Shown here: positions 1 through 64,000 of the stretch, piece by piece
How the letters are laid out: the number at the start of each line of letters is the position of its first letter
Position numbering within the stretch: position 1 is the first letter of the stretch
NCBI GenBank assembly: GCA_032718865.1
Contig: JALUTQ010000001.1
Location: forward strand, 372,001 to 436,000
Length of the DNA: 64,000 nucleotides
Direction of reading: 5' to 3'
From: Tilletia caries
Lineage: Eukaryota > Basidiomycota > Exobasidiomycetes > Tilletiales > Tilletiaceae
Program-made: the position numbers and the translations under genes
The notes under the pieces: model-generated
The model's input: only the letters and a program-made list of their open reading frames with translations
Told to the model about the DNA's origin: nothing
The model's database searches: none

Positions 1-16
1 GAGGCGGCCGACTCAC

Positions 17-630
17 CATTTGTGGACAGGAGGAAATGTGCAGCATTCTGACGTCTGCACCACTTGATCTTGTTGATCTTCTCCTCAATTTCCAGTGATT
101 TCAGATAGTCGAACTCTGGCTCGTGCGATTGGAACTCGGTGTGGAATTTGTATTCGCATCCCTTTTTCTGGTCGCGCAAGGAGAGGAGAAACGAAAGTTT
201 AGCCTCCCTTGATGCACTGCGCGCGCATATAAGCCAACAGTATGCAACGTCCAACGTACTGATTCGTTCCTTTCGAACAAGACGACTCGACCTCCCTTGT
301 CACCTGTTGCGAGGTAATCACCGGTGTGATCGAACTCGACAGTGGAGATGATATCAGCTGCAGAGGGTTCGAGTAACAAAAAGCGATAGCGCGTCAGCAC
401 TCCAACATATGCCATCTTTACGTGTGATCTGTGCACAGTTCGCCTCCTACTGCGTCGCGCTTGCGCGCGAGCTGGCGGTTCCATAGCGTCTGTTGCTTTT
501 TTCCATGGCCGCCACGCCGGGTGTGATGGGGTGCGATAAACTCACCTTCGGTGATATCGTCGACCTCGCCCTTGTCGCCGAAGCACTGTGCGAACTTCCA
601 TCCGCCTGAGGGATCAGATTCCTTGTCCAT
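17..630 (-). CDS. CDC55: PP2A regulatory subunit B (B55/Cdc55), N-terminal part
   Basis: WD40 regulatory subunit that directs the PP2A trimer to substrates and acts in mitotic exit and the morphogenesis checkpoint in fungi (family knowledge). Three exons are visible on the minus strand: 630-546, 357-260 and 167-17. Exon 1 starts [20 protein letters not shown]. Exon 2 carries the near-invariant B55 stretch [20 protein letters not shown] and ends LFERNES. Exon 3 reads [20 protein letters not shown] and then EEKINKIKW. All are typical of the first blade of B55. Donors are GTGAGT or GTACGT, acceptors CAG, and phases agree across all junctions. The gene continues past base 1 after the donor at 16-12, so only about 110 residues are present. 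Family assignment is very secure; the rest of the protein lies outside the window. Confidence 0.95.
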
Positions 631-2385
631 CTGTGTGTCGTGTGTAAGGGGAAAAAGAAGGAGAAGTTGTGCGGGGCGAAGGTAGGGTAAAGTGGCTTGT
701 GCGTAGTTGGCAGTGGTGGCTTAGTGCTTGGCTGGGATGTCGTGCACGGAGGTCGCAGGTTCGATCAAAAGGAGCAGGCGACGGTGAAGAAAGTGTAGAG
801 AGATGAGAAGTTGATGATCGCGCTAGAAAAGGTACGCGGGTATCGAAGCAGAGATGACCAGGCACGCGTATCCGGGTGTCAGAAAACCGAGAGAGTTGCT
901 GGGAGAGAAGATGAGAATTGCGCGTGCGGGATTGTACGCGGGATGGAAGGAAGTAGATGGAAGTGAGGCAGCACAGGTACGAGAAGAGGTGAGCACGCGC
1001 ATGATCTTGGTTGGTAATTGTTGGCCACCTTGCAAACAGGGTGACTGTATGCTGCTAAGCATGCATGATGATCGACTCACAAAAAAGCGGGAGCGCAGGC
1101 AGAGAGGATAGGAATCGGAATAGTCCTGGTGGTAACGGACAAACTGTGAAGGGTAATGTGCGGTCGAAGAACAGCGCTTGGGGTTCGTGCTGCGCGGGAC
1201 TTGCTGATGTGCGTGGGGTTGATCAGCAACGGGCGGTGATGGTATCCCTCCTATGAAATTCGTGAGAAGGGAAGAACGTGGTGGTGGGTGTGCGGATGTA
1301 CGTGTTGGTTCAGGTCTGGTGTCGATTGGATGTTGAACTCCGTCAGGTCCGAGCGCGAGGGTGGGGGTGATGCTGTTAGGAATGTTGTTCTCTGACTGTC
1401 AGACAGGGTCGCATGGGAGTCAGTGAGAAGCGCGTCCTTGGGAGCGAGGGGACGCCCTGTTGAATACGCACTGCGGTGAAGAATGTTGTTGGCTGTTGCT
1501 GTGAAGCAGACGGTCCGGATGGGTCGGGGTTGGGCGGTTGGGCAGGCAGGCGTGTGTGTGTGCGTGCGCGCGTGCGTGCGTGGTTTGGCTGGTGATGATG
1601 TTTTGGGCAGAAAGCGCGTCGGTGTTTGTGGAACAGATTTGCCTGCCTACTGCTGACGGGGGAGGGTGCGGTGAAGAGTGGTGAGGTGGTCGTCGTCGTC
1701 GTTGTCGTCGTGCTTCACGCTGAAGCTGATGCTGATGCTGTTGGCGGTCACAGCCAGGAGTCAGTCGATGCGAGCGGGCGGGCACTGGGCAGGTGAGGAG
1801 AGCAAATTCAGATCTGCGGATCGAACGAGGGAACGGCACATTCCTCAGTCCGCACTCCCTCCCGCTCACAACACACACTGACACCTCAACATCCACACTC
1901 AGCCTCACGCGCGCTCATGTCAATAACACACGCTCATCCACACGCTCTCTCTCTCTCATCTACGGGGGCTCCAATGCTGCCTGTGCAATCCTGACGCGAG
2001 TAGTGAGCGGTGCAAGGAAAAGAAAAGGGGGCAAAACATCAGACGGATGACTTGCCTGGCTGGTGCGCAAAACGCACACTCGCCTCCCCCAGGCGGTGGC
2101 CACATGGCGTCCCGAGTGATCATTTGAGACGCCGAACACCGGGCCAACTGACAGACAGCATCAAGGGCCAAGGCGCGCTCGACAGCGAGCAGCGACGGCC
2201 GACGAGCAGGCGAGTATGTACGAATGTGGCATTGACAAGGCAAACCTGAGGGAAAGAGAAACGGGACAGTATACCGGCGATCATACATATCTTAACGGAG
2301 GCAAGGAGGCGAGACCGATGGAAGGGAATCGAAATCCCACGAGGTGTCGATAATAGTAAAGTAAGTGTAGCGCCTGTCCCCATTT
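631..2385. other. Intergenic: upstream of PP2A-B, downstream of desaturase
   Basis: No convincing gene was found in this 1.75-kb stretch. It holds the presumed long promoter and leader of the PP2A B gene. Low-complexity tracts are visible: an alternating purine-pyrimidine run at about 1553-1581 (repeated GT, GC and GTGC) and GTC/GCTGAT-type trinucleotide runs at about 1690-1742. Open frames here look compositional (His/Arg/Thr-rich) and match no family I know. The 3' end of the desaturase transcript probably lies close to 2385. Confidence 0.5.
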
Positions 2386-4026
2386 TTACTGCTCGCTCAA
2401 AGGAATCTGCACCGTCCCCGCCGGCTGCCGCTTGATCCGCGCAAAAAGACCGCTGTCCGAGCCCAGGATGAACTGCAGCGTCACCAACGGCCACGAGGTG
2501 TGGTGAGGGAGCACGTCGTAGTACTCGGGCGCCATCTTCCTCAGTGCTGGAAGTCGCGTCCACGGAATCGACGGGAAGTCGTGGTGCTCGTTGTGGTACC
2601 CGACCTGTGATTGCGTATCGGAATGACTCTCCCGTTCAGTACCATCGCTAAGCGACAAATCTTGGAATTCGACAACTCACATTGTACGCAAGAATGTTGA
2701 GCGGGCCATAGTAACTCCACGTCTCCTGCTGAATGCCGCCAAACATGTAGTGCTCCGCAATGAAGTGCGCCGCACACGGGTGCAGACTTCCCGCGAAGAA
2801 ACTGCTGGCAATCAGGTACCACAGCGCCGTGGCTCCAAAGGTCCGCACAAGCACGTAGTCCAGTACCAGCTGGAATCCGATGTTGAGAATGTGCCAGCCC
2901 GTGAGCTTTTGGGCTCGAACGAAGCCCGGTCGGAGCGCGTAGAAGAAGATTTGGAACGTGCTGTTCGAGGTTTTTTTTTTGAGGGAGGGGACGTCAGCAA
3001 GGTATCAGGGTTCTAGTTTGAATGCGCCACTCACGCAAAGAAGGCCTTGCCTAGCACATTCTTCAAGCACATCAGCTCGATCTTCGTCGGCAAATCGGTG
3101 TCCACCCCGTCCTCGCCGAGGTGCTTGTGATGCTCGATGTGGTAACGCTAAACACGCGCGTTCAGAATAACTGTTAGCAATCCCCAATCCCAAAAGCAGC
3201 CATTTCTGACATGTCGTATGAGACTCACCTTGAACATCATCGCATACGGAACACCAATCGGCGCATTCACCAAGATCGCCCAGAGCTTGTTCGCACGAAT
3301 CCCCTTGAACGCCAAATTATGCGTGATCTCATGGATCGCCAAGAAGGTGTTCTGGTTCGCCGTGCCTCCGACCACGTACGCCGTCACAAGGAAGCGCCAG
3401 TCCAACGGGTGCACGCCAAAGTGCGCAAACGCGATCGCAAGCCCCAGTTGGAGCAGCGTCACGCCGAGGGAGACGTACTTCGTCAGAGGCTCGTGCCCCA
3501 TCAGCGAGCGGATCTCCGGGTGGTCCTTCAGGATGGCGGCGCGCCGGGTGCGGTGGGGCTCTTCCGTCAGGAGCCAGAGGAACTCGGACGCGTCTTGTGG
3601 CTCGGGAAGGACTTCGGGTGCCCAGTGCAGACCCGGTGGGGCGGTCGAAGAATCCTTTTGGGCCGACGGTGTGAGGTTCGCTGTTGTTGAAGATTTTGTT
3701 TGGGCTGTACGCCGTGATCGCAGGACGGAAGGTGATGATCCGTGCTTGGGGCTGGTAGCCGCTTCGACGTTGGCCTCATCGTCGTCCATATCATCCTCCG
3801 CCTCGGATGTGAGCGGGCTCGTGGTTTGGCTCCCTCGACCTTCGCTGTCGGTGTTGGCGATGCTGCTGCTGCTACTGGCACCGCTGCTGCTGTCCCCGGT
3901 GGTGCTGGTGCCCTGTCGGTGTCTCTGAACGGACTCGAGGTATTTGCGCTGGGAGGGCGCGACGTCTTCTGCGCCGCCGTAGAGGGACCAGTCGACGCTG
4001 CGCGGGATTCCGTCAAAGCCGAGCAT
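2386..4026 (-). CDS. DES1: Sphingolipid delta-4 desaturase (DES1 type)
   Basis: Introduces the delta-4 double bond of ceramide long-chain bases in the ER membrane (family knowledge). Four exons: 4026-3229, 3147-3035, 2960-2681 and 2604-2386, giving 469 residues. The three di-iron histidine boxes are visible: HEITHN in FLAIHEITHNLAFKG, HIEHH in RYHIEHHKHLGEDG, and NEHHD in NVGYHNEHHDFPSIPW. HPCAAHFIAEHYMFGG is also diagnostic. The usual N-terminal signature appears as FLWLLTEEPHRTRRAAILK, but before it lies an unusual extension of roughly 150 residues, rich in Ser, Thr and acidic residues. That makes the protein longer than the usual 350-400. The start at MLGFDG is a choice: an in-frame ATG at 4101 would add 25 residues (MDGLLALATT). 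Splice phases agree throughout. Confidence 0.93.
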
Positions 4027-4715
4027 GTTTCGATGATCCACTTGTTCTGAGGGTGAGGGTGGCAGAGTCGATGTTGTGGCGAGCGCGAGAAGTCCATCCA
4101 AAGTCCAAGCAGATGAGGAGCTTAAATTTCATTTCCCGCGTATACAAATCACAACGTGCACGTGCGCTTCATAATAGAGCTCTGCCCCCTGGGGTGCAGC
4201 TTTTATCGGCCGAGAGTCAAGGACGCCGCGATATCCGTCCCGCCTCCGCAACACCAGCGAATCCAGCCCATCCCCCTGAAAATCCGGAATCGCGACACGG
4301 TGTTGCTAATTACTGATGAGCTCTTCGGGCTCGCGGTCCGCCCTACTCTCGGCCCCACCTCTCAACCTAGTCATCTTTGCCTTTCTTTACAGTCAGCAAG
4401 CAGCACATCATCAAGATTCAAGGTGAACGGTTATCAGCAATCATCGTTTTCACTGGTGAGTTTCTATTGATTCGGTGGTTCGCAGCAGGTTAGGTCGTGT
4501 TCCCTCGACTGAAGGCATTCGTCTTTGCCCTTTTGCCTCTCCCACTGTTTCACGTATCAGGACCTGGTGATTTTGCAACTCCCGTCGCCCGTCGTCTCCA
4601 TCTTTCTACACCGACTCCGTGTCTGCCAAGGCGTCGAGGCAGCCACTACGCAGCTGTCACTGTCCCTCCGCCACTCTCATCCACCCATCCACCAATACAA
4701 GCCTTCCGAGCCCGC
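4027..4715. other. Intergenic, upstream of desaturase
   Basis: Presumed promoter and leader of the minus-strand desaturase. It includes an in-frame upstream ATG at 4101-4099. CT-rich stretches lie around 4370-4700. I see no gene or element in it. Confidence 0.4.
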
Positions 4716-5160
4716 CGCTCCGCTAATGGTTGCCACTTGTGGCCGTCCATCCACGTCGCCTGCCGTCCAGCCCGCCGCCTCCGCCGCTGCGGTAATGGTT
4801 GCCACCCTCCTCCTCCGCCGCTAACGGTTGCGAGTTTACCACTCTGATCGGCGCATCCACCGTCCACGTCGTCCAGTCCGCCGCCGCGGTAATGGTTTCC
4901 CTCCTCTTCGCCGATAATGGTTGCCACCCTGATCGATACATCCACTCCTTTCATCCACGCCGCACAGCCCGCCGCTGCGCTAATGGATGCCGAATTCACC
5001 ACCCTCATCGGTCCGCCCACGTCGCTCAGTCCGCCGCTACGCTAATGGATGTCCTCCGCCGCTGCGCTAATGGATGTCGTGTTCACCGCTCTCATCGTCC
5101 GCCCACCTCACTCAGCCCGCCGCTGCGCTAATGGTTGGCCGCTAATGGTATGGCGCGCCA
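4716..5160. repeat. Degenerate GC-rich minisatellite with CTAATGG core
   Basis: About ten diverged copies of a core CCGCCGCTGCGCTAATGG are visible, ending near 4730, 4797, 4829, 4894, 4919, 4985, 5047, 5070, 5135 and 5149. Spacing alternates between about 60-67 and about 14-32 bases, so the array looks composite: a long unit of about 65 bp carrying TCCACGTCGTCCAG or CCCACGTCGCTCAG, mixed with short partial units. Copies differ by substitutions and small indels, so the array is old. No reading frame through it looks like a protein. Confidence 0.75.
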
Positions 5161-6184
5161 ACGCCTTCTCATTCGCCATCCACCCGCCACCGCACCTGCA
5201 TCCGCATCGTCCAGCCCGGTCGTCTCAAGATCCAGCTCGTGCGTTTCCTGGTGTCCGTGAGCGTCATCATTCATCACCATGCCATCAATCATATGATCAC
5301 CCTCGACCCTCGTCATCAGGACAAGTTACTAGCAGTTCATCACCTGTTGGGCTATTGCTGCTTATTGATCTTATCTCGTAGCTGATCCTGTTTATACTTT
5401 CGTGTCTTCCAGGCTACCCCACGGCACTATCATGTCACGTCCGTCATCAGAAGAGCGGTGTGTGTCTGCGCTGCCCGGTCCTTCCCTTCTCTTCCTTTTC
5501 TGAGTACCATATTGAACATCATGCTTATGCTTCGCATCAATCATCAAACAGACGCAGCCATCCATCCAGCGCATCTTTCTCTCTCGCTGTTCCGTGCGTC
5601 CGGCCGATGCGGTACTGATCCCCGCGTCAGCCATCAGCCAGAACCTTGCTGTCCGAGACCAAAGACCCGACGGCTGATGGATGACCAGCTTGAGGTGCGT
5701 GTGACTTGCCAGGCATTGAATACTTCGTTGATATCAAATTGAACTGCATCACTGATGGTAATCTGTCTGATTTCTTACACAGTCTTCTACAGCTTAGACT
5801 CTGCTGGAGCCCCGCAGATACAAAGACGATGGGTGCTGACCGGGAACCCAAGTGCGTTGATGATTGTGAGCGCGGAGACGTGTGTCAACGTCACGGAGCA
5901 GTTGTTGATTCCTCGAGTTTGCGTCCCAAAAAGTTGTCGATGAATCCTGACGATGCAAACGGCTCCTCGCGTTCCAGCAAGGCCTGCATACGCGTGAGCA
6001 TAAGCCGTGCTCGCTGGAACCGGGCCTGCACTGACAAACTGCCTTCACCTCCCTCATCCCTCTCTTCTCCCTCGTCCCATTCGCCCCTTATGCTGCGTGC
6101 ATCGGCTTCGCTGTCATCGTCGCTACGGGCACCTTCGTCGATACCAGACCCATCGTCGGCACCAGCTGTAGCGGCGTCAGCATT
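5161..6184. other. Intergenic / possible transposon flank
   Basis: No recognisable gene. A plus-strand frame at 5706-6188 encodes a Ser/Pro-rich protein without family resemblance; it overlaps the stop of the transposase at 6185 and is probably chance. The outer end of the Mutator-like element should lie here, but I could not find a terminal inverted repeat matching anything near 8320-8520. Confidence 0.35.
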
Positions 6185-8313
6185 CTAAACCTGGTTGTTG
6201 TGGGGGTCGTCTTTTGTGCCATCTGATGCGCCTGCGGGCCTGACGATGTCGGGATGCGTCCAGAAGGGGCTCTGACGATGCCGTTTCATTGTGCGCAAGG
6301 CAGGCACGGTCATGGGTGGGGCCAAGCTTACCAAATGCTTGCACAGCAGGAACCGATGCATGGGCAAAGCAGGGCATGCACTTTTCCACGCATGTACGTC
6401 TGTTCGGTAGCGTTGAATAGCCTCCGCGCTGACCTCCTTTGCTGCCTCTTTTTTCCAAGCTACCGCCATGCTTGTTCGCCAGGCAGGTCTTGCAATCCGG
6501 TCGTTCCCTGCGCGCAATGCCACCACGCGCTTGACGGCTGTCGGCAGTACACGCGTCTGCAAGATGAAGGTGACAAGGTCGATACGTGGTCGGGCAAAGC
6601 GGTGTAAGTAGTCATGCTTGATGACTCGCCAGTGAGATTCGGTGACCATTGTCGACTTGAGAATGGGGATTGACTCGTTTGCTCCCCTTGCCCACAGCTT
6701 CCATTCCTTGCCCATGTACCAATTGGCCCATAAATAGGCCCACACGCGTGCCCATCCCTTTGCCTTGCACAAGTCGTAGGCCTCCTTGGCCTGCCTGCGA
6801 TACAACTGCTCTTGTGTGAGGTATATACCGTGTAGCGTTGGAAACGCAGTGTGCTCGTTCAGATGTTTGGACAGCAAGTCGAGGATGATGACGCTGTCTG
6901 CTTTGTTGCACTCCAGCCTGCCAGGCTCATCCCATTGTGACGCGTCCTTCTTGCACTCGCACTTGCACCTTTCCGAGTGATGGCGAAGGTTCTTTACGAC
7001 CCCCAACACGGCTCAAGGTCGGGTATCGTACGAATGGCGTCCCAAGGGTTGTATTTGCGCGTGCTTGTGGGTTTCGTTGAGGCGAGCTTCTGTCGCACCG
7101 CTCGTCGTACGTGCCAATAGCAAAGCTGGACCTTTGCGGTGGGCCATACGTTGGCGATAGCAGCAATCTCAGCGCTATCCTTGTCACAGCCGACAAAAGT
7201 AGGAGTGAGCCCACGACCCTTAAGCGCCTGTAACACCTCCGTAAGAATGCTGATTTTGCGCCCATCTGCCTCCATGTCCTTCGTGTTGAGAAAGCAGTAT
7301 GCCAGTGGAACGCCCGTCCCGTCCAGCTCAGCGAGGATGCCGAAGAGCTCATGGCCGGCGTTGTTGGTTCCGTATGTTGAGTCTATTGAGATCTCTACCG
7401 TGGTTGATGCCAGCATGCTGATCAGTTCCTCTGCTATCAGCAGCATTCCTCGCACCTGCCCATCACGCTCGATCAACTTCGCAGACATTCTACAGCGTGG
7501 ACCATCGCCACGCGTACTTTCGGCGTTGACGAGCTGCATAGCCGACTGGAAGGGATCGTCTTGAAGTCGCCAGATAGCCGAGGAAAGCGCCTGCCACCAA
7601 TAATAGACTTGCTTTTGCGTGATTTGGCCTACAACAGCATCTGGAAAGGTGGCGCGCATGTCTTGAAATATCTGGCCGGGGGTCGAATCGAGGCGACCTT
7701 CAATGTATTCCAGGACCACAGGTGGCAGAGTTCGATCACAGTAAGGATCGTGAGAGGTATGACGAAAGCGTATGTTGAGCAGGCGGGCTAGAGGTTTGAA
7801 CGTCAGGCGCAACGAGCTATTGCATTGATGCTGGGCCACGGAATCTGCTGCTGCTCGGGTACCCTTGTTCCCGTGGGGCTGATGAGGACCGCTAACGCAG
7901 CGACGACTGGCATCCTGGGAGCAGTGGAAGCGGCTTGCGCATCCGTCGACTGTAACCAAGGTATCGTGATACTTGAAGTGAAAACCTGTAGTCTCCCATA
8001 TAACGCGAGCCATAGCGTGCGCGTCGTTTCGAGCCGCCTTCTCCTCGTCTGCGTCTTCGTGTGCGTTGGCTCTTGATACGCGGATGGGAAGGTCATCATA
8101 GCTGAGGCAGACGTCCGTGTGGAGACTGTGGGACGCGCTCTGGCCATGGTTCTTGAACGCTTGCTGAACGTCAACCCAGAGATCATTGGGCACTGCTCGC
8201 TTTAGGTGTTTCTGGCAAGTTTTCCGCCTCTGACCGCTGCTGGTTTGAGGGAAGTCATCAATAGGACGGTATCCTTTGCAGCTCGTGCACCAGGATCGTG
8301 TCGAGTCGTCCAT
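6185..8313 (-). pseudogene. Mutator-like (MULE) transposase with frameshift
   Basis: DDE transposase of the MULE superfamily, in two overlapping frames. The first part (8313-6994) starts with a Cys/His cluster (CTSCKGYRPIDDFP, KTCQKH). Its catalytic-core features are ISIDSTYGTNNAGHELFG (first Asp) and FVGCDKDSAEIAAIANVWP with QLCYWHVRRAV (second Asp and the C/W-H motif). It stops just after the family-typical CWGS. The second part continues in the next frame from about 7000 to 6185. It has the region ARVWAYLWANWYMGKEWKLW and a C-terminal SWIM-type zinc site, ACPALPMHRFLLCKHLV. The junction falls on a run of five G on the coding strand (7000-7004), so a single-base indel is the simplest explanation. 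An intron fits less well because no spacer is missing. Terminal inverted repeats were not found. Confidence 0.85.
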
Positions 8314-8716
8314 GGATGATGAAGTGAGAAGAAGAAGAAAAGCGGGGAAAGCACTGGAAGCAGGACTGAGGAGTGAGGATTGAGGAGAGAGTAAAGGAAA
8401 GTGCTTGCGCGTCTATTGCTTATAAGGTATAACACAAGGCGCGATTGCTGCCATCGGCGCGTAGCTAGACGCGACGCGCGCGTGTCACGCGTGGTGTGAA
8501 GAGTTCAAGGAAGCCACGTGGCTCCGGATTTTCAGGGGGATGGGCTACTGACGTTCGCAAAACCCCACCGCCATGACGCGGGGCAAGTCCTCTCTTCCGT
8601 CTTCCTTGACCTTGACATCGACATCGACATCGACATCGAGACTCTTGACGACGACGTGCAGCGACTGCTCAGCTGGACATCCCCTTTCCTGACCTTCCTC
8701 TTCACATTCCATCAGA
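8314..8716. other. Intergenic between transposase and Mpv17-type gene
   Basis: GC-rich spacer with repeated CGCG-containing words at about 8456-8495 and a short hexanucleotide run, four copies of GACATC, at about 8611-8638 in the presumed leader of the next gene. No gene is seen. Confidence 0.4.
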
Positions 8717-9725
8717 ATGGCAACCATCGAATACCAGCCGAAGGTGGAGAACGCTCTGCTACGGGCGTACCTGACCCGTCTCCAGGCCCACCCGCTCCTC
8801 ACCAAAGCGCAGACGAGCGCACTCGCAAGCGCCAGCGGTGAACTCCTCGCCGCCCGCCTCTCCGGCGTTCCCCCCGCCAAGCCTACCTTGCGTCTCAATG
8901 GTGTCCCTGGCGAGATTCTCAAGAAGCTCGACAGCGCTGGTATCAGCGAACGGGTCCTGCTCATGGGTGAGTAACACAACACAGAGAGAGGAAGAGGAAT
9001 ACTGGCATTTTGGCACTGATTCACCATCTGCAAATAATTATTGGGGATGCATGCTTGCAGGTGTTTATGGCTTCTTCGTCGCCGCTCCCCTCGGTCACGT
9101 CCTTACAGGCGCGCTCCAGCGTGCTTTCGCGGGAAAAACTTCGACCCGGGACAAGATCCTCCAGATCGTCGCTGCCAATCTGATCACGAGCCCCATCAAC
9201 AACGCCGTCGTACGTACTCTCGGAGCGTTAGAAATCTCAGTCTCAAAAACGGTACACTGAACGTATTCTTCCCTGAATGTATGCGCAGTACATTGCCAGC
9301 ATGGCATTCATCAACGGAGCGAGATCCGTGGACCAGATCGTTAAGACCATCAAGGCATCTTTCGGGAAGGTCATGGTCACCACCTGGATTACGTCTCCTC
9401 TCGCCATTGCGTACGCGCAGAACTACCTCCAGCCAGAGCTCTGGGGTGAGTTGATTTCTGGAACTCAATTCCTGCATACATGCGCCGTCTCATCACTTTT
9501 TTACCTCGCCTTTTCTCCAGAGCCCTTCTTCGTCTTGCTCAAGTTCGTCATGGGAACGTGAGTCCACTTGACCTGCTTGGGAAAAAATATTGACATTCAT
9601 TTTCGCTGACAAGATTCGATTTCAAATTGTTCAGCTACTTCAACACCATTGCCAAGAAGAAGCAGATGGAGCTCGCCCGGCTCGAGCGTCTCCGCAAGGG
9701 CAAGGAGGCCGGCAAGAGGAAGTAA
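8717..9725 (+). CDS. Mpv17/PMP22-family membrane protein
   Basis: Small integral membrane protein of the Mpv17/PMP22 family, which act as channels or solute pores in peroxisomal or inner mitochondrial membranes (family knowledge). Five exons: 8717-8966, 9061-9209, 9289-9445, 9521-9557 and 9635-9725, giving 227 residues, a normal length. The N-terminus reads LLRAYLTRLQAHPLLTKAQT, as in peroxisomal PMP22 proteins. Hydrophobic segments follow at about residues 82-100, 120-150 and 170-205. The family C-terminal signature appears as TWITSPLAIAYAQNYLQPEL followed by EPFFVLLKFVMGTYFNT. The basic tail (RLERLRKGKEAGKRK) is unusual for Mpv17 itself and fits a peroxisomal member. Splice phases agree at all four introns. 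Confidence 0.82.
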
Positions 9726-9991
9726 GATGTCAGGAGATCCTCTCTCGCCAAGATCATGCTCCCTCTTTTTCGCTTTCCTCAAGTCATTAGTGCCTATCCT
9801 CCAACCAATAAGGGTCCACAACTTCGAATGGCTGTATTCACAACTCGGCTCGTTCACCTTTGTATCAATAGCCCCCCTCCACTCCTCCCCTCTTCTCCCG
9901 TCAAGAAGACTTGCAGTATTTCGCACATCACAGGCGTTTCGGAACTTGGACACCACTACTTGCAATTCTTCCAAATCTTTGTTTGAATTGC

Positions 9992-11126
9992 TCATCTGTC
10001 GTGTCTTCGCCGTGGTGAGCGACTGCGGCTGCGATGTCGGTCATCCTCTCGCCGGCTCGAACGTCCTTCGTCCCTGCGCGGGGAGCGACTGCGGCTGCGA
10101 TGTCGGGAGTGCCGGTCATCCTCTCGCCGACTCGAACGTCCCTCGTCCCGGTCGTGTCTGTGACTATGGATGTGACTGTGACCGCTTCTGCTTTCGGGAT
10201 GCCGTTCCGCATCTCGAGACTGAGCCCGCTCGCCCTCGTCCTTGACCCCCTCGACAGCCCCGCGATCTCGTGATTTGACCTCCTTTCTCGCCCGTTTGCG
10301 CGCCCGTTCCTCCTTCCTGAGTCGTTTAGCTTCCTTCTCAGCCGCCCGGTCCGACCCATGCTCCCTCTCTTTCCCCTTCCCTTTCGATTTGTCCTCCTTG
10401 CGTCGCTGGGCGAAGTAGGCAGCCATCGGGTCCTCCTGGTCGACTTCGTCCTCGTCTGATTCGTCCGCGCTCTCATCTCCGCCGCCGGGCCCTCGTCCTC
10501 CTCCATTCCCTTGGGCAGCGACGAGAGAAGGCGCAGCATTCAAGCTCTGCTCCTCGGCGTCCTTCCACTCCCCTTCCTCCGTCCGCTCCCGCTTCTGCTT
10601 GTACTCCTTCACATGATCCACCCGAATCGTCCGACCGAGAACGTCGGCCCCGTTGAGATTATCGACCGCAAGCACTGTGCTCCGTTGATCCTCGTACATA
10701 AGGAAGCCGAAGCCCTTCCGCTTGCCCGAGTCCTTCTCCCGCGGCATGTTGATGTCCATGATTTCGCCGAATTGCGAGAAAATGGTGATCACGTCGCCCT
10801 CGGTGAGCTCGTTCGGCAGGCCACCGACGAAGATGTAGGCGGAATCTGGGACACGACCAGGATGGCGTCAGCTTTCATCATGCGCGCAGCAGGATATCGC
10901 TGCGAAGCCAGGTGCTCACCTTTGTACTCATCATGCCAGGACGCGCCCGTCGCGCCGGAGCGAAGCGCGTTCTCAAGCTCGACCTCGTTCAGCTTCTTCG
11001 TCGCGCGGATATTACTGTTGGAAATCACGCAGGGAGAGAGAAAGAAGGCTGAGCGCTGTCAGCATGCAGGCGCGCGCATCTTCACGCTGCGGGCAACGTC
11101 TCTCTGCGTTCCAGTACTCACTTCAT
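9992..11126 (-). CDS. IST3: RNA-binding protein of the Ist3/RBMX2 (Snu17) family
   Basis: RES-complex/U2 snRNP-associated splicing factor (family knowledge). Exons 11126-11122 (five bases, ATGAA), 11014-10920 and 10845-9992 give 317 residues. The family N-terminal signature is clear: NIRATKKLNEVELENAL and then SWHDEYK. One RRM follows, with RNP2 AYIFVGGLP and RNP1 KGFGFLMYED. Conserved features are GDVITIFSQFGEIMDINM and the post-RRM VDHVKEYKQ, which in this family helps contact partner proteins. The C-terminal half is acidic, then Lys/Arg-rich, then RS-like (repeated RSRSRSPRR near the end), longer than yeast Snu17 and closer to animal RBMX2. It is convergent with the Mpv17-type gene, leaving only about 265 bases between stops. 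The tiny first exon rests on phase and on the expected MNNIRATKKLN start. Confidence 0.9.
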
Positions 11127-11272
11127 CTTGGTGTACTCAGGCGGGGGCGCGATGGTGGAGAGAGACGAGAGCGAGGAACAAAGGGAGAAAGAAAAATCTC
11201 GTTCTTCCTCGTTCTTCTCGCTCACGACGTCCACCAACTTGTTCACAGAAAGCCTTCCATAGATCTACAATC

Positions 11273-12115
11273 ATGCCGTTTCCCATGGTCGGTGAGTGCG
11301 CGGCTTCCCTGAGAGCGAGTGCGTGCCCTGTGAAGCTCTCTGACTCTCTCTCTTCTGTCTACAGCCCCCGTCTACTTGCCTGGGAAGGAACCCCTGCCTC
11401 CAGGCTTCACCGAAGACGACCGCGCCGCCATGGCCCAGATGCTCCAATCCTCCAAATACATGGCCCAAGCCATGGACTCCTGTCCCTTCAAATGCGGCAT
11501 GGCCGGCGTCATGGGCTTCGGCCTCGGTGCCTTCTTCTCCCTCCTCGGCTCCTCCTTCGCCATGGACGACCCGCTCCGGAGATCGAATGTGCAGGCGGCC
11601 ATAATACGGAATGGGGTCACGCAGCCTGTACCGGAGCTCACGACTGCGCAGCAGACGAAGGAGTTCTTTAAGGAGACGGGGAGGGGGATGTATAGGACGG
11701 GACGGGGGTTCGGGAAGGTCGGCGCCATCTACTCCGGGATTGAATGCTGTATCGAAGGGGTGAGTTCTTCCTTTCCCTCCCGACCTTGAAATGGACACAC
11801 AGTCAGAAACTGAATGCACCTATGCTTTTCCTCAAACAGTATCGAGCAAGACATGACATGGCCAATCCCGTCGCAGCAGGCTTTTTCACAGGTGCCATTC
11901 TCGCCCGCAACCAAGGACCCCAAGCAGTATTACTAGGCGGAGCTGGCTTTGCTTGTTTCAGCGCTGCCATCGACTATTTGTGAGTACCAAACGCAGAGTC
12001 TTTCTGTGTTTCGCCTCCTTCCTGTCTATCTGAACTTACTGACTGTGTCGCCCCTTCGTTCGTGGCTGCGCCTCCCTTTAGCTTCATCCATAGAGAAGCG
12101 GCAGACGAAGATTGA
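11273..12115 (+). CDS. TIM22: Mitochondrial inner-membrane translocase subunit Tim22
   Basis: Channel subunit of the TIM22 complex, which inserts carrier proteins into the mitochondrial inner membrane (family knowledge). Four exons: 11273-11291, 11365-11759, 11840-11979 and 12082-12115, giving 195 residues. Conserved features are [20 protein letters not shown] (first membrane segment, with the conserved Cys), [20 protein letters not shown] with the second conserved Cys pair, [22 protein letters not shown] and [13 protein letters not shown]. Phases agree at each junction. It is divergent from the RNA-binding protein gene (starts 147 bases apart), so they share a short bidirectional promoter. 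Assignment is secure. Confidence 0.94.
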
Positions 12116-12480
12116 AGCTCAGCCTTCCACCTTTCACTTCGACTTCTTCTTCCCTTCGTTCCCTTGCACTGTAATCGATTATCACCTCTCAGCAACAACA
12201 GACCACGATCACGCTCGAAGAAGGAGGAAGGGCATCGGCCATCGAGAAGCGATGACTGCGAAGTAGTATGTCCCAACGGCCTTGAACCAGGAACCATTGC
12301 AGCTGTATGTTGCAAGTCACGGCAAGTAAGACAGGTCCTTCCTCACAGCCACCCTCGCTATCGTACAGGACCAAGCGCGCCACTCTTTGTTGAATGCAGC
12401 TGCGCACAAAACACTGACGAAAACCAGTGGAAGGGAGGAAGTATGCTAACACTTCCTCCAAATCATCCCTTCTCTCCCTC
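12116..12480. other. Intergenic downstream of Tim22
   Basis: 3' flank of Tim22 up to the inverted-repeat element. No gene, repeat or RNA is recognised. Confidence 0.4.
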
Positions 12481-13105
12481 AGAGCCTGTCCAGTATCCGG
12501 CTCTCTAGTATTGAACTTTGGCCCGGGCCTCAACATGTCCGGACTTGTTTGGGCCTGCGTTCAGTCACAGTGCCGGGCCTAAAACAATTTGGCACGGGCT
12601 CATTTTTTTGGAAGACCCTTATCGCCTTCCTTTTTTTGAGGCCCGCCCATATCGAAGCCAGGCACGCAAAAAAGTGCGGGTCTCGAAGAGCACGCCCTTC
12701 CCACGCGCGTCCACGTGATCTGGCCACGCGTGAGGACCGCGTTACCTTCAAAAAATTTTCTTCAATGCAATCTCAGTTCTTGCCACAGACCACTTCACCT
12801 CACCCTGACTCCACCGCTGTGCCCAGAAGCTATTCAAGAGCTGTTCTCACCCAGGTTCTGGCTTCGATGGACGTGGGTGTTGGGATGTGGTAGTTGGTGA
12901 TTCAATCAATGGTAGTAGCAGGGAGCAAAGAGGAGGAAAGGCGACGCACGTGACGCGTCTCTTTTATTCTCGCTTTCGGATGTGGGCCTGTGTCCAGTCA
13001 CAAGCTTACCGCTGAGAGGCGATCAAACCTGTTCAATGATCTTAACAAAACTGGGCTTAAATTGGCCTGCATTCATTGCCGCGTACCTGATACTGGACAG
13101 GCTCT
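12481..13105. mobile_element. Non-autonomous DNA transposon (MITE-like), 0.6 kb
   Basis: Perfect 17-base inverted repeats bound this stretch: AGAGCCTGTCCAGTATC at 12481-12497 and its reverse complement at 13089-13105; identity extends to 19 of 20 bases. If the true termini are GAGCC...GGCTC, a 3-base TCA is duplicated on both sides (12479-12481 and 13105-13107), which would suit a PIF/Harbinger-like insertion, though that group prefers TWA. The interior has no coding capacity. It contains GGGCC-rich words and a repeated GGGCCTGYGTYCAGTCACA in direct orientation near 12550 and 12984. Family is uncertain; the inverted repeat itself is directly visible. Confidence 0.65.
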
Positions 13106-13276
13106 CAAAGAAGACGCCACGGGTTTCCACAGCAACGACACGTATCTTATCGTTCCATTCGGAAGGTGGTAGAGGTGGGAGTGCTGCAATCATGTATTTA
13201 CTGATGGGTGGAAGCTTGTGATCCGTATTCATACAGGGCAACGAGTACAGAAGTCGATATGTACATCAGGTCCGCG

Positions 13277-15248
13277 TCATTGAGCAGAGACATGTTCCGG
13301 CGGGTATAGTTTCCCAGGATTGAAGATATTTTCCGGATCAATAGTGCGCTTCAACAGCCGAAGGAGGTCAACTGTGCCCTTGCCCAGCTCCTTTTCCAGA
13401 TACTGCCGTTTGCCTAGCCCGACCCCGTGCTCGCCCGAAGCTGTGCCCCCCAAAGATTGGGCGTGGGCGACCATGCGTGAGGCGACGGACTTGACTCGCT
13501 CGAACTCGGCTTGGTCGTCAGAGCGGAATGTGAGGAGAGCATGGACTACGTAGGAGAGTGGGGAAGTGAGCTCGTTACAAAAGAACAGAGGAAGGAGGTC
13601 ATATTACTGACCATTGCCATCGCCTGCGTGTCCGACTAAAGGTCCGACAATGCCCGCTTGCTCGATGTCCGCCTTGACCCGCTTCACCATCTCGGCAAGC
13701 TGCCCGAGGGGAACACAGCAATCCGTCGTCCAGCATCGGACCGGTCCTAGTTCGTCTCGCTCCCGCGCCACCACAGCTTGTTGGTTGCTTGAGTCGGATG
13801 GTGGTAGTGAAGAGCCGCGAGAGATGCTCTCTCGATACTCCATCGCAGACCACAGTGCTACTTTCCGCGCGCGCCAGAGCCGCTCACACTCCTCCGCTTC
13901 TCGGGCCACTTCGAGCGAATCGGCTCCAAATCGACGGACGATCGATTCAGCCAGTCGCTCATCCTCACTCGTATGTGCCGGCGTGCCCATGAACTTGATG
14001 AACAGCGTCGGTCGCTCCGGTAGAGCAGCCACTGCAGTCGAATCAGATCCACGACACTCGGCGTGATTCACACATCGGATCATGACGTCGTCCAGTAGTT
14101 CGATACACTGTACCCCAACGCCATTCGATAGCATCTCGCGCACCGCGCGGCATACATCTTCGACGGTCTCGAACGTCGCTCGTCCGACGGTGGAGGGAAG
14201 ACGTGGGGCGAGTCGTAAGGTGGCACCGACGATGAGGCCGAGGGTGCCCTCTGCGCCGAGGAAGAGCTTGGTCATGTCAGGCGAGGTGGCGAATTTGCGC
14301 GTGCGAGGCCGGGTGGTAATGACTTCGCCACTGGGCAAGATCACGGTCTAGTTGCGGCAGAATGGTCGGAAAGAGCTGGATGAGAACTTCGGTAGCAGCG
14401 CACATCCAGCGTCTGACTGCTCTTATCCATAGGTGAGGCAAGGCTAATGTAAGCCCACTCACCAGATTCAAGACATAGTCTCCCTTCATCGTGCCAAAAC
14501 GGACCGCATTCGTTCCTGACCCGCCTGTGCTCAACATACCACCAAAGGCAGATCCTGGTCCTGGATCGATTGGCCAGTACAGATTCGAACCTCGATCGCT
14601 GAGCCATTGATTCAGTTCCTCCCACTTCAGTCCCGGCTGGACCACCACATCGCCATCGTCTTCATGAAATTCCAGAACGGAACTCATCAGCTCGAAATCG
14701 ACCGAGATCGTCGGTCGGACCGGCAGTCCTTCGCGACGTGCCTGGTCGGGCGGTAACGCAGAGAAGTGGTTCTCAAGACTGGTACCTCCTGCGAAGGGCA
14801 CGATTGCACATCCGAATTTGGTGGCGATCTTCACGATGGCCACACACTCCTCAACCGAGGTGGGCCAGACGACGACGGAAGGAAGAGCGGCGGGGTGATA
14901 GCTCCAAGCGGAGAAGCCGCGGTTGTAGAGGTCGTCCTTGTCTTTTGAGATGCGAGAGGGGTCGTCAAAGGCCTTTTGAAGGGCGTTTATGGCGCCGTCC
15001 AGGTCACTTTCGCTGCGATGTAACACCGATTTTTTGTCTGTGCGCCGAGTTCCAACGACGTACCCAAGGAGGCAAGTTCCCATCATAGCCAGGGCGACTA
15101 TGGTGTAGCCAGTCCTTGTATTTGTGAATGACTTTTGCCCTTCTCTCGCTGAGTCGGAGTAGAAACGCGGCGCCGTCAATAACTGCACGGGTGCGGATGC
15201 CGTCCTGACAGCCGACTTTGGTGCTCTCCTAACTGCTGCCCGCAACAT
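13277..15248 (-). CDS. DLD1: D-lactate dehydrogenase (cytochrome), mitochondrial
   Basis: FAD-linked enzyme oxidising D-lactate to pyruvate and passing electrons to cytochrome c at the inner mitochondrial membrane (family knowledge). Exons 15248-14463, 14347-13612 and 13545-13277 give 596 residues. The start at 15248 is preferred because MLRAAVRRAPKSAVRT begins a good basic presequence, followed by a membrane segment (YTIVALAMMGTCLLGYVVG). An upstream in-frame ATG at 15305 would add 19 non-basic residues. FAD-binding features are VVVWPTSVEECVAIV, PFAGGTSLENH and DPGPGSAFGGMLSTGGSGTN. C-terminal family features are VGHAGDGNVHALL, GTASGEHGVGLGK and IDPENIFNPGKLYP. The donor after exon 2 is GTCAGT rather than GTGAGT, but the join is dictated by the conserved GDGNVHA. 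Assignment is secure. Confidence 0.94.
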
Positions 15249-15983
15249 TGCTTCGTCCCCTGCGGTCAATCTCGTGTGGTGACTTGTGTTAATGGAAGGC
15301 GACAAGGCGTCCCCAAGGTTTTACAGCGCTAAGAAGAAGCAGAGAGATGGACTTGGTTCGGTCGGGAGGTGCGTCGTGGTCGGGGGCAGGGGGTAAAGCA
15401 TGTGGATTGTCGTGTGCCGACCTCATCGCGACGCGCTTCTCGCACCACGCCCAATTGGGAGGATCTACCGCTGTCAAGCCGTAACAGCACTCAGCAGCGC
15501 CGGCAGTCGATATCGAAGCGGGGACCAGCAGCCCAGCTGCCGGCATGCTGGTCCTGAGTCGCAGCATGACTCGACTGCGCTTCCTCACCGTTTTCGCCGA
15601 TTCCGACGCTCCGCATTTTCCCGACGGGCCACAAACGCACTTCGAGGGAGTCATGACTCATGGACCTGACTCCCATCTGCAAAACTGCGCGAGCAGCCGA
15701 ACGACGCTGGTCGCTGAACGTATTTCTCTCCGGCGCTCTTGCCCTGATTCGCAGTCATGTTGCTCACACTTTCTCTCCTCCCTTTCTGCTGAACTCTCTT
15801 TCTTTCGTGCGGCAGGCGCAGTAGAGTAGCGACCATGGTGCTATGGGAGTCACCCTCGACCTCCAAACCGCTCCTTGCAGGTTCTCTCTGCACAGTCAAC
15901 TGAGCATCTCACCATCTCGAACCATAACACACATTCTGACCGGCATCACGAGTTTCTCCAATCCCGACGGGTTGCTCGATCTT
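15249..15983. other. Intergenic, divergent promoter region
   Basis: Spacer between the divergent D-lactate dehydrogenase and the small repeat-protein gene. Open frames on both strands (15289-15682, 15545-15829) show no family resemblance. Nothing else is recognised. Confidence 0.4.
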
Positions 15984-15993
15984 GCATAAAAGG
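15984..15993 (+). promoter_or_regulatory. TATA-like box GCATAAAAGG
   Basis: GCATAAAAGG followed by AGAT lies about 130 bases before the ATG at 16121. The same word with a similar GAGAT follow-on occurs at similar distance before both secreted-repeat genes (about 22111 plus strand, about 25700 minus strand), which supports a TATA-box reading. Confidence 0.6.
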
Positions 15994-16120
15994 AGATGCT
16001 TGATGTGCTAATGTCTTTCCCTTTCCTCTCCCTCACTTTTCCATCACACATCTAACACTCATCTACATCTTCAGCATTCTTACCAGCTCCTACCTCCCCA
16101 TCACCATCAACAACAACAAG

Positions 16121-16732
16121 ATGTCTACCACCCCCAGCACCTCCACCTCATTTTCCAACAACGGTCCCTCCATCGACCGATCAGCTGCTCTCGCCGATCT
16201 TCAATCCACCTACGGTATGTCTGGCCACGGCTATCGAGTTCCCTTCTCCTTTACCGATGCCTCTCCCTCCTCGGACAAAGACAACGCCGACAAGAGCTCC
16301 ATGACTTCGTCCACTTCCTCATCGTCATCATCATCGTCATCGTCCTCCTCATCTGCTTCCTCGCTCAAGGCGAAAGCTACTGCCTTCCTCAAGCTCAACG
16401 GTGGCCGCAAGACCAAAGCCTTGGGCAACAGCAACGACAGTGTGCATACTCTCGTCGACAGACCCGTCGGCGCGGTCCAGGAGAAGCCCGACCCGCAACT
16501 CGTCTTGGCCCACCTGTCCTCGCAATACGGCATCGGCGCATCCGGCGCCGGCTACAAGCTGCCCAACTTTGAGGCTGACGAGAAGAAGACCGACAAGAAG
16601 AAAGAGCAGAGAACGAACAAGAAAAGCAACAACATCCCTGCTCCGGCTCCTGATTCGCCTGAGGCTGTTTTGGCGGCGCTCATGGATCAGTACGGCGCTC
16701 CGGGTCGTAGCCATGCTCGAGCCTTCATCTGA
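16121..16732 (+). CDS. Hypothetical protein with three short YG repeats
   Basis: Single-exon frame of 203 residues with a TATA-like box and CT-rich leader upstream and ACAACAACAAG before the ATG. I recognise no known family. Three related segments are spaced through it: AALADLQSTYGMSGHGYRVP at about 23-42, LVLAHLSSQYGIGASGAGYK at about 127-147, and AVLAALMDQYGAPGRSHARA near the end. The shared pattern is hydrophobic-LA-x-L-x-x-x-YG followed by a Gly-rich turn. Between them lie a poly-Ser tract (about 65-80) and a Lys-rich stretch (about 153-172). No signal peptide or membrane segment is evident. The composition suggests a soluble, partly disordered protein. Likely a real gene given the promoter and internal repeats; function unknown. 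Confidence 0.7.
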   Translation: MSTTPSTSTSFSNNGPSIDRSAALADLQSTYGMSGHGYRVPFSFTDASPSSDKDNADKSSMTSSTSSSSSSSSSSSSSASSLKAKATAFLKLNGGRKTKALGNSNDSVHTLVDRPVGAVQEKPDPQLVLAHLSSQYGIGASGAGYKLPNFEADEKKTDKKKEQRTNKKSNNIPAPAPDSPEAVLAALMDQYGAPGRSHARAFI

Positions 16733-18493
16733 TTGGATTCGAGAGGGCCTTCAAATACAGGGTCCTTTCTTTCAAACCGTCATTCTTCATCATCAATACC
16801 GGCAAGGTTCCAATTTATGGACAACAATCTCACGGTTTCGGGGGGCTTCCCACTCGGTCGTGACCAGCGTTGCATCGTAACCCCCGCAAATGAACACGAC
16901 ACAGCATCCGGAAATGCATCAAGCTGCCCACTTTGCTCTCGAGCGCGGCAGGCATGTCCTACCCAACTGAAAAGTAACTGGTTTGGCGGGCGATTCCAAC
17001 TGTCGCCCACCTGCGGATGTCTGCGACCTGCCCAGCCTTCCTTTCCTCCCTTTTCTCCCCCTCTTCGGGTCGAAGCAGGGCTTTCGTCGACGTCCAGTAT
17101 CTCCGCTCAAGCTTCGGTTCGCGGGCCTCAAGATATTGTCGGTGGAAACCCCAGTCTCCTCGTTGGGAAAGCAGGGCCGAAAAAGGGGGGCTAGGCTCGC
17201 ACCCGACCACCTTCACATCGTGTCCCAGAAAACGGCATACAATCAGTTGGGCTTGGAGGAAGGCCTCCTGTCTCCGCAGTCGGGGACCCACTGTTTGCAG
17301 ACCATCATCTCCAGTTCTCATCCATCCTCTCCTGTTCCCATCCATCCCCTCTCGCTTTCTCGCTTCCTCCTTTCTTTGTTCCTCCCCGCTGTTCTTCTCA
17401 TCGTCGCCCGCTGGTCAATCCAAAAGCACTGTTATCTGCGTTCACAATGTCTTCCCATGCGTCTGCGCCATTGTCGCTACCACCCTGCCGGGGACTCGAA
17501 AGTTGTGCGAGCTCCCTCGAGGCCCGAGGAACAGGCCTAGGCTGGCAGTACATATCTGCACTGAACCCTGAACGAGAGAAAGCATTTGTCTATGTGCGAG
17601 CCAGCCAGCCAGTTTACATGCTGTTTTTCAGAAAGTTTCCGAGCCAAGCGCTAGAGCGGACAGGAGGGCTGGGGATGAGAGGACGGGCAAGGCCAGTTGA
17701 AGCGCCGCGCTCACTTCTGTTAGCAAAATACTTACCAGAACTACAGTCTCGGGAGTAGCCGGGTCGAGCCGCCATATGTACGCAACCCTGCTTCCAATTA
17801 TATAGGCAGTGATCGTGGGAAAATTAGCCAGTATACAATCCAACAAACAAACAAACGTTCTGCCCAACTCCCAATGTTTACATGGCACTGTCTAAACGCT
17901 AATCATGGAGAGAGGAAAGCGTACATGCAGACAGCATCGACTCATCGGTGTGGTAAACAGCGTCTGCACTTCAGCTATAACTTTTCCTGACCTAAATGTT
18001 AGTAGCGTTGCGATTCGCGATCGGTAACCTCGCACGACGCCACTGTATTCTAGCTCGTTCGGCACTCTGTGTTTTCGACTGCCGGAAGAGTCAGCGAGGG
18101 AGACTCTGAATATCGATGGCAATGAGATTCATCGCTGCAAGGTGAAGTTGAAAAAGGAAGCTATCTGGCTACCCTATTGAATTCTGCACAGCCAGTCAGA
18201 CCTTCGTAAAGCCCGTAGAATGAGTGCATCAGCAGAAAGTGAAGGTTAGAATGATGGTAGCTCAACCAGGATCTATGTGGAAGGGAGGAAGTCTAGATTT
18301 CGTGGAAAGAAGAGACCACATAGCTCGAAAAGAGAGAATTCAGACCAGTTGGCCAGGGTTCAAGAATGTTTACTATCCGCCATTCGCGGGAAGATCCTCA
18401 TTCTTGCCGTTCCCTTAGCACCCTCGCAAGCGAGGGTCTAAGCAGCAAACCTCGCACTCGTAGGCAGTTCCCTTTTGACACCGATGAATGCAC
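16733..18493. other. Intergenic, no clear gene
   Basis: Long accessory spacer. Open frames at 16983-17540 and 17447-17758 (plus) and at 17628-17888 (minus, with a hydrophobic stretch TPETVVLVSILLTEVSAALQ) lack good starts or family resemblance. I cannot support a gene here; decayed fragments are possible. Confidence 0.35.
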
Positions 18494-18776
18494 TTATCCA
18501 CAGGTTAGAGATGTAAGGAACGTTTCAGACGTCAGTTGCAAGCTGCAATCGCAATCCAGCGGGGAAAAGAAGCGGCACATGTCACTCACGTGTGACGTAG
18601 ATCTCTGGTTGTATGATGGTCATGGCGAATAAGGAGAGAACGAAAGTACGTCAGTGGCTTGCACTTTGGAAGAAAATACACCTCATGGTCCGTCTGCTCA
18701 CTGCACCGGAGGTGTCCATGATGGCAGCGAGAATCATGACAGCGAGCATAAGCGAGGTGTTGAAGAAGATCTTCAT
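18494..18776 (-). CDS. Possible small secreted protein (three short exons)
   Basis: Tentative model with exons 18776-18682, 18604-18590 and 18542-18494, giving 52 residues. The first exon encodes a convincing signal-peptide-like start, MKIFFNTSLMLAVMILAA, followed by DTSGAVSRR, a possible dibasic processing site. The downstream exons are very short (15 and 49 bases) and rest only on GT/AG signals and phase, so the C-terminal part may be wrong. A TTAAAA-type box lies about 120 bases upstream on the minus strand. No family recognised. Confidence 0.3.
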
Positions 18777-18899
18777 TGTGAGGCAAGAGTGAAAGTGGTA
18801 AGGGCTCCGTGTTGAGCGTTGAGGGCTCGAGTGCTCTGACGAGGATTGATGTGAGGAAGTGAGGAGACTGCAAGACGAAAAGTATCAACAGCCTGTCGG

Positions 18900-19733
18900 T
18901 TTTAAGCGTTTGCTGGACTCTTTCCGTGGCGTCAGACCGATCACAGCGTTTTCAGCCTCAACTGTCGTTGCCTCCGTGGCCAGTTTTGGATACAGGCTAG
19001 AACCAGCGGGCAGCGGATGTTGAGTACAGAAGGATCAAGGAGGATGAAAGTATATCCTGTGCGAATGCTTTTCGGCCGCAAAGTTTGCACTCGTTGAGAA
19101 TGTGCATGAGAAGGAGTTAGTAAGTACCCTCACAGTGTCATAACGTACCATAGCTTCCGTTGAGGCGTCAATTTATAGGCAAAACTCTCCGATGGTCATC
19201 ATAGGATTAGCCCCAGCAGCTTATCTTCTGGCTCAGATCGCGAGAACCACCCAGACCTCAAGCTGTAGCCAACCGAGCAAAGCGTGATTGGGGGCACACT
19301 GTCGTGCTGACGAATGTTTTAAGTATCTGTAGTTCCAACAATCTCACTCTTCCACTCAGCCGCTCGTTCTTTCGCTTCGGTATTCTAGCTACTCTTAAAT
19401 ATTACTGCCGCTCTTACTGCATTACTCATCGACCCACTGCTCTCTTTTCATACCGCGGCTACAAGAGGACTCTTTTGTCCGTCAGTTACCATCTTGAATT
19501 GGCCATCTCTAGAGCGATTGGCGAGCAGCCAACTGCAAGAACGAGCAGGCAGCTGTGTCTATCAGCCTGTCAGTTAGGAGGAGATGATACAACAGCGTAG
19601 CCCAAAATAAATAGCGTTCGCTACGAGAGTCAAGACGCTTGGAATCAGTATAGCAAGACTCATCAGTGTTGAGTGCTTAGCTCTAAAGGATCACCACTGT
19701 TGAATAGAGGGGAGCAAGTGGACACTAAAGGAT
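18900..19733. other. Intergenic, no clear gene
   Basis: No gene, RNA or clear repeat recognised. One open plus frame (19304-19600) has no family resemblance. Confidence 0.35.
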
Positions 19734-21480
19734 GTGGGTAATGACGCCGAAGTATCCAATCTCGAAGCGTTCTGTCACGTCGATGATGGACATTACAACA
19801 TTACTTGCGCCCGGTGGGTCTCGTTTCCAGGAAGTGTGGTGTTGAAGCTCGGCCAAGCAAATCTGATTGTGCATTCGGAGGCTCATTATACCTATACTCA
19901 GAAACTCAGAAAGAGCTCGACCATAACGTTAACCGGGACGATGACAAGCAAAACAGGCAGTGCGTGAAACTGTGAGAAAATATGGAGGGAAGGGAAGGAG
20001 AGTTGGATTAAGCGTCGAGCCTATCATTGGCGGTGGTATCTCGCTCACTGTTAAGCAGTCTCGTAACATCAAGGGCCGGACGAGGGCGAATCAATTCCAG
20101 CTACGCTGGATGATTCCTACAGACCTCATGTCGTGGAAGGTTGCATGAAAAATATCCGCCAATGATCCCTCTCTATGTCTTCCGCATGAAGAACGGTCCC
20201 ATGGGCTTACCTGTCACAATTGCGACGTGCGTTTTTAAGAGGCTGAAGCATCTGCGTGGTCCCTTTCAACCTCATATAGAAATGAAACGTTGGTCAGCGA
20301 GGACGCACTTACCAGCTCAATGTAGACACCAACGCTATCTTCAGCCTGGGATCGACGGCTTCTCTTCCAAAAACAGAACATCAGACGGCCCAGATTCCTG
20401 ATTGGCTCACACAACGGCTCTCATGTTCAATCTCCAACCGCAATTATTAAAGGAGTGGATCCCGGTGGTATTCGAACGCCTGCTCAGTGAAGCCATCCGT
20501 CCATAATTTGCCAATGACTTCAAGCAGGACAAAGTTCGAACGCCTACTCAGGGTGGAAAGCGTACGAGCCGACCGGGCGAAGCTAGTTCCTTTCAAGATC
20601 GACGAGCTCGAGACCCTGGTGGAGGATCAGACGGCTGTTAGTGGTACTGTCAATGAAGATGCCGACGAGAGTTCCGGACAGAACGCCATTGTAGATGGAA
20701 CTGCGTCTGGCCGACTGAGCGATCAACGATCAACAGAAGCTCAGGTTTCAAAGTGCTGTGGAGTTTGAGCGAAGGTGCGTCATAGCTCGCTCATGAAAAC
20801 CTGTCGCCAAGGTGCCGTTTCGCGTTCTGACCTCGCTCTCACACCCACAGCACTGCAGCTCTGGACCTGCGCGCTTCACGTTCGTCGGAATCGCTTGCAT
20901 GGAGAAGGACGAGCCGCCAGCGCTCGATTCGTGACAGCGGTCTCTAGCCTACGTTCGTACGCCCATTTGATTCAGCTTTGAAAGGTACGCTCGGAGGTCG
21001 GACAGATGGCGGGTAACATCGAACCTCGCCTCGCCTCCGTCAATAAGATCATCGCGGGCAGACTCGTTCTCCAGAACGGCCGGCTGCAGACGCCCCATCC
21101 CGATTCTGACGCCTGTGACGATGTCTACGTCGAGCTTCGCGCCGGCCCTCAGACCGTAATCTAGGGCAAGTACTCTCCGACGTCGTTGAAATTCCTCGTA
21201 TCGAAGGAGGGCTTGTTCAGCTGACGAAAACGTTGCTTCGCTGAAGTCCGGACACCCATAGGCTTGTCACTTTACGCCAATGACAGTTCAAGTGGCCGAA
21301 TTCGACGCTCCGCCCGTTCTCTTCGATCGTCCCGACCGACTCCGTCTTCCGCTCGATATGCAACGCTGCCAAGATCACCCGCGAAGACATCCTCACCATC
21401 CGGGCTGCTGCCGAACGCAAGGACAACATTGTTGAGGCCCTTTCTCAGAAGTCCGCTGAAGGGAAGGGCGGCATTCGTCC
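19734..21480 (+). pseudogene. Decayed unknown gene, left copy of inverted duplication
   Basis: Several coding-like pieces in different frames without a continuous model. 19740-19960 encodes EAFCHVDDGHYNITCARWVS and then FPGSVVLKLGQANL. 20065-20109 encodes NIKGRTRANQFQLRW. About 21110-21165 encodes DDVYVELRAGPQTVI followed by a stop. 21296-21480 encodes APPVLFD and then NAAKITREDILTIRAAAERK in a shifted frame. The second and last pieces recur on the minus strand at 26252-26504 (NIKSRTRARQFQLRW; NAAKITREDILTIQAAAERK), so this is one copy of a duplicated, now broken gene. Function is not recognised. Stops and frame changes argue against an intact gene, though missed introns could account for some of them. 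Confidence 0.55.
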
Positions 21481-22110
21481 GAACTCACCAGAGCAACGCC
21501 CGGCCTCACGGGCTTGTGCTGTGCTGCGGCTCTAGTGCGAGCCTCTATTCTCTCGCAACGCAACTTTTTGAAGCTCCGACGCACTTTCTGGTACCACCTC
21601 TGCGTTGGTCTCAACGACACGCGGAACAAAGCGCTCATCTGTTCTTACTCAACACCATGCAGCTTTGGGGCCAGGCCTAGGAGAACATCTTTGAGATAGC
21701 GTTATTCCCGTCAGCACCGACCTCTCACACCTGCATGTCGCAAGAGGTCAGCATCTTCAAGCAATAAGCGACTTTTCTGAACTTGAATATAACAGCACAC
21801 CCTCCAGCATGCAGCATTCCGAGCAGCAAAAATTTGCGATTAACGACAGAGCAAGATCAAGTTCGAACGTCATCACGTCCCCAGCGGACTTATCACACTC
21901 TCCCCAGGCTCATTGCTTGGAACTGTGCAGCGACACAATTATGAGATGCTGTTGCCTTTCTCAGAATTTCAGTTGCTTTGCTGATTTCCCTGGAAACCTT
22001 CATCTTATGGAACGCTCCTGAAACCTTCATTTCGATCAGTGGTAGTCCTTGTTCGAATGGAATGCATACTTCACTCTGTATCCTCCGTACTTGAACTTGC
22101 GATGCTGGAG

Positions 22111-22120
22111 GCATAAAAGG
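22111..22120 (+). promoter_or_regulatory. TATA-like box of secreted repeat gene A
   Basis: GCATAAAAGG followed by CGAGATACCT, 125 bases before the start at 22245. Its paralog at 25551 has the nearly identical GCATAAAAGG followed by GGAGATACCT at a similar distance, so the box predates the duplication. Confidence 0.65.
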
Positions 22121-22244
22121 CGAGATACCTCCAGCCTTACTGGTACTCTAACCTGCTCTCCTCACCCACTCTACCCCTCTCTCCGCCTTTCCTAGCCTAT
22201 CCTCCCAAGCTTTTCCTTTCAGCCGCCCCTTCACACATCCTTTC

Positions 22245-23105
22245 ATGATGCAGCTCTCCGCCTCCGCTCTTATCCTCGTTGCTATCGGCACTGCTTCAGC
22301 CACTTTCATCCCCGCATCCGCAGACGCCTGTACTGTCCTGCAGCGGGCTTCCCTCACCAGTGAGTCTATGCATTCTCCGAAGGACACGTCTCTCCAACGC
22401 TACCATTGACTGATATTCTCTTCCATACGTCTTTTAGACCTCGACAAGTTTGGCTGCGCGAAGGCTAGCGTTCACGTCCTTAGCAAGATGAAGCCCATCT
22501 CCAAGAATGAAACCTGCCAGGCCCTCCAGGACGGTGGCCTGATCAACCTTAATGCTTTCGGCTGTGCCAACGCTGAGGCCAGCTTTTTCACGTTTGGAAG
22601 CCACAAGTCTGGTCCGGAAGGCTCTAGGTCTGCCTCTTGCTCCGCCAAGAAGATCTGCACAGTCATGCAGAAGGGTCTTGTGAATGTCAACGTCCTCGGT
22701 TGCTTCAGCTTCGACTTTGACTTCTTCCACGCCGGGGGATTCCACGTTGGCGGCAACCGAAGCAAGCGTAATGCCACCCACCATCACCACCACGCTCAGA
22801 ATCCCGCCCCAACCGACCCCACTTCTGGCACCGTTTACACCCCTGGGACGCCTGGTACTCCCGACGTCGCTGATCAGCCAGGCACTTCCGGCCATTCGGG
22901 CCACTCCAGTGGCATTGCTCCTGCTGGAGCCGGTGCCGACGGTAATTCTGCCAGCCCCGGAGCCCCCGCTGGTGCCCCCAGTCCCACCCCTCCTGCTGAG
23001 CCCACCAATTGCGACGCCCAGACGTGTCAGATCCTCCAGAAGGGTGGTCTGATCAACCTCAACCTCCTGGGCTGTGCTAAGGCGAGCGTTCACATCGGCC
23101 CCTGA
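22245..23105 (+). CDS. Secreted cysteine-rich four-repeat protein (copy A)
   Basis: Two exons, 22245-22359 and 22438-23105, give 260 residues. The first exon is a signal peptide (MMQLSASALILVAIGTASA); MM at the start leaves ATG 22245 or 22248 equally possible. The mature protein has four related units of pattern C-x-x-L/M-Q-x-G-x-(I)-N-L/V-N/D-x-L/F-GC: CTVLQRASL/TNLDKFGC (split by the intron), CQALQDGGLINLNAFGC, CTVMQKGLVNVNVLGC and CQILQKGGLINLNLLGC. Between units 3 and 4 lies a low-complexity spacer rich in Gly, Pro, Ser and Thr that begins with RSKRNATHHHHH, including a KR dibasic site. I recognise no named family. Regularly spaced Cys pairs suggest a disulphide-bonded extracellular repeat protein. 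The close paralog in inverted orientation at 24912-25551 supports the gene model. Confidence 0.85.
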
Positions 23106-23975
23106 GCCAATCGAGCCGCCGCACGCAGACCAAACATTGAATGTTGTGTCGCGGACACGGCTTGACCTAACTTGGACACTTTCTTCTTCTTGATTCGGTC
23201 TTACCTAATCACTCACAGTCGCAAAGACGACTCCAGTGACGTCTTGGGGTATCTTCTTGCATCTCTTACCTGTCTGCTACGTCGATTTCCTTCTTTCCTT
23301 TCGATCGTATACAGCCTTGTATCTTGCTTCTTGTGGTTACTGCTGCTCTGCCACGGTTGAAAACAAGCGTTTTGATTGGAACATCATGACTATACGGCCC
23401 AGGTCGGCGATGATCGTATTGATGAAGGCAGTAGCTGATACATACGAGTACTGCTTCCCGCGACCTGCTTGCCTCGTCTCGGTGCGATTCCGTAAACGGC
23501 ACGGATGATCATTGCGATAAGGGAATGACATCGCATGGTGCACCGTTTGCCCATGTAAACAGGTGGGTATAAGAGCGATCGCTGTGAACGAGGAGGACTC
23601 GGTAGACCGTAAAGGAATGATAAATGTTGCTACGACGGGCTCGAGCGTGTCATCCTGCAGCCTAGGACAACCTGATGTTCTTCCATCGAAATCGCTTTCA
23701 ATGGCGTATCGCCGTGATGCGTGATGATCGGATGATGTCTTCAGCTTGCCTATAGGGGCAGGTCATCTAGGCAATCCATGTTCCTTCTTCACCGGTTAGT
23801 ATCGATTCATATATGTAACAGTCTTTCGAAGTATTTTGCTCAGGCTCAAGAGCTCGAGGAAGCCTCATCTGCAGCTTATGGTAGTGTTGAGTGAGAGCCA
23901 AAGCGTCAATCTGAGTAAGCTGCCCAGGCGCGTGCGCTTCAACCATCAACCCTCCTCGTTGCGATTAGCCAGCCT
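23106..23975. other. Spacer inside inverted duplication
   Basis: 3' flank of copy A and the centre of the inverted arrangement. No gene is recognised; short frames at 23172-23508 show no family resemblance. Confidence 0.35.
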
Positions 23976-24320
23976 ACTGTGGCTTCCGCTTCGATGTATA
24001 CACCTACATCGAGCCTGGAGACGACTCTCAGACCGCCGTTATAGACCGGGTCCTGTCCCTCGTCGTCCGAGCGCCCCAGACCGCAGGAGGCCATGACAGT
24101 GGCTCATGGAGAACGAGATTCGTCAAAGTCTCCCTTCGACGGCACGGACCCATGTTCCGCTCCATCAAGATTACATGTGGAGGCAGGGTATTTCCAGCCT
24201 ACGAAAGCAAGGTCGGCATGTGTAACACACTCGACCAAGTGCCCACTGAGGATAATGACGAAGAGTACCAACTGCGTTATGAAATGTTAACGCAACAAAC
24301 AAAGAATGCAACTCGGAAAT
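23976..24320 (+). pseudogene. Further fragment of the unknown duplicated gene
   Basis: A coding-like stretch reads FDVYTYIEPGDDSQTAVIDR, then FVKVSLRRHGPMFRSIKIT, and continues to about 24320 (QVPTEDNDEEYQLRYEMLTQ). Its start resembles DDVYVELRAGPQTVI at about 21115-21165 in the left broken copy (shared DVY and QT-x-VI), so it is probably a third relic. No start codon or full exon structure could be assigned. Function unknown. Confidence 0.4.
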
Positions 24321-24911
24321 AAACGTTCTCAGGGCAGGACGCAGGACGGGATGGATCAAAACAAATCACTGATGACTGATGAGTATGTATATGTATCAAG
24401 CTCAAATACACACCCCGATGAATAACAGAAGCAGTGAGGTAACGACCTGAGGATGTGATGGCAACGAAAGGAAAGGCAATTACCATTTTCTCACGCTCAA
24501 ATTCTCGGCCAGTTGACAGCAGCTGCGCGATGTATGGCCTGATGCTTCTATCCATCTCAGCTCACTTTCGATCGCTCAGCGCCGTGATCTTCGTGCAAAG
24601 TCTTCAAATTGTCCCCGGGACAGGGAATGGGCTGGATTCAAGCTGAAGAAGACAGCATGCTTCCCCGCCGCCTTGAAAGTGTAGTGAATGCCACAGGCAA
24701 TGTATGTGAGAGCTGTGTTAACGGACAGAAGAATACAGGCCGAGAGAGGGAAGGAATGCGAGCAGCGTTACAGAGAGGGTCGTCCGCAACCGTGTGTCCA
24801 TATCTATGGGCGAGAGCGAGTCAAGAGAGAAGAGGCGTCCAGATTCTAGGTCTAATCGCGTCCGCAAGGAAAGAACTGATCGGCAAGGTGGCATGTGCCG
24901 GTATCGGTTGT
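24321..24911. other. Spacer downstream of secreted gene B
   Basis: 3' flank of the minus-strand gene B. No gene, RNA or repeat recognised. Confidence 0.35.
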
Positions 24912-25551
24912 TCAAGGACCGACGTGGGCGCCCACGTTCCCACAGCCGAGGAGGTCGAGGTTGCCCAGACCGCCCTTCTGGAGGATCTGGCACGTCTCGG
25001 CGCGACAGCTGGCGGGGTTGGCGGGGGTGGGAAGGTGGGCGTGCTTGCGCTTGCCATGACCACCGTCCAAGTGGACCCCGGCGAGACCGAGGACGTCGAG
25101 GTCGACGTTGGTGCAGCCAAGGAGGTCGACGTTCAGGAGTCCCTTCTGCATGACCGTGCAGAGCTTCTTAGCGGAGCAAGAGGCAGACTTGGTAGTGCCA
25201 TCAGCGAGAACGTTGGCCTCGACCTTGGCACAGCCGAGAGCGTCCAGGTTGATCAGGCCACCGTCCTGGAGGGCCTTGCAGGTCTCGCTCTTGGCGATCG
25301 GCTTCGTCTTGCTGAGGACGTCAGCGCTAACCTTTGCGCAGCCAAGTTTGTCGAGGTCTACAGAGGGAGAGGAAGGAAGATCAGCCAAAGAGTGCGCCGG
25401 GAAAGCATGACGAACGTGGATGTAGAGACTCACTGATGAGGGAGGCCCGCTGCAGGACAGTGCAGGTGTCTGTGGACGCGGGGACGAAAGCGGCGGAAGC
25501 AGAGCCGGCAGCGGCGAGAAGAAGAAGAGCAATGGAGGCGGTGAACTGCAT
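24912..25551 (-). CDS. Secreted cysteine-rich four-repeat protein (copy B)
   Basis: Paralog of the gene at 22245, in opposite orientation. Exons 25551-25434 and 25357-24912 give 187 residues. The signal peptide is MQFTASIALLLLAAAGSASA. The same four cysteine units occur: CTVLQRASL/IDLDKLGC (intron at exactly the same place and phase), CKALQDGGLINLDALGC, CTVMQKGLLNVDLLGC and CQILQKGGLGNLDLLGC, ending GNVGAHVGP against KASVHIGP in copy A. The long Gly/Pro/Ser spacer of copy A is reduced to about 15 residues (HGKRKHAHLPTPANPA) that still contain KR. Cys positions are conserved throughout, arguing for selection on the fold. Family and function are unknown to me; an extracellular or wall protein or effector-like role is only inference. 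Confidence 0.87.
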
Positions 25552-25691
25552 TGTGAAGAGTTGTGTGAAGGGGTAGATGGAAGCAGAAGCTGGAAAGATT
25601 GGCTGAGGTAGGGTATGTTGAGAGAGTGAGAGAGGGAGAGAGTGGATGAGGAAAGAAGGTCGAAACAGAAGTCAGGGTCAAAGGTATCTCC

Positions 25692-25702
25692 CCTTTTATG
25701 CC
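25692..25702 (-). promoter_or_regulatory. TATA-like box of secreted repeat gene B
   Basis: On the minus strand GGCATAAAAGG, followed by GGAGATACCT, about 145 bases before the ATG at 25551. It matches the box of copy A. Confidence 0.62.
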
Positions 25703-25959
25703 TTCTGCGGGACCAGATCGACTATAGCGAGGGTGTATAGGGAGGAGAGAGGGTGAACCATTACCTTGTACGAGTAGAAGAATCTACAAGATCTATAGCA
25801 TACCGATGGATGAAATGAAATGTTTCAGGTATGCGTTCCACGCCGTAGGCAACGCAACGAGATCTCATAGTCGAGGGAACAAGGAAACCGAGATCCTGGA
25901 TCTGTAGACTTCATTTCATTCGATGGTGATCACACTCGTTCGTCGATCTCTATAGCGCT

Positions 25960-26650
25960 TCTTTACTCGGGTAGCAAGCAGAACGTATGAGAGAGCTGTG
26001 TTTGGCTCTCCGTTGCTCGTTGCTGAGACGCTGAACTCGTGTTACACGAAGGCTTCAAAGGTCGAGCCGGCTTCAACGTGAGATCTGCCGCCTCAAAGAT
26101 ATGAATTCGAGCCGACATCTGGATCGGATATTCTGTGGTGTTCCGGATGGTAGGTGAGAAGAACGCAGATTTGGTATCATACATACATCAAAGTCGGATA
26201 GTGTCGGAACGGTGAAGTCCTCGTATCCGTAACCTCGGCCTTCGCTTTCACGACTCTGGATCAATGCCGCCCTTCTTCTCAGCAGACGTCTGAACCAGCG
26301 CCTCAACAATGCTGCCCTTGCGTTCGGCAGCAGCTTGGATGGTGAGGATGTCTTCGCGGGTGATCTTGGCAGCGTTGCGCATCGAGCGGAAGATGGAGTT
26401 GAGGCAATCGAAGAGAACGGGCGGAGCCTGGAACTCGGTCACTTGACCTGTCGTTTCATCCAGCGTAGCTGGAACTGCCTCGCTCTCGTCCGGCTCTTGA
26501 TGTTTACGGGACCCAGACGGATGCTCCGACTTGCACCGACATTACTGCAGCATGGAATGGGCGGCAGCAACACACTCGGCGGTGGCGGAAATCTCGGTGG
26601 TGATGCCGACGGGCGACGGCTGATAGGGCAGGTGGACTGTTGAGATGATG
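25960..26650 (-). pseudogene. Decayed unknown gene, right copy of inverted duplication
   Basis: Minus-strand pieces match the plus-strand relic at 19734-21480. 26504-26460 encodes NIKSRTRARQFQLRW, and 26445-26252 encodes TEFQAPPVLFDCLNSIFRS, NAAKITREDILTIQAAAERK and IVEALVQTSAEKKGGIDPES. This runs on as GRGYGYEDFTVPTLSDFD up to a possible GTATGT donor near 26192. Another piece upstream reads STVHLPYQPSPVGITTEISA. The two shared blocks are about 15-20 bases apart here but about 1.2 kb apart in the left copy. No complete gene could be assembled and no family is recognised. With secreted gene B next to it, the order mirrors the left arm. Confidence 0.5.
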
Positions 26651-26852
26651 CTACTTGCAGCTGTGGGGGGGTTCAGTTCTTTCTTGTCAGCGCGCATTCA
26701 AATTGAACTGTGCAAATCTGAGCACCGCTGGAACCATACCGGGATTGTACGAGAGTCCCTTGTTGGGTCACTTTGGCAACATTGAGCTTGTGTTGGATAA
26801 CTTGGTGGCCTCGATACCGAAGCATGATCAAGACCGAGCTTGGCTGCACCCT

Positions 26853-26942
26853 CAGGCGTCAGGCGTCAGACATCAGGCATCAGGCATCAGGCATCAGGCA
26901 TCAGGCATCAGGCATCAGGCATCAGGGGCATCAGGCATCAGG
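26853..26942. repeat. 7-bp microsatellite (CAGGCAT)n
   Basis: About twelve copies of a heptamer, CAGGCGT at the left edge and CAGGCAT in the body, with two interruptions at the right (CAGGGGCAT, CAGGGCT). Heptamer period means it is open in all frames. It is non-coding as far as I can tell. Confidence 0.9.
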
Positions 26943-28637
26943 GCTCATCCCTCATCGACCATCGTTCTGACTCTGGGTTTCTTGGACTTTAGAAATGTTC
27001 GATTAATGTCACCATCGTACTCAATCCGACACTAGCATGCTGTGTGGTTGGATATCAGAGGAATACGGAATGGACACAGTCAAATCGATCTGATACTCTG
27101 ATTACGTTTACGTTCCTGCGTGAGGTGATATGTAAAGAACGTTCGGTTCATTTTTGTTTGTTGAGAAGATCCACAATATATCCATGCTGACCGAGTGCTT
27201 GTCGCTATGGTATATGGTCGGCTGAGGTCTAATGGAACGTTCCCGCTGGCCCAACGTCCGCGTAGAAACAGAAGTTAGGGCCGACCGCACCCTAGAAATT
27301 TCCTCACGAGGCATGCTGCACCCACCTCACATCTTTCGGATAGCGTGATCGCTATTAAGGCAAGGGAAGAATTGCGTCAATAGCGCACGCTATCGCAAGC
27401 AGGGGTACATACATATGACCTATGTACTCACCGCGCCAGACATCCCCTCGCCGTTATCCTTGCGAGCATCACAAAGTTCGTCACCAGCGAGGTAGTGACG
27501 GCCAGCTTCGACTTAGTGGAAGATAACTTCATGGTGAGGTGGAGTATGAGCGGAGAACGGCGAACAGAACCTCAAGCTTGAATGAGATTGGGGATCGTAC
27601 GCAACGACGCCTTCATGACTGAGAGAAGAGAGGGAGGTGCAGAAAAAGGCCTCGTTCGCTACGTTCCTGTCTGACGATGCTGTTAGTAAGTGTGAGGGTT
27701 TCCAGAGCACAGAATGTACTCAGGGTTTGGGCTTAGAGCACCAATACGTGCTCGCACGTCGATGCAGCTTCCCCGGAGCGTACCGGGGCGCAACCGCAGA
27801 CGCGATTTGCGAAGGAGAGGAACGACTGGGGAGGTGTGTGGGGTCTTGAATCCAGTGAGTGCGGAGTGAGCAAGTCGAGCGACGTGGTGGTAAGAGGTCT
27901 CGACGCATGCCGTCTCATCAGAAAATTTTCTTCTCGCTCTCCTTGCTCCCTCCATTTCCTCACAAGGCTCTGCGTTCCGCTTTCAGGGCAGAACTATCAA
28001 ATCCAGTGATATAAGAACTGGTAGGCTGGGAAAGCTGGAGCAAGGTGGAGTTGAAGGCCAGGAGCTAAAGCTCGAGCCACGAGAACAAGTAATAGCAAAG
28101 GAAGAAGGTTTTGATTGAAAGCAGAGGTGTAGCTCGATATTCACAAGACCGGATGAGGAGAACATCTGGAGACAAGGGGAAGAGCGTGGGGATTATGTGG
28201 ATTCGAGGGGAGAAGAGACGTAGAAGCAAGGAAAAGCATGAATGGCTCGAGAAGCATGGCGTGGTGGCTGGACTTGAGATCAAGGCGTGAGATCATGATG
28301 TCGAGGAGTTCAAAGACGACACTGACGAAATGAGCAGTCCGAAGGTGATGGAAACAGCGAAGATGTTGAGCTGCGTATCCTCTGAGAAAGATGGAAGAGT
28401 ACGTTTTTCGGGTACAGCTTTGACATTTGACACCTTGGTGCTGTCTGAATCGTACGTTACGTATGTAAGTACGCGTCGTATCCTTGGAAGGGCCGCTTGT
28501 GCCGTCGAGGATGTAGAAAATGTGCCGTCGAGTATGTAGAAAGAGGAGGGAAGATCCAAAACGTCCGAAAGATGCATATCACAGCCTGTATTCTGCACTG
28601 ACAGAGACAGCCTTGGCGGTGCTTCCGACAATACATA
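26943..28637. other. Intergenic, possible isolated secretion-signal exon
   Basis: No gene can be supported. On the minus strand an ATG at 27532 opens a signal-peptide-like exon (MKLSSTKSKLAVTTSLVTNF and on) ending at a good GTGAGT donor at 27431. It lies upstream of the right decayed gene and could be its first exon, but I could not connect it. The stretch 27640-28637 has only weak frames; some of it is the 3' flank of the membrane protein at 28638. Confidence 0.3.
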
Positions 28638-29958
28638 TCATCCTCGACTGCGCCCATCCACCAATGATTCTGCGTCCAGCTGAGCCACAGCCTTCGCCTC
28701 AGCAGACGTATCCCGCTCCAAACCGGAATTGATGGACCAGTCGTCGGCCGAGCCGTAGTGCCGCACCTCAAAACCACCATCAAACTCGCCAACCGCATGA
28801 CTGCTCCTCCAGAGCCCCGGCATCCCATAAAGCTGCCTCCTATTCCACCTCCTCTCCTCATCCTGAATATACCTCTGTACCCAGCGCAATGCTATCCCCG
28901 CCGTAGCCGCGTTCCAGACGACAAACAAGAAAAAGTTGGCACCGAAGTTCAATGCCTCGAGGTTCCGGCCTCGACTGTAATTGGCAAGGCCGAGGGTGAG
29001 AACGAGGGCGAGGGCAAAGTAGAGCAGGAAGGAGATTCCTAGGAAGACGCTGACGACGGTGTTCATCTCTCGAAAGATTGGGGAAGAGTCGTACCGGCGT
29101 GAGAAGGCTTGGCGGGAACTATACCCGCCACCGCCTTCGACCTGTGGCACGGTTTTTGGTGATGGGAAACAATTGTCAGCTCAAAAGAGTCCCTCGAACC
29201 ATCCGTAAAAGAGGAAGCGGATAGAAACCAGGGCACAGAAGATACTCAACCGCTGTAAGGTCTTCCCAGAGGTACGCCAACGCCGGGCGGAAGGGCATCC
29301 CCGCCTTGACTGAGCTCAGCCTACAAGGCTGTTTGATGCCCGGAGAAGACGACAGCGCGGTGACGAGGATGATCGACAATCCGAAGATACCCATCGTGAT
29401 GGGGTACTTGAGGACGAGAGGGATGAAGGCGCCCTTGCGAGAGGCCACGAGCATGGGTATGGAGGCGCCAATACCGATCAGCAACGATAACCATTGAAGT
29501 GTATCGGCCCGGAAAAGGGTCCGTTTGGTTCTTTGCAGAAGGGTGGACCGAAGTGGCTGCGGTGGACGGGACGTGGAGGGCGAAGGCAAAGAGGGGTCTG
29601 CACGCGGTATGAACGGGCTACAAGCTCCATTTTGGCGGCAAAGCTGGTAGTAACGGAAGAACCATTGTGGGATCTTCGGTTTCTCACCCGAATTGTCAGC
29701 TTCTTAACTCTTGTGAGGACGCAGGATGAGAGAGAGCCTTCAGAAACTCACCTGCAGGACTCCCATCGAAATACTTGTATATCCATACACAGTGCTCCGG
29801 TGGACACCCTCGACCGCATAGCTGAGCACGTAGTAGACCACGCAGGGCGGCACAACGCAGACGAAGAGGAGTAGGCCAACGCCGATGTACAGACCGCGTT
29901 TGCGTTCCTTAGTCATGGGGTATTCCAGCGGAGCGGGGCCGGCAGGAGAGGCAAACAT
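28638..29958 (-). CDS. Polytopic membrane protein of an uncharacterised fungal family (1)
   Basis: Three exons: 29958-29752, 29673-29251 and 29141-28638, giving 377 residues. I recognise it as a fungal multi-pass membrane protein family without known function. Family features are KERKRGLYIGVGLLLF with PPCVVYYVLSY (first membrane segment), IPQWFFRYYQLCRQNG at the exon 2 start, MPFRPALAYLWEDLTAVEGG and RYDSSPIFREM. About six hydrophobic segments are present. The Ser/Pro-rich loop before RADTLQWLSLLIG varies in the family. The acceptor of intron 1 is an atypical AAG and the donor of intron 2 is GTTGAG; both joins are chosen because they restore the alignment with the neighbour at 30689-31838. 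Same strand and similar length suggest a tandem duplication. Confidence 0.78.
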
Positions 29959-30688
29959 GCTTGATGTTCGATAGGGGACAAGCGACTGATCAGCTGGACG
30001 GGAGAAGCTGAGAAAGGAGTGTTGGGGAAGGGAAGAGAATGAAGGAGTAAGGGGAGGTGTTCAGTATAAATACGGAATACCTCTGGTAAGCTAGTATAAG
30101 CGGATCGAACGGAAGAAAAGGGCGTGAATGAGGCACCGAATGTTTCCGTGTCTCCGCGAGACGAGGTACATAACTTGAAATTGCACAGCCTTCGTTGCGG
30201 CGTTCAGAAACTGCGCTTACGGCACGCCGTGAAGGCGGAATTGAGTTCGAGTTGAGACGGATGATGGTTCGCGTTGAGATTGTGGTGGTGAATTGATTGT
30301 GGTGGTTGTAAAGAACTGTGTGAGGAAGGTTATGTATACGGAAGGAATTCGATGAGACGCGGGCGCCTTGAACGGCAACGCCAAAATCTTCTCTGTATCT
30401 CATTCTAGCCCAGCGAGGGCGTTCAGGCGTTCAGGCGTAAGGTTAAGATGAAGTACCCTCAGCCGGAGCGCCCGATGCGCGGCGTGAGAATGTGATGAGA
30501 GGCGCGCATATGTATAGCTGTTGCGAGGGTAAGTGTAGGGGGTATACTTTTATGAGCCGAAGCACAGAGTCAATGAATGTGAAGGGAAACGTTGAGATGT
30601 AGAGGAGATCACACCCGGACCGTCCATTTTTCTAGAATCTAGACGCGGGTAGAAATGACGAGGAGCTCTGGGGTTTCCGCAGGCGATC
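29959..30688. other. Intergenic between the two membrane-protein genes
   Basis: Promoter of the gene at 29958 and 3' flank of the gene at 30689. No further feature recognised. Confidence 0.4.
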
Positions 30689-31838
30689 CTACGAAACGAG
30701 ATGATCGCGAGACTCCGGCAGACGATCGAGGGAGGGCTTGTCTGCCCACCAGATCTCTTCGGCCCGCATGCTGTCCAGGCCGTGTTTGATTCCGACGTAT
30801 GCGGTCAGACCGAGCCAGAGAGTCAGCAGGACAAAGTTGGCCGCCCAGGATGCATCCTCGTATTTTCCGTGAGAACTGCTGTCTCCGTAGAGGGCGTAGG
30901 TGATGATGAAGGCGACGATGCAGAGTCCGGTGAGACTGTAAGCGATCAGCCAGCTGAGGGTGAGGAGCATGCGTCGAAAGGGTGGAGATTGTCGATACCG
31001 TCGATCCAGAGCGTTCCGAAATGCGTTCCCACCTCCACCATCACAACCCACCAAGTCCTCCCAAACGTAGAACAGGGCTGGCCGGAAGGGTTCGCCCTTG
31101 GGAACGATGCTGAATCGGGCCGGCTGGACGATAGTGGCTGATTGACTGAGGGCTGTGACGGCGAGTAACGCTAGGCCGATGTACCCGAAGATGATGGCAG
31201 GCATGAGCACAAGTAGAGGAAAGTAGCCATCTGCGCCGTTGACACTCGTTGCAACCACAAGTACGGCGATGCCAAGGATTGTTCCAATAAGAAAGCCTAC
31301 TTGGAAGGTGTCGTTCCTACGAAGTGCCCACCAGAAGCCGGTTCGATTGCCGTCTGGTAGCAAAGGGCTCCTCCGACCGTTTTGCTTAAGGAGGCACCAG
31401 AAGCGATATGGCACTTGGGGCAACTAATTATTCGGTCGATCATTGCGTACAGAAAAGAGTCCAGTTGTCAAAAAATGGTATCACTATTATGCATGTGTAT
31501 CGAAGACTGACCTGTAACGCTCCCAACGCTGCACTCGCGGCTGTGTAGTAGTCGACTGGCTTGAGTCTTGGATGGATCCCGTACTTGGCTGCGTAGAAGA
31601 TGATGGTTGGGAGAGCGATGTTGAGGAAAATGATCGTTCCGACAGTGATAAAAAGACTTCGCTTCCTTGCCGAGGTCATGATATAGTTGAGCGAAGGTGG
31701 ACCTCTTTCGGATTCAGAATATGACGTGGTCGTCCTACTGTGATCGTGGAAAGGGTCGGTGAGCGCGGCGGATGACGGGGTGAGCATGCCTGAATGAACG
31801 TCCGTATCGGGTTCAGGGGGGAACAAGGAAGATGCCAT
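30689..31838 (-). CDS. Polytopic membrane protein of an uncharacterised fungal family (2)
   Basis: Two exons, 31838-31512 and 31423-30689, give 353 residues. The exon 2 start is set by the TTAG acceptor, giving LQ then LPQVPYRFWCLLKQNG, matching LQ then IPQWFFRYYQLCRQNG in the downstream neighbour. Family features are ARKRSLFITVGTIIFLNIAL, PTIIFYAAKYG, FSIVPKGEPFRPALFYVWED with LVGCDGGGGNAFRNALDRRY, and RQSPPFRRM. About six membrane segments are present. The N-terminal 50 residues (MASSLFPPEPDTDVHSG and on) are polar and poorly conserved; an internal Met before TSARKRSLF is an alternative start. The role is unknown. The gene ends up about 0.5 kb from the gypsy insertion, which lies upstream of its start. 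Confidence 0.8.
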
Positions 31839-32375
31839 GCCTGGACACTGTTGGCGAAGCTGAAAGTGCAGGAGAACGCGATTACGGCTGTGGTGGTAGG
31901 AAGGATGGAGGGACGATAGACAAGAAGACGAGGAGAGGTCGAGATGTTCGCAAACGGGAAGTTGGGGCAAGGCAGAAGCCGACCGTATATGGGAAAGGAA
32001 GGAAGGAAAGCAGTCACAATAACGATGGATCTTCCTTCGGAAAATTCGAAATTCACCTGACTGCTGACTGGGCGTTTGTCGCAAAGGGTTGAATGCCTGT
32101 GGTGGACGAAAGGAAGATCCAACTCGCCGTCACGGAGACCGGAGTCACTTGGTGAATGAAATCTTTGGTCCGCCTTCTGAGCTTCTGAGTCTGTGAAATA
32201 TAGATGTTCCGCTCCGAGATTCCCGCGCTGGATCAGCCTCTGCTTCGGCTCATGGTGCCATCCTAACGTTGGCCTCGCTCGACAGTCGGTATGTACCATG
32301 GAGACGATCGTCCTCTGCTGCCTCGAGAGTCGAGTCTCGACGTCCCAGAACTCAGGCCGGGGAAACGGAGCATGC
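31839..32375. other. Promoter region of membrane-protein gene 2
   Basis: 5' flank of the gene starting at 31838, ending at the CATGC target duplication (32371-32375) of the gypsy element. No other feature. Confidence 0.45.
32371..32375. repeat. Target-site duplication, left of gypsy
   Basis: CATGC directly before the LTR that starts TGTGGTTGACC. The identical CATGC follows the other LTR at 43819-43823. Confidence 0.92.
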
Positions 32376-33762
32376 TGTGGTTGACCGAAAGGCCGATGGG
32401 GTCTCGCTTAGTGCGGGTCTGTGCGGTTCGCTCGGGCCGGAAGAGGTGGGCTCGACCAGTCGGAGAAGGGCCAAGCAGGAGGGATAAGACTTGCGAGGCG
32501 ATTGAAGAGGGTGAGGGTCGTATGAGGAGTAGGTGAATGAAGGGTAGAGTTGAGAGGGATCTTTGTAGAGTCAGGAGTCAGGCAATTCAAACGAGAGAGA
32601 GATTCTGGGAGAACAAGGTGTGGATTTCTTCTGCGAGTGAGGAAAGAGACAGGGCTTTTTATAGCTAGAGAAGGACAGGATTGGTAGCTATGGAGCGTGT
32701 GTGCGTGTGGGTGACGGAGCAGGATGGAGGGTGGCCTCGGTGCGATCGAACAGGGGAGGATGGTGGTCTTGGGCGATTGAACAGAGGAGGATGATGGCCT
32801 TGGGCGATCGAGCAGAGGAGGATGATGGGGGGGGGTGGTTGAGCAGGATGGAGGGTGGCCTCAATGCGGTCGAACAGGGGAGGATGATGGTCTTGGGCGA
32901 TCGAGCAGAGGAGATTGACGGTCTTGGGGATCGAGCTGGAGAGGATGTGTTGACGGTCTTGGAGTGTCGGGCAGGAGAGAATGTGTTGACGGTCTTTTGG
33001 GGCCTCGAGCAAGAGAAGGATGTGTTGACGGTCTTTGGGACCTTGAGCAAGAGAAGGGTGTGTTGACTTGTCTTGGAGTTTCGAGCAAGAGAAGGATGTG
33101 TTGTCGGTCTTGGACGTTGCTCAAGACCTTCGCCTCTTGGGGAGTGACGAGGTTGAGGACCGCGTCTTCATGGTGGGAGAGGGCCGCGGCTTGGTGGGAG
33201 ACGCCGTCTTGGGTGCCGGGGGTGTGGACTGCTTCTCGATGGGGAGTGCTGACTTGGATGCCGGGGGTGTGGACTGCTTCTCGATGGGGAGTGCTGACTC
33301 GGGTGCTGGGAGTGTGTTTGGGTTCGGTGTGGACTGCTTCTCAATGCGGAAGGTCTCGTCGATCTTGGCTCGTTGCTGTGCAAGCGGAGGCTCGTCAGGG
33401 CTCGGGGACGGGGTTGGCGAGCGGGAGAGGGTGAGTGTGACGACGAGTGTGGGTGTTGGCCTTCGGCCGTCGGACGCTGCATCCGGAGAGCCTTGCTGAG
33501 CCACTGCGAAGGCTGGTCGGTGTCCGCATGTGGTATAGCTGTAGCGGGGTGGAAAGAAGGGTCATGTTGGAAGGAGAGGATGGGAGATGATGGAGCTGCG
33601 TGAGGGAACGGAGATGAGGAGCAGGCTTGGGTGAATGCATGAAGCCGGGTTCAGGAATAATGAGATGTTCTTTGATCGGGATGGGTAGCGTGGCTGGCCG
33701 TTTATCCGGGAGAGATGAGACTGGAGTGACCTAGCCGCGAGGGGGTCTGAGCGGCTACCACA
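32376..33762 (-). repeat. Gypsy 3' LTR (left copy)
   Basis: 1387 bp, TG...CA. It contains a TATA-like CTATAAAAAG on the minus strand (about 32657-32666), minisatellite arrays at about 32754-33116, and two copies of a 45-base unit around 33225-33300 (GGGGGTGTGGACTGCTTCTC core). Open frames inside it are repeat-derived and not treated as genes. Confidence 0.93.
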
Positions 33763-36700
33763 ACTCCCCCCCAACTAAAGAGGTCGAGCCGTGGTCGACC
33801 AGGGACGGGTAGAGGTCGGGGTCGAGGTCGAGGGCAGGTCGGCAGCATGGCGGCGTGCAAAAGTAGCAGTCGTTTGGGTGGCCAACGTTTTCGGTTGTCG
33901 GAACGCTTTTTGGAACGTTCGTTTGTGCGTTGGAGTCAATCGAGCGTTCAGTTTCTTCGCCTTTGTAGCAGCTGGGGTGATCAGGAAGCTCTCGGAGCGT
34001 GCCCGGGTTCGGGTCATCGAACGTGGCAGTTGCCCTAGGCCCGGGCAAGTCGTTAATCATCGCTTGAGGTACATGGATGAGAGTAGGCTGGGGTCCAAGC
34101 GTTGTGTTGAACGTTCCGTCGACTGCGTCGTCCAGGAAAAAACGTTCCTCGTTGATCACACGAGGCCTTGGAAAGTATTCGCGCAGGCGATCGGAGCCGT
34201 AGTTTCGTTCGAGTGGGGTACCATCGAGCTCTTGAAGTTCGTACGAGCCGGAATGGGTCTGTCGGATGATCGCGTAAGGTCCCTTCCAGCGATCCTCAGC
34301 CTTGGCCATGAAGGTGGAGGTTGACTTGATCAGTACCATCGTGCCGGGAGCAAGAGGTTCTCGACGTTTGTGGTCCTGTCGTCGGTCCATATAATCCCGT
34401 CCTTGCGCCCGTGCTTGGTGTAATAGTGCAGCGGCCGTCCGAAGGTCTTCGTCTCGTCTTCGAAGTTGGCGGGCTCGGGCACCCAGGAGGTCCGCTCGGG
34501 TGTGAATCTGCGCCCAGTCAACGATCTGGAACGAGGTGAGGTCGTGATCGATGGGCAGGAGCGGGCTGTATCCGAAGACAAGTTCGAAAGGTGATCGTCC
34601 GGTCGTTCGTCGGGCGGTGATGCGGTCTGCCAGGAGGATGTGTGGCAGGTAAAGATGGCATCGTTCACGGTCATCGTAGGAAGCCTTAAGCAGCCCTTCG
34701 ACGATTGGGGCGTGTCCTCGCTCCACAATTGCATTCCCTTGAGGATGGTTTGGTGTGATTCGCGCGTGTCGCAGACCCAGGCGTCGCAATAGTGCCTCCG
34801 TTTCTCCCGAGTTCTCTGGGCCGTTGTCGGTTAGGATTTGCCGTACCATGGGACCGTAGCGTGCGAGGATATCGTCCTCGATGAACTTGGCGACGGAGGA
34901 GGCAAGCTTGTTCGGGAGGGCGCGGGCCTCGACCCATCCCGTGAGAAGGTCTCGTGCGATAACAAGGTATCGACGTAGTCCCGTACCAGTTCCGGTGTCT
35001 ACGATGTCGAGGGCAAAGTCTTCGAAGAGACGGGGAATTGGCGTGCTTCGTTGGGCCTCTACCTCGCTCTCTCGGCTTCTTCGTTGGCAGGTAGCGCAGG
35101 ACCGAGCGTGTTTGGCGCAGTCGCCTCGGATGGATTCCCACCAGAAACGTTCGAGTAACAGCGCCGTCATCGCATCTCGTCCGCGGTGGCCTAGCTCCTC
35201 GTGTGCATAGGCCATGACCTTGACCTTGTCGTCTGGATTGTCGATCACGAGCTGTGGGCTCCTTTCTGGGTTCCTGCGATACAGTCGTCCTTGTTCCATG
35301 AAGAAACCGCTGAGCTGCCCGCGGATTCTCTTTCGTTCCTGTCGAGACAGTTTGGAAAGGTTGGGATGGGTCCCTCCGGTGGAGAGCCATAGTGCGAGTC
35401 CTCCGAAGCGTTGGACGTACTTGTCCTTCGCGAACTTGTAATCGGGGACGTCATTGTTCGTGTCGATCGATTGCGTGAGAACGGTGTGTTCGATTGACCG
35501 TACATGTCCGTCCTCCGGCCACGCTTCCGCTTCCTCTGCGTTGTTGAAGTTTGTTCGTGAAAGGCCGTCGGGAATAACGTGATGTTTGCCGGGGATGTGT
35601 CGTATCGTAAAGTCGTATTCCTTGAGGTTGGCGATCCACCGAATCATGGTGGCGTTGCCAACGTCGGGCTTGTTGATCATCTGCCGGAGAGACATGGCGT
35701 CGACCTCAAGGATGAAGCGTGTGCAGATCAGATGGTACCGTAGCTTCCGGATGGCCTTGTATACTCCGCACAATTCGAGCTTGGGTTGACTGTATCTTGC
35801 TTCTGTTTCTGTCATCGCAATGGAGTCGTAGAGGATGACAACCCGTCCGCGAGGTGGTGGGTGTTCCTGGAGGAGTGTGTAGCCGACCGCGATTTGGGAA
35901 GAGTCGACAGACACGACTATCGGAGATTCCGATCCGTAATCAATGATTCCAAGATAGTGGTGGGCGGCGGCTGCTTCTTTGACCCTGTTCACAGCCTCGG
36001 ATGCGTCGGGGTTCCAGCGAAACGTTCGTCCGACCAACTTCCGCAGGGGTTCGTCTATCACGGCCATGTTTTTGATGAAGGGGCGAAGGAAATTCGCGAT
36101 GCCGAGGAAACCTCGGAGTGATGATTGGGAGGGGCAGGGGTTGGGCCTTTCTTGGAGCCTGTCGATCTTGTCCAGGCCGGCGCTCTTGCCCTCGAAACCG
36201 ACTCGAATTCCGGTGATGTCGAGTTCATCGGTGATCACGACCAGCTTTGATCCGGAGACGACCAGGTGAGCATGCTCTATCCGGTACAGGAATCGTTCGA
36301 ATGTGACGGCGTATTCGAACACCCATCGTCGGATAGTTGAGTTGGGAAGGGTTTGGTCGTCGTACCTTGTCTTTGGCCCCTTGATTCCAAAGTCGTCGAT
36401 GAAGGGAACAATGTGGTCGGGAACGTCCTCTCCTCCTACGTGGTCGCTGACGCACTGTGCCATCGCCGGAGAGTTTGTTCCTCCCTGTGGTAATCCGGTC
36501 TTCTGAAGTAGGCCGAGGGGAGTTCTGAAGGCTGTGAGTAGTCGAGAGCCGGGGTCCAAGGGTAGCTGGTCGAAGAAAGAGAGCAGATCACCCAACCCGT
36601 AGCATACTCTGACCACGAAGCCGTCGACGTAATCGGGTAGGTAGGGTGGAATGTTGGCGTCCCGGACGGTGTATTGGTTGGCCGTCCGCATGTCAATGAT

Positions 36701-37636
36701 CATTCTGAGATCTCCATTCTTCTTCTTGACGAAGAATTGTGAAGTGACATAGGGGCTCGTGGATGGCTCTAGGTCGCCGTCTCGAAGTTGTTCTTTGAGG
36801 AGTCGGATTGCTGCTTCTCGATCTGATCTTGGATATGGGGGGGATGGGTCCGTCCATGGTTCGTGTTTCGAGAGGTTGATGACGAAAGGGTCAGTGTAGG
36901 CCGGGTTAAGGGATCGTTTGTCCTTTTTGTCGAAGGCAATTGCCTTTTGACAGAGCGTGATCACATGGAGTAGGAGATTACGTTCTTCGTCGTTGATGAA
37001 TTCTAGGGGGCCAAAACTGAGGCTGTTAATTCGTTCCATGGTCAGCTTTTCTGCGGGTCGGAAGGGAGGGACATTAGCAGTCAATGGTGTGTTGTATGGA
37101 TCGCGATCGTATTGAATCGTTCGCAAAGTTTGGTGAACGAAGTTCGAGGACGGCACAGCAGTGGGTCGGACCTTATCCTCCACGGATTTTCGCTTCGTAT
37201 TAATGTGGTGAGTCATCGGAGTCGTGGTCCATGCTCCAGAGCTAACGAGCCTGTGCTGATTGACCTGTAACTGAAGGTGGTTAGCTTCAGCTTTCGTTCG
37301 TAAATGCCCCGCTCCCTCAAGTGTATCGGTGTGGGCAGGGTCGTCGGGGTCGACCACCTGCAACTCCACGATCTTGTTGTCATCGGTCGTCATCGTAGCA
37401 TTTCCTGACACACAGTCAATGCTGTTTCGAAGGGCGTTGAGGGCTGGCATTCCAAGCAAGATATCGTATCCACATTTCTCTTGAACGATGAAGTGTACTG
37501 TTGCCATGACTGAACCGATTCGAATGGGGCAATGTTCGACCAGTCCGTCGAGGACGCTCTTGTTCTGCCCGGCACCGACTACGACATGTCGTCCATCGTA
37601 ACGGAGTGGGAATCGGTGCTCCTGTTGTATTCGGCT
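33755..37636 (-). CDS. pol: Gypsy Pol: protease C-part, RT, RNase H, integrase
   Basis: Continues in the same frame after the TGA at 37639-37637; the first ATG is at 37507 (1250 residues from there). The remainder of the retropepsin includes YDILLGMPALNALRNSID. RT spans about 240-420 (numbered from that Met): FFVKKKNGDLRMIIDMR, GLPQGGTNSPAMAQ and the catalytic VPFIDDFG (FIDD rather than YxDD, about 369-372). RNase H follows at about 530-650 (VSVDSSQIAVGYTL, KLELCGVYKAIRKLR, HHVIPDGLSR). Integrase has its HHCC zinc site at about 769-807 (HEELGHRGRDA, CATCQRRS) and a DDE core with Asp near 834 (ALDIVDT), Asp 894 (TDNGPEN) and Glu 929 (GNAIVERGH), a normal D-35-E spacing. The ORF runs through the polypurine tract and stops inside the LTR (GGELW, then stop). 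Confidence 0.93.
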   Translation of the reverse strand, partial: SRIQQEHRFPLRYDGRHVVVGAGQNKSVLDGLVEHCPIRIGSVMATVHFIVQEKCGYDILLGMPALNALRNSIDCVSGNATMTTDDNKIVELQVVDPDDPAHTDTLEGAGHLRTKAEANHLQLQVNQHRLVSSGAWTTTPMTHHINTKRKSVEDKVRPTAVPSSNFVHQTLRTIQYDRDPYNTPLTANVPPFRPAEKLTMERINSLSFGPLEFINDEERNLLLHVITLCQKAIAFDKKDKRSLNPAYTDPFVINLSKHEPWTDPSPPYPRSDREAAIRLLKEQLRDGDLEPSTSPYVTSQFFVKKKNGDLRMIIDMRTANQYTVRDANIPPYLPDYVDGFVVRVCYGLGDLLSFFDQLPLDPGSRLLTAFRTPLGLLQKTGLPQGGTNSPAMAQCVSDHVGGEDVPDHIVPFIDDFGIKGPKTRYDDQTLPNSTIRRWVFEYAVTFERFLYRIEHAHLVVSGSKLVVITDELDITGIRVGFEGKSAGLDKIDRLQERPNPCPSQSSLRGFLGIANFLRPFIKNMAVIDEPLRKLVGRTFRWNPDASEAVNRVKEAAAAHHYLGIIDYGSESPIVVSVDSSQIAVGYTLLQEHPPPRGRVVILYDSIAMTETEARYSQPKLELCGVYKAIRKLRYHLICTRFILEVDAMSLRQMINKPDVGNATMIRWIANLKEYDFTIRHIPGKHHVIPDGLSRTNFNNAEEAEAWPEDGHVRSIEHTVLTQSIDTNNDVPDYKFAKDKYVQRFGGLALWLSTGGTHPNLSKLSRQERKRIRGQLSGFFMEQGRLYRRNPERSPQLVIDNPDDKVKVMAYAHEELGHRGRDAMTALLLERFWWESIRGDCAKHARSCATCQRRSRESEVEAQRSTPIPRLFEDFALDIVDTGTGTGLRRYLVIARDLLTGWVEARALPNKLASSVAKFIEDDILARYGPMVRQILTDNGPENSGETEALLRRLGLRHARITPNHPQGNAIVERGHAPIVEGLLKASYDDRERCHLYLPHILLADRITARRTTGRSPFELVFGYSPLLPIDHDLTSFQIVDWAQIHTRADLLGARARQLRRRDEDLRTAAALLHQARAQGRDYMDRRQDHKRREPLAPGTMVLIKSTSTFMAKAEDRWKGPYAIIRQTHSGSYELQELDGTPLERNYGSDRLREYFPRPRVINEERFFLDDAVDGTFNTTLGPQPTLIHVPQAMINDLPGPRATATFDDPNPGTLRELPDHPSCYKGEETERSIDSNAQTNVPKSVPTTENVGHPNDCYFCTPPCCRPALDLDPDLYPSLVDHGSTSLVGGELW
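33763..33775 (-). other. Gypsy polypurine tract
   Basis: On the minus strand TTGGGGGGGAGT lies directly before the 3' LTR start TGTGG. It is the expected plus-strand primer position. It doubles as coding sequence for the last Pol residues (Gly-Gly-Glu-Leu). Confidence 0.8.
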
Positions 37637-37639
37637 TCA
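37637..37639 (-). other. In-frame TGA splitting gypsy protease
   Basis: Codons on both sides are in one frame: ...LLDSGSQINVM, TGA, SRIQQEHRFPLRYDGRH... The aspartic-protease active site DSG lies nine codons upstream and the hydrophobic flap/ILLG part downstream. So a full protease and Pol need readthrough of this TGA, or it is a point mutation. Local coding-strand context is ATG TGA AGC. Confidence 0.85.
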
Positions 37640-39012
37640 CATCACATTGATCTGGGAACCGGAGTCGAGTAGGGCTCGGTATCCTCGGTTGCCGATGTAG
37701 ACTGTTCCCATCGGTAGTCCACGGGTGTACCAAGATGGTCCATCTTCTTCCCCGTGGATGGTGGCGTGGTTGATTTGGTGCACGAGGTGTTCTGTCACTT
37801 CTTCCTGGTTGTTGGGGGGGATCGCGTTCATTAACTGGCTGTATATGTGAGCTGCGACCGTCTGCGGGTGGGTGTCTTCGCTTGTGTCCCAAGGCACCGG
37901 CCGTACAGTGACGGGCCAAGGTAGCATCTCTCCGCGTAACTGGGCGAGAATGGCCTTCTGTACGTCAGGGGATAGACCGACGATCGTCTGCCAGGGGAGC
38001 GTCACTGGAGCGTTCATCAGACTCTGGGCCACATCTTGAGGTTGGGAGAGCCGAGTAACCTTGCTTCGTCTTGCTCGTTTCCACAGATTCGGGAGCTTCG
38101 GTGTCTTCGGGTCTTGCATCATGTCCTCCTGGTCCTCGTCCTCCATCTCATCCTGGACTCTCGGGGATTGTCCAGGCAAGTCGGGAGGGTCTGACAGGCT
38201 TGAGCTTGGCGAGACCTGAGGCGTTGTTGGTTTGGATGCAGCCGGCGTGGGAGGCAGATCGAATCGAACCTGTGGTCCCTGCCCTTGTCCTCCGGCGGCA
38301 TGGCTCCTTGTGAGGCGAGGCCGAACGTTTCGATCGTCGATATCTTTGTCGGGCGATCGTTTTTCTGCTGCCTCCACGTTGATCGAATGGGTATGGCACC
38401 CTCGGTCTTCGGTATCATCTGGGGGGAACACAAACGTGAGATAGTTGGCCTGCATTGCATCCACCTTGCTGGCAGGAGTCGGAGGGGGTCCCTGTTGACG
38501 CAATCGTTCCATTACCGGGTCTTGAAGATGGCCGGTTGGAGCTGAAATCCGGGTTCCGTCATTCCAGCAGACCGAGTTGTTGACCAGTCGCACGATTCCT
38601 TGTTGAATGTGAGAGAAGAGTATCGGGCATCGGTCTCGAGCATGCTGTGGGTCGTTGCAGTATACACAGGATGGCGGTCGTTGGATGGGTTGGGCATTGG
38701 GTCCTGTGGCCGGATAGCTGGTGTTATTGTTGTTGGTCGGGCCGTTCCAGGTAGGCATCGGTGCGCTTCCGACGTTTCCCTGAGGTGAAAGCGTCGTGTT
38801 GTACCCGGCATATGGCTGGGTTCTGACTGGTCCTGGAAAGGGGGGTGGGACAGTGTTCGGGTTGCCTGCGAGTCCTTGGGGAGGCATTGCGTGGTGAAGA
38901 ACCGTAGGGCCAAGTCGCTCCATGGCCTGGGCAAAGTTGAGGCTGATTTTCTCAAGTTGACGCACCACTTCGTTGGAGCTGAGTTCTTGGAAGTTGTTCC
39001 CTGCTGAGACAA
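37637..39012 (-). CDS. gag-pro: Gypsy nucleocapsid and protease N-part
   Basis: Frame -1 relative to the capsid frame. An ATG at 38968 (MVRQLEKISLNFAQ) exists, but the frame is open back to the shift site near 39019 (LVSAGNNFQELSSNE), which suggests entry by frameshift. A retroviral-type zinc knuckle is present: CVYCNDPQHARDRC (C-x2-C-x4-H-x4-C). A long Pro/Ser/acidic linker follows (PQVSPSSSLSDPPDLPGQSP and on). Then comes the retropepsin start MGTVYIGNRGYRALLDSGSQ with catalytic Asp-Ser-Gly, right before the TGA. Having the zinc knuckle out of frame with the capsid is unusual for a gypsy element. Confidence 0.85.
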
Positions 39013-41409
39013 GTTTAAGGCCGGCCCGTGTGTTGGAGCTCGGTGATCGATCTGAGCTCGTTCTCGTTGCATCTCGAGCGTCGCCTTCTTGAAGAACGTC
39101 TCGGGTTGGAGACAGCGTTGAACCTCTTCTAGGACTTGTTGGAAAGTTGCGTCCTCGTCCCTCAGAGATGAGTTCTGGAGCGTGCTGAGCAGCTCAATCG
39201 GCAGTCCTCGGACAAAGTATTGCAACAGCTGCTTCGCCCCAATTTGTCCTCGTTGGACGAGCTTGTCTCCGATGTCCTTGAAGGCCAAGCTGTAATGGTT
39301 GAGTTCTGTGAGCGTTCCGATGGTTCGGTTTCGGAGGACGAAGGCGCTGAGATCGTGCTCAGTGTACTTGTCCATCTCGGGCCCTTCGAATCCCGTCATT
39401 ATGAAGTGCCGTACTGCCGTCCAGTTCCCCGCTATGTACGAGGAGTGAGCCTCGATGAGGCTGAAGATGTCGGGATCCTTGTCTTCGACGTAGAAGGATA
39501 GGTATTTCAAACGTTCCTCGTCCGAAATGTCCAGAGCCTCGAACTTTCGCAGAAAGGCTTTTGCGTTTCGTCCCTCGAATTTCCCGACTGCGTCGATCGT
39601 TCCTTTCGTCGGAACCATTCCGTACCTTCGCCCTGCGGGCGCAGGCAACGTTTCTTGGGGGCTTGCACTCAAGGGCGGTCGTGACGCGCTGGAGAGGATG
39701 GTTGGACTCATGGCTCGCTGGTTAACCGGAACTTGATCTTGTTCGCCTCGGGTTTCGCTGTACCGATCGAACTCGTTCTCGTCAACCGACGTTCCTCCTC
39801 CAGTTTGCTCGGACAGGACATCGATCTCGTCCATGTTGTCGAGATCGTTTTGATAGATTGTCATTCGTTCCAAGATTCGCTGTCCGTCGATGATGTACCT
39901 GAATGTTTCTCCATACGCCTGATTCAGGTGGTTGGCGATGAGAGAGAAGGAGGCCGTGGTCTTGATAGTAGCGGTCCAGGTTCCGATCTTTTCACCCTCC
40001 AGCCTCAGTTTTACGTATCCAGGCGGAGGCGGCGGAAGGGTGGTGAGAGCTCCTTTCTGAATGAGCCTAAGCGCATTGGGGTCCGAGCTCGTTCGTTTGG
40101 GGGTATCTTCCTCGAGGTAGTGCTGGTACGAGATTGCGTCGAGAGTGTCTCCGTCTTGAAGATGTGGGCTGGGGTAATTCGGGTTGATTTCCTTTTCGTT
40201 CTTTAGATACCGAAACGTTCGACCATAGGTGTATTCCAGATAGTTCGTTACGGTGGACAGAGGGCTTCTGGGGGACAGGATGAGCGTCCAGAATCCGGTT
40301 GCCGGTCCTCGCAGTTGGAGTCGAACAGAGTTGCTTTGGGCAGGGACTTGTCCAATGTTTCCTCGAATGATTCCGTGCCCAGCCCCGATGTAAACGTCCC
40401 CAAAAATGCAACGTTGGTTTCCGCTGTCGAGAGAGATGCTTTGGTGGACCGGGGAAACTGATTTGTTAGTCTGGTTGGGTTGTGTCATTCTCGTGCTAGG
40501 TTGGATGATCCAGGATGGTTCGATGCCCATTGCGACCGAGATTTCGTACGTCTGCCCTCTTCGAAGGCCGTGTCCGCTCAAGGGAACGTTCCTGAGTAAC
40601 CGTAGCCCATGGTATGCGTACAGGGGCATTCCCGCTTGGTCGAGGTGAAGCCGGAGCCAGGTGAGTAAGTCATCCCCGTTGACTTCCGATCCTACGCACA
40701 TGGAGAACGTTCGCCGTTCCCATTCGACGTCGACTTGAAGGTATATTGGCTCACGGTCCCCATCAACTCCTGGGCCAAGGAAGAGTTCGTGGGTGGTCAA
40801 TCGTGCGTCAGGTCGTTCGATCAGCTGGCTTCGGCGGAAATGGAGCAAGATCGTTCCGGTGTTGAGGGTTGAGAGTGGAAGGTCGTCGTCTGGTTCGCCT
40901 TCGTAATGTTGGAGGTACGTTCCTTCGAGAGCGAGTTCGAAGGCTCGTTTGACGTTGCCGAGAGTCAGCTGGTTTCGGGATCGTAGATGTACGGCGGTGG
41001 TTGGGATTCCGGGCCAGAGGTCGGTCAGCAAGACTTGTAGGCGTACTTCGTCATTTCTCGTGGCAGGTCCATCGTAGTGAGTATACTCTTCTCCTTCCGA
41101 TCCGACGGGGCTTAGTTGGAGTAGAAGGCGAATCCACTCGGGCTTTTGGAAAGGGATAACTCGGGCTGGGTTCATGACTACGGTCAAAACGTCCCCATTC
41201 ATCAGAGGTAGTTGTCGGATCTGTTCGTAGGTGCTGACGGGGACTGTTCGTATCGTGAGAAAGAAGTCAGCTTCGTTGGTTCGGGTAGCCTTGGCGTAAC
41301 TTGCGGCCATCGAGCCCAAGGTCTCGTCTTCGGTTTTGATCCAACTTCGTTCGTATCCCAAGTCATCTTTCAAGGAGAGGTGGATGCTATCGTTTTTCAT
41401 GGTCATCAT
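38512..41409 (-). CDS. gag: Gypsy Gag: five ubiquitin-like domains plus capsid
   Basis: Open frame of 965 codons; the meaningful part ends near residue 797, where the frame changes. Residues 7-538 form five successive beta-grasp-like segments (about 7-80, 121-193, 221-294, 361-431, 464-538), described separately. A linker with Ser/Pro (541-600) follows, then a typical gypsy capsid region, about 605-790. Capsid features are GKFEGRNAKAFLRKFEALD, LKYLSFYVEDKD, NWTAVRHFIMTGFEGPEMDK, LTELNHYSLAFKDIGDKLV and LLQYFVRGLPIELLSTLQ. After the shift point the frame is a shadow. The start is ATG 41409 (MMTMKND); a second ATG three bases on is equivalent. A Gag of this length with a large N-terminal extension is far from the usual 300-500 residues. 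Confidence 0.88.
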   Translation of the reverse strand: MMTMKNDSIHLSLKDDLGYERSWIKTEDETLGSMAASYAKATRTNEADFFLTIRTVPVSTYEQIRQLPLMNGDVLTVVMNPARVIPFQKPEWIRLLLQLSPVGSEGEEYTHYDGPATRNDEVRLQVLLTDLWPGIPTTAVHLRSRNQLTLGNVKRAFELALEGTYLQHYEGEPDDDLPLSTLNTGTILLHFRRSQLIERPDARLTTHELFLGPGVDGDREPIYLQVDVEWERRTFSMCVGSEVNGDDLLTWLRLHLDQAGMPLYAYHGLRLLRNVPLSGHGLRRGQTYEISVAMGIEPSWIIQPSTRMTQPNQTNKSVSPVHQSISLDSGNQRCIFGDVYIGAGHGIIRGNIGQVPAQSNSVRLQLRGPATGFWTLILSPRSPLSTVTNYLEYTYGRTFRYLKNEKEINPNYPSPHLQDGDTLDAISYQHYLEEDTPKRTSSDPNALRLIQKGALTTLPPPPPGYVKLRLEGEKIGTWTATIKTTASFSLIANHLNQAYGETFRYIIDGQRILERMTIYQNDLDNMDEIDVLSEQTGGGTSVDENEFDRYSETRGEQDQVPVNQRAMSPTILSSASRPPLSASPQETLPAPAGRRYGMVPTKGTIDAVGKFEGRNAKAFLRKFEALDISDEERLKYLSFYVEDKDPDIFSLIEAHSSYIAGNWTAVRHFIMTGFEGPEMDKYTEHDLSAFVLRNRTIGTLTELNHYSLAFKDIGDKLVQRGQIGAKQLLQYFVRGLPIELLSTLQNSSLRDEDATFQQVLEEVQRCLQPETFFKKATLEMQRERAQIDHRAPTHGPALNLSQQGTTSKNSAPTKWCVNLRKSASTLPRPWSDLALRFFTTQCLPKDSQATRTLSHPPFQDQSEPSHMPGTTRRFHLRETSEAHRCLPGTARPTTITPAIRPQDPMPNPSNDRHPVYTATTHSMLETDARYSSLTFNKESCDWSTTRSAGMTEPGFQLQPAIFKTR
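39013..39019 (-). other. Candidate -1 frameshift site CTTAAAC
   Basis: On the coding strand the capsid frame reads GCC TTA AAC TTG. Slipping back one base on C_TTA_AAC gives CTT GTC TCA GCA, exactly the frame that continues into the zinc knuckle. The heptamer resembles the T_TTA_AAC class but with C first, so P-site pairing after slippage would be imperfect. No downstream pseudoknot was modelled. A one-base deletion elsewhere in the overlap (39019 to about 38970) is the alternative. Confidence 0.45.
39796..41391 (-). other. Tandem ubiquitin/SUMO-like domain array in Gag
   Basis: Five segments share the order VxLxL-strand, polar strand, helix, FRY/Y-strand, and an L-x-x-G-D-x-L/I end: about 41391-41170 (IHLSLKDDLG ... 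LMNGDVLTVVM), 41049-40831 (VRLQVLLTD ... LNTGTILLHF), 40749-40528 (IYLQVDVEW ... LRRGQTYEISVAMG), 40329-40117 (VRLQLRGPATGFWTLIL, FRYLKNEKEIN, LQDGDTLDAIS) and 40020-39796. The fifth is the clearest: VKLRLEGEKIGTWTATIK, TFRYIIDGQRI and NMDEIDVLSEQTGG. This follows the SUMO/Rad60-SLD pattern R-F-x-F-DG-x-R-I ... M-x-D-x-D-x-I-D-V ... EQTGG. The diglycine is at residues 537-538. Domain 5 is called with fair confidence, domain 4 by similarity to it; 1-3 are weaker and rest on pattern only. Confidence 0.72.
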
Positions 41410-41731
41410 TCTGCTATGTTTTCGTATGTTTTTTCAAATTGGTTTTGATTTCGTTCGTAGAGGTTGATCGTATAATACTCGGGGAATTCGGGTTCGTTCG
41501 TTCTCGTTCGGTGTTCCTGGCTCGTCTTTCTGGGTCCTAGGGTCGGTTTGTCTTTCGGTCGTTGATGGTTGGGGCCTTCTTGCTGCTTGGGTCCGCGAGG
41601 TCAGGTCGTTCTGTTTTGTGTGCTTTTGATGTTTTCTTGAGGAGATCGGCTGGTTCGGAGGCTCGTAATCGTATCCTGGTCTTTTGATTCGAATCGTATC
41701 GGGTGGGGACGGCCTATTTAGTCGACGAGGT

Positions 41732-42400
41732 CTAGATTCCGGATCGCGTTCTGTAACTGCTGGGCGTCGGTCTGTCGGGAAGGGCGCTTGGTTGGTTCTT
41801 GAGAGCGGTCCCGATTGCGTCGGTTTTCCGAGGGTCGGTATACGTCCGAGGGTCGGTAGTAGGGTTGGGTTGTTCGGTAGTCGCGGGATCGAGTACTGGC
41901 GGTGTCTTGGGGTCTTCGTCGAGGCTCGGGGGGGAGGGGGATCGGTTTGACCGGCGGTACTGACACCTTTCGGTCGTTCTGGCTGCTCGAGGGGTTGGCG
42001 TGTATCGCTCGTTCCGTAGTCGAAGCTGGTGGGCCTCAAGGCTCTCCAATCTTGATTCGAGGTCGGAGTTGAATCGATCGAGGCGTGGAGCGTGCTTCTC
42101 GATTCCTTGTAGCGCTCGTTGAAGTCGCTCGGCGGTCTCGCGGAGGTGATCGAGGTCGATGTCCTTGAGTAGCTCCTTTAGGGGCGCTACGATGTCTTGG
42201 AGTTCGTTGGAAGGGGCCTTTTCGGAGGTCGTGGTAGCGTCAACGTCGGTGTCCGATTGCTCTAGCTGGTCTTGGTCCTCGTATTCTCCGTAGTCAGAAT
42301 GAGGTGAGGAGGGGGTTGGCTGGTTGTCTTCGGGGATCCAGTAGTCGGGATCTTCCTCGATGGATCGAGTTGGTGTGTCGAGGTTGTTTGCGCTGGTCAT
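41732..42400 (-). CDS. Extra ORF of gypsy element (acidic, coiled coil)
   Basis: ORF of 222 residues between the 5' LTR and gag. The N-terminal 60 residues are acidic and Ser/Thr-rich (EEDPDYWIPEDNQ). About 68-130 is a likely amphipathic coiled coil (LKELLKDIDLDHLRETAERL, then LESRLESLEAHQLRLRNE). The C-terminal part is basic and Pro-rich (YRRSNRSPSPPSLDEDP). The next frame stays open from about 42039 to 41434 with Arg/Pro/Thr-rich composition in the same frame as gag, so a frameshift could extend it. No family recognised. Its position resembles an N-terminal Gag piece or an accessory protein; the role is unknown. Confidence 0.65.
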   Translation of the reverse strand: MTSANNLDTPTRSIEEDPDYWIPEDNQPTPSSPHSDYGEYEDQDQLEQSDTDVDATTTSEKAPSNELQDIVAPLKELLKDIDLDHLRETAERLQRALQGIEKHAPRLDRFNSDLESRLESLEAHQLRLRNERYTPTPRAARTTERCQYRRSNRSPSPPSLDEDPKTPPVLDPATTEQPNPTTDPRTYTDPRKTDAIGTALKNQPSALPDRPTPSSYRTRSGI

Positions 42401-42460
42401 GAACCTTTTGAACGTTTTTGCTGGAGTGGAACGTTACGTGGGTCGTCCTACTTGGCACAA

Positions 42461-42478
42461 CTCATGCAGTCTCCACCA
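42461..42478 (-). other. Gypsy primer-binding site (putative)
   Basis: On the minus strand, three bases after the 5' LTR end, stands TGGTGGAGACTGCATGAG. TGG is the complement of a tRNA CCA end, so this 18-mer is the expected primer-binding site. I cannot name the tRNA. Confidence 0.6.
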
Positions 42479-42481
42479 ATA

Positions 42482-43818
42482 TGTGGTTGACCGAAAGGCC
42501 GATGGGGTCTCGCTTAGTGCGGGTCTGTGCGGTTCGCTCGGGCCGGAAGAGGTGGGCTCGACCAGTCGGAGAAGGGCCAAGCAGGAGGGATAAGACTTGC
42601 GAGGCGATTGAAGAGGGTGAGGGTCGTATGAGGAGTAGGTGAATGAAGGGTAGAGTTGAGAGGGATCTTTGTAGAGTCAGGAGTCAGGCAATTCAAACGA
42701 GAGAGAGATTCTGGGAGAACAAGGTGTGGATTTCTTCTGCGAGTGAGGAAAGAGACAGGGCTTTTATAGCTAGAGAAGGACAGGATTGGTAGCTATGGAG
42801 CGTGTGTGCGTGTGGGTGACGGAGCAGGATGGAGGGTGGCCTCGGTGCGATCGAACAGGGGAGGATGGTGGTCTTGGGCGATTGAACAGAGGAGGATGAT
42901 GGCCTTGGGCGATCGAGCAGAGGAGGATGATGGGGGTGGTTGAGCAGGATGGAGGGTGGCCTCAATGCGGTCGAACAGGGGAGGATGATGGTCTTGGGCG
43001 ATCGAGCAGAGGAGATTGACGGTCTTGGGGATCGAGCTGGAGAGGATGTGTTGACGGTCTTGGAGTGTCGGGCAGGAGAGAATGTGTTGACGGTCTTTTG
43101 GGGCCTCGAGCAAGAGAAGGATGTGTTGACGGTCTTTGGGACCTTGAGCAAGAGAAGGGTGTGTTGACTTGTCTTGGAGTTTCGAGCAAGAGAAGGATGT
43201 GTTGTCGGTCTTGGACGTTGCTCAAGACCTTCGCCTCTTGGGGAGTGACGAGGTTGAGGACCGCGTCTTCATGGTGGGAGAGGGCCGCGGCTTGGTGGGA
43301 GACGCCGTCTTGGGTGCCGGGGGTGTGGACTGCTTCTCGATGAGGAGTGCTGACTCGGGTGCTGGGAGTGTGTTTGGGTTCGGTGTGGACTGCTTCTCAA
43401 TGCGGAAGGTCTCGTCGATCTTGGCTCGTTGCTGTGCAAGCGGAGGCTCGTCAGGGCTCGGGGACGGGGTTGGCGAGCGGGAGAGGGTGAGTGTGACGAC
43501 GAGTGTGGGTGTTGGCCTTCGGCCGTCGGACGCTGCATCCGGAGAGCCTTGCTGAGCCACTGCGAAGGCTGGTCGGTGTCCGCATGTGGTATAGCTGTAG
43601 CGGGGTGGAAAGAAGGGTCATGTTGGAAGGAGAGGATGGGAGATGATGGAGCTGCGTGAGGGAACGGAGATGAGGAGCAGGCTTGGGTGAATGCATGAAG
43701 CCGGGTTCAGGAATAATGAGATGTTCTTTGATCGGGATGGGTAGCGTGGCTGGCCGTTTATCCGGGAGAGATGAGACTGGAGTGACCTAGCCGCGAGGGG
43801 GTCTGAGCGGCTACCACA
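42482..43818 (-). repeat. Gypsy 5' LTR (right copy)
   Basis: 1337 bp, TG...CA, nearly identical to the left LTR. It has one copy of the 45-base unit where the left LTR has two, and G5 where the left has G9 (near 42930). A TATA-like CTATAAAAG on the minus strand is at about 42760-42770. Tandem units of about 39 bases (GATGTGTTGACGGTCTT core) fill about 43040-43217. Confidence 0.93.
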
Positions 43819-43823
43819 CATGC
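43819..43823. repeat. Target-site duplication, right of gypsy
   Basis: CATGC directly after the LTR end CTACCACA, matching 32371-32375. Confidence 0.92.
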
Positions 43824-43984
43824 TTATGTGAGCACATCTAATCTTATCTAATCTTATCTTATCGTTCTTGTTTGCGTCGGAACTCGGGAGGAAGAAAAGT
43901 TGGAGTGTGAGCTTCGCGAAGGAGCGAGCAGACTGAGGTCGACGATGAACACCAGCTCTCTGTCCAACCGACTTCTTGAGTAGA

Positions 43985-46539
43985 ATGTATCGCACTGCCA
44001 TTCTGCGCATCTCGTCGTCGCGCGCGGCACAGACGCTGCCAACGGCGGCGGTAGCAAGTGCAAGTGCAGCGAGTGCGAGTGCGGGCCAGCCTCGACTCAA
44101 GTTTGACGATGCCACCGCTCCCTCAGCGACGCTGTCCCCGGGCCTGCTCGAAATGGTACACGCACAGCTTGGTCCCAAAGCAAAGCCGACTCATGTGCAG
44201 GAACTCTGCCTCCACCACTTCTTCCCGCCTCCGCCGACTTCCGCCAAGGGGAAACAGAAGGCAGCCTCACACTGGCTCAAGGCAGATGCGCTAGGTCCAA
44301 CGGAGACCCTCATCGCAGCAGAGACAGGAAGCGGAAAGACGATGGCCTACCTTCTCCCGCTTCTCCATCATCTCAAGGCCACCGACCGAGATTTTCACCC
44401 CTCGCCTGACGTCGACCTCGTCCAACCACGGGCCATCATCCTCGCTCCCACCCACGAGCTCGCACGACAACTCGCGGGCGCGGCAAAAAACCTCTGCCAT
44501 ATCGACAAGCTCAAAGTCCTCTGTCTTTCCTCCGGAGGCTGGCTCGATACTCTTCGTGTTGGAGTAGCTCAACTCTCCCATGCTCACGGGCCTCAGTCCG
44601 AAAGTACGCTCGATACGATGGAAGCAGAGGAAAATGGACAAGGAGGTGCAACGGCGGGGCCTACGGGACGTTTCTTACATCCAGACATCATCGTCAGCAC
44701 GCCCAGCAGATTGCTATCCACACTCTCCAACGCTCGCGAAGTCAATACCATCATCGACGATGCCGCGGCTGTGGCCGAGCTCCGACGAAACGGTCGGCCA
44801 AGCGACAGAAACGCACGAGCTGCGGCTGCAGCTGCGCGAAAGAAGGAGGATCGTCAGCCACTGATTAGCCTCGTAAACGTACGCTCCGTCGTCATTGACG
44901 AAGCCGATGTCCTCCTCGCTCCAGACTTTGGACCCGGTACCCGAGCAGTCCTACATCTGGCGCGCAAAGAACAAGCCGCAGCCTCGCCGGCCGAAGAGGA
45001 TGCAGAGTCGGAGGAAGCTGCTGCTTCATCATCATCCAAACTGACCCTGGACGACATCACTGCTCCGCATCCGAACCCCAAAAGATCGAAGCACGTCGAA
45101 TCTCTTGTCAGTGACGAATCATCCTCATCCGATTCTTCGTCCTTCCCTTTCGACCTCATCCTCGCCACCGCCACCATCCCAACTTCGCTTGCAAGCTATT
45201 TGCGCAACACCCACCCAAACATCACTACCTTGGCCTCCAATCGGCTCCATAAGCTTCCCTCGCGTCTCAAGGCTGACTTTGTCGATCCGGGCGGAAATAA
45301 GATGGCTGCCATTGCGGGGCAGATTCGCAAGGTTCTCGGCGAGACGCCGTCTGCGAACGAAAAAGGGGAGGGAAACGGCAATCCGGCCCCTAATAAGGTG
45401 CTCATCTTCATGAATCGGTCTACGTCCGTAGACCTTTTGAGCAAGTACTTGACCGAGAATGGGATCAGGTGAGTGTCAACACTTTCATTCAAGGCAGACC
45501 TCAGTCATTCCTGGCTCACTGGCTTTTTTTACCCTCACGCAGCAATGTCGCTGTGACCTCCTCAGCGGGAACGCGAAGCAAAAAGTCGAACGCGCATATC
45601 AAGACGTTCCTGCGCGAAAGCAAGCTGTCGGACCAGCGCCACCATACCAAGTCTGCGGCAGAGAACGAAGAAGCGAGCATGAAAACCGAGGAGGAGATTG
45701 AGGCTACGTACATCGAAGAAGAGAAGCCGGACGAGGAAGTCACGTTGCCATCAGCCTCTTCGACTTCGACTCCGACTGCAACTGCAACTTCGACTTCGAC
45801 TCCGACCTCGTCTTCGCCCGCTTCCCCTCCTCCGCGAGTGCTCATCACGACCTCCCTCCTCTCCCGCGGCCTTGACTTCGATCCGTCCGTGACACACGTA
45901 TTCCTCCCCGACCGCATCTCCTACTCCACATCCGGCTTCGGCTCCCGTCGTCTCGCTGTTTCTGTGCCCGGCACACCTACTTCCTCTTCTTCGTTGGACA
46001 CGGCCGTGGCGAGCGTGGCTGTGGCGGGAATCAACGAACTCGAGCTTCTCCATCGGGCTGGGCGGGCCGCGCGCGCGGGATCGTCGGGTAAACTCGTCAT
46101 CTTCGACAAGAGAGCCGCTGTGGCTGCTTCGCGCTCTGCGGGCGGTGCTTCGGCTGGTGGGAACCGGAAGGGGATGGCTATGATCAGGAATAAACAGGGG
46201 AAGTATGTTCCCCGTGCTGCGGAGCCGTTGCGGAAGGCTGTGAGGGGCTTGCTTGTTCCGAAGAAGAGGACGGCGGGTCCGGGGGCATGGTCGCCGATGC
46301 CGAGGACCACAACAGGTGGTGTGTCCTCCTCGTCAGCGCGTGGTGGCGGGCCACAGGGCAGGAGAGGAGAAGCATTTGCACCGAGAACGGCGGGTGGCGA
46401 CGGGTCAAAGGGCCAGAGAGGGGATACATCTACATCGAGAACGTCAGGCGGCAGCGGCGGGAAGACCAGGCCTGCCTTGCACTTGTCCTCATCGTCCTCA
46501 CGCTCGCCGAGCGGCCGGACGCCGTCGTTCAGGCGCTGA
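43985..46539 (+). CDS. MRH4: Mitochondrial DEAD-box RNA helicase Mrh4
   Basis: ATP-dependent RNA helicase needed for assembly of the large mitochondrial ribosomal subunit (family knowledge). Exons 43985-45468 and 45543-46539 give 826 residues. The start MYRTAILRISSSRAAQTLPT is a basic, Ser-rich mitochondrial presequence. Motifs: I AAETGSGKT, Ia APTHELARQ, II VIDEADVL (DEAD), III LATATIP, IV VLIFMNRST, V TSLLSRGLDFDPSVTHV, VI HRAGRAARAG. Two low-complexity insertions, acidic/Ser near 335-385 and Glu/Ser/Thr near 520-590, make it longer than yeast Mrh4 (561). The C-terminus is Gly/Arg/Ser-rich. Its 5' flank is cut by the gypsy insertion, whose target duplication ends 161 bases before the ATG, so regulatory sequence may have been displaced. 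It is convergent with the Trf4-type gene. Confidence 0.9.
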
Positions 46540-46701
46540 TTTCCAGCGAGAGATCCGATGTACATATCATACTTTTTGCGACCATAGTAATCTGCCTTCA
46601 ACCGTTCAACGCCGCAGGGTTCCGAAGATACAAACAGTTGCGAACACGATGAGAAACACCTGATGGAATAAGGGAGCAGGGGAGGTATATACAGTAACGC
46701 T

Positions 46702-49219
46702 TCACTGCTGTGCAGCCGCGCCCATGAATACAACGTCGTTGTCACTGGAATCATTCGAGCCGGTGGCGTTGCCCTTGCTCGCCCAGAAATCATCAACCTC
46801 CCTCCTCGTCGCACGCCGCTTCGCCGGCGAAGTCGAATCCGACGCGCGTGCCCGCTTCCGAGGAACCGGAGCGTCATCTTGGTCCTCGTCGTCCGAGACG
46901 ATGATCCCGTCAGCAGCGGCCGTATACGCACGAGCTTCGCCGTCGCCGTTGCTCTCGCCCGCGGAAGATGCCGAGTCGTCCAGAACGAAGGCAGTCTCGA
47001 CCGCCTGTCCAGGAGCCAAGCCTTTCTGGCCCTCGGCTGCCTTCCCGGTGCGTCGACTTGAGCCCACAGTCGCGTACCGGGACTCTTCCTCTTCACCGTC
47101 CGATTCGTCATCGATCGGGATGACGTCCTCCTCAGAAGCACCTCTTTGCTGGCCATTTGTCGAAGCTCGAATGCTGGCCACAACCGCGCGGTTAATACTA
47201 CTGGCCAGCGCTTTGCGGGATGATTTAGCAGCTTTGGGATCTGTACGCGATGATGTTCGTGAATCTGCTATCCTTTTCACGGTCGAAGGTCCTGGTTCGG
47301 GTGTGATCCGCGCCGTGGGTCGACCCAGTTTGTGCTGAAGCTCATTGGAATCCCATAGTTTCTTGATCTGTTCATTGCACGCACAAGATAAATTGAGCAT
47401 TCGAAAGCCTGGAAATCATCTCTTCGTTTTATTCGGCTCACCTTCTTGCGATGTTTGATCGTCGACGGCTTGATTCCGAACAGCTTTCCCAACAGGCTCA
47501 TCGGGTCCTTGGCACCAGCATTGTCCATCTCTGCCATCAGCATCTGGCGCGCCCACTCGTCTTCGTCGTCCGAGTATCGGCTGTTGCCCTTCTTTTTCTT
47601 GGCGGCGTTTCGTATTTGCTCGGCGGATTGGCGGGTTCCCGACGGCCCTCCTAGCTGCATTGATCGCTCACCGATCGCAGAGGAGATCAGGTCGAAGCCA
47701 CCAGCTAGGGCTGATTTCACTTCGTAGAAGTTGAACGACCCGGCTGCAACGTCGTTTGCTGTATTACGTCAGGATTTAGTCAGTGCGTCGTTCAGTGATC
47801 GAATCATGTAGCTGATGGACTGTGACTCACTCGGATCGAGCGGGTCTTCAAGGCATAGCTTCAATGATCCCCTGTGATCAGTCCAGCCCCGCATAGCTTT
47901 GTTGAAGTAGCTCCCTTTCCCCCGTATGCTGATGCCAAGCTCATCGTAGCCGAATCGCTTCCCGTACAGCTCGAGATATTCAAGGAGCAGAACCCCAAGA
48001 TTTCTGGCCGGATCGATCTCACATCGTTGGATGCGAGGGTGCATCTGAAGGTGGGAAAGCTTTTGAGCTTGGTTTGCTAGCAATGTAGCATTTATGAGTA
48101 GGACTGACCTGCATAAAGCTGATGGCAGTCAGAATGACGCTGTAACTTCCCAGACCGCCAAGATAGACTTCGCTCAGATTGCGGGCTGAGAGAAGCTGCT
48201 TGATGACCATGATGAGCGGTCGAAGGGCCGGTTGCTGGACGAGGTTGTCGAGAATGTAGTCGGCTGCGGTCAGGCCATTTGCCTGATTGACGGAGATGTC
48301 GATCTTGTAATCGCCGTACGCGCAGATGAACTTTATGATGGGAACCTTTGCTTTGGCTATGATCTGTACGTTGCCTTGGGTGAGGTTGTTCGTCCGGAGA
48401 ATGTATGCCATGTTTCGTAGCACCATTTCTCGGGACTGCGTGTTCATTGCGGACGACAACACGACTAAATCGATATCGCTGTTGGCGATTCAGACAGTAA
48501 AGTTTGAGCGTTGCCAGAGGAAAAGTCGAGGCCTGTATGCGATGGACTTACCCTTCGGGTAGGTACAGCTGAGTGTTGTGCGACCCAAATGGTCGGACAT
48601 CTGCGTCTGGCCACTTGGACTGTATGGCCTTCCGTATCAATGCGATGACCATATCGCGGCATTCGAGCTCAGCAGTGGTAGGCATCAGCCATTGGTCGAA
48701 AGCCATGATCTCACGGTGAAGCCTGTGAAGGACAGCAAGGCGACTCAGTGACGCTGGGAATAATTCGAGATTTTCCAGGACCAACTGAACTCACATCTCC
48801 GCTCCATTTCTGCATTGATCCCAGTCAACGTCCATTGACCATGGTGTGCTCGCCGCAAAGAGCTCTTGACGCTCCTTCTTACTGAGCCTGTTCTCGTCCG
48901 CAGCAATCTCATTGTGCTTCCGCTTCGTTCCCGACAGCCGGGGCCCAGATGGAAGCGTTGCTGAGGAAGAAAAGGCGGAAGCCACTGTGGCGGCGGCGGC
49001 GGCGGCGCTGGATGAGGTGGACGCCTGAGGATTGCTCTGCGCAGGCGCTGATTGCTGGCTGCTCTTCCCTGCTCCCCGCTGCGCTGTGGCCGCTGCCATC
49101 AGCCCTGCAATGCGGTTGCGCGTCGTTCCGGAACCCTCAGCTTGTGCTCCTCCAACCCGGGTTCCCCCTGGCTCCGCATCGAAGGAGATGAAGTCCTCGC
49201 CGTCGAATGCGGTCGTCAT
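46702..49219 (-). CDS. TRF4: Non-canonical poly(A) polymerase, Trf4/Cid14 type
   Basis: Catalytic subunit of the TRAMP RNA-surveillance complex, adding short A tails to nuclear RNAs for exosome decay (family knowledge). Six exons: 49219-48795, 48722-48552, 48478-48109, 48044-47831, 47758-47442 and 47367-46702, giving 720 residues. The nucleotidyltransferase core has LHREIMAFDQWLMPTTAELE, FGSHNTQLYLPEGDIDLVV (GS motif and catalytic Asp pair, split by intron 2) and the third Asp in YKIDISVNQANG. The central domain has RPLIMVIKQLLSARNLSEVY and GGLGSYSVILTAISFMQ. The PAP-associated part has NLGVLLLEYLELYGKRFGYD, KLCLEDPLDPTNDVAAGSFN and FYEVKSAL. The C-terminal 220 residues are acidic and disordered with basic patches. 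All phases agree. Confidence 0.93.
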
Positions 49220-49571
49220 TGCGTCTTGCTCTTCCTGGGTAGAGCTTGCCTTATCTTGCCTTCACCGCGCTCGCTGCGATCGTCACTGCCTTCGGCCTCA
49301 TCCACCTTCCTCAGGTGCCTGGTCTTCCAAGTTTTTGATGTGCGACTTCCTCCGCTTCCTCACGTGACTGAATGCGACGATAGCATCGAGAGCCTTGCCG
49401 ACGACATCGAGCTCAACACGCAGCCGCAACAGTGAGAGAAAGGAAGATAGCGCGAGAGATTCTTGCCAAGGTGAACAGGACTGCGCGTGCACTGGAGAAC
49501 CTCACTCCCTTGCTGACCTTCTCTTTGTGTCTTTCCCACCCCTCCACGCCCTTATTGAAGACCCGCGCAGG

Positions 49572-52500
49572 ATGGCACCGCATACATCGTCGGATGCTCA
49601 TAGCAGCAGCAGGGACAGGGACAGAGACAGGGACAGCAGTCGTAAGCATCATCGCACCTCTTCTTCTGCTGCCACATCCGCCCACCACCACTCCTCGCTC
49701 TCGCGCAGAGATCGTTCGCCAACACGCTCTCGTTCTCCCCGTTCCCGTTCCCGCTCTCCTCCGCCACGCTCTTCCGCTTCCTCAAGACCACAAGATTCCT
49801 ATCGAAGACGCGACCAAGACCGTGTGAGCGACCGGGATCGAGACAGAGACTACGGCAGAGATCGTGATCGCGACCGTGATTGGGACCGGGACAGGAACCG
49901 AGGCAAGGACCGATCTGATGGCGGGCATCATCGATCGTCTTCGCATCGGTACGAGGATGATGAGCGAGATCGATATCGCTCTTCTGATCGCTCCTCGTAT
50001 GGTCGTGAGCGTGACCGCGACCGAGACCGCGAGCGAGATCGAACTTATGACCGGGACCGAGGTGTGAGTAGCGCAGCAGCCCTTGCTAGAGCAAAGTCAC
50101 CGCCTCCTCCACCCCCTCCGTCTCTACCAGCTCGACCCCCGCCACCGACTCCAGCAGGTCTACCAGCACCCCCAGTGCCCGCACCCGCATCAGCGTCACT
50201 TCCTCCCCGACCCACTCCTGCTCCCGCCGCAGCTTTTGGCAATGACGACAGTCATGCTGCCCCGGCGCCCCTCAAGAAGTTCGACTTGTCCCAATTACCA
50301 GACGTCGACATGAACGATGTTCAGCCACCGGACGAGGATGAGGAGGATCTGGAAACATACGAGGAAGGCTCCACAAAACCTCGCTCACCACGTGCGGCAA
50401 GAGCAGCCTCTCCCACAATTGATGCGGCGGCGGGAGATGCAACAGACGAAAATGCGGCGGCGGAGGAAAAGATGGATGAGGCCAAGGATGATGATGAGGT
50501 CGATGATCTCGATGCCTTCATGGTCAACGTCGAGCAAGAGGTGGCCAAGGTGAACAAGGAGGACGAGAAGCGCTTTGGAAAGGGCAAGGCGAAAGCCACG
50601 GTCCTGGAGCCTGTGGACGACGAAGCGGAAGAGGAGGCCGCTCCGGACGCGGATGATCTGGATGCGGGCCTACTTCGGGCGGAAGACATCCTTGCGCTCG
50701 CCGCCAAGAAGGTCAAGAAGAAGGAGATGCCGACGGTAGATCATGGCAAAGTCAATTACGAAACGTTCCAGAAAGCCTTCTACCACCCTCCTGTCGAGGT
50801 CCAAGAGATGTCAGAGGATCAAGCCGAAAATCTGCGCCTCGAACTCGACGCAATCGCAGTCCGAGGCAAGGACTGCCCCAAGCCCATCACGAAATGGTCG
50901 CACTGTGGTCTACCAGCATCGTGTCTGGACGTCATCAAGAAGCTGGAATATAAGTCGCCAACTCCGATCCAAGCCCAGGCCATCCCTGCTATCATGTCTG
51001 GTCGCGACATAATCGGTGTCGCAAAGACAGGCTCAGGCAAAACGATGGCATTCCTCCTTCCCATGTTCCGTCACATAAAAGCCCAGCGTGCCGTCGAGAA
51101 CCTGGAGGGCCCCATCGGTCTGATCATGACACCCACGCGCGAGCTTGCGGTGCAGATATTCCGAGAGAGCAAGCCTTTCCTCAAATCGCTTGGAATACGG
51201 GCTGTATGCGCGTACGGAGGCGCGCCGATTTCGGAGCAAATTGCGGAGATGAAGCGCTCGGCGGAAATCGTAGTCGCAACACCTGGGCGAATGATCGATC
51301 TTTTGACGGCAAACAACGGCAGAGTGACCAATCTGCGGCGGGTCACCTATCTTGTCCTGGACGAGGCTGACCGCATGTTCGACATGGGTTTTGAACCTCA
51401 GGTTATGAAGATTGTCAACAACATCCGACCGGATCGCCAGACTGTCCTTTTCTCTGCAACCTTCCCCAAGCAGATGGAAAGTCTGGCCCGAAAAGTCCTG
51501 CGGAACAAGCCACTGGAAATCACTGTCGGTGGAAGGAGTGTTGTTGCCCCGGAGATCGAGCAGATCGTCGAAGTTCGGGAAGAAGGCACGAAGTTCAACC
51601 GACTGTTGGAGGTCTTGGGGCAGATGTACAACGAGGAGGAAGATGCTCGGACGTTGGTCTTTGTGGAACGTCAAGAAGCAGCGGATGACCTCCTCCGTCA
51701 ACTCATGTTGAAAGGATATCCCACCATGAGTCTGCACGGCGGCAAGGACCAAACGGACCGCGACTCCACGATTCAAGACTTCAAGAATGGGATCGTTCCC
51801 ATCTTGACAGCTACTTCGGTTGCCGCCCGCGGATTGGATGTGAAGCAGCTGAAGCTTGTCATCAATTACGACGCTCCCAATCACCTGGAGGACTACATCC
51901 ACCGAGCCGGTCGCACTGGGCGTGCGGGGAACAAAGGTACCTGTATCACTTTCATCACCCCTCAGCAAGATCGATTTGCAAGAGACCTCATCGCAGCCTT
52001 GAAAGCCAGCAAGGTCGCCATACCGGCAGAGCTCGAGGCGCTCTATGAAACCTTCAAGGAGAAGCTGGCGCAAGGCAAAGCCCACGCTGCAGGATCTGGG
52101 TTCGGCGGCAAAGGCCTCGAGCGACTGGAAAGCGATCGTGAGAAGGCACTTCGGGCGCAGAAGTCGGCGTATGGCGAAGGAGGTGGCGAGGGTACAGCCG
52201 AGGGTGCAGGCGAAGGTGCAGCCAAGGTCAAGGAGGAAGAAGCGGTGGCGGCAGTGAGCAGTTTGGAGATCAAGGTCCAGAAGGGTGCTGCGCCATCGAC
52301 TTCTACGGGCGCAGGATCGAGCGAGGCCTTCGATCGCGCCAATGAACTGACGATCGAAGTCAAGAAGGGTGCTGCGCCTGAGAACATCCGGTCGAACAAG
52401 ACGGCTGGAGGGCCTGCGTCTGCGTCGAATCCTGCTCTTGATGCTGTGCAGGAGCGGCTGAAGGCGATCGCGGGTGCGGACACGAACAAGCTTGCGAGCG

Positions 52501-53076
52501 CGCTGGCTGCGATCAATGCCATGCAGAAGAGGCCTCCTACTGGTGCACAAGCAGAACAGGCGCGCAAGCCGAAGGATCCGGATGCGACGGACTATCACGC
52601 CATCGTTCCCATCAACGAGTGAGTCAAGCCTTCGAGAGCATGCTTTTGTTTTGGATTTGATGATAATTCTGACCCGATGCTTTCTTTTCACGCAGCTTCC
52701 CTCAACGTGCAAGATGGCGAGTAACTAATAAGGAGACGATGAGCGAGCTCATAGATACGACTGGCGCTTCAGGTATGTTTCGCATTCTCGCTTCCTTCTA
52801 CAAGTGTTATCAGATTCGGGAGCTCTATGTGCTGACAATTCACCATACGGCGACATCCCAGTGACGAACAAGGGTCAATTCTACGAGAAGGGCAAAGAAC
52901 CTGGACCGGGCGAGCCACCGAAGCTGCAACTCCTCATCGAGAGCAACGACGAGAGCCGGGTGGAGCATGCTGTGCGGGAGATCAAGCGGTTGCTCTTGGA
53001 GGCTACTCAGGCCGCGCTCGAGGCGGAGGCGAGGGGACCTCAACATCATGCCCCCGGGCGGTATTCTGTCGTCTAG
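49572..53076 (+). CDS. PRP5: Pre-mRNA splicing DEAD-box helicase Prp5
   Basis: ATPase that remodels U2 snRNP and proofreads the branch-site duplex before prespliceosome formation (family knowledge). Exons 49572-52618, 52696-52772 and 52862-53076 give 1112 residues. The N-terminus is RS/RD-rich (many RDRDRD runs), then poly-Pro, then acidic. The Prp5-specific DPLD-like region appears as [14 protein letters not shown]. Helicase motifs: Q near [21 protein letters not shown], Ia [53 protein letters not shown]. The C-terminal family block [38 protein letters not shown] and [11 protein letters not shown] is spread over the last three exons, confirming the splices. The start at 49572 ([10 protein letters not shown]) is the first ATG of the frame. 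The gene is divergent from the Trf4-type gene 353 bases away. Confidence 0.94.
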
Positions 53077-53354
53077 AATTCAAGGCGACCAAACGAAATG
53101 CACAACTCTTGGTTATGCGAACCTTTCCTCCAGCTTTCGAGTCCTGGGCCCTGGCCTACGGGCACCTGGCACACGACACGGACCCGCCCCGAAAACGAAC
53201 GCGTAACACGCAGATCACAATTTACTGTCATGAACTCTTTGGAGCGATCTTGATTCTTGCGCCTCTGTGCCCTGATAGCCTGATATCGATCCGCTGACCA
53301 TGCTGAGAGGAGATCCACTTTCATCAGACATTGCTTCTCGTACCCTTTCCAGCA

Positions 53355-53359
53355 CGGCG
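53355..53359. repeat. Target-site duplication, left of copia
   Basis: CGGCG before the LTR; the same five bases follow the right LTR at 59107-59111. Confidence 0.7.
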
Positions 53360-53658
53360 AGTTGTGAGACGGCACTGGCCACCGGCAGACACGGGGTGTC
53401 CGGGTGACTGGGAAGTGCCGGAGTGTCAAGCTGCTGTCCTATGTCCGCGTGGCAGCAGTGAGGGAAGAAGAAAATCTTCTTCGCGTTCACTCTGTACTTA
53501 GCTACCACTACCTTTTTCTCAATCATACACCTGCTTCAGCTGGTAACAAGACTCATATTGCGCATAGCACCCATTCAACCATACAAGAAGGTGAGTGGGC
53601 GCGTCCCTTACCGTTGGAGTCCGGGCTGGGAGCTCACGCTCGACCCCTTCTCACAACT
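53360..53658 (+). repeat. Copia 5' LTR
   Basis: 299 bp. The outer limits were set by the only choice that gives a perfect 5-base target duplication: AGTTGTGAG...CTCACAACT. It contains the invariant CACCTGCTTCAGCTGGTAAC and ACAAGAAGGTGAGTGGGCG. Confidence 0.88.
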
Positions 53659-53670
53659 GGTTATGAGCCC
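53659..53670 (+). other. Copia primer-binding site (half-tRNA iMet type)
   Basis: GGTTATGAGCCC is the reverse complement of GGGCTCATAACC, the anticodon loop and stem of eukaryotic initiator tRNA-Met. Priming from an internal tRNA fragment instead of the CCA end is known for Drosophila copia-type elements (established knowledge). Confidence 0.72.
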
Positions 53671-53692
53671 AGATACTCGAAGTGCGCCCATC

Positions 53693-54928
53693 ATGTCCTC
53701 AAACGAGCAAGCCACCGGATCCAGTCATCAGCGAGCCGACTCGTCTGCCTCGGGGACGCCTGAAGCGCAGGCCAGCCAGCTCGACATCGCGAACTTTGGT
53801 TCCTGGTTTGGTTCGCTCTCCGTGGAGGACAAGGCACGTGTTGCCAGCATGGCAATGAGCAGTCCGGAAGGAACTGGTCCCGTCGACAATGCCACGGGTC
53901 AGGCGGCGACGACTACGGCAGGTTCGGCTCTCCCTCCCCGTACTCATTCGGGTCTGGGTGTGCCGCCCTTGTCGGCATTCGTAGCGCCGCCCCCAGGGCC
54001 CCATGGCTCGGCGGTGTCATTCAATCCGTGGGTCAAGGCGGAGCCTGTTCATCAAGACCCTTATCCAGCTTATACGGAACGTCAGCACGGTCCCGAGACC
54101 TCTAGTGACCCGCACTACGTCCGCGGACCATTCGCCAATCAGCACCGTGCCGTAGGCGACATTCCGAAGCTGTGCGGACGCAAGAACTGGTTCTCCTGGA
54201 AGACCCTCTTCTTCTTTTCGATTCGACCCGTCAATGGCGCGATCGAGCACCTCACGAGCACGATCCCCAGCGACCAGTACTCATACTCTTTCGACATTCA
54301 TCTCGGAGAGCTGCTGGTTCGCACCATGGCTCTGGACCAGCTCGGCCCAGTCATGATGCTCATGAGCACAGGCGAGATGCGTGGATCAAAGCTCTACGAG
54401 AGCATTCGCAAGCCGTTCGAGCGCACCGACGCTGCGACGAGGGGACAGATTGAGTCCACGCTCACGGTACTCAAGCAAGGATCCCACACTGCTGCAGAGC
54501 TCAATCAGACTCTGACGCACCTGTTCGCCCAGGCACTCAACGCTGGCGTGTTCCTGGATGAAGAGCGCAAAATCCACTTCCTCTGCAAGTCGTTGCACCC
54601 CAAGTACGGACCATTCAACGGCCAGATCAACGCTATGGCTCGTCGCGGTTTGGTTCCGACTTACGAAGTGGCGATCGAGGACTTGTACGTGGAAGAAGGC
54701 CGACTCTGGCAAGAAGACGCCGAGTCACGCAAGGTCGACAGGAGCGCGCAAGCGTTTGCAGTCGCCTTGTATGGCGGAGCCCCTCAGCAGAACAGCGGTG
54801 GCCAGCAAGGATTGAAGAAGCAAGCCTTCAAAGGCAAGTGCTATCGATGCCAAAAGGTCGGGCACAAGCGATACAACTGCCCTAATCCTGCGGCAGATGG
54901 CGAAGCATCGGCGTCAAACAGCCAATAG
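53693..54928 (+). CDS. gag: Copia Gag
   Basis: Start taken at ATG 53693 (MSSNEQATGSSHQRADSS); an in-frame ATG at 53663 lies inside the primer-binding site and is less likely. 411 residues. The N-terminal 140 are Pro/Ser/Ala-rich. A Ty1/copia-type Gag core follows, with IPKLCGRKNWFSWKTLFFFS, LKQGSHTAAELNQTLTHLFA, and FLDEERKIHFLCKSLHPKYG. A single zinc knuckle CYRCQKVGHKRYNC (C-x2-C-x4-H-x4-C) sits just before the end (ASASNSQ, TAG). Confidence 0.9.
   Translation: MSSNEQATGSSHQRADSSASGTPEAQASQLDIANFGSWFGSLSVEDKARVASMAMSSPEGTGPVDNATGQAATTTAGSALPPRTHSGLGVPPLSAFVAPPPGPHGSAVSFNPWVKAEPVHQDPYPAYTERQHGPETSSDPHYVRGPFANQHRAVGDIPKLCGRKNWFSWKTLFFFSIRPVNGAIEHLTSTIPSDQYSYSFDIHLGELLVRTMALDQLGPVMMLMSTGEMRGSKLYESIRKPFERTDAATRGQIESTLTVLKQGSHTAAELNQTLTHLFAQALNAGVFLDEERKIHFLCKSLHPKYGPFNGQINAMARRGLVPTYEVAIEDLYVEEGRLWQEDAESRKVDRSAQAFAVALYGGAPQQNSGGQQGLKKQAFKGKCYRCQKVGHKRYNCPNPAADGEASASNSQ
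54926..54928 (+). other. In-frame TAG between copia gag and pol
   Basis: CAA TAG GAT: the frame stays open on the far side (DVGATISPAATATAYCTGAG and on) right into the protease active site WILDSGATHHM. So only this stop separates Gag from protease-integrase, as expected for readthrough or a single nonsense change. Confidence 0.85.
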
Positions 54929-56566
54929 GATGTCGGAGCGACGATCAGCCCAGCAGCAACAGCAACAGCTTACTGTACAGGAGCTGGGCCGTCGCTCATA
55001 CATAAAGAGTGGCACTGGATATTGGATTCGGGTGCGACGCACCACATGGTTCCGTCGAAGGACATCATCACGGAATTCTCGAGCGATGCACCTGTTCAAG
55101 CAGTCAAGGTAGCAGACGGTGCATTCCTCGATGTACTCGGACACGGAGCGGTTACATTCTCTGTGGGTACGAGTGGCAGAAGGACGACCACGCTTATGGG
55201 CGTTCTTTGGGTCCCCGGGTTAGCAGTGAGCCTGCTCTCGGTCCCAACCTTACAACGGCAGGGCGGAATCAAGGTGACCTTTGATGAGAAAGGCGCGGTG
55301 ATCACCGACTCTGCAGGCAACCAGCTTCGTGCATGGCTGGATGCGGCAGCGGGCGTCAGCGTCATCAAAGCGCGGACCTCGGCCGGGACCTCATCAGCGA
55401 TGGTCTTGGCGGCAGAAGCATTGGCAGGGTCATTCCCTGTAGGCGGCAGCGAGCGTGAGGCCACGATGGAGTCGCTCTTCACAGGTGGCAGCTCGGTCGA
55501 GCCGGAGGCTGCGGTGCAGCAAGATTTGCGAAATGAATCTGTTGGCACCGACGCAGATCCGACCTCGGCGGCAGATCAGCAGCAACTCATTGTGCGGGGT
55601 GTGCTGGCACTGATTCTTTTGTGGCACAGACGACTAGGCCACGCCGGCGTCAAAGCAATTAGGCAGTTAGCGCGGGTCGCTAGCTACCTGAAGATTCCCT
55701 ACAAGCAAGTCGAACGACTATACCGAGCGATGCAAGTCTGCGATACGTGCGTCGAGACCAAGATGGCACGTTTGCCATTCCCACACTCTTTGCACCGATC
55801 TCTCGTTGTTCTCGAACTCGTATTCGTTGACCTGCTCGGCCCAGTCAGCACTACGAGCCCATTCTCGTATGTGATGGTCATAGTCGACGACTTTTCTCGG
55901 AAGGCTTGGGGGGTGGTCCTTTCATCCAAATCACAGGCGTTCGAGCGCCTGAAGGAATGGACCAAACAGCAGGAGGTCCAAACGGAGAAGAAGCTGAAGA
56001 CTCTTCGTTCGGACGGCGGTGGCGAGTTCTCATCCCACGCGATGCAAGATTGGGTGCTGGAGCAAGGAATCACTCGACAGATCACGGCTCCATACACCAG
56101 CGTCCAGAACGGAATCGTCGAGCGCATCAACCGCACGCTCCAGGATCGCATGCGGTCGATGATGCTCTCAGCCAAGGCGTTAGCAGAGTTCTGGGTCCTC
56201 GCGTTCATGGCCGCCATCTATCAGTACAACAGGACACCTAGCACGGCCATCGGTGGAGCCCTTCCTGAGACCAAATGGTTGGGCAAGCCGGCGGATCTCT
56301 CGATGCTACGGGTCTGGGGATGTGTGGCGTGGGTCAAGATTCATCCGGCCCAACGCGAGGACGGCAAGCACTTGTCTGCTCGAGCAGCGCGAGGCATGTT
56401 CTTAGGCTACTCGACAGAGCATAAGACGTGGCTGGTGTGGACCCCTGGCAATACGGGAAAGCAGTTTCGGCATTCTCGCGATGTTCGGTTTGACGAGAAT
56501 CGGAACTATTGGGACATCGTCCTCAGTAGGCAGCGAACGGAGGTTTTTCGGCCCGGAGGAGCCTGA
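54929..56566 (+). CDS. pol: Copia protease and integrase
   Basis: No own ATG near the start; the frame continues from gag after the TAG. The protease has HWILDSGATHHM (catalytic DSG), VLGHGAVTF and VLWVPGLAVSLLSVPTL. The integrase zinc site is LWHRRLGHAGVKAI with VCDTCVETKM. The core has LVFVDLLGPVST (Asp), TLRSDGGGEFSS (Asp) and VQNGIVERINRTLQ (Glu), then FWVLAFMAAIYQYNRTPS and WGCVAWVKIHPAQR. The frame ends at TGA 56564-56566 just after a T5 run where the RT frame takes over. Confidence 0.9.
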   Translation, partial: DVGATISPAATATAYCTGAGPSLIHKEWHWILDSGATHHMVPSKDIITEFSSDAPVQAVKVADGAFLDVLGHGAVTFSVGTSGRRTTTLMGVLWVPGLAVSLLSVPTLQRQGGIKVTFDEKGAVITDSAGNQLRAWLDAAAGVSVIKARTSAGTSSAMVLAAEALAGSFPVGGSEREATMESLFTGGSSVEPEAAVQQDLRNESVGTDADPTSAADQQQLIVRGVLALILLWHRRLGHAGVKAIRQLARVASYLKIPYKQVERLYRAMQVCDTCVETKMARLPFPHSLHRSLVVLELVFVDLLGPVSTTSPFSYVMVIVDDFSRKAWGVVLSSKSQAFERLKEWTKQQEVQTEKKLKTLRSDGGGEFSSHAMQDWVLEQGITRQITAPYTSVQNGIVERINRTLQDRMRSMMLSAKALAEFWVLAFMAAIYQYNRTPSTAIGGALPETKWLGKPADLSMLRVWGCVAWVKIHPAQREDGKHLSARAARGMFLGYSTEHKTWLVWTPGNTGKQFRHSRDVRFDENRNYWDIVLSRQRTEVFRPGGA

Positions 56567-58757
56567 AGAGGTGGACTGGCACGAGGTCACGGGCGAGGAC
56601 CCTAAAACGATCAACGTTGACACGTACCTCGGTTCAAACGCAGCACCTCCACCAGCTCACGAATCCGGCCCAGTCGTTCATCAACCACCAACGCAGCAGG
56701 ACGACCAGGTATCGGTGGGAGCACATGGGACTGTCGACCTACAGGATGCGGTTTCGGTGGGAGCACCATCCGAAGCTCTGGATGATCTCATGTACGACCT
56801 CCCTTTGACCGATCTGCTCGCTTCTCCCATTCGCAATCAAGAACCACCGATGCTGCTTGACCTCATGCGTGATACGCCTGAGCTCGAACCGATCAGAAAC
56901 GCAGTGCGGGCGCCAACACCAGCAACAGCCTTCTTACCGCCTTCTCAGCCTGCGTTTGAAGAAGACAGGTCAGAGCCGCCAGAGGCACCTTTACGCTCGG
57001 CCCGCTATCTTCGGGCTGAGGCACGGGAGATTCGGAGCCAAGGCCTAGCGAAGACGGTTGTAGGCGCCGACAAGATCTTTGGGCAGGCGCTGTCCTCGGT
57101 GGCAAGCTCAAGAATGCGGACCAGCGCAGACGGTCTCATGCTTGAGCCAACGTTCAGGCACGAAGCAAGGCAGCGATCAGACTGGGGCAAGTGGAAGGAA
57201 GCGGAGAACGAGCAGCTGAAGGCGTTGGAGGAGATGCAGACGTGGAAGGTCATCGAGCTTCCGAAAGGAAAGGCGTCGATTGGGTGTCGTTGGGTGTACA
57301 AGCTCAAGCTGGACGAAGACGGCAATGCGAGCAGGTACAAGGCGAGGTTGGTGGCGCAAGGGTTTTCGCAGGTACCAGGCCGCGACTACACCGAGACATA
57401 TGCACCAACAGCTCGAATGGACACCGTGCGATTAGTCCTCACCATCTGCGCACAGCACGACCTCATCGTGCACCAAATGGATGTCGTCGTCGCGTACCTC
57501 CAAGGCCATCTCAAGGACGAGATCTACATGCGCCTTCCCCCGGAATATGCAGAACGAGCCGGTGCGGTCGGTAACAACCTGGTCCTCAAGCTTCTGCGTC
57601 CCTTATACGGACTCAAGCAGGCGGGAAAGGTTTGGAACGACAAGTTGCACAGCATTCTGATGGCTCGGGGGTTCAAGCGATGTGTGGCTGATCGATGCTT
57701 ATACATTCGGTACAGCAAAGGTGGAAAGCCAATCATCGTTTTGGTCTACGTTGATGACTTATTGGTTTGTGCACCAACAGACGACATCATGGTGTCTGAA
57801 AAGGCATACTTGTCAAGTCAAGTCGACATTGTCGATGGCGGACCGGTTCGACACTTTCTCGGAATCAAAATCACCAAGAACAAGGAAACCGGCGCAATTC
57901 ACCTCTCCCAGAAGGCATACATCGAAGCAACTCTCGCTCGTTTTGGTCTCGATCGCAGCACGGGCAGCAAGACCCCTTTGCCGCTCAAGATCCCGCCACG
58001 TTCGAAGCCAGACTCGGAGAACATGGAGGACCCCCTCTTCGACCCTGATCGCACCAAGGGATACGCTCAGCGGACCGGCTGCATCAAGTGGATTGCGTTC
58101 ATAACGCGACCGGACTTGATTTTTGCAGCCAATCTGCTTGGTCGATTCCAGTCAGCGCCATCTGAGGAACACGAGGAGCTAGTGACCCAAGTCCTACGGT
58201 ATCTTCGGAAGACGGCGGATCACGAGCTTGTCTTGCACCCTGACCGGCGACGTCTACCTGTGCTTACAGGTTTCTGCGATGCTGATTACGCAGGAGATCT
58301 AGACACACGCAGGAGCACGACTGGCTTTGTCTATTACGTCTACGGTAACCCGGTCACATGGTCATCAAGACTCCAACCTACGGTCGCTCTCAGTACGACA
58401 GAGGCGGAATACATGGCTCTGTGCGAGGGAATGCGGGAAGGACTGTGGCTCAAGACGATACTCGAAGAACTGGGACTGTGGGAGGCAGGCCAGCGGATCC
58501 CCCTCCGTACCGACAATGAGGGATGCCGAGCATTGGCCCTCAACCCAGACGACCACCGGAGGACGAAACATATCGACATCCAGTACCACGCGGTGCAGGA
58601 GGCGGTGGAGAGTGGTCGGTTGGAAGTCGACAGGGTGGATACGGCGGAGAATCCGGCCGACGTATGCACGAAGGCATTTACAGGTGTAAAGCTGCATGAC
58701 GCCCGACTCAGACTGCACGTCCTGCCGCCCAACTTCACACAACCATCGGAACCTTGA
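56544..58757 (+). CDS. pol: Copia reverse transcriptase and RNase H
   Basis: Frame -1 relative to integrase. It is open upstream to 56481, but meaningful sequence starts at about 56544 with FFGPEEPEEVDWHEV. An acidic/Pro linker precedes RT. RT motifs: WKVIELPKGKASIGCRWVYK, YKARLVAQGFSQVPGRDYTE, HQMDVVVAYLQGHLKDEIYM, LRPLYGLKQAGKVWNDKL and catalytic VLVYVDDLLVCAP. RNase H: GFCDADYAGDLDTRRSTTGF, LSTTEAEYMALCEGMREGLW and RTKHIDIQYHAVQEAVESG with DTAENPADVCTKAF. No internal stops. A one-base indel in T5 (56544-56548) or -1 slippage would join it to the integrase. Confidence 0.92.
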   Translation, partial: FFGPEEPEEVDWHEVTGEDPKTINVDTYLGSNAAPPPAHESGPVVHQPPTQQDDQVSVGAHGTVDLQDAVSVGAPSEALDDLMYDLPLTDLLASPIRNQEPPMLLDLMRDTPELEPIRNAVRAPTPATAFLPPSQPAFEEDRSEPPEAPLRSARYLRAEAREIRSQGLAKTVVGADKIFGQALSSVASSRMRTSADGLMLEPTFRHEARQRSDWGKWKEAENEQLKALEEMQTWKVIELPKGKASIGCRWVYKLKLDEDGNASRYKARLVAQGFSQVPGRDYTETYAPTARMDTVRLVLTICAQHDLIVHQMDVVVAYLQGHLKDEIYMRLPPEYAERAGAVGNNLVLKLLRPLYGLKQAGKVWNDKLHSILMARGFKRCVADRCLYIRYSKGGKPIIVLVYVDDLLVCAPTDDIMVSEKAYLSSQVDIVDGGPVRHFLGIKITKNKETGAIHLSQKAYIEATLARFGLDRSTGSKTPLPLKIPPRSKPDSENMEDPLFDPDRTKGYAQRTGCIKWIAFITRPDLIFAANLLGRFQSAPSEEHEELVTQVLRYLRKTADHELVLHPDRRRLPVLTGFCDADYAGDLDTRRSTTGFVYYVYGNPVTWSSRLQPTVALSTTEAEYMALCEGMREGLWLKTILEELGLWEAGQRIPLRTDNEGCRALALNPDDHRRTKHIDIQYHAVQEAVESGRLEVDRVDTAENPADVCTKAFTGVKLHDARLRLHVLPPNFTQPSEP

Positions 58758-58797
58758 TCAAGTGGGACCATGGCAACTGGGAGCGGACAGCCACTTC

Positions 58798-58807
58798 GAG
58801 GTGGGAG
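58798..58807 (+). other. Copia polypurine tract
   Basis: GAGGTGGGAG directly before the 3' LTR start AGTTGTGAG. Confidence 0.75.
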
Positions 58808-59106
58808 AGTTGTGAGACGGCACTGGCCACCGGCAGACACGGGGTGTCCGGGTGACTGGGAAGTGCCGGAGTGTCAAGCTGCTGTCCTATGTCCGCGTGG
58901 CAGCAGTGAGGGAAGAAGAAAATCTTCTTCGCGTTCACTCTGTACTTAGCTACCACTACCTTTTTCTCAATCATACACCTGCTTCAGCTGGTAACAAGAC
59001 TCATATTGCGCATAGCACCCATTCAACCATACAAGAAGGTGAGTGGGCGCGTCCCTTACCGTTGGAGTCCGGGCTGGGAGCTCACGCTCGACCCCTTCTC
59101 ACAACT
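58808..59106 (+). repeat. Copia 3' LTR
   Basis: 299 bp, apparently identical to 53360-53658 over its whole length. It is followed by the CGGCG duplication. Confidence 0.9.
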
Positions 59107-59290
59107 CGGCGCACGTTCTAGGAGATACCTATATATAGAGTTATGCATTGAAGGCCATTATTAGCAGGATACATATAGCGATCTTAGCAAGTACCGACGT
59201 CCACCCATTGGCTCCGGGTGAGTCGGGATGACGGGATCATCAAATACAATCGTCGTGAAGGCGACGCGACGGCAGCGGCGACTGAACGAT
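59107..59290. other. Spacer between copia and foldback element
   Basis: Starts with the right CGGCG target duplication (59107-59111). It also holds GGCGACGCGACGGCAGCGGC near 59258-59277, which may be a decayed outer extension of the foldback arm. No gene. Confidence 0.4.
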
Positions 59291-59754
59291 GCAGCTGCCT
59301 ATCAAGAAAACTCTGGGCACGTGACTTTGATTGATTGATCAATCTTTGATCAATCTTTCTTTTACGCGTGCGTACGTCATTGCTTTATATTCAACTCAAA
59401 ACTGGGACCGACATCAACCAACTCACCACTATAGACGAGTGGTTAGAACAATGGATTAAATCTGTACAGGTCACCTGTTCGAATCAGAGCTTTGCTCTTT
59501 TTTTCTTTGCCAACTTCCTTTTTATTTTATTTTTTGCGGTTAGAATACGTGGTTGAAGGGTTAGAAGGAGACTGGTTAGAGTTGGGGTTAGGGGTTAGAG
59601 TTAGTGGGTGCGTAAGCACCCGTTAGAAAAGGTTGGATTGTCTTTGCGTTTTGGGGAAGAGGGTTAGAAGGGGGGGTCCGGGGGGTCTTCCCCCGGCCCG
59701 AAGTTCCGATGGTCGTACTGCCACGTGCCCAGAGTTTTCTTGATAGGCAGCTGC
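59291..59754. mobile_element. Foldback/MITE element with 33-bp inverted repeats
   Basis: Arms 59291-59323 and 59722-59754 are perfect inverted copies over 33 bases (outer end GCAGCTGCCTATCAAGAAAA, inner end CTCTGGGCACGTG). Weak similarity may continue outward. The interior has no coding capacity but holds a tRNA-like Pol III promoter with T-run (59432-59504), GGGGTTAGGGGTTAGAGTTA near 59575-59605, a perfect hairpin GGGTGCGTAAGCACCC near 59605-59623 and a G-rich palindromic patch near 59668-59700. No clear target duplication was found. It is probably a non-autonomous DNA element; the transposon family is unknown. Confidence 0.7.
59432..59504 (+). other. tRNA-like Pol III promoter with terminator
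   Basis: A-box-like TAGACGAGTGG (59432-59442) and B-box-like CTGTTCGAATCAG (59475-59487; core GTTCGAATC) are about 35 bases apart, as in a tRNA without a long variable arm. A T7 run at 59498-59504 would stop Pol III. The D-arm part (GAGTGGTTAGAAC) and T-loop (TTCGAAT) are tRNA-like, but stems pair poorly (T stem 3 of 5), so I read it as a decayed tRNA or tRNA-derived sequence, not a functional tRNA gene. Confidence 0.5.
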
Positions 59755-60222
59755 GGACGTTGCGGCGACTACCACCGGCTATTTATTCATTGGGATGAGA
59801 AATTACCATGCACGCGCTAGCGTTCCCGAATGAAATGAAGGCAAGTGAACACCGAAAGCAATCGAAATCGAGCAAGTGGACGCCTGACTTTTTGCGCGCG
59901 CTCGCGCGGCGCGCCTGTCACTCTAATCTCGACACGCTCTAGGCACTATGTATGTACTACTACTTCGCGTTCACGTCCACGCACGTTCTTTCATGCAGGA
60001 CCCCCACTAATGGTCGGTCTATACTCGCTATACGCTGCTGTGATCTCTCGTACTCGACTAACTGTGATCTCTTTGCATCAAGCTCTGTTCGTATAAATAC
60101 CATCTGACCTTGCTGACTTCTTCCCAGCTTTCCCCTCCCGCTTTGCCCAGTCTTCCCTCAACACGGCTTCTCTGTAGCACCCTTCGCGCCGCACCCGCCC
60201 ATCCGCCCAGCGAGTTGTCAAG
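59755..60222 (+). promoter_or_regulatory. Promoter region of MFS-type transporter
   Basis: TATAAATA at about 60092-60099 lies 125 bases before the ATG at 60223, followed by a CT-rich leader (CTTTCCCCTCCCGCTTTGCC). GC-rich palindromic words (GCGCGCTCGCGCGGCGCGCC) at about 59896-59915 are noted. No other gene. Confidence 0.6.
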
Positions 60223-62029
60223 ATGCTTCAATTCTGGAGTGCCTTCACCGCCTCACAAAGACGAAACATAGCCTTTTATGTCTTGGTGAGTGTCCATCTA
60301 TCGTACAGCTTTTTCGCAGGTCACCCCGCTTACCGATTCCTCTTCGCTCGCAGGGTATCATGTGCTATAAGTTCGCGCTTGAGTACTACAACGGGTGAGT
60401 TTCTCGCCACCTTGAAGCTCGGGCTTCTGTCCGCAGACCACGCTTACTGACTTCCTCTTGTTTTCCCCGCAGTGCCTTCATCACACTTGCCAACGAGCGG
60501 TTCGCCAAAGACAAATATCAGAAGATCGGTATCCTCACAGGCATCAACTACGCCGCCCAGGGTATAGGATCAATACTTATCTCCCCCCTCATCAAGCGGT
60601 ACCCCACCCGATCGGTCCTGTCCTTGGCCGTTCTCGGTTTCGCGATCATCTCTGCCATCCTGCTGATCACCGATGCTGCCACCGGCGGGCAGCCCCGAAC
60701 GATGCGAACCGATGGCAAAGACTTCTACGGAAAATACGACCCAAACCTGATGTTCCCGATCTTTGCGCTCTCCGGTATCTCCTACGGCATGGTTGAGCTT
60801 ATCCGTCGGGTGATTCCCCGTGACATCGTCGGTGGCGACGTTCACCGTCTGAGAAAGATGGACGCCTTCGTGCACGTCGTTTACGAAATTGCTGGTACCG
60901 CCGGTGCTTTCACTTCCACCGCCCTGATCGGCAAGCTCGGCTACAATTACTCGTTTGCGCTCTCGCCACCTCTCTTCGCCCTCGCCGCTCTCCTTTGGAC
61001 CTTTATCTCCACTCTCGGCCACACTGGTGCTTCTCATAGGGCCGCTCTCAAGCAGATCGAGCACTCCCAGATCGTCGCGGCTGCACCCGGCTACTTCATC
61101 CAGATCGTGTCCGGTCTCCGTGCCTTCGCCAAGGCCTTCTACGTCGGTGCCTACATCATCTTCTCCAGGCGCAGTCTGATCTGGCTGGTGCCATCCTACA
61201 CACTCGCTCTTTACGGCCACCGTTACCTCGAGAACGTTCTCGCTCCCATCGTCGCCAAGCAGGTCCTTGGTGTCTCATCATACTCCCAGATCATGGTTGG
61301 TGGCTCCAATTTCGGCGAACTGTGCGGTTCCATGTCGGTGATGTTCTTCACTAACAGCGTACCGACACCGATGCCCTGGCTTCGTCTCGACGCCGTCCTG
61401 CTCATGCTCGTCTGGGTCCTGCCTTACATCAAACTCGAGACCAACAATGTTGCATCCGCATGGCGCCTCGCCGGCATCTTCCTCCCCGTCTCCTACGGCT
61501 GGGCTGCCGGTGACGTCTCCCTGGCTGCTTACATTCAGTCCACGCTCGCAAGGATGGAGTCGACCGACCGCGTGAGTGTTACCAGCATCTTTTACTTCTA
61601 GACTGTTTTGATATTGACACCTTTATTTTTCCCACCATACAGGATGTCTCTGCCCTTGGTGCCGTCATGGCCTTCCTCTACGTTCTCTACATCGTCATCT
61701 ACGCCCTCGTCTCCACCTTCCTCGGTCGATGGGTCGACTCACAGATCAACGGTGCCGTGGGCGCTGCAGCCGTCGGACCCGCCAAGAAAGCGCTCGTATA
61801 CGTCGCCGGTGTTCACTTCACCATCCTGGCCGCCATCATCATTGCCTCGACCTTCATCCCCCGCGGTGCTCTCGCCTTCAACCCTAAGCCCGAAGGCGAC
61901 CTGGCCACTCCTACCGACGAAGAGGTCGAAATGGCCCGGAACGGCTCGGAGGCGAGCGATGAGTACGACCTCAAGGAGGGCATCAGCAAGCGACATGGCG
62001 CCAAGGACGACGTCACAGCTGGCATGTGA
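60223..62029 (+). CDS. MFS-type multi-pass transporter, substrate unknown
   Basis: Four exons: 60223-60285, 60354-60394, 60473-61571 and 61643-62029, giving 529 residues. About ten to twelve hydrophobic segments are present. Features I associate with a widespread fungal MFS-like group are YVLGIMCYKFALEYYNGAFI, RFAKDKYQKIGILTGINYAA, SGISYGMVELIRRVIPRDIV, GGDVHRLRKMDAFVHVVYEI, AGTAGAFTSTALIGKLGYNY and LENVLAPIVAKQVLGVSSYS. The C-terminal 50 residues are polar and acidic (EGDLATPTDEEVEMARNGSE), a likely cytosolic tail. Substrate and membrane are unknown. TATAAATA lies upstream. Phases agree at all junctions. Confidence 0.85.
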
Positions 62030-62886
62030 TCGCGTTCTCTCCTGCCCCGACCCACCTCCGACTTCTGATCTACCCTTTTCACAACACCCTTCATCGATAC
62101 CTTGCCCCGAGCACTCGGCCCTTCGGCCATCACGACTCTCTACTCGGCCTTCTTCTCATCAGCTTCCCGGACTTGTTTTTTACGCACTCGTCACGAACCT
62201 TAGGGCTTCTTTACACTGTCTGTGCTCCTATCAGACGCACTCAATACTGTACTTTTAGCACAATTTCCCCCTTCCTGTTCCGCTTCTCTTCCAACCCCCC
62301 GCCCCCTCCACGATGCTTCTGCCATACTGCCATAGAAGGACAATACATTTACCATATCCAACACGAAGGAAGGCGGGAGAGGGGGATTGCAGCAGGCGAC
62401 CGAGCCAGGCAGACTCGCGCCTCCGATGCGCCGCCCTCATGAAGCTGGACTGGTGGAGGCATTTCACAGGAACGAGAACCATCACCGCGCACATCTCAGA
62501 TGGGAGTCGAAAACACCTTTGCAGCGATGCCCTATTTATTTCTGACTATCCTAGCTGCTCCGCGTCTCGTTTACATCTGTGGCAATCAGGCGGTGTCGGA
62601 GACGACCAAGTTATGTCAACTCCAGGTCCAACCGGCCTCCAGTGGCACTTGCGCTTGCCTAGTACGAAGGTGCTGGTCGATTGTCGACAAAACGAAGCAC
62701 AGCGTCGGCTCCTTGCGACCCCTCGCCCTCAGAAGAATCAGGCCAGTACAGGCGTGCCTTGAAATGGGCATGTTATCTTGAGATTGAGCGTCTGACAGCT
62801 GTCGGAAGGGAAACTTTGGCATGAACCAGAAGCTCCCTCTCATGTTCGCTGTTGGACTTTTGACTAAGGCAAGCCACGCGGTCCAA
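62030..62886. other. Intergenic downstream of transporter
   Basis: 3' flank of the transporter. A plus-strand frame at 62500-62781 begins with a hydrophobic, signal-like stretch (MPYLFLTILAAPRLVYICGN) and has a few Cys, but no promoter or splice support; I do not call it a gene. Confidence 0.35.
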
Positions 62887-63113
62887 TGTATTCGTATCGA
62901 GGCCTTGGTAATCTCGCGGAGAGATGCTGAGAAGGTAATACGAATGCCTGATGTTCTGCCTAGATTGAGCGGTGGTCTGGGTCTGCTAAGGGTCTCTTAT
63001 ATACTGTGTGTGCTAGTGGTCTGTGCGTCTTTCCAGAGGTTTCCACCGCCCACGCCGTGTGAGAGTCCGGCGCCATATGAGATTTCCATACCATTCGCCG
63101 ATGGTCTCCAACA
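62887..63113 (-). repeat. Putative copia LTR (second element)
   Basis: On the minus strand a segment begins TGTTGGAGACC right after a purine tract GGTGGGAG and ends near GAATACA. It contains ACAGTATATAAGAGACC (TATA) as an LTR promoter would. It lies directly downstream of the RNase H stop at 63175. No second LTR copy is in the window, so limits are provisional. Confidence 0.45.
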
Positions 63114-63174
63114 CTCCCACCATGGCGCCGTGGCCGAACCGCCTCCTTCCAACACCCAAGCCCCGTCACCCCGA

Positions 63175-64000
63175 TCAACCGCTGAGCCCGAGTCGTCGAC
63201 GCGCTACTTCCAGCTTCCCGCGCGGCAGCACCTTTGTGAAGATGTCCGCAAGGTTGTTGTCGGTATCCACCCGGCTGACTGTGAGTTGTCCGCGTCGCAC
63301 TCGATCGCGTGTGAAATGATACTTGAGATCGAAGTGCTTGCTTTTCCCGAATGCCGCAGGCTTATTTGCGATTGTGGTTGCTGCTTCGTTGTCGCAGTAG
63401 AGTGGTGTCGCTGCCTTCTGCTGCATGCCGAGTTCGCCGAGGAAGTTGCGGATCCACAGTGCCTCGCGTGCGGCCTCGAATAGAGCCATGTACTCTGCCT
63501 CGGTCGTCGACCACGCTGGCGTCTTCTGCAACTGGGACTTCCAAGACACCGCGCATCCGTAGACGAGGAACACCCATCCGGTGGTACTCTTCATGTCCAC
63601 GCGATCTCCACCATGGTCGGCATCGGCGTAGCCTTTCAGCACGATGTCCGACGACGGCTTGTATGTGAGTTTGAGATCCGATGTCTTGCGCAAGTGCCGA
63701 AGCAACTGCTGAGCGTCCTGTGCTGCTTCCTCATCCGGTGATCCCATGTTCATTGCCAGAACTCCCACCGCGTAAGTGTTTCTTGACTTGCTCGCATTCT
63801 TCTCGGCTGGGGGTGAAGATGAGGATGTCATCGACGTATACCCCGAGGACAACGATGCGCTTCCAGTCTTTCGGGTTCCGGACAAAGATGCAGGGCTCAG
63901 AGTCAAGTTGGGCGAACCCAGCCTTGATCAGTGCAGCAACTAACACCTCGTTCCATTCCCTACCACTCTGCTTCAGCCCGTATAGAGCTCGCCGCAGCAG
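63175..64000 (-). pseudogene. pol: Defective copia RT/RNase H fragment
   Basis: Minus-strand remains of a second, unrelated copia element. From the window end, RT reads LRRALYGLKQSGREWNE, CIFVRNPKDWKRIVV and GVYVDDILIFTPSREE to VKKHL at about 63773. There the frame changes and about 100-120 residues expected between the YVDD block and RNase H are missing. The next frame continues TYAVGVLAMNMGSPDEEAAQ, then RNase H GYADADHGGDRVDMKSTTGW, WSTTEAEYMALFEAAREALW, SKHFDLKYHFTRDRVRRGQL and NNLADIFTKVLPRGKLEVAR, stopping at 63175. The element is therefore internally deleted. Its sequence differs strongly from the copia at 53360-59106. Confidence 0.85.

What the first reader, a model, noticed from the sequence alone, without database searches (positions are those of the whole stretch)
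39796..41391. Retrotransposon Gag fused to five tandem ubiquitin/SUMO-like domains
The N-terminal 540 residues of the gypsy Gag read as five successive beta-grasp-like segments placed before a normal capsid. The last has the SUMO hallmarks FRYIIDGQRI, then MDEIDVLSEQTGG. I know of no described LTR element carrying a poly-SUMO-like Gag leader. Possible roles, all inference: recruiting host factors with SUMO-interaction motifs, mimicking or titrating SUMO to blunt silencing, steering assembly, or targeting integration.
Basis: partly seen in the sequence, partly recalled or inferred. Interest (0 to 1): 0.95.

Follow-up and report, generated by a model that had tools for sequence, protein, structure and literature searches.

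The report
SUMO-like repeats leading retrotransposon Gag
A mobile element in a smut fungus makes its particle-forming protein with a chain of SUMO-like domains stuck on the front, ending in the tail at which cells normally cut SUMO, which suggests that the element borrows the cell's SUMO machinery.

Summary
Confirmed in the main. The window holds a Ty3/gypsy-type element (32376-43818, minus strand; two LTRs, 5-bp target duplication CATGC). Its Gag begins with a ~540-residue leader. Segments 4 and 5 are SUMO homologues: a profile of them plus relatives finds single solved SUMOs from E 1.8e-8, and HHalign gives 95.8% to SUMO and 0.2% to ubiquitin. Segment 2 is moderately supported, segment 1 weakly, segment 3 not at all. 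AlphaFold models of the leader were too poor to show the fold.

Related Gags, by my segmentation with 2, 4 or 6 such segments, occur in T. horrida, T. laevis and T. indica. In 9 of 9 Gags scanned (not all independent) the last domain ends in GGG before the linker to the capsid, like SUMO's ..QTGG tail. Leader dN/dS between two copies is 0.07. 0 of 3 Gags of other gypsy elements in the genome match a SUMO model.

Best mechanism (inferred): a detachable SUMO-type leader cut by host SUMO proteases. Rival: an uncut SUMO-like adaptor. The nearest printed case found is one SUMO-like motif in planarian Burro elements.

The parts
32376..43818 (-). Ty3/gypsy-type LTR retrotransposon, minus strand, flanked by the 5-bp target duplication CATGC (32371-32375 and 43819-43823); Gag frame broken in this copy
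   Evidence: LTR edges TGTGG...CCACA and flanks checked; repeats
42482..43818 (-). 5' LTR (element orientation), 1337 bp
   Evidence: 98.9% identical to the other LTR over 896 bp; the rest aligns less well (85.5% with gaps) through a tandem-repeat array
32376..33762 (-). 3' LTR (element orientation), 1387 bp, preceded in element orientation by a purine-rich tract
41735..42400 (-). Upstream ORF1, 222 aa here and 226 aa in copies L002 and L003; weak coiled-coil-type Pfam matches; relation to Gag unknown
   Evidence: between L002 and L003 13 synonymous and 8 non-synonymous changes
38512..41409 (-). Gag ORF, 965 aa; leaves the frame of copies L002 and L003 before the zinc knuckle (this copy is frame-broken there)
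   Evidence: one search compared
41158..41391 (-). Leader segment 1 (aa 7-84): possible SUMO-like domain, weak
   Evidence: profile with relatives: SUMO 1.9%, 0/30 shuffles; 58.6% to segments 4-5; homologous to T. indica Gag segment 1 (z 9.2); no PDB match of note
40822..41052 (-). Leader segment 2 (aa 120-196): probable SUMO-like domain; no GG tail here, but present in its T. indica homologue (..LEQIGGG)
   Evidence: profile with relatives: SUMO 46%, z 7.0, 0/30 shuffles; homologous to T. indica Gag segment 2 (z 8.2)
40519..40755 (-). Leader segment 3 (aa 219-297): nature unresolved; no sequence support for a SUMO-like fold
   Evidence: no signal
40108..40332 (-). Leader segment 4 (aa 360-434): SUMO-like domain, tandem duplicate of segment 5
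39793..40020 (-). Leader segment 5 (aa 464-539): SUMO-like domain ending SEQTGGG
39793..39801 (-). GGG tail (aa 537-539), position equivalent to the processed diglycine of SUMO
   Evidence: conserved in 9 of 9 Gags scanned, not all independent
39106..39597 (-). Capsid region (aa 605-768)
   Evidence: VIA-align: PNMA2 6.7 over 605-768; C-terminal part PEG10 9.9, Copia 9.9, Ty1 8.1-8.5
38627..38668 (-). Zinc knuckle CVYCNDPQHARDRC, in another frame in this copy
37640..37675 (-). Start of aspartic protease (ALLDSGSQINVM)
   Evidence: the like region of relatives is matched by PF13650/PF13975
33755..37507 (-). Pol ORF: RT, RNase H, integrase
   Evidence: Pfam RVT_1, RT_RNaseH, Integrase_H2C2; rve at 29.1 bits, below its cut-off of 32.6

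Best explanation
This is the Gag of a Ty3/gypsy-type LTR retrotransposon of the fungal genus Tilletia. It carries an N-terminal leader of tandem SUMO-homologous domains, and the element lineage has duplicated, lost and reshuffled these segments (2, 4, 5 or 6 per Gag by my segmentation). Shown here: the homology of the last domains to SUMO, the conservation across species, the purifying selection, and the retained GGG end of the last domain. Inferred: the leader is a detachable SUMO-type fusion. A host SUMO protease (Ulp1/Ulp2 family) recognises the folded last domain and cuts after GG, freeing the capsid-nucleocapsid part for assembly and releasing a poly-SUMO-like protein. In elements where an inner domain also ends in GGG (C23-type and T. 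indica Gags) the leader would itself fall into SUMO-like pieces, as a polyubiquitin precursor does. Keeping the bulky leader until the cut would keep Gag soluble and delay assembly until Gag meets the protease, which in yeast is tethered at the nuclear pore. I put about 0.9 on the identity (SUMO-homologous leader, conserved) and about 0.4 on the cleavage mechanism.
For: Identity. Profile of segments 4 and 5 (two copies of 5) plus five a-type relatives against PDB sequences: tandem SUMO2 4bkg E 4.6e-18; the single SUMOs among the 60 listed (of 178 matched) run from 1.8e-8 to 2.2e-6. The a-type domains without any window sequence: 4bkg 1.4e-4, NIP45 SUMO-like domain 0.0052. Profile of GGG-ending last and inner domains: 4bkg 9e-16, single SUMOs from 1.8e-7. 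HHalign to SUMO 91-96% for these groups and at most 10.4% to ubiquitin/NEDD8. A diverged Gag in the same genome (capsid 26% identical) also gives Rad60-SLD at E 8.8e-4, below cut-off. Relatives: T. controversa (partial), T. laevis, T. indica (two kinds), T. horrida.

Selection. Copies L002 against L003: 32 of 143 leader changes non-synonymous against 70% expected, dN/dS 0.07; each of the five segments is separately below expectation.

GG tail. 13 of the 14 GGG runs in the 9 proteins scanned sit at the end of a SUMO-like segment, and 9 of 9 proteins have one just before the linker. The tails (SEQTGGGP, LEQIGGGT, LEQVGGGT) resemble the host SUMO tail VEQVGG-ARTSRTA-stop that I read in L066.

Host machinery. 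A SUMO gene (43% identical to yeast Smt3 over 49 aa, E 1.9e-7) and 13 matches to the Ulp1-type peptidase family PF02902, two of them in one frame.

Yeast context. Ulp1 tethering at the nuclear pore affects Ty1 (PMC8585004, passages).
Confidence: 0.45

Rival explanations
1. Uncut adaptor. The leader stays on Gag and the SUMO-like domains dock Gag to SUMO-pathway proteins (Ubc9, SIM proteins), as the SUMO-like domains of Rad60/Esc2/NIP45 are known to do (recalled), to steer particles or the pre-integration complex to a nuclear site.
For: The a-type domains lack a GG tail; without window sequences their second-best PDB match is the NIP45 SUMO-like domain (E 0.0052). Only one domain of the window leader ends in GG. 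Pfam names the match Rad60-SLD.
Against: As far as I recall, Rad60-type domains carry no GG tail, whereas the last domain here keeps GGG in 9 of 9 Gags scanned. Most SIM-groove residues of Smt3 are changed in segment 5 (alignment; roles of the residues recalled).
Confidence: 0.3
2. Decoy. The leader mimics or soaks up host SUMO enzymes and so blunts SUMO-dependent silencing of the element.
For: Multiple SUMO-like domains; in yeast, Ulp1 tethering influences Ty1 expression (PMC8585004, passages).
Against: Only part of the segments keep SUMO hallmarks; SIM-groove residues poorly kept in segment 5; Gag would need to be abundant relative to host SUMO; no direct evidence.
Confidence: 0.1
3. Purely structural leader: SUMO-derived domains now serve as a matrix-like or spacer region in particle assembly, without contact with the SUMO pathway.
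For: Purifying selection on all segments (L002 against L003) fits a structural role as well; the number of segments varies from 2 to 6, as a spacer might.
Against: Does not explain why the GGG end is kept while the last domains diverge to about 30% identity.
Confidence: 0.12
4. The SUMO resemblance is a chance or low-complexity match and the leader is an unrelated Gag region.
For: Single-sequence scores are weak; no confident fold; segment 3 matches nothing.
Against: Diverged families give the same hit; 0 of 40 shuffles reach the score; ubiquitin comparison negative for segments 4-5.
Confidence: 0.03

Closest known systems
SUMO / Smt3
   Same: Profile homology of segments 4-5 and of the relatives' a- and b-type domains; the tail ..EQTGG/..EQIGG; residues follow GG as in SUMO precursors
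   Different: Tandem, fused to a retroelement Gag, diverged (segment 5: 24% identity over 75 aligned columns of the HHalign alignment to SUMO), with most SIM-groove residues changed
Rad60/Esc2/NIP45 SUMO-like domains (Pfam Rad60-SLD PF11976)
   Same: Name of the (mostly sub-threshold) Pfam match; a-type domains' second PDB hit; tandem SUMO-like domains in one protein (recalled)
   Different: GG tail kept here (absent in that family as recalled); fused to capsid and protease
Burro giant gypsy elements of planarians (PMC6431247)
   Same: A gypsy LTR element with a 'Ubi2/SUMO-like (PF11976)' motif in its polyprotein
Ulp1/OTU proteases in Ginger and Mutator transposons (PMC2836005)
   Same: Mobile elements drawing on SUMO/ubiquitin biology
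   Different: These encode the protease, not the SUMO-like substrate (passages read)
Polyubiquitin precursors and SUMO fusion tags
   Same: Beta-grasp modules followed by a diglycine where a peptidase cuts (recalled)
   Different: Domains here are not identical repeats, many lack GG, and cutting is untested
Ddi1 (Ubl plus retroviral-type protease)
   Same: Ubiquitin-like domain and retroviral-type protease in one protein (recalled); may account for the Rad60-SLD mention in a fungal host-TE fusion screen (PMC10799480, passage; my inference)
   Different: A cellular gene without capsid or RT; a Ddi1-like frame was seen in this genome (L071, named by recall)

Membership tests
Ty3/gypsy LTR retrotransposon | Two LTRs with target-site duplication | tested here: met
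   LTRs 32376-33762 and 42482-43818, duplication CATGC
Ty3/gypsy LTR retrotransposon | Gag (capsid, zinc knuckle), protease, then RT-RNase H-integrase in that order | tested here: met
   RVT_1, RT_RNaseH, H2C2; rve below its cut-off; capsid fold; CCHC and DSG motif
Ty3/gypsy LTR retrotransposon | RT placed in the gypsy clade by a tree | not tested
   No tree was built; the assignment rests on domain order and Pfam families
SUMO | Sequence homology to SUMO rather than to ubiquitin | tested here: met
   For segments 4-5 and the relatives' a/b domains. Segment 2 moderate, segment 1 weak, segment 3 not met
SUMO | Beta-grasp fold | tested here: inconclusive
SUMO | C-terminal diglycine exposed by a SUMO protease | tested here: inconclusive
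   GG present in the last domain of 9 of 9 Gags scanned; cutting not testable here
SUMO | Conjugation to lysines through E1/E2 | not testable with these tools
   needs biochemistry
SUMO | SIM-binding groove residues | tested here: inconclusive
   Segment 5 keeps the I-K pair of the Smt3 FKIK strand but not the other basic groove positions in the HHalign alignment; residue roles recalled
Rad60-SLD (PF11976) | Score above Pfam's gathering cut-off (23.8 bits) | tested here: inconclusive
   Whole-protein scans all below it: window 16.6, L003 20.6, L020 19.5, P0001 20.8, P0002 19.5, P0005 15.2, P0006 17.6; P0003 and P0004 no match at E <= 1. Six-frame genome search: L003 24.9 above, window 21.5 below, L002 and C23 not listed
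Polyubiquitin-like precursor | Each repeat ends in GG | tested here: not met
   Only segment 5 of the window leader; 2 of 4 segments in C23-type and 2 of 6 in T. indica P0005/P0006

The most novel reading that the evidence does not exclude
A lineage of Ty3/gypsy elements has captured host SUMO, multiplied it into a poly-SUMO-like Gag leader and placed capsid release under control of the host's SUMO proteases. It would be a retroelement whose maturation is shared between its own aspartic protease and a host deSUMOylase, and whose released leader may enter the host SUMO system.
Probability: 0.3. Interest if true: 0.92.

Novelty: new variant of a known kind. Interest (0 to 1): 0.8.

Why it matters
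Gag leaders normally hold matrix-like or disordered regions (recalled). A conserved poly-SUMO-like leader would be a direct physical link between a retroelement's structural protein and the SUMO pathway, which is known to affect Ty1 in yeast. It makes a clear, cheap question testable: do host SUMO proteases cut retroelement Gag? It also shows how a host modifier can be captured, duplicated and reshuffled inside a mobile element.

Tried and rejected

Ubiquitin origin: disfavoured for segments 4-5 and the b-type domains (HHalign at most 0.5% to ubiquitin/NEDD8). a-type domains showed some ubiquitin signal (10.4%), and the T. indica segment 2 is nearer to ubiquitin than to Smt3 in pairwise scores (z 3.8 against 2.5).

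Segment 1 with its C39 relative found one PDB chain, unrelated, at E 1.1. The C39 copy of segment 2 alone found nine chains, best E 0.064; all but one (a pyrophosphatase) are ubiquitin-like proteins, partly by recall, and none is SUMO. Segment 3 matched nothing.

IMG/VR viral contigs: 62 pattern matches, no relative. First protein search with the L003 Gag found one cluster only; these searches see only relatives sharing exact words. NCBIfam: 0 of 3 Gags matched.

Literature: 10 answered searches of a CC-licensed PMC library found no poly-SUMO Gag leader; most subscription papers and preprints are not in it. Rad60-SLD in a fungal host-TE fusion screen (PMC10799480, passages) was considered as prior art; it may reflect Ddi1-like genes (inference; supplements not read). 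PMC9172201 and PMC6194002 (passages) discuss gypsy abundance in Tilletia; the words SUMO and gag occur in neither.

Profiles built from a handful of related rows can inflate E-values. I therefore repeated the search without window sequences (E 1.4e-4) and used shuffled-profile controls. As a scale, the ubiquitin/NEDD8 profile itself scores 91% to SUMO in the same set-up. The single-sequence signals are each weak, and the top PDB name is 'Sonic hedgehog protein' (E 0.001), presumably through a SUMO tag. Segments 1, 3 and 4 of the six-segment T. indica Gags score only 1.9-4.2% to SUMO themselves.
Full report

Host. The protein hits that are 100% identical to its Gags over 88% of L003's Gag (P0001) and over the queried region of L020's (P0002) are labelled Tilletia controversa and T. 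laevis. So it is one of the bunt fungi of wheat or a close relative (inference).

Are the segments SUMO-like? With single sequences the evidence is thin: Pfam Rad60-SLD E 0.0071, below its cut-off, and tandem SUMO2 chain 4bkg E 1.8e-4, SUMO1 about 0.01. Profiles make it firm. A profile of segments 4 and 5 and five a-type relatives (A6, 8 rows) finds 4bkg at E 4.6e-18 and single SUMOs from 1.8e-8 (60 of 178 matches listed). Without any window sequence the a-type domains still find SUMO (4bkg 1.4e-4), then the NIP45 SUMO-like domain (0.0052). The GGG-ending domains (A11, 7 rows) find 4bkg at 9e-16 and single SUMOs from 1.8e-7; 59 of the 60 chains listed (155 matched) are named as SUMO or SUMO fusions, the other (9oik) being presumably tagged. 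HHalign against a three-sequence SUMO profile gives 95.8% (segments 4-5), 91.2% (a), 94.5% (b). Against ubiquitin/NEDD8 it gives 0.2, 10.4 and 0.4%. 0 of 40 column-shuffled SUMO profiles reached any of the three SUMO scores.

The first three segments. With the T. indica homologues added, segment 2 reaches 46% to SUMO (z 7.0, 0 of 30 shuffles). Segment 1 reaches 1.9% to SUMO (0 of 30) and 58.6% to segments 4-5. Segment 3 shows nothing (22 of 30 shuffles as good; tested as a single sequence). So two domains are shown, one probable, one possible and one open. Against this, the C39 copy of segment 2 alone finds weak ubiquitin-like rather than SUMO chains.

Relatives. In the same genome, element C23 (L020; RT 49% identical over query residues 1-398; capsid 26%) has a 1295-aa Gag frame (protease included) with four such segments in two a-b pairs. 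It hits Rad60-SLD (E 8.8e-4, below cut-off) and Smt3 in a chimera (0.059) in its last segment. Protein-database relatives are T. indica P0003 (58%, four segments), T. horrida P0004 (38% over 70% of the query, two segments), and T. indica P0005 and P0006 (36%, six segments). Pfam shows no Rad60-SLD in P0003 or P0004 at E <= 1. Segment counts are mine, by homology between the sequences, and not every segment is proven SUMO-like.

A link between the families. A locus on C39 (L014), the only one of its kind found, carries four segments in two frames and no capsid in the 7 kb read. Its first two match the window's segments 1-2 (z 11.9, 8.0) and its last two match the C23 a and b types (z 9.2, 9.9). 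All four match T. indica P0005 segments 1-4 (z 31.8, 53.8, 9.9, 31.2). This ties the two leader families together: segments 1 and 2 of the window correspond to segments 1 and 2 of P0005 (z 9.2, 8.2), and segment 5 to its segment 6 (z 11.6). Leaders thus come with 2, 4, 5 or 6 segments.

Control. Of four upstream regions fetched for other gypsy-type RT hits, three contain a Gag frame (L054 and L055, of one family; L056), and 0 of 3 match a SUMO or ubiquitin model at E <= 1. The fourth (L053) showed no Gag. The other RT hits among the 56 matches were not examined. The leader is therefore not general to the gypsy elements of this genome.

Selection. Between copies L002 and L003 the leader has dS 0.357 and dN 0.027; 32 of 143 changes are non-synonymous against 70% expected (binomial P 4e-31). 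Each of the five segments taken alone is below expectation (P 0.008 to 3e-9; segment 1 on only 4 changes). The capsid behaves alike (5 of 24). Segment 3, though unidentified, is as constrained (2 of 12). Window against L002 is too recent to say much (leader 6 of 13, capsid 4 of 6 non-synonymous).

The tail. Scanning nine Gags (window, L002, L003, P0001-P0006) for GGG gives 14 runs. 13 end a SUMO-like segment, and in 9 of 9 proteins one stands between the last domain and the linker to the capsid, followed by P in 8 and T in the window. The nine are not independent: window, L002, L003 and P0001 are one family, and P0005/P0006 are close to each other, so about four or five lineages are sampled. 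One inner segment of each of P0002, P0003, P0005 and P0006 also ends in GGG. The host's own SUMO gene reads ..VEQVGG-ARTSRTA-stop (L066; exons read by eye), so Tilletia SUMO should need trimming after GG. The Gag tails (SEQTGGGP, LEQIGGGT, LEQVGGGT, GPQIGGGP) follow the same plan. The host also has 13 matches to the Ulp1-type peptidase family, all above cut-off, two of them in one frame.

How it probably works. The last domains diverge to about 30% identity while GGG stays (A11: identities to the first row 29-34% apart from one 88% pair; G80, G81 and G82 invariant). Cellular SUMO-like domains that are not processed have, as I recall, lost the GG. The simplest reading is that the GG is used: a host SUMO protease cuts between leader and capsid. 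Shown: domains, conservation, selection, tail. Inferred: cutting, its timing, any fate of the freed leader. The chief rival is an uncut adaptor of the Rad60/NIP45 kind. The SIM-recruitment version of that is weakened, since of the FKIK strand and following basic groove positions of Smt3 only I-K is kept in segment 5 (alignment, roles recalled).

What is known. In the searched library, one gypsy group with a SUMO-like motif is described, the planarian Burro elements (PMC6431247, passages). Ulp1 and OTU proteases in other transposons are described in PMC2836005 (passages). The effect of nuclear-pore Ulp1 on Ty1 is in PMC8585004 (passages). The rest were seen as listings only, save PMC10799480, PMC9172201 and PMC6194002 (passages). 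I found no account of a tandem SUMO-like Gag leader.

Verdict. A real, conserved and, in what I could search, undescribed variant of a gypsy Gag. Identity about 0.9, cleavage mechanism about 0.4.

Noticed in passing
window 41735-42400 (-); L002:542-1222; L003:3437-4117: A separate ORF of 222-226 aa with weak coiled-coil-type matches sits between the 5' LTR and Gag in the window and copies L002 and L003; 13 synonymous and 8 non-synonymous changes between L002 and L003 suggest constraint. Whether it is spliced to Gag is unknown.
   Followed up: partly
L002 against L003, Gag: Synonymous divergence is uneven along Gag (0.08 in segment 1, 0.60-0.66 in segments 4-5, 0.16 in the capsid), as if copies were mosaics of two lineages.
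   Followed up: no
L014 (G000:C39:1075800-1082800): Relic of a leader of the T. indica six-segment type, cut short next to a repeat rich in GCGGAATTCCGC-like stretches; no capsid found in the 7 kb read. It could be a decayed element or a former co-opted leader.
   Followed up: partly
L068, L069 (G000:C21:69300-79400, in part): Diverged ubiquitin-like frames, broken by stops, apparently decayed polyubiquitin-like sequence.
   Followed up: no
G000, 13 matches: 13 matches to the Ulp1-type peptidase family PF02902 (two in one frame), more than the two SUMO proteases I recall for yeast; some may be transposon-borne.
   Followed up: no
window 42811-43212: A tandem-repeat array inside the LTR (units of about 30-40 and 99 bp) probably accounts for the length difference between the two LTRs, 1337 and 1387 bp.
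   Followed up: no
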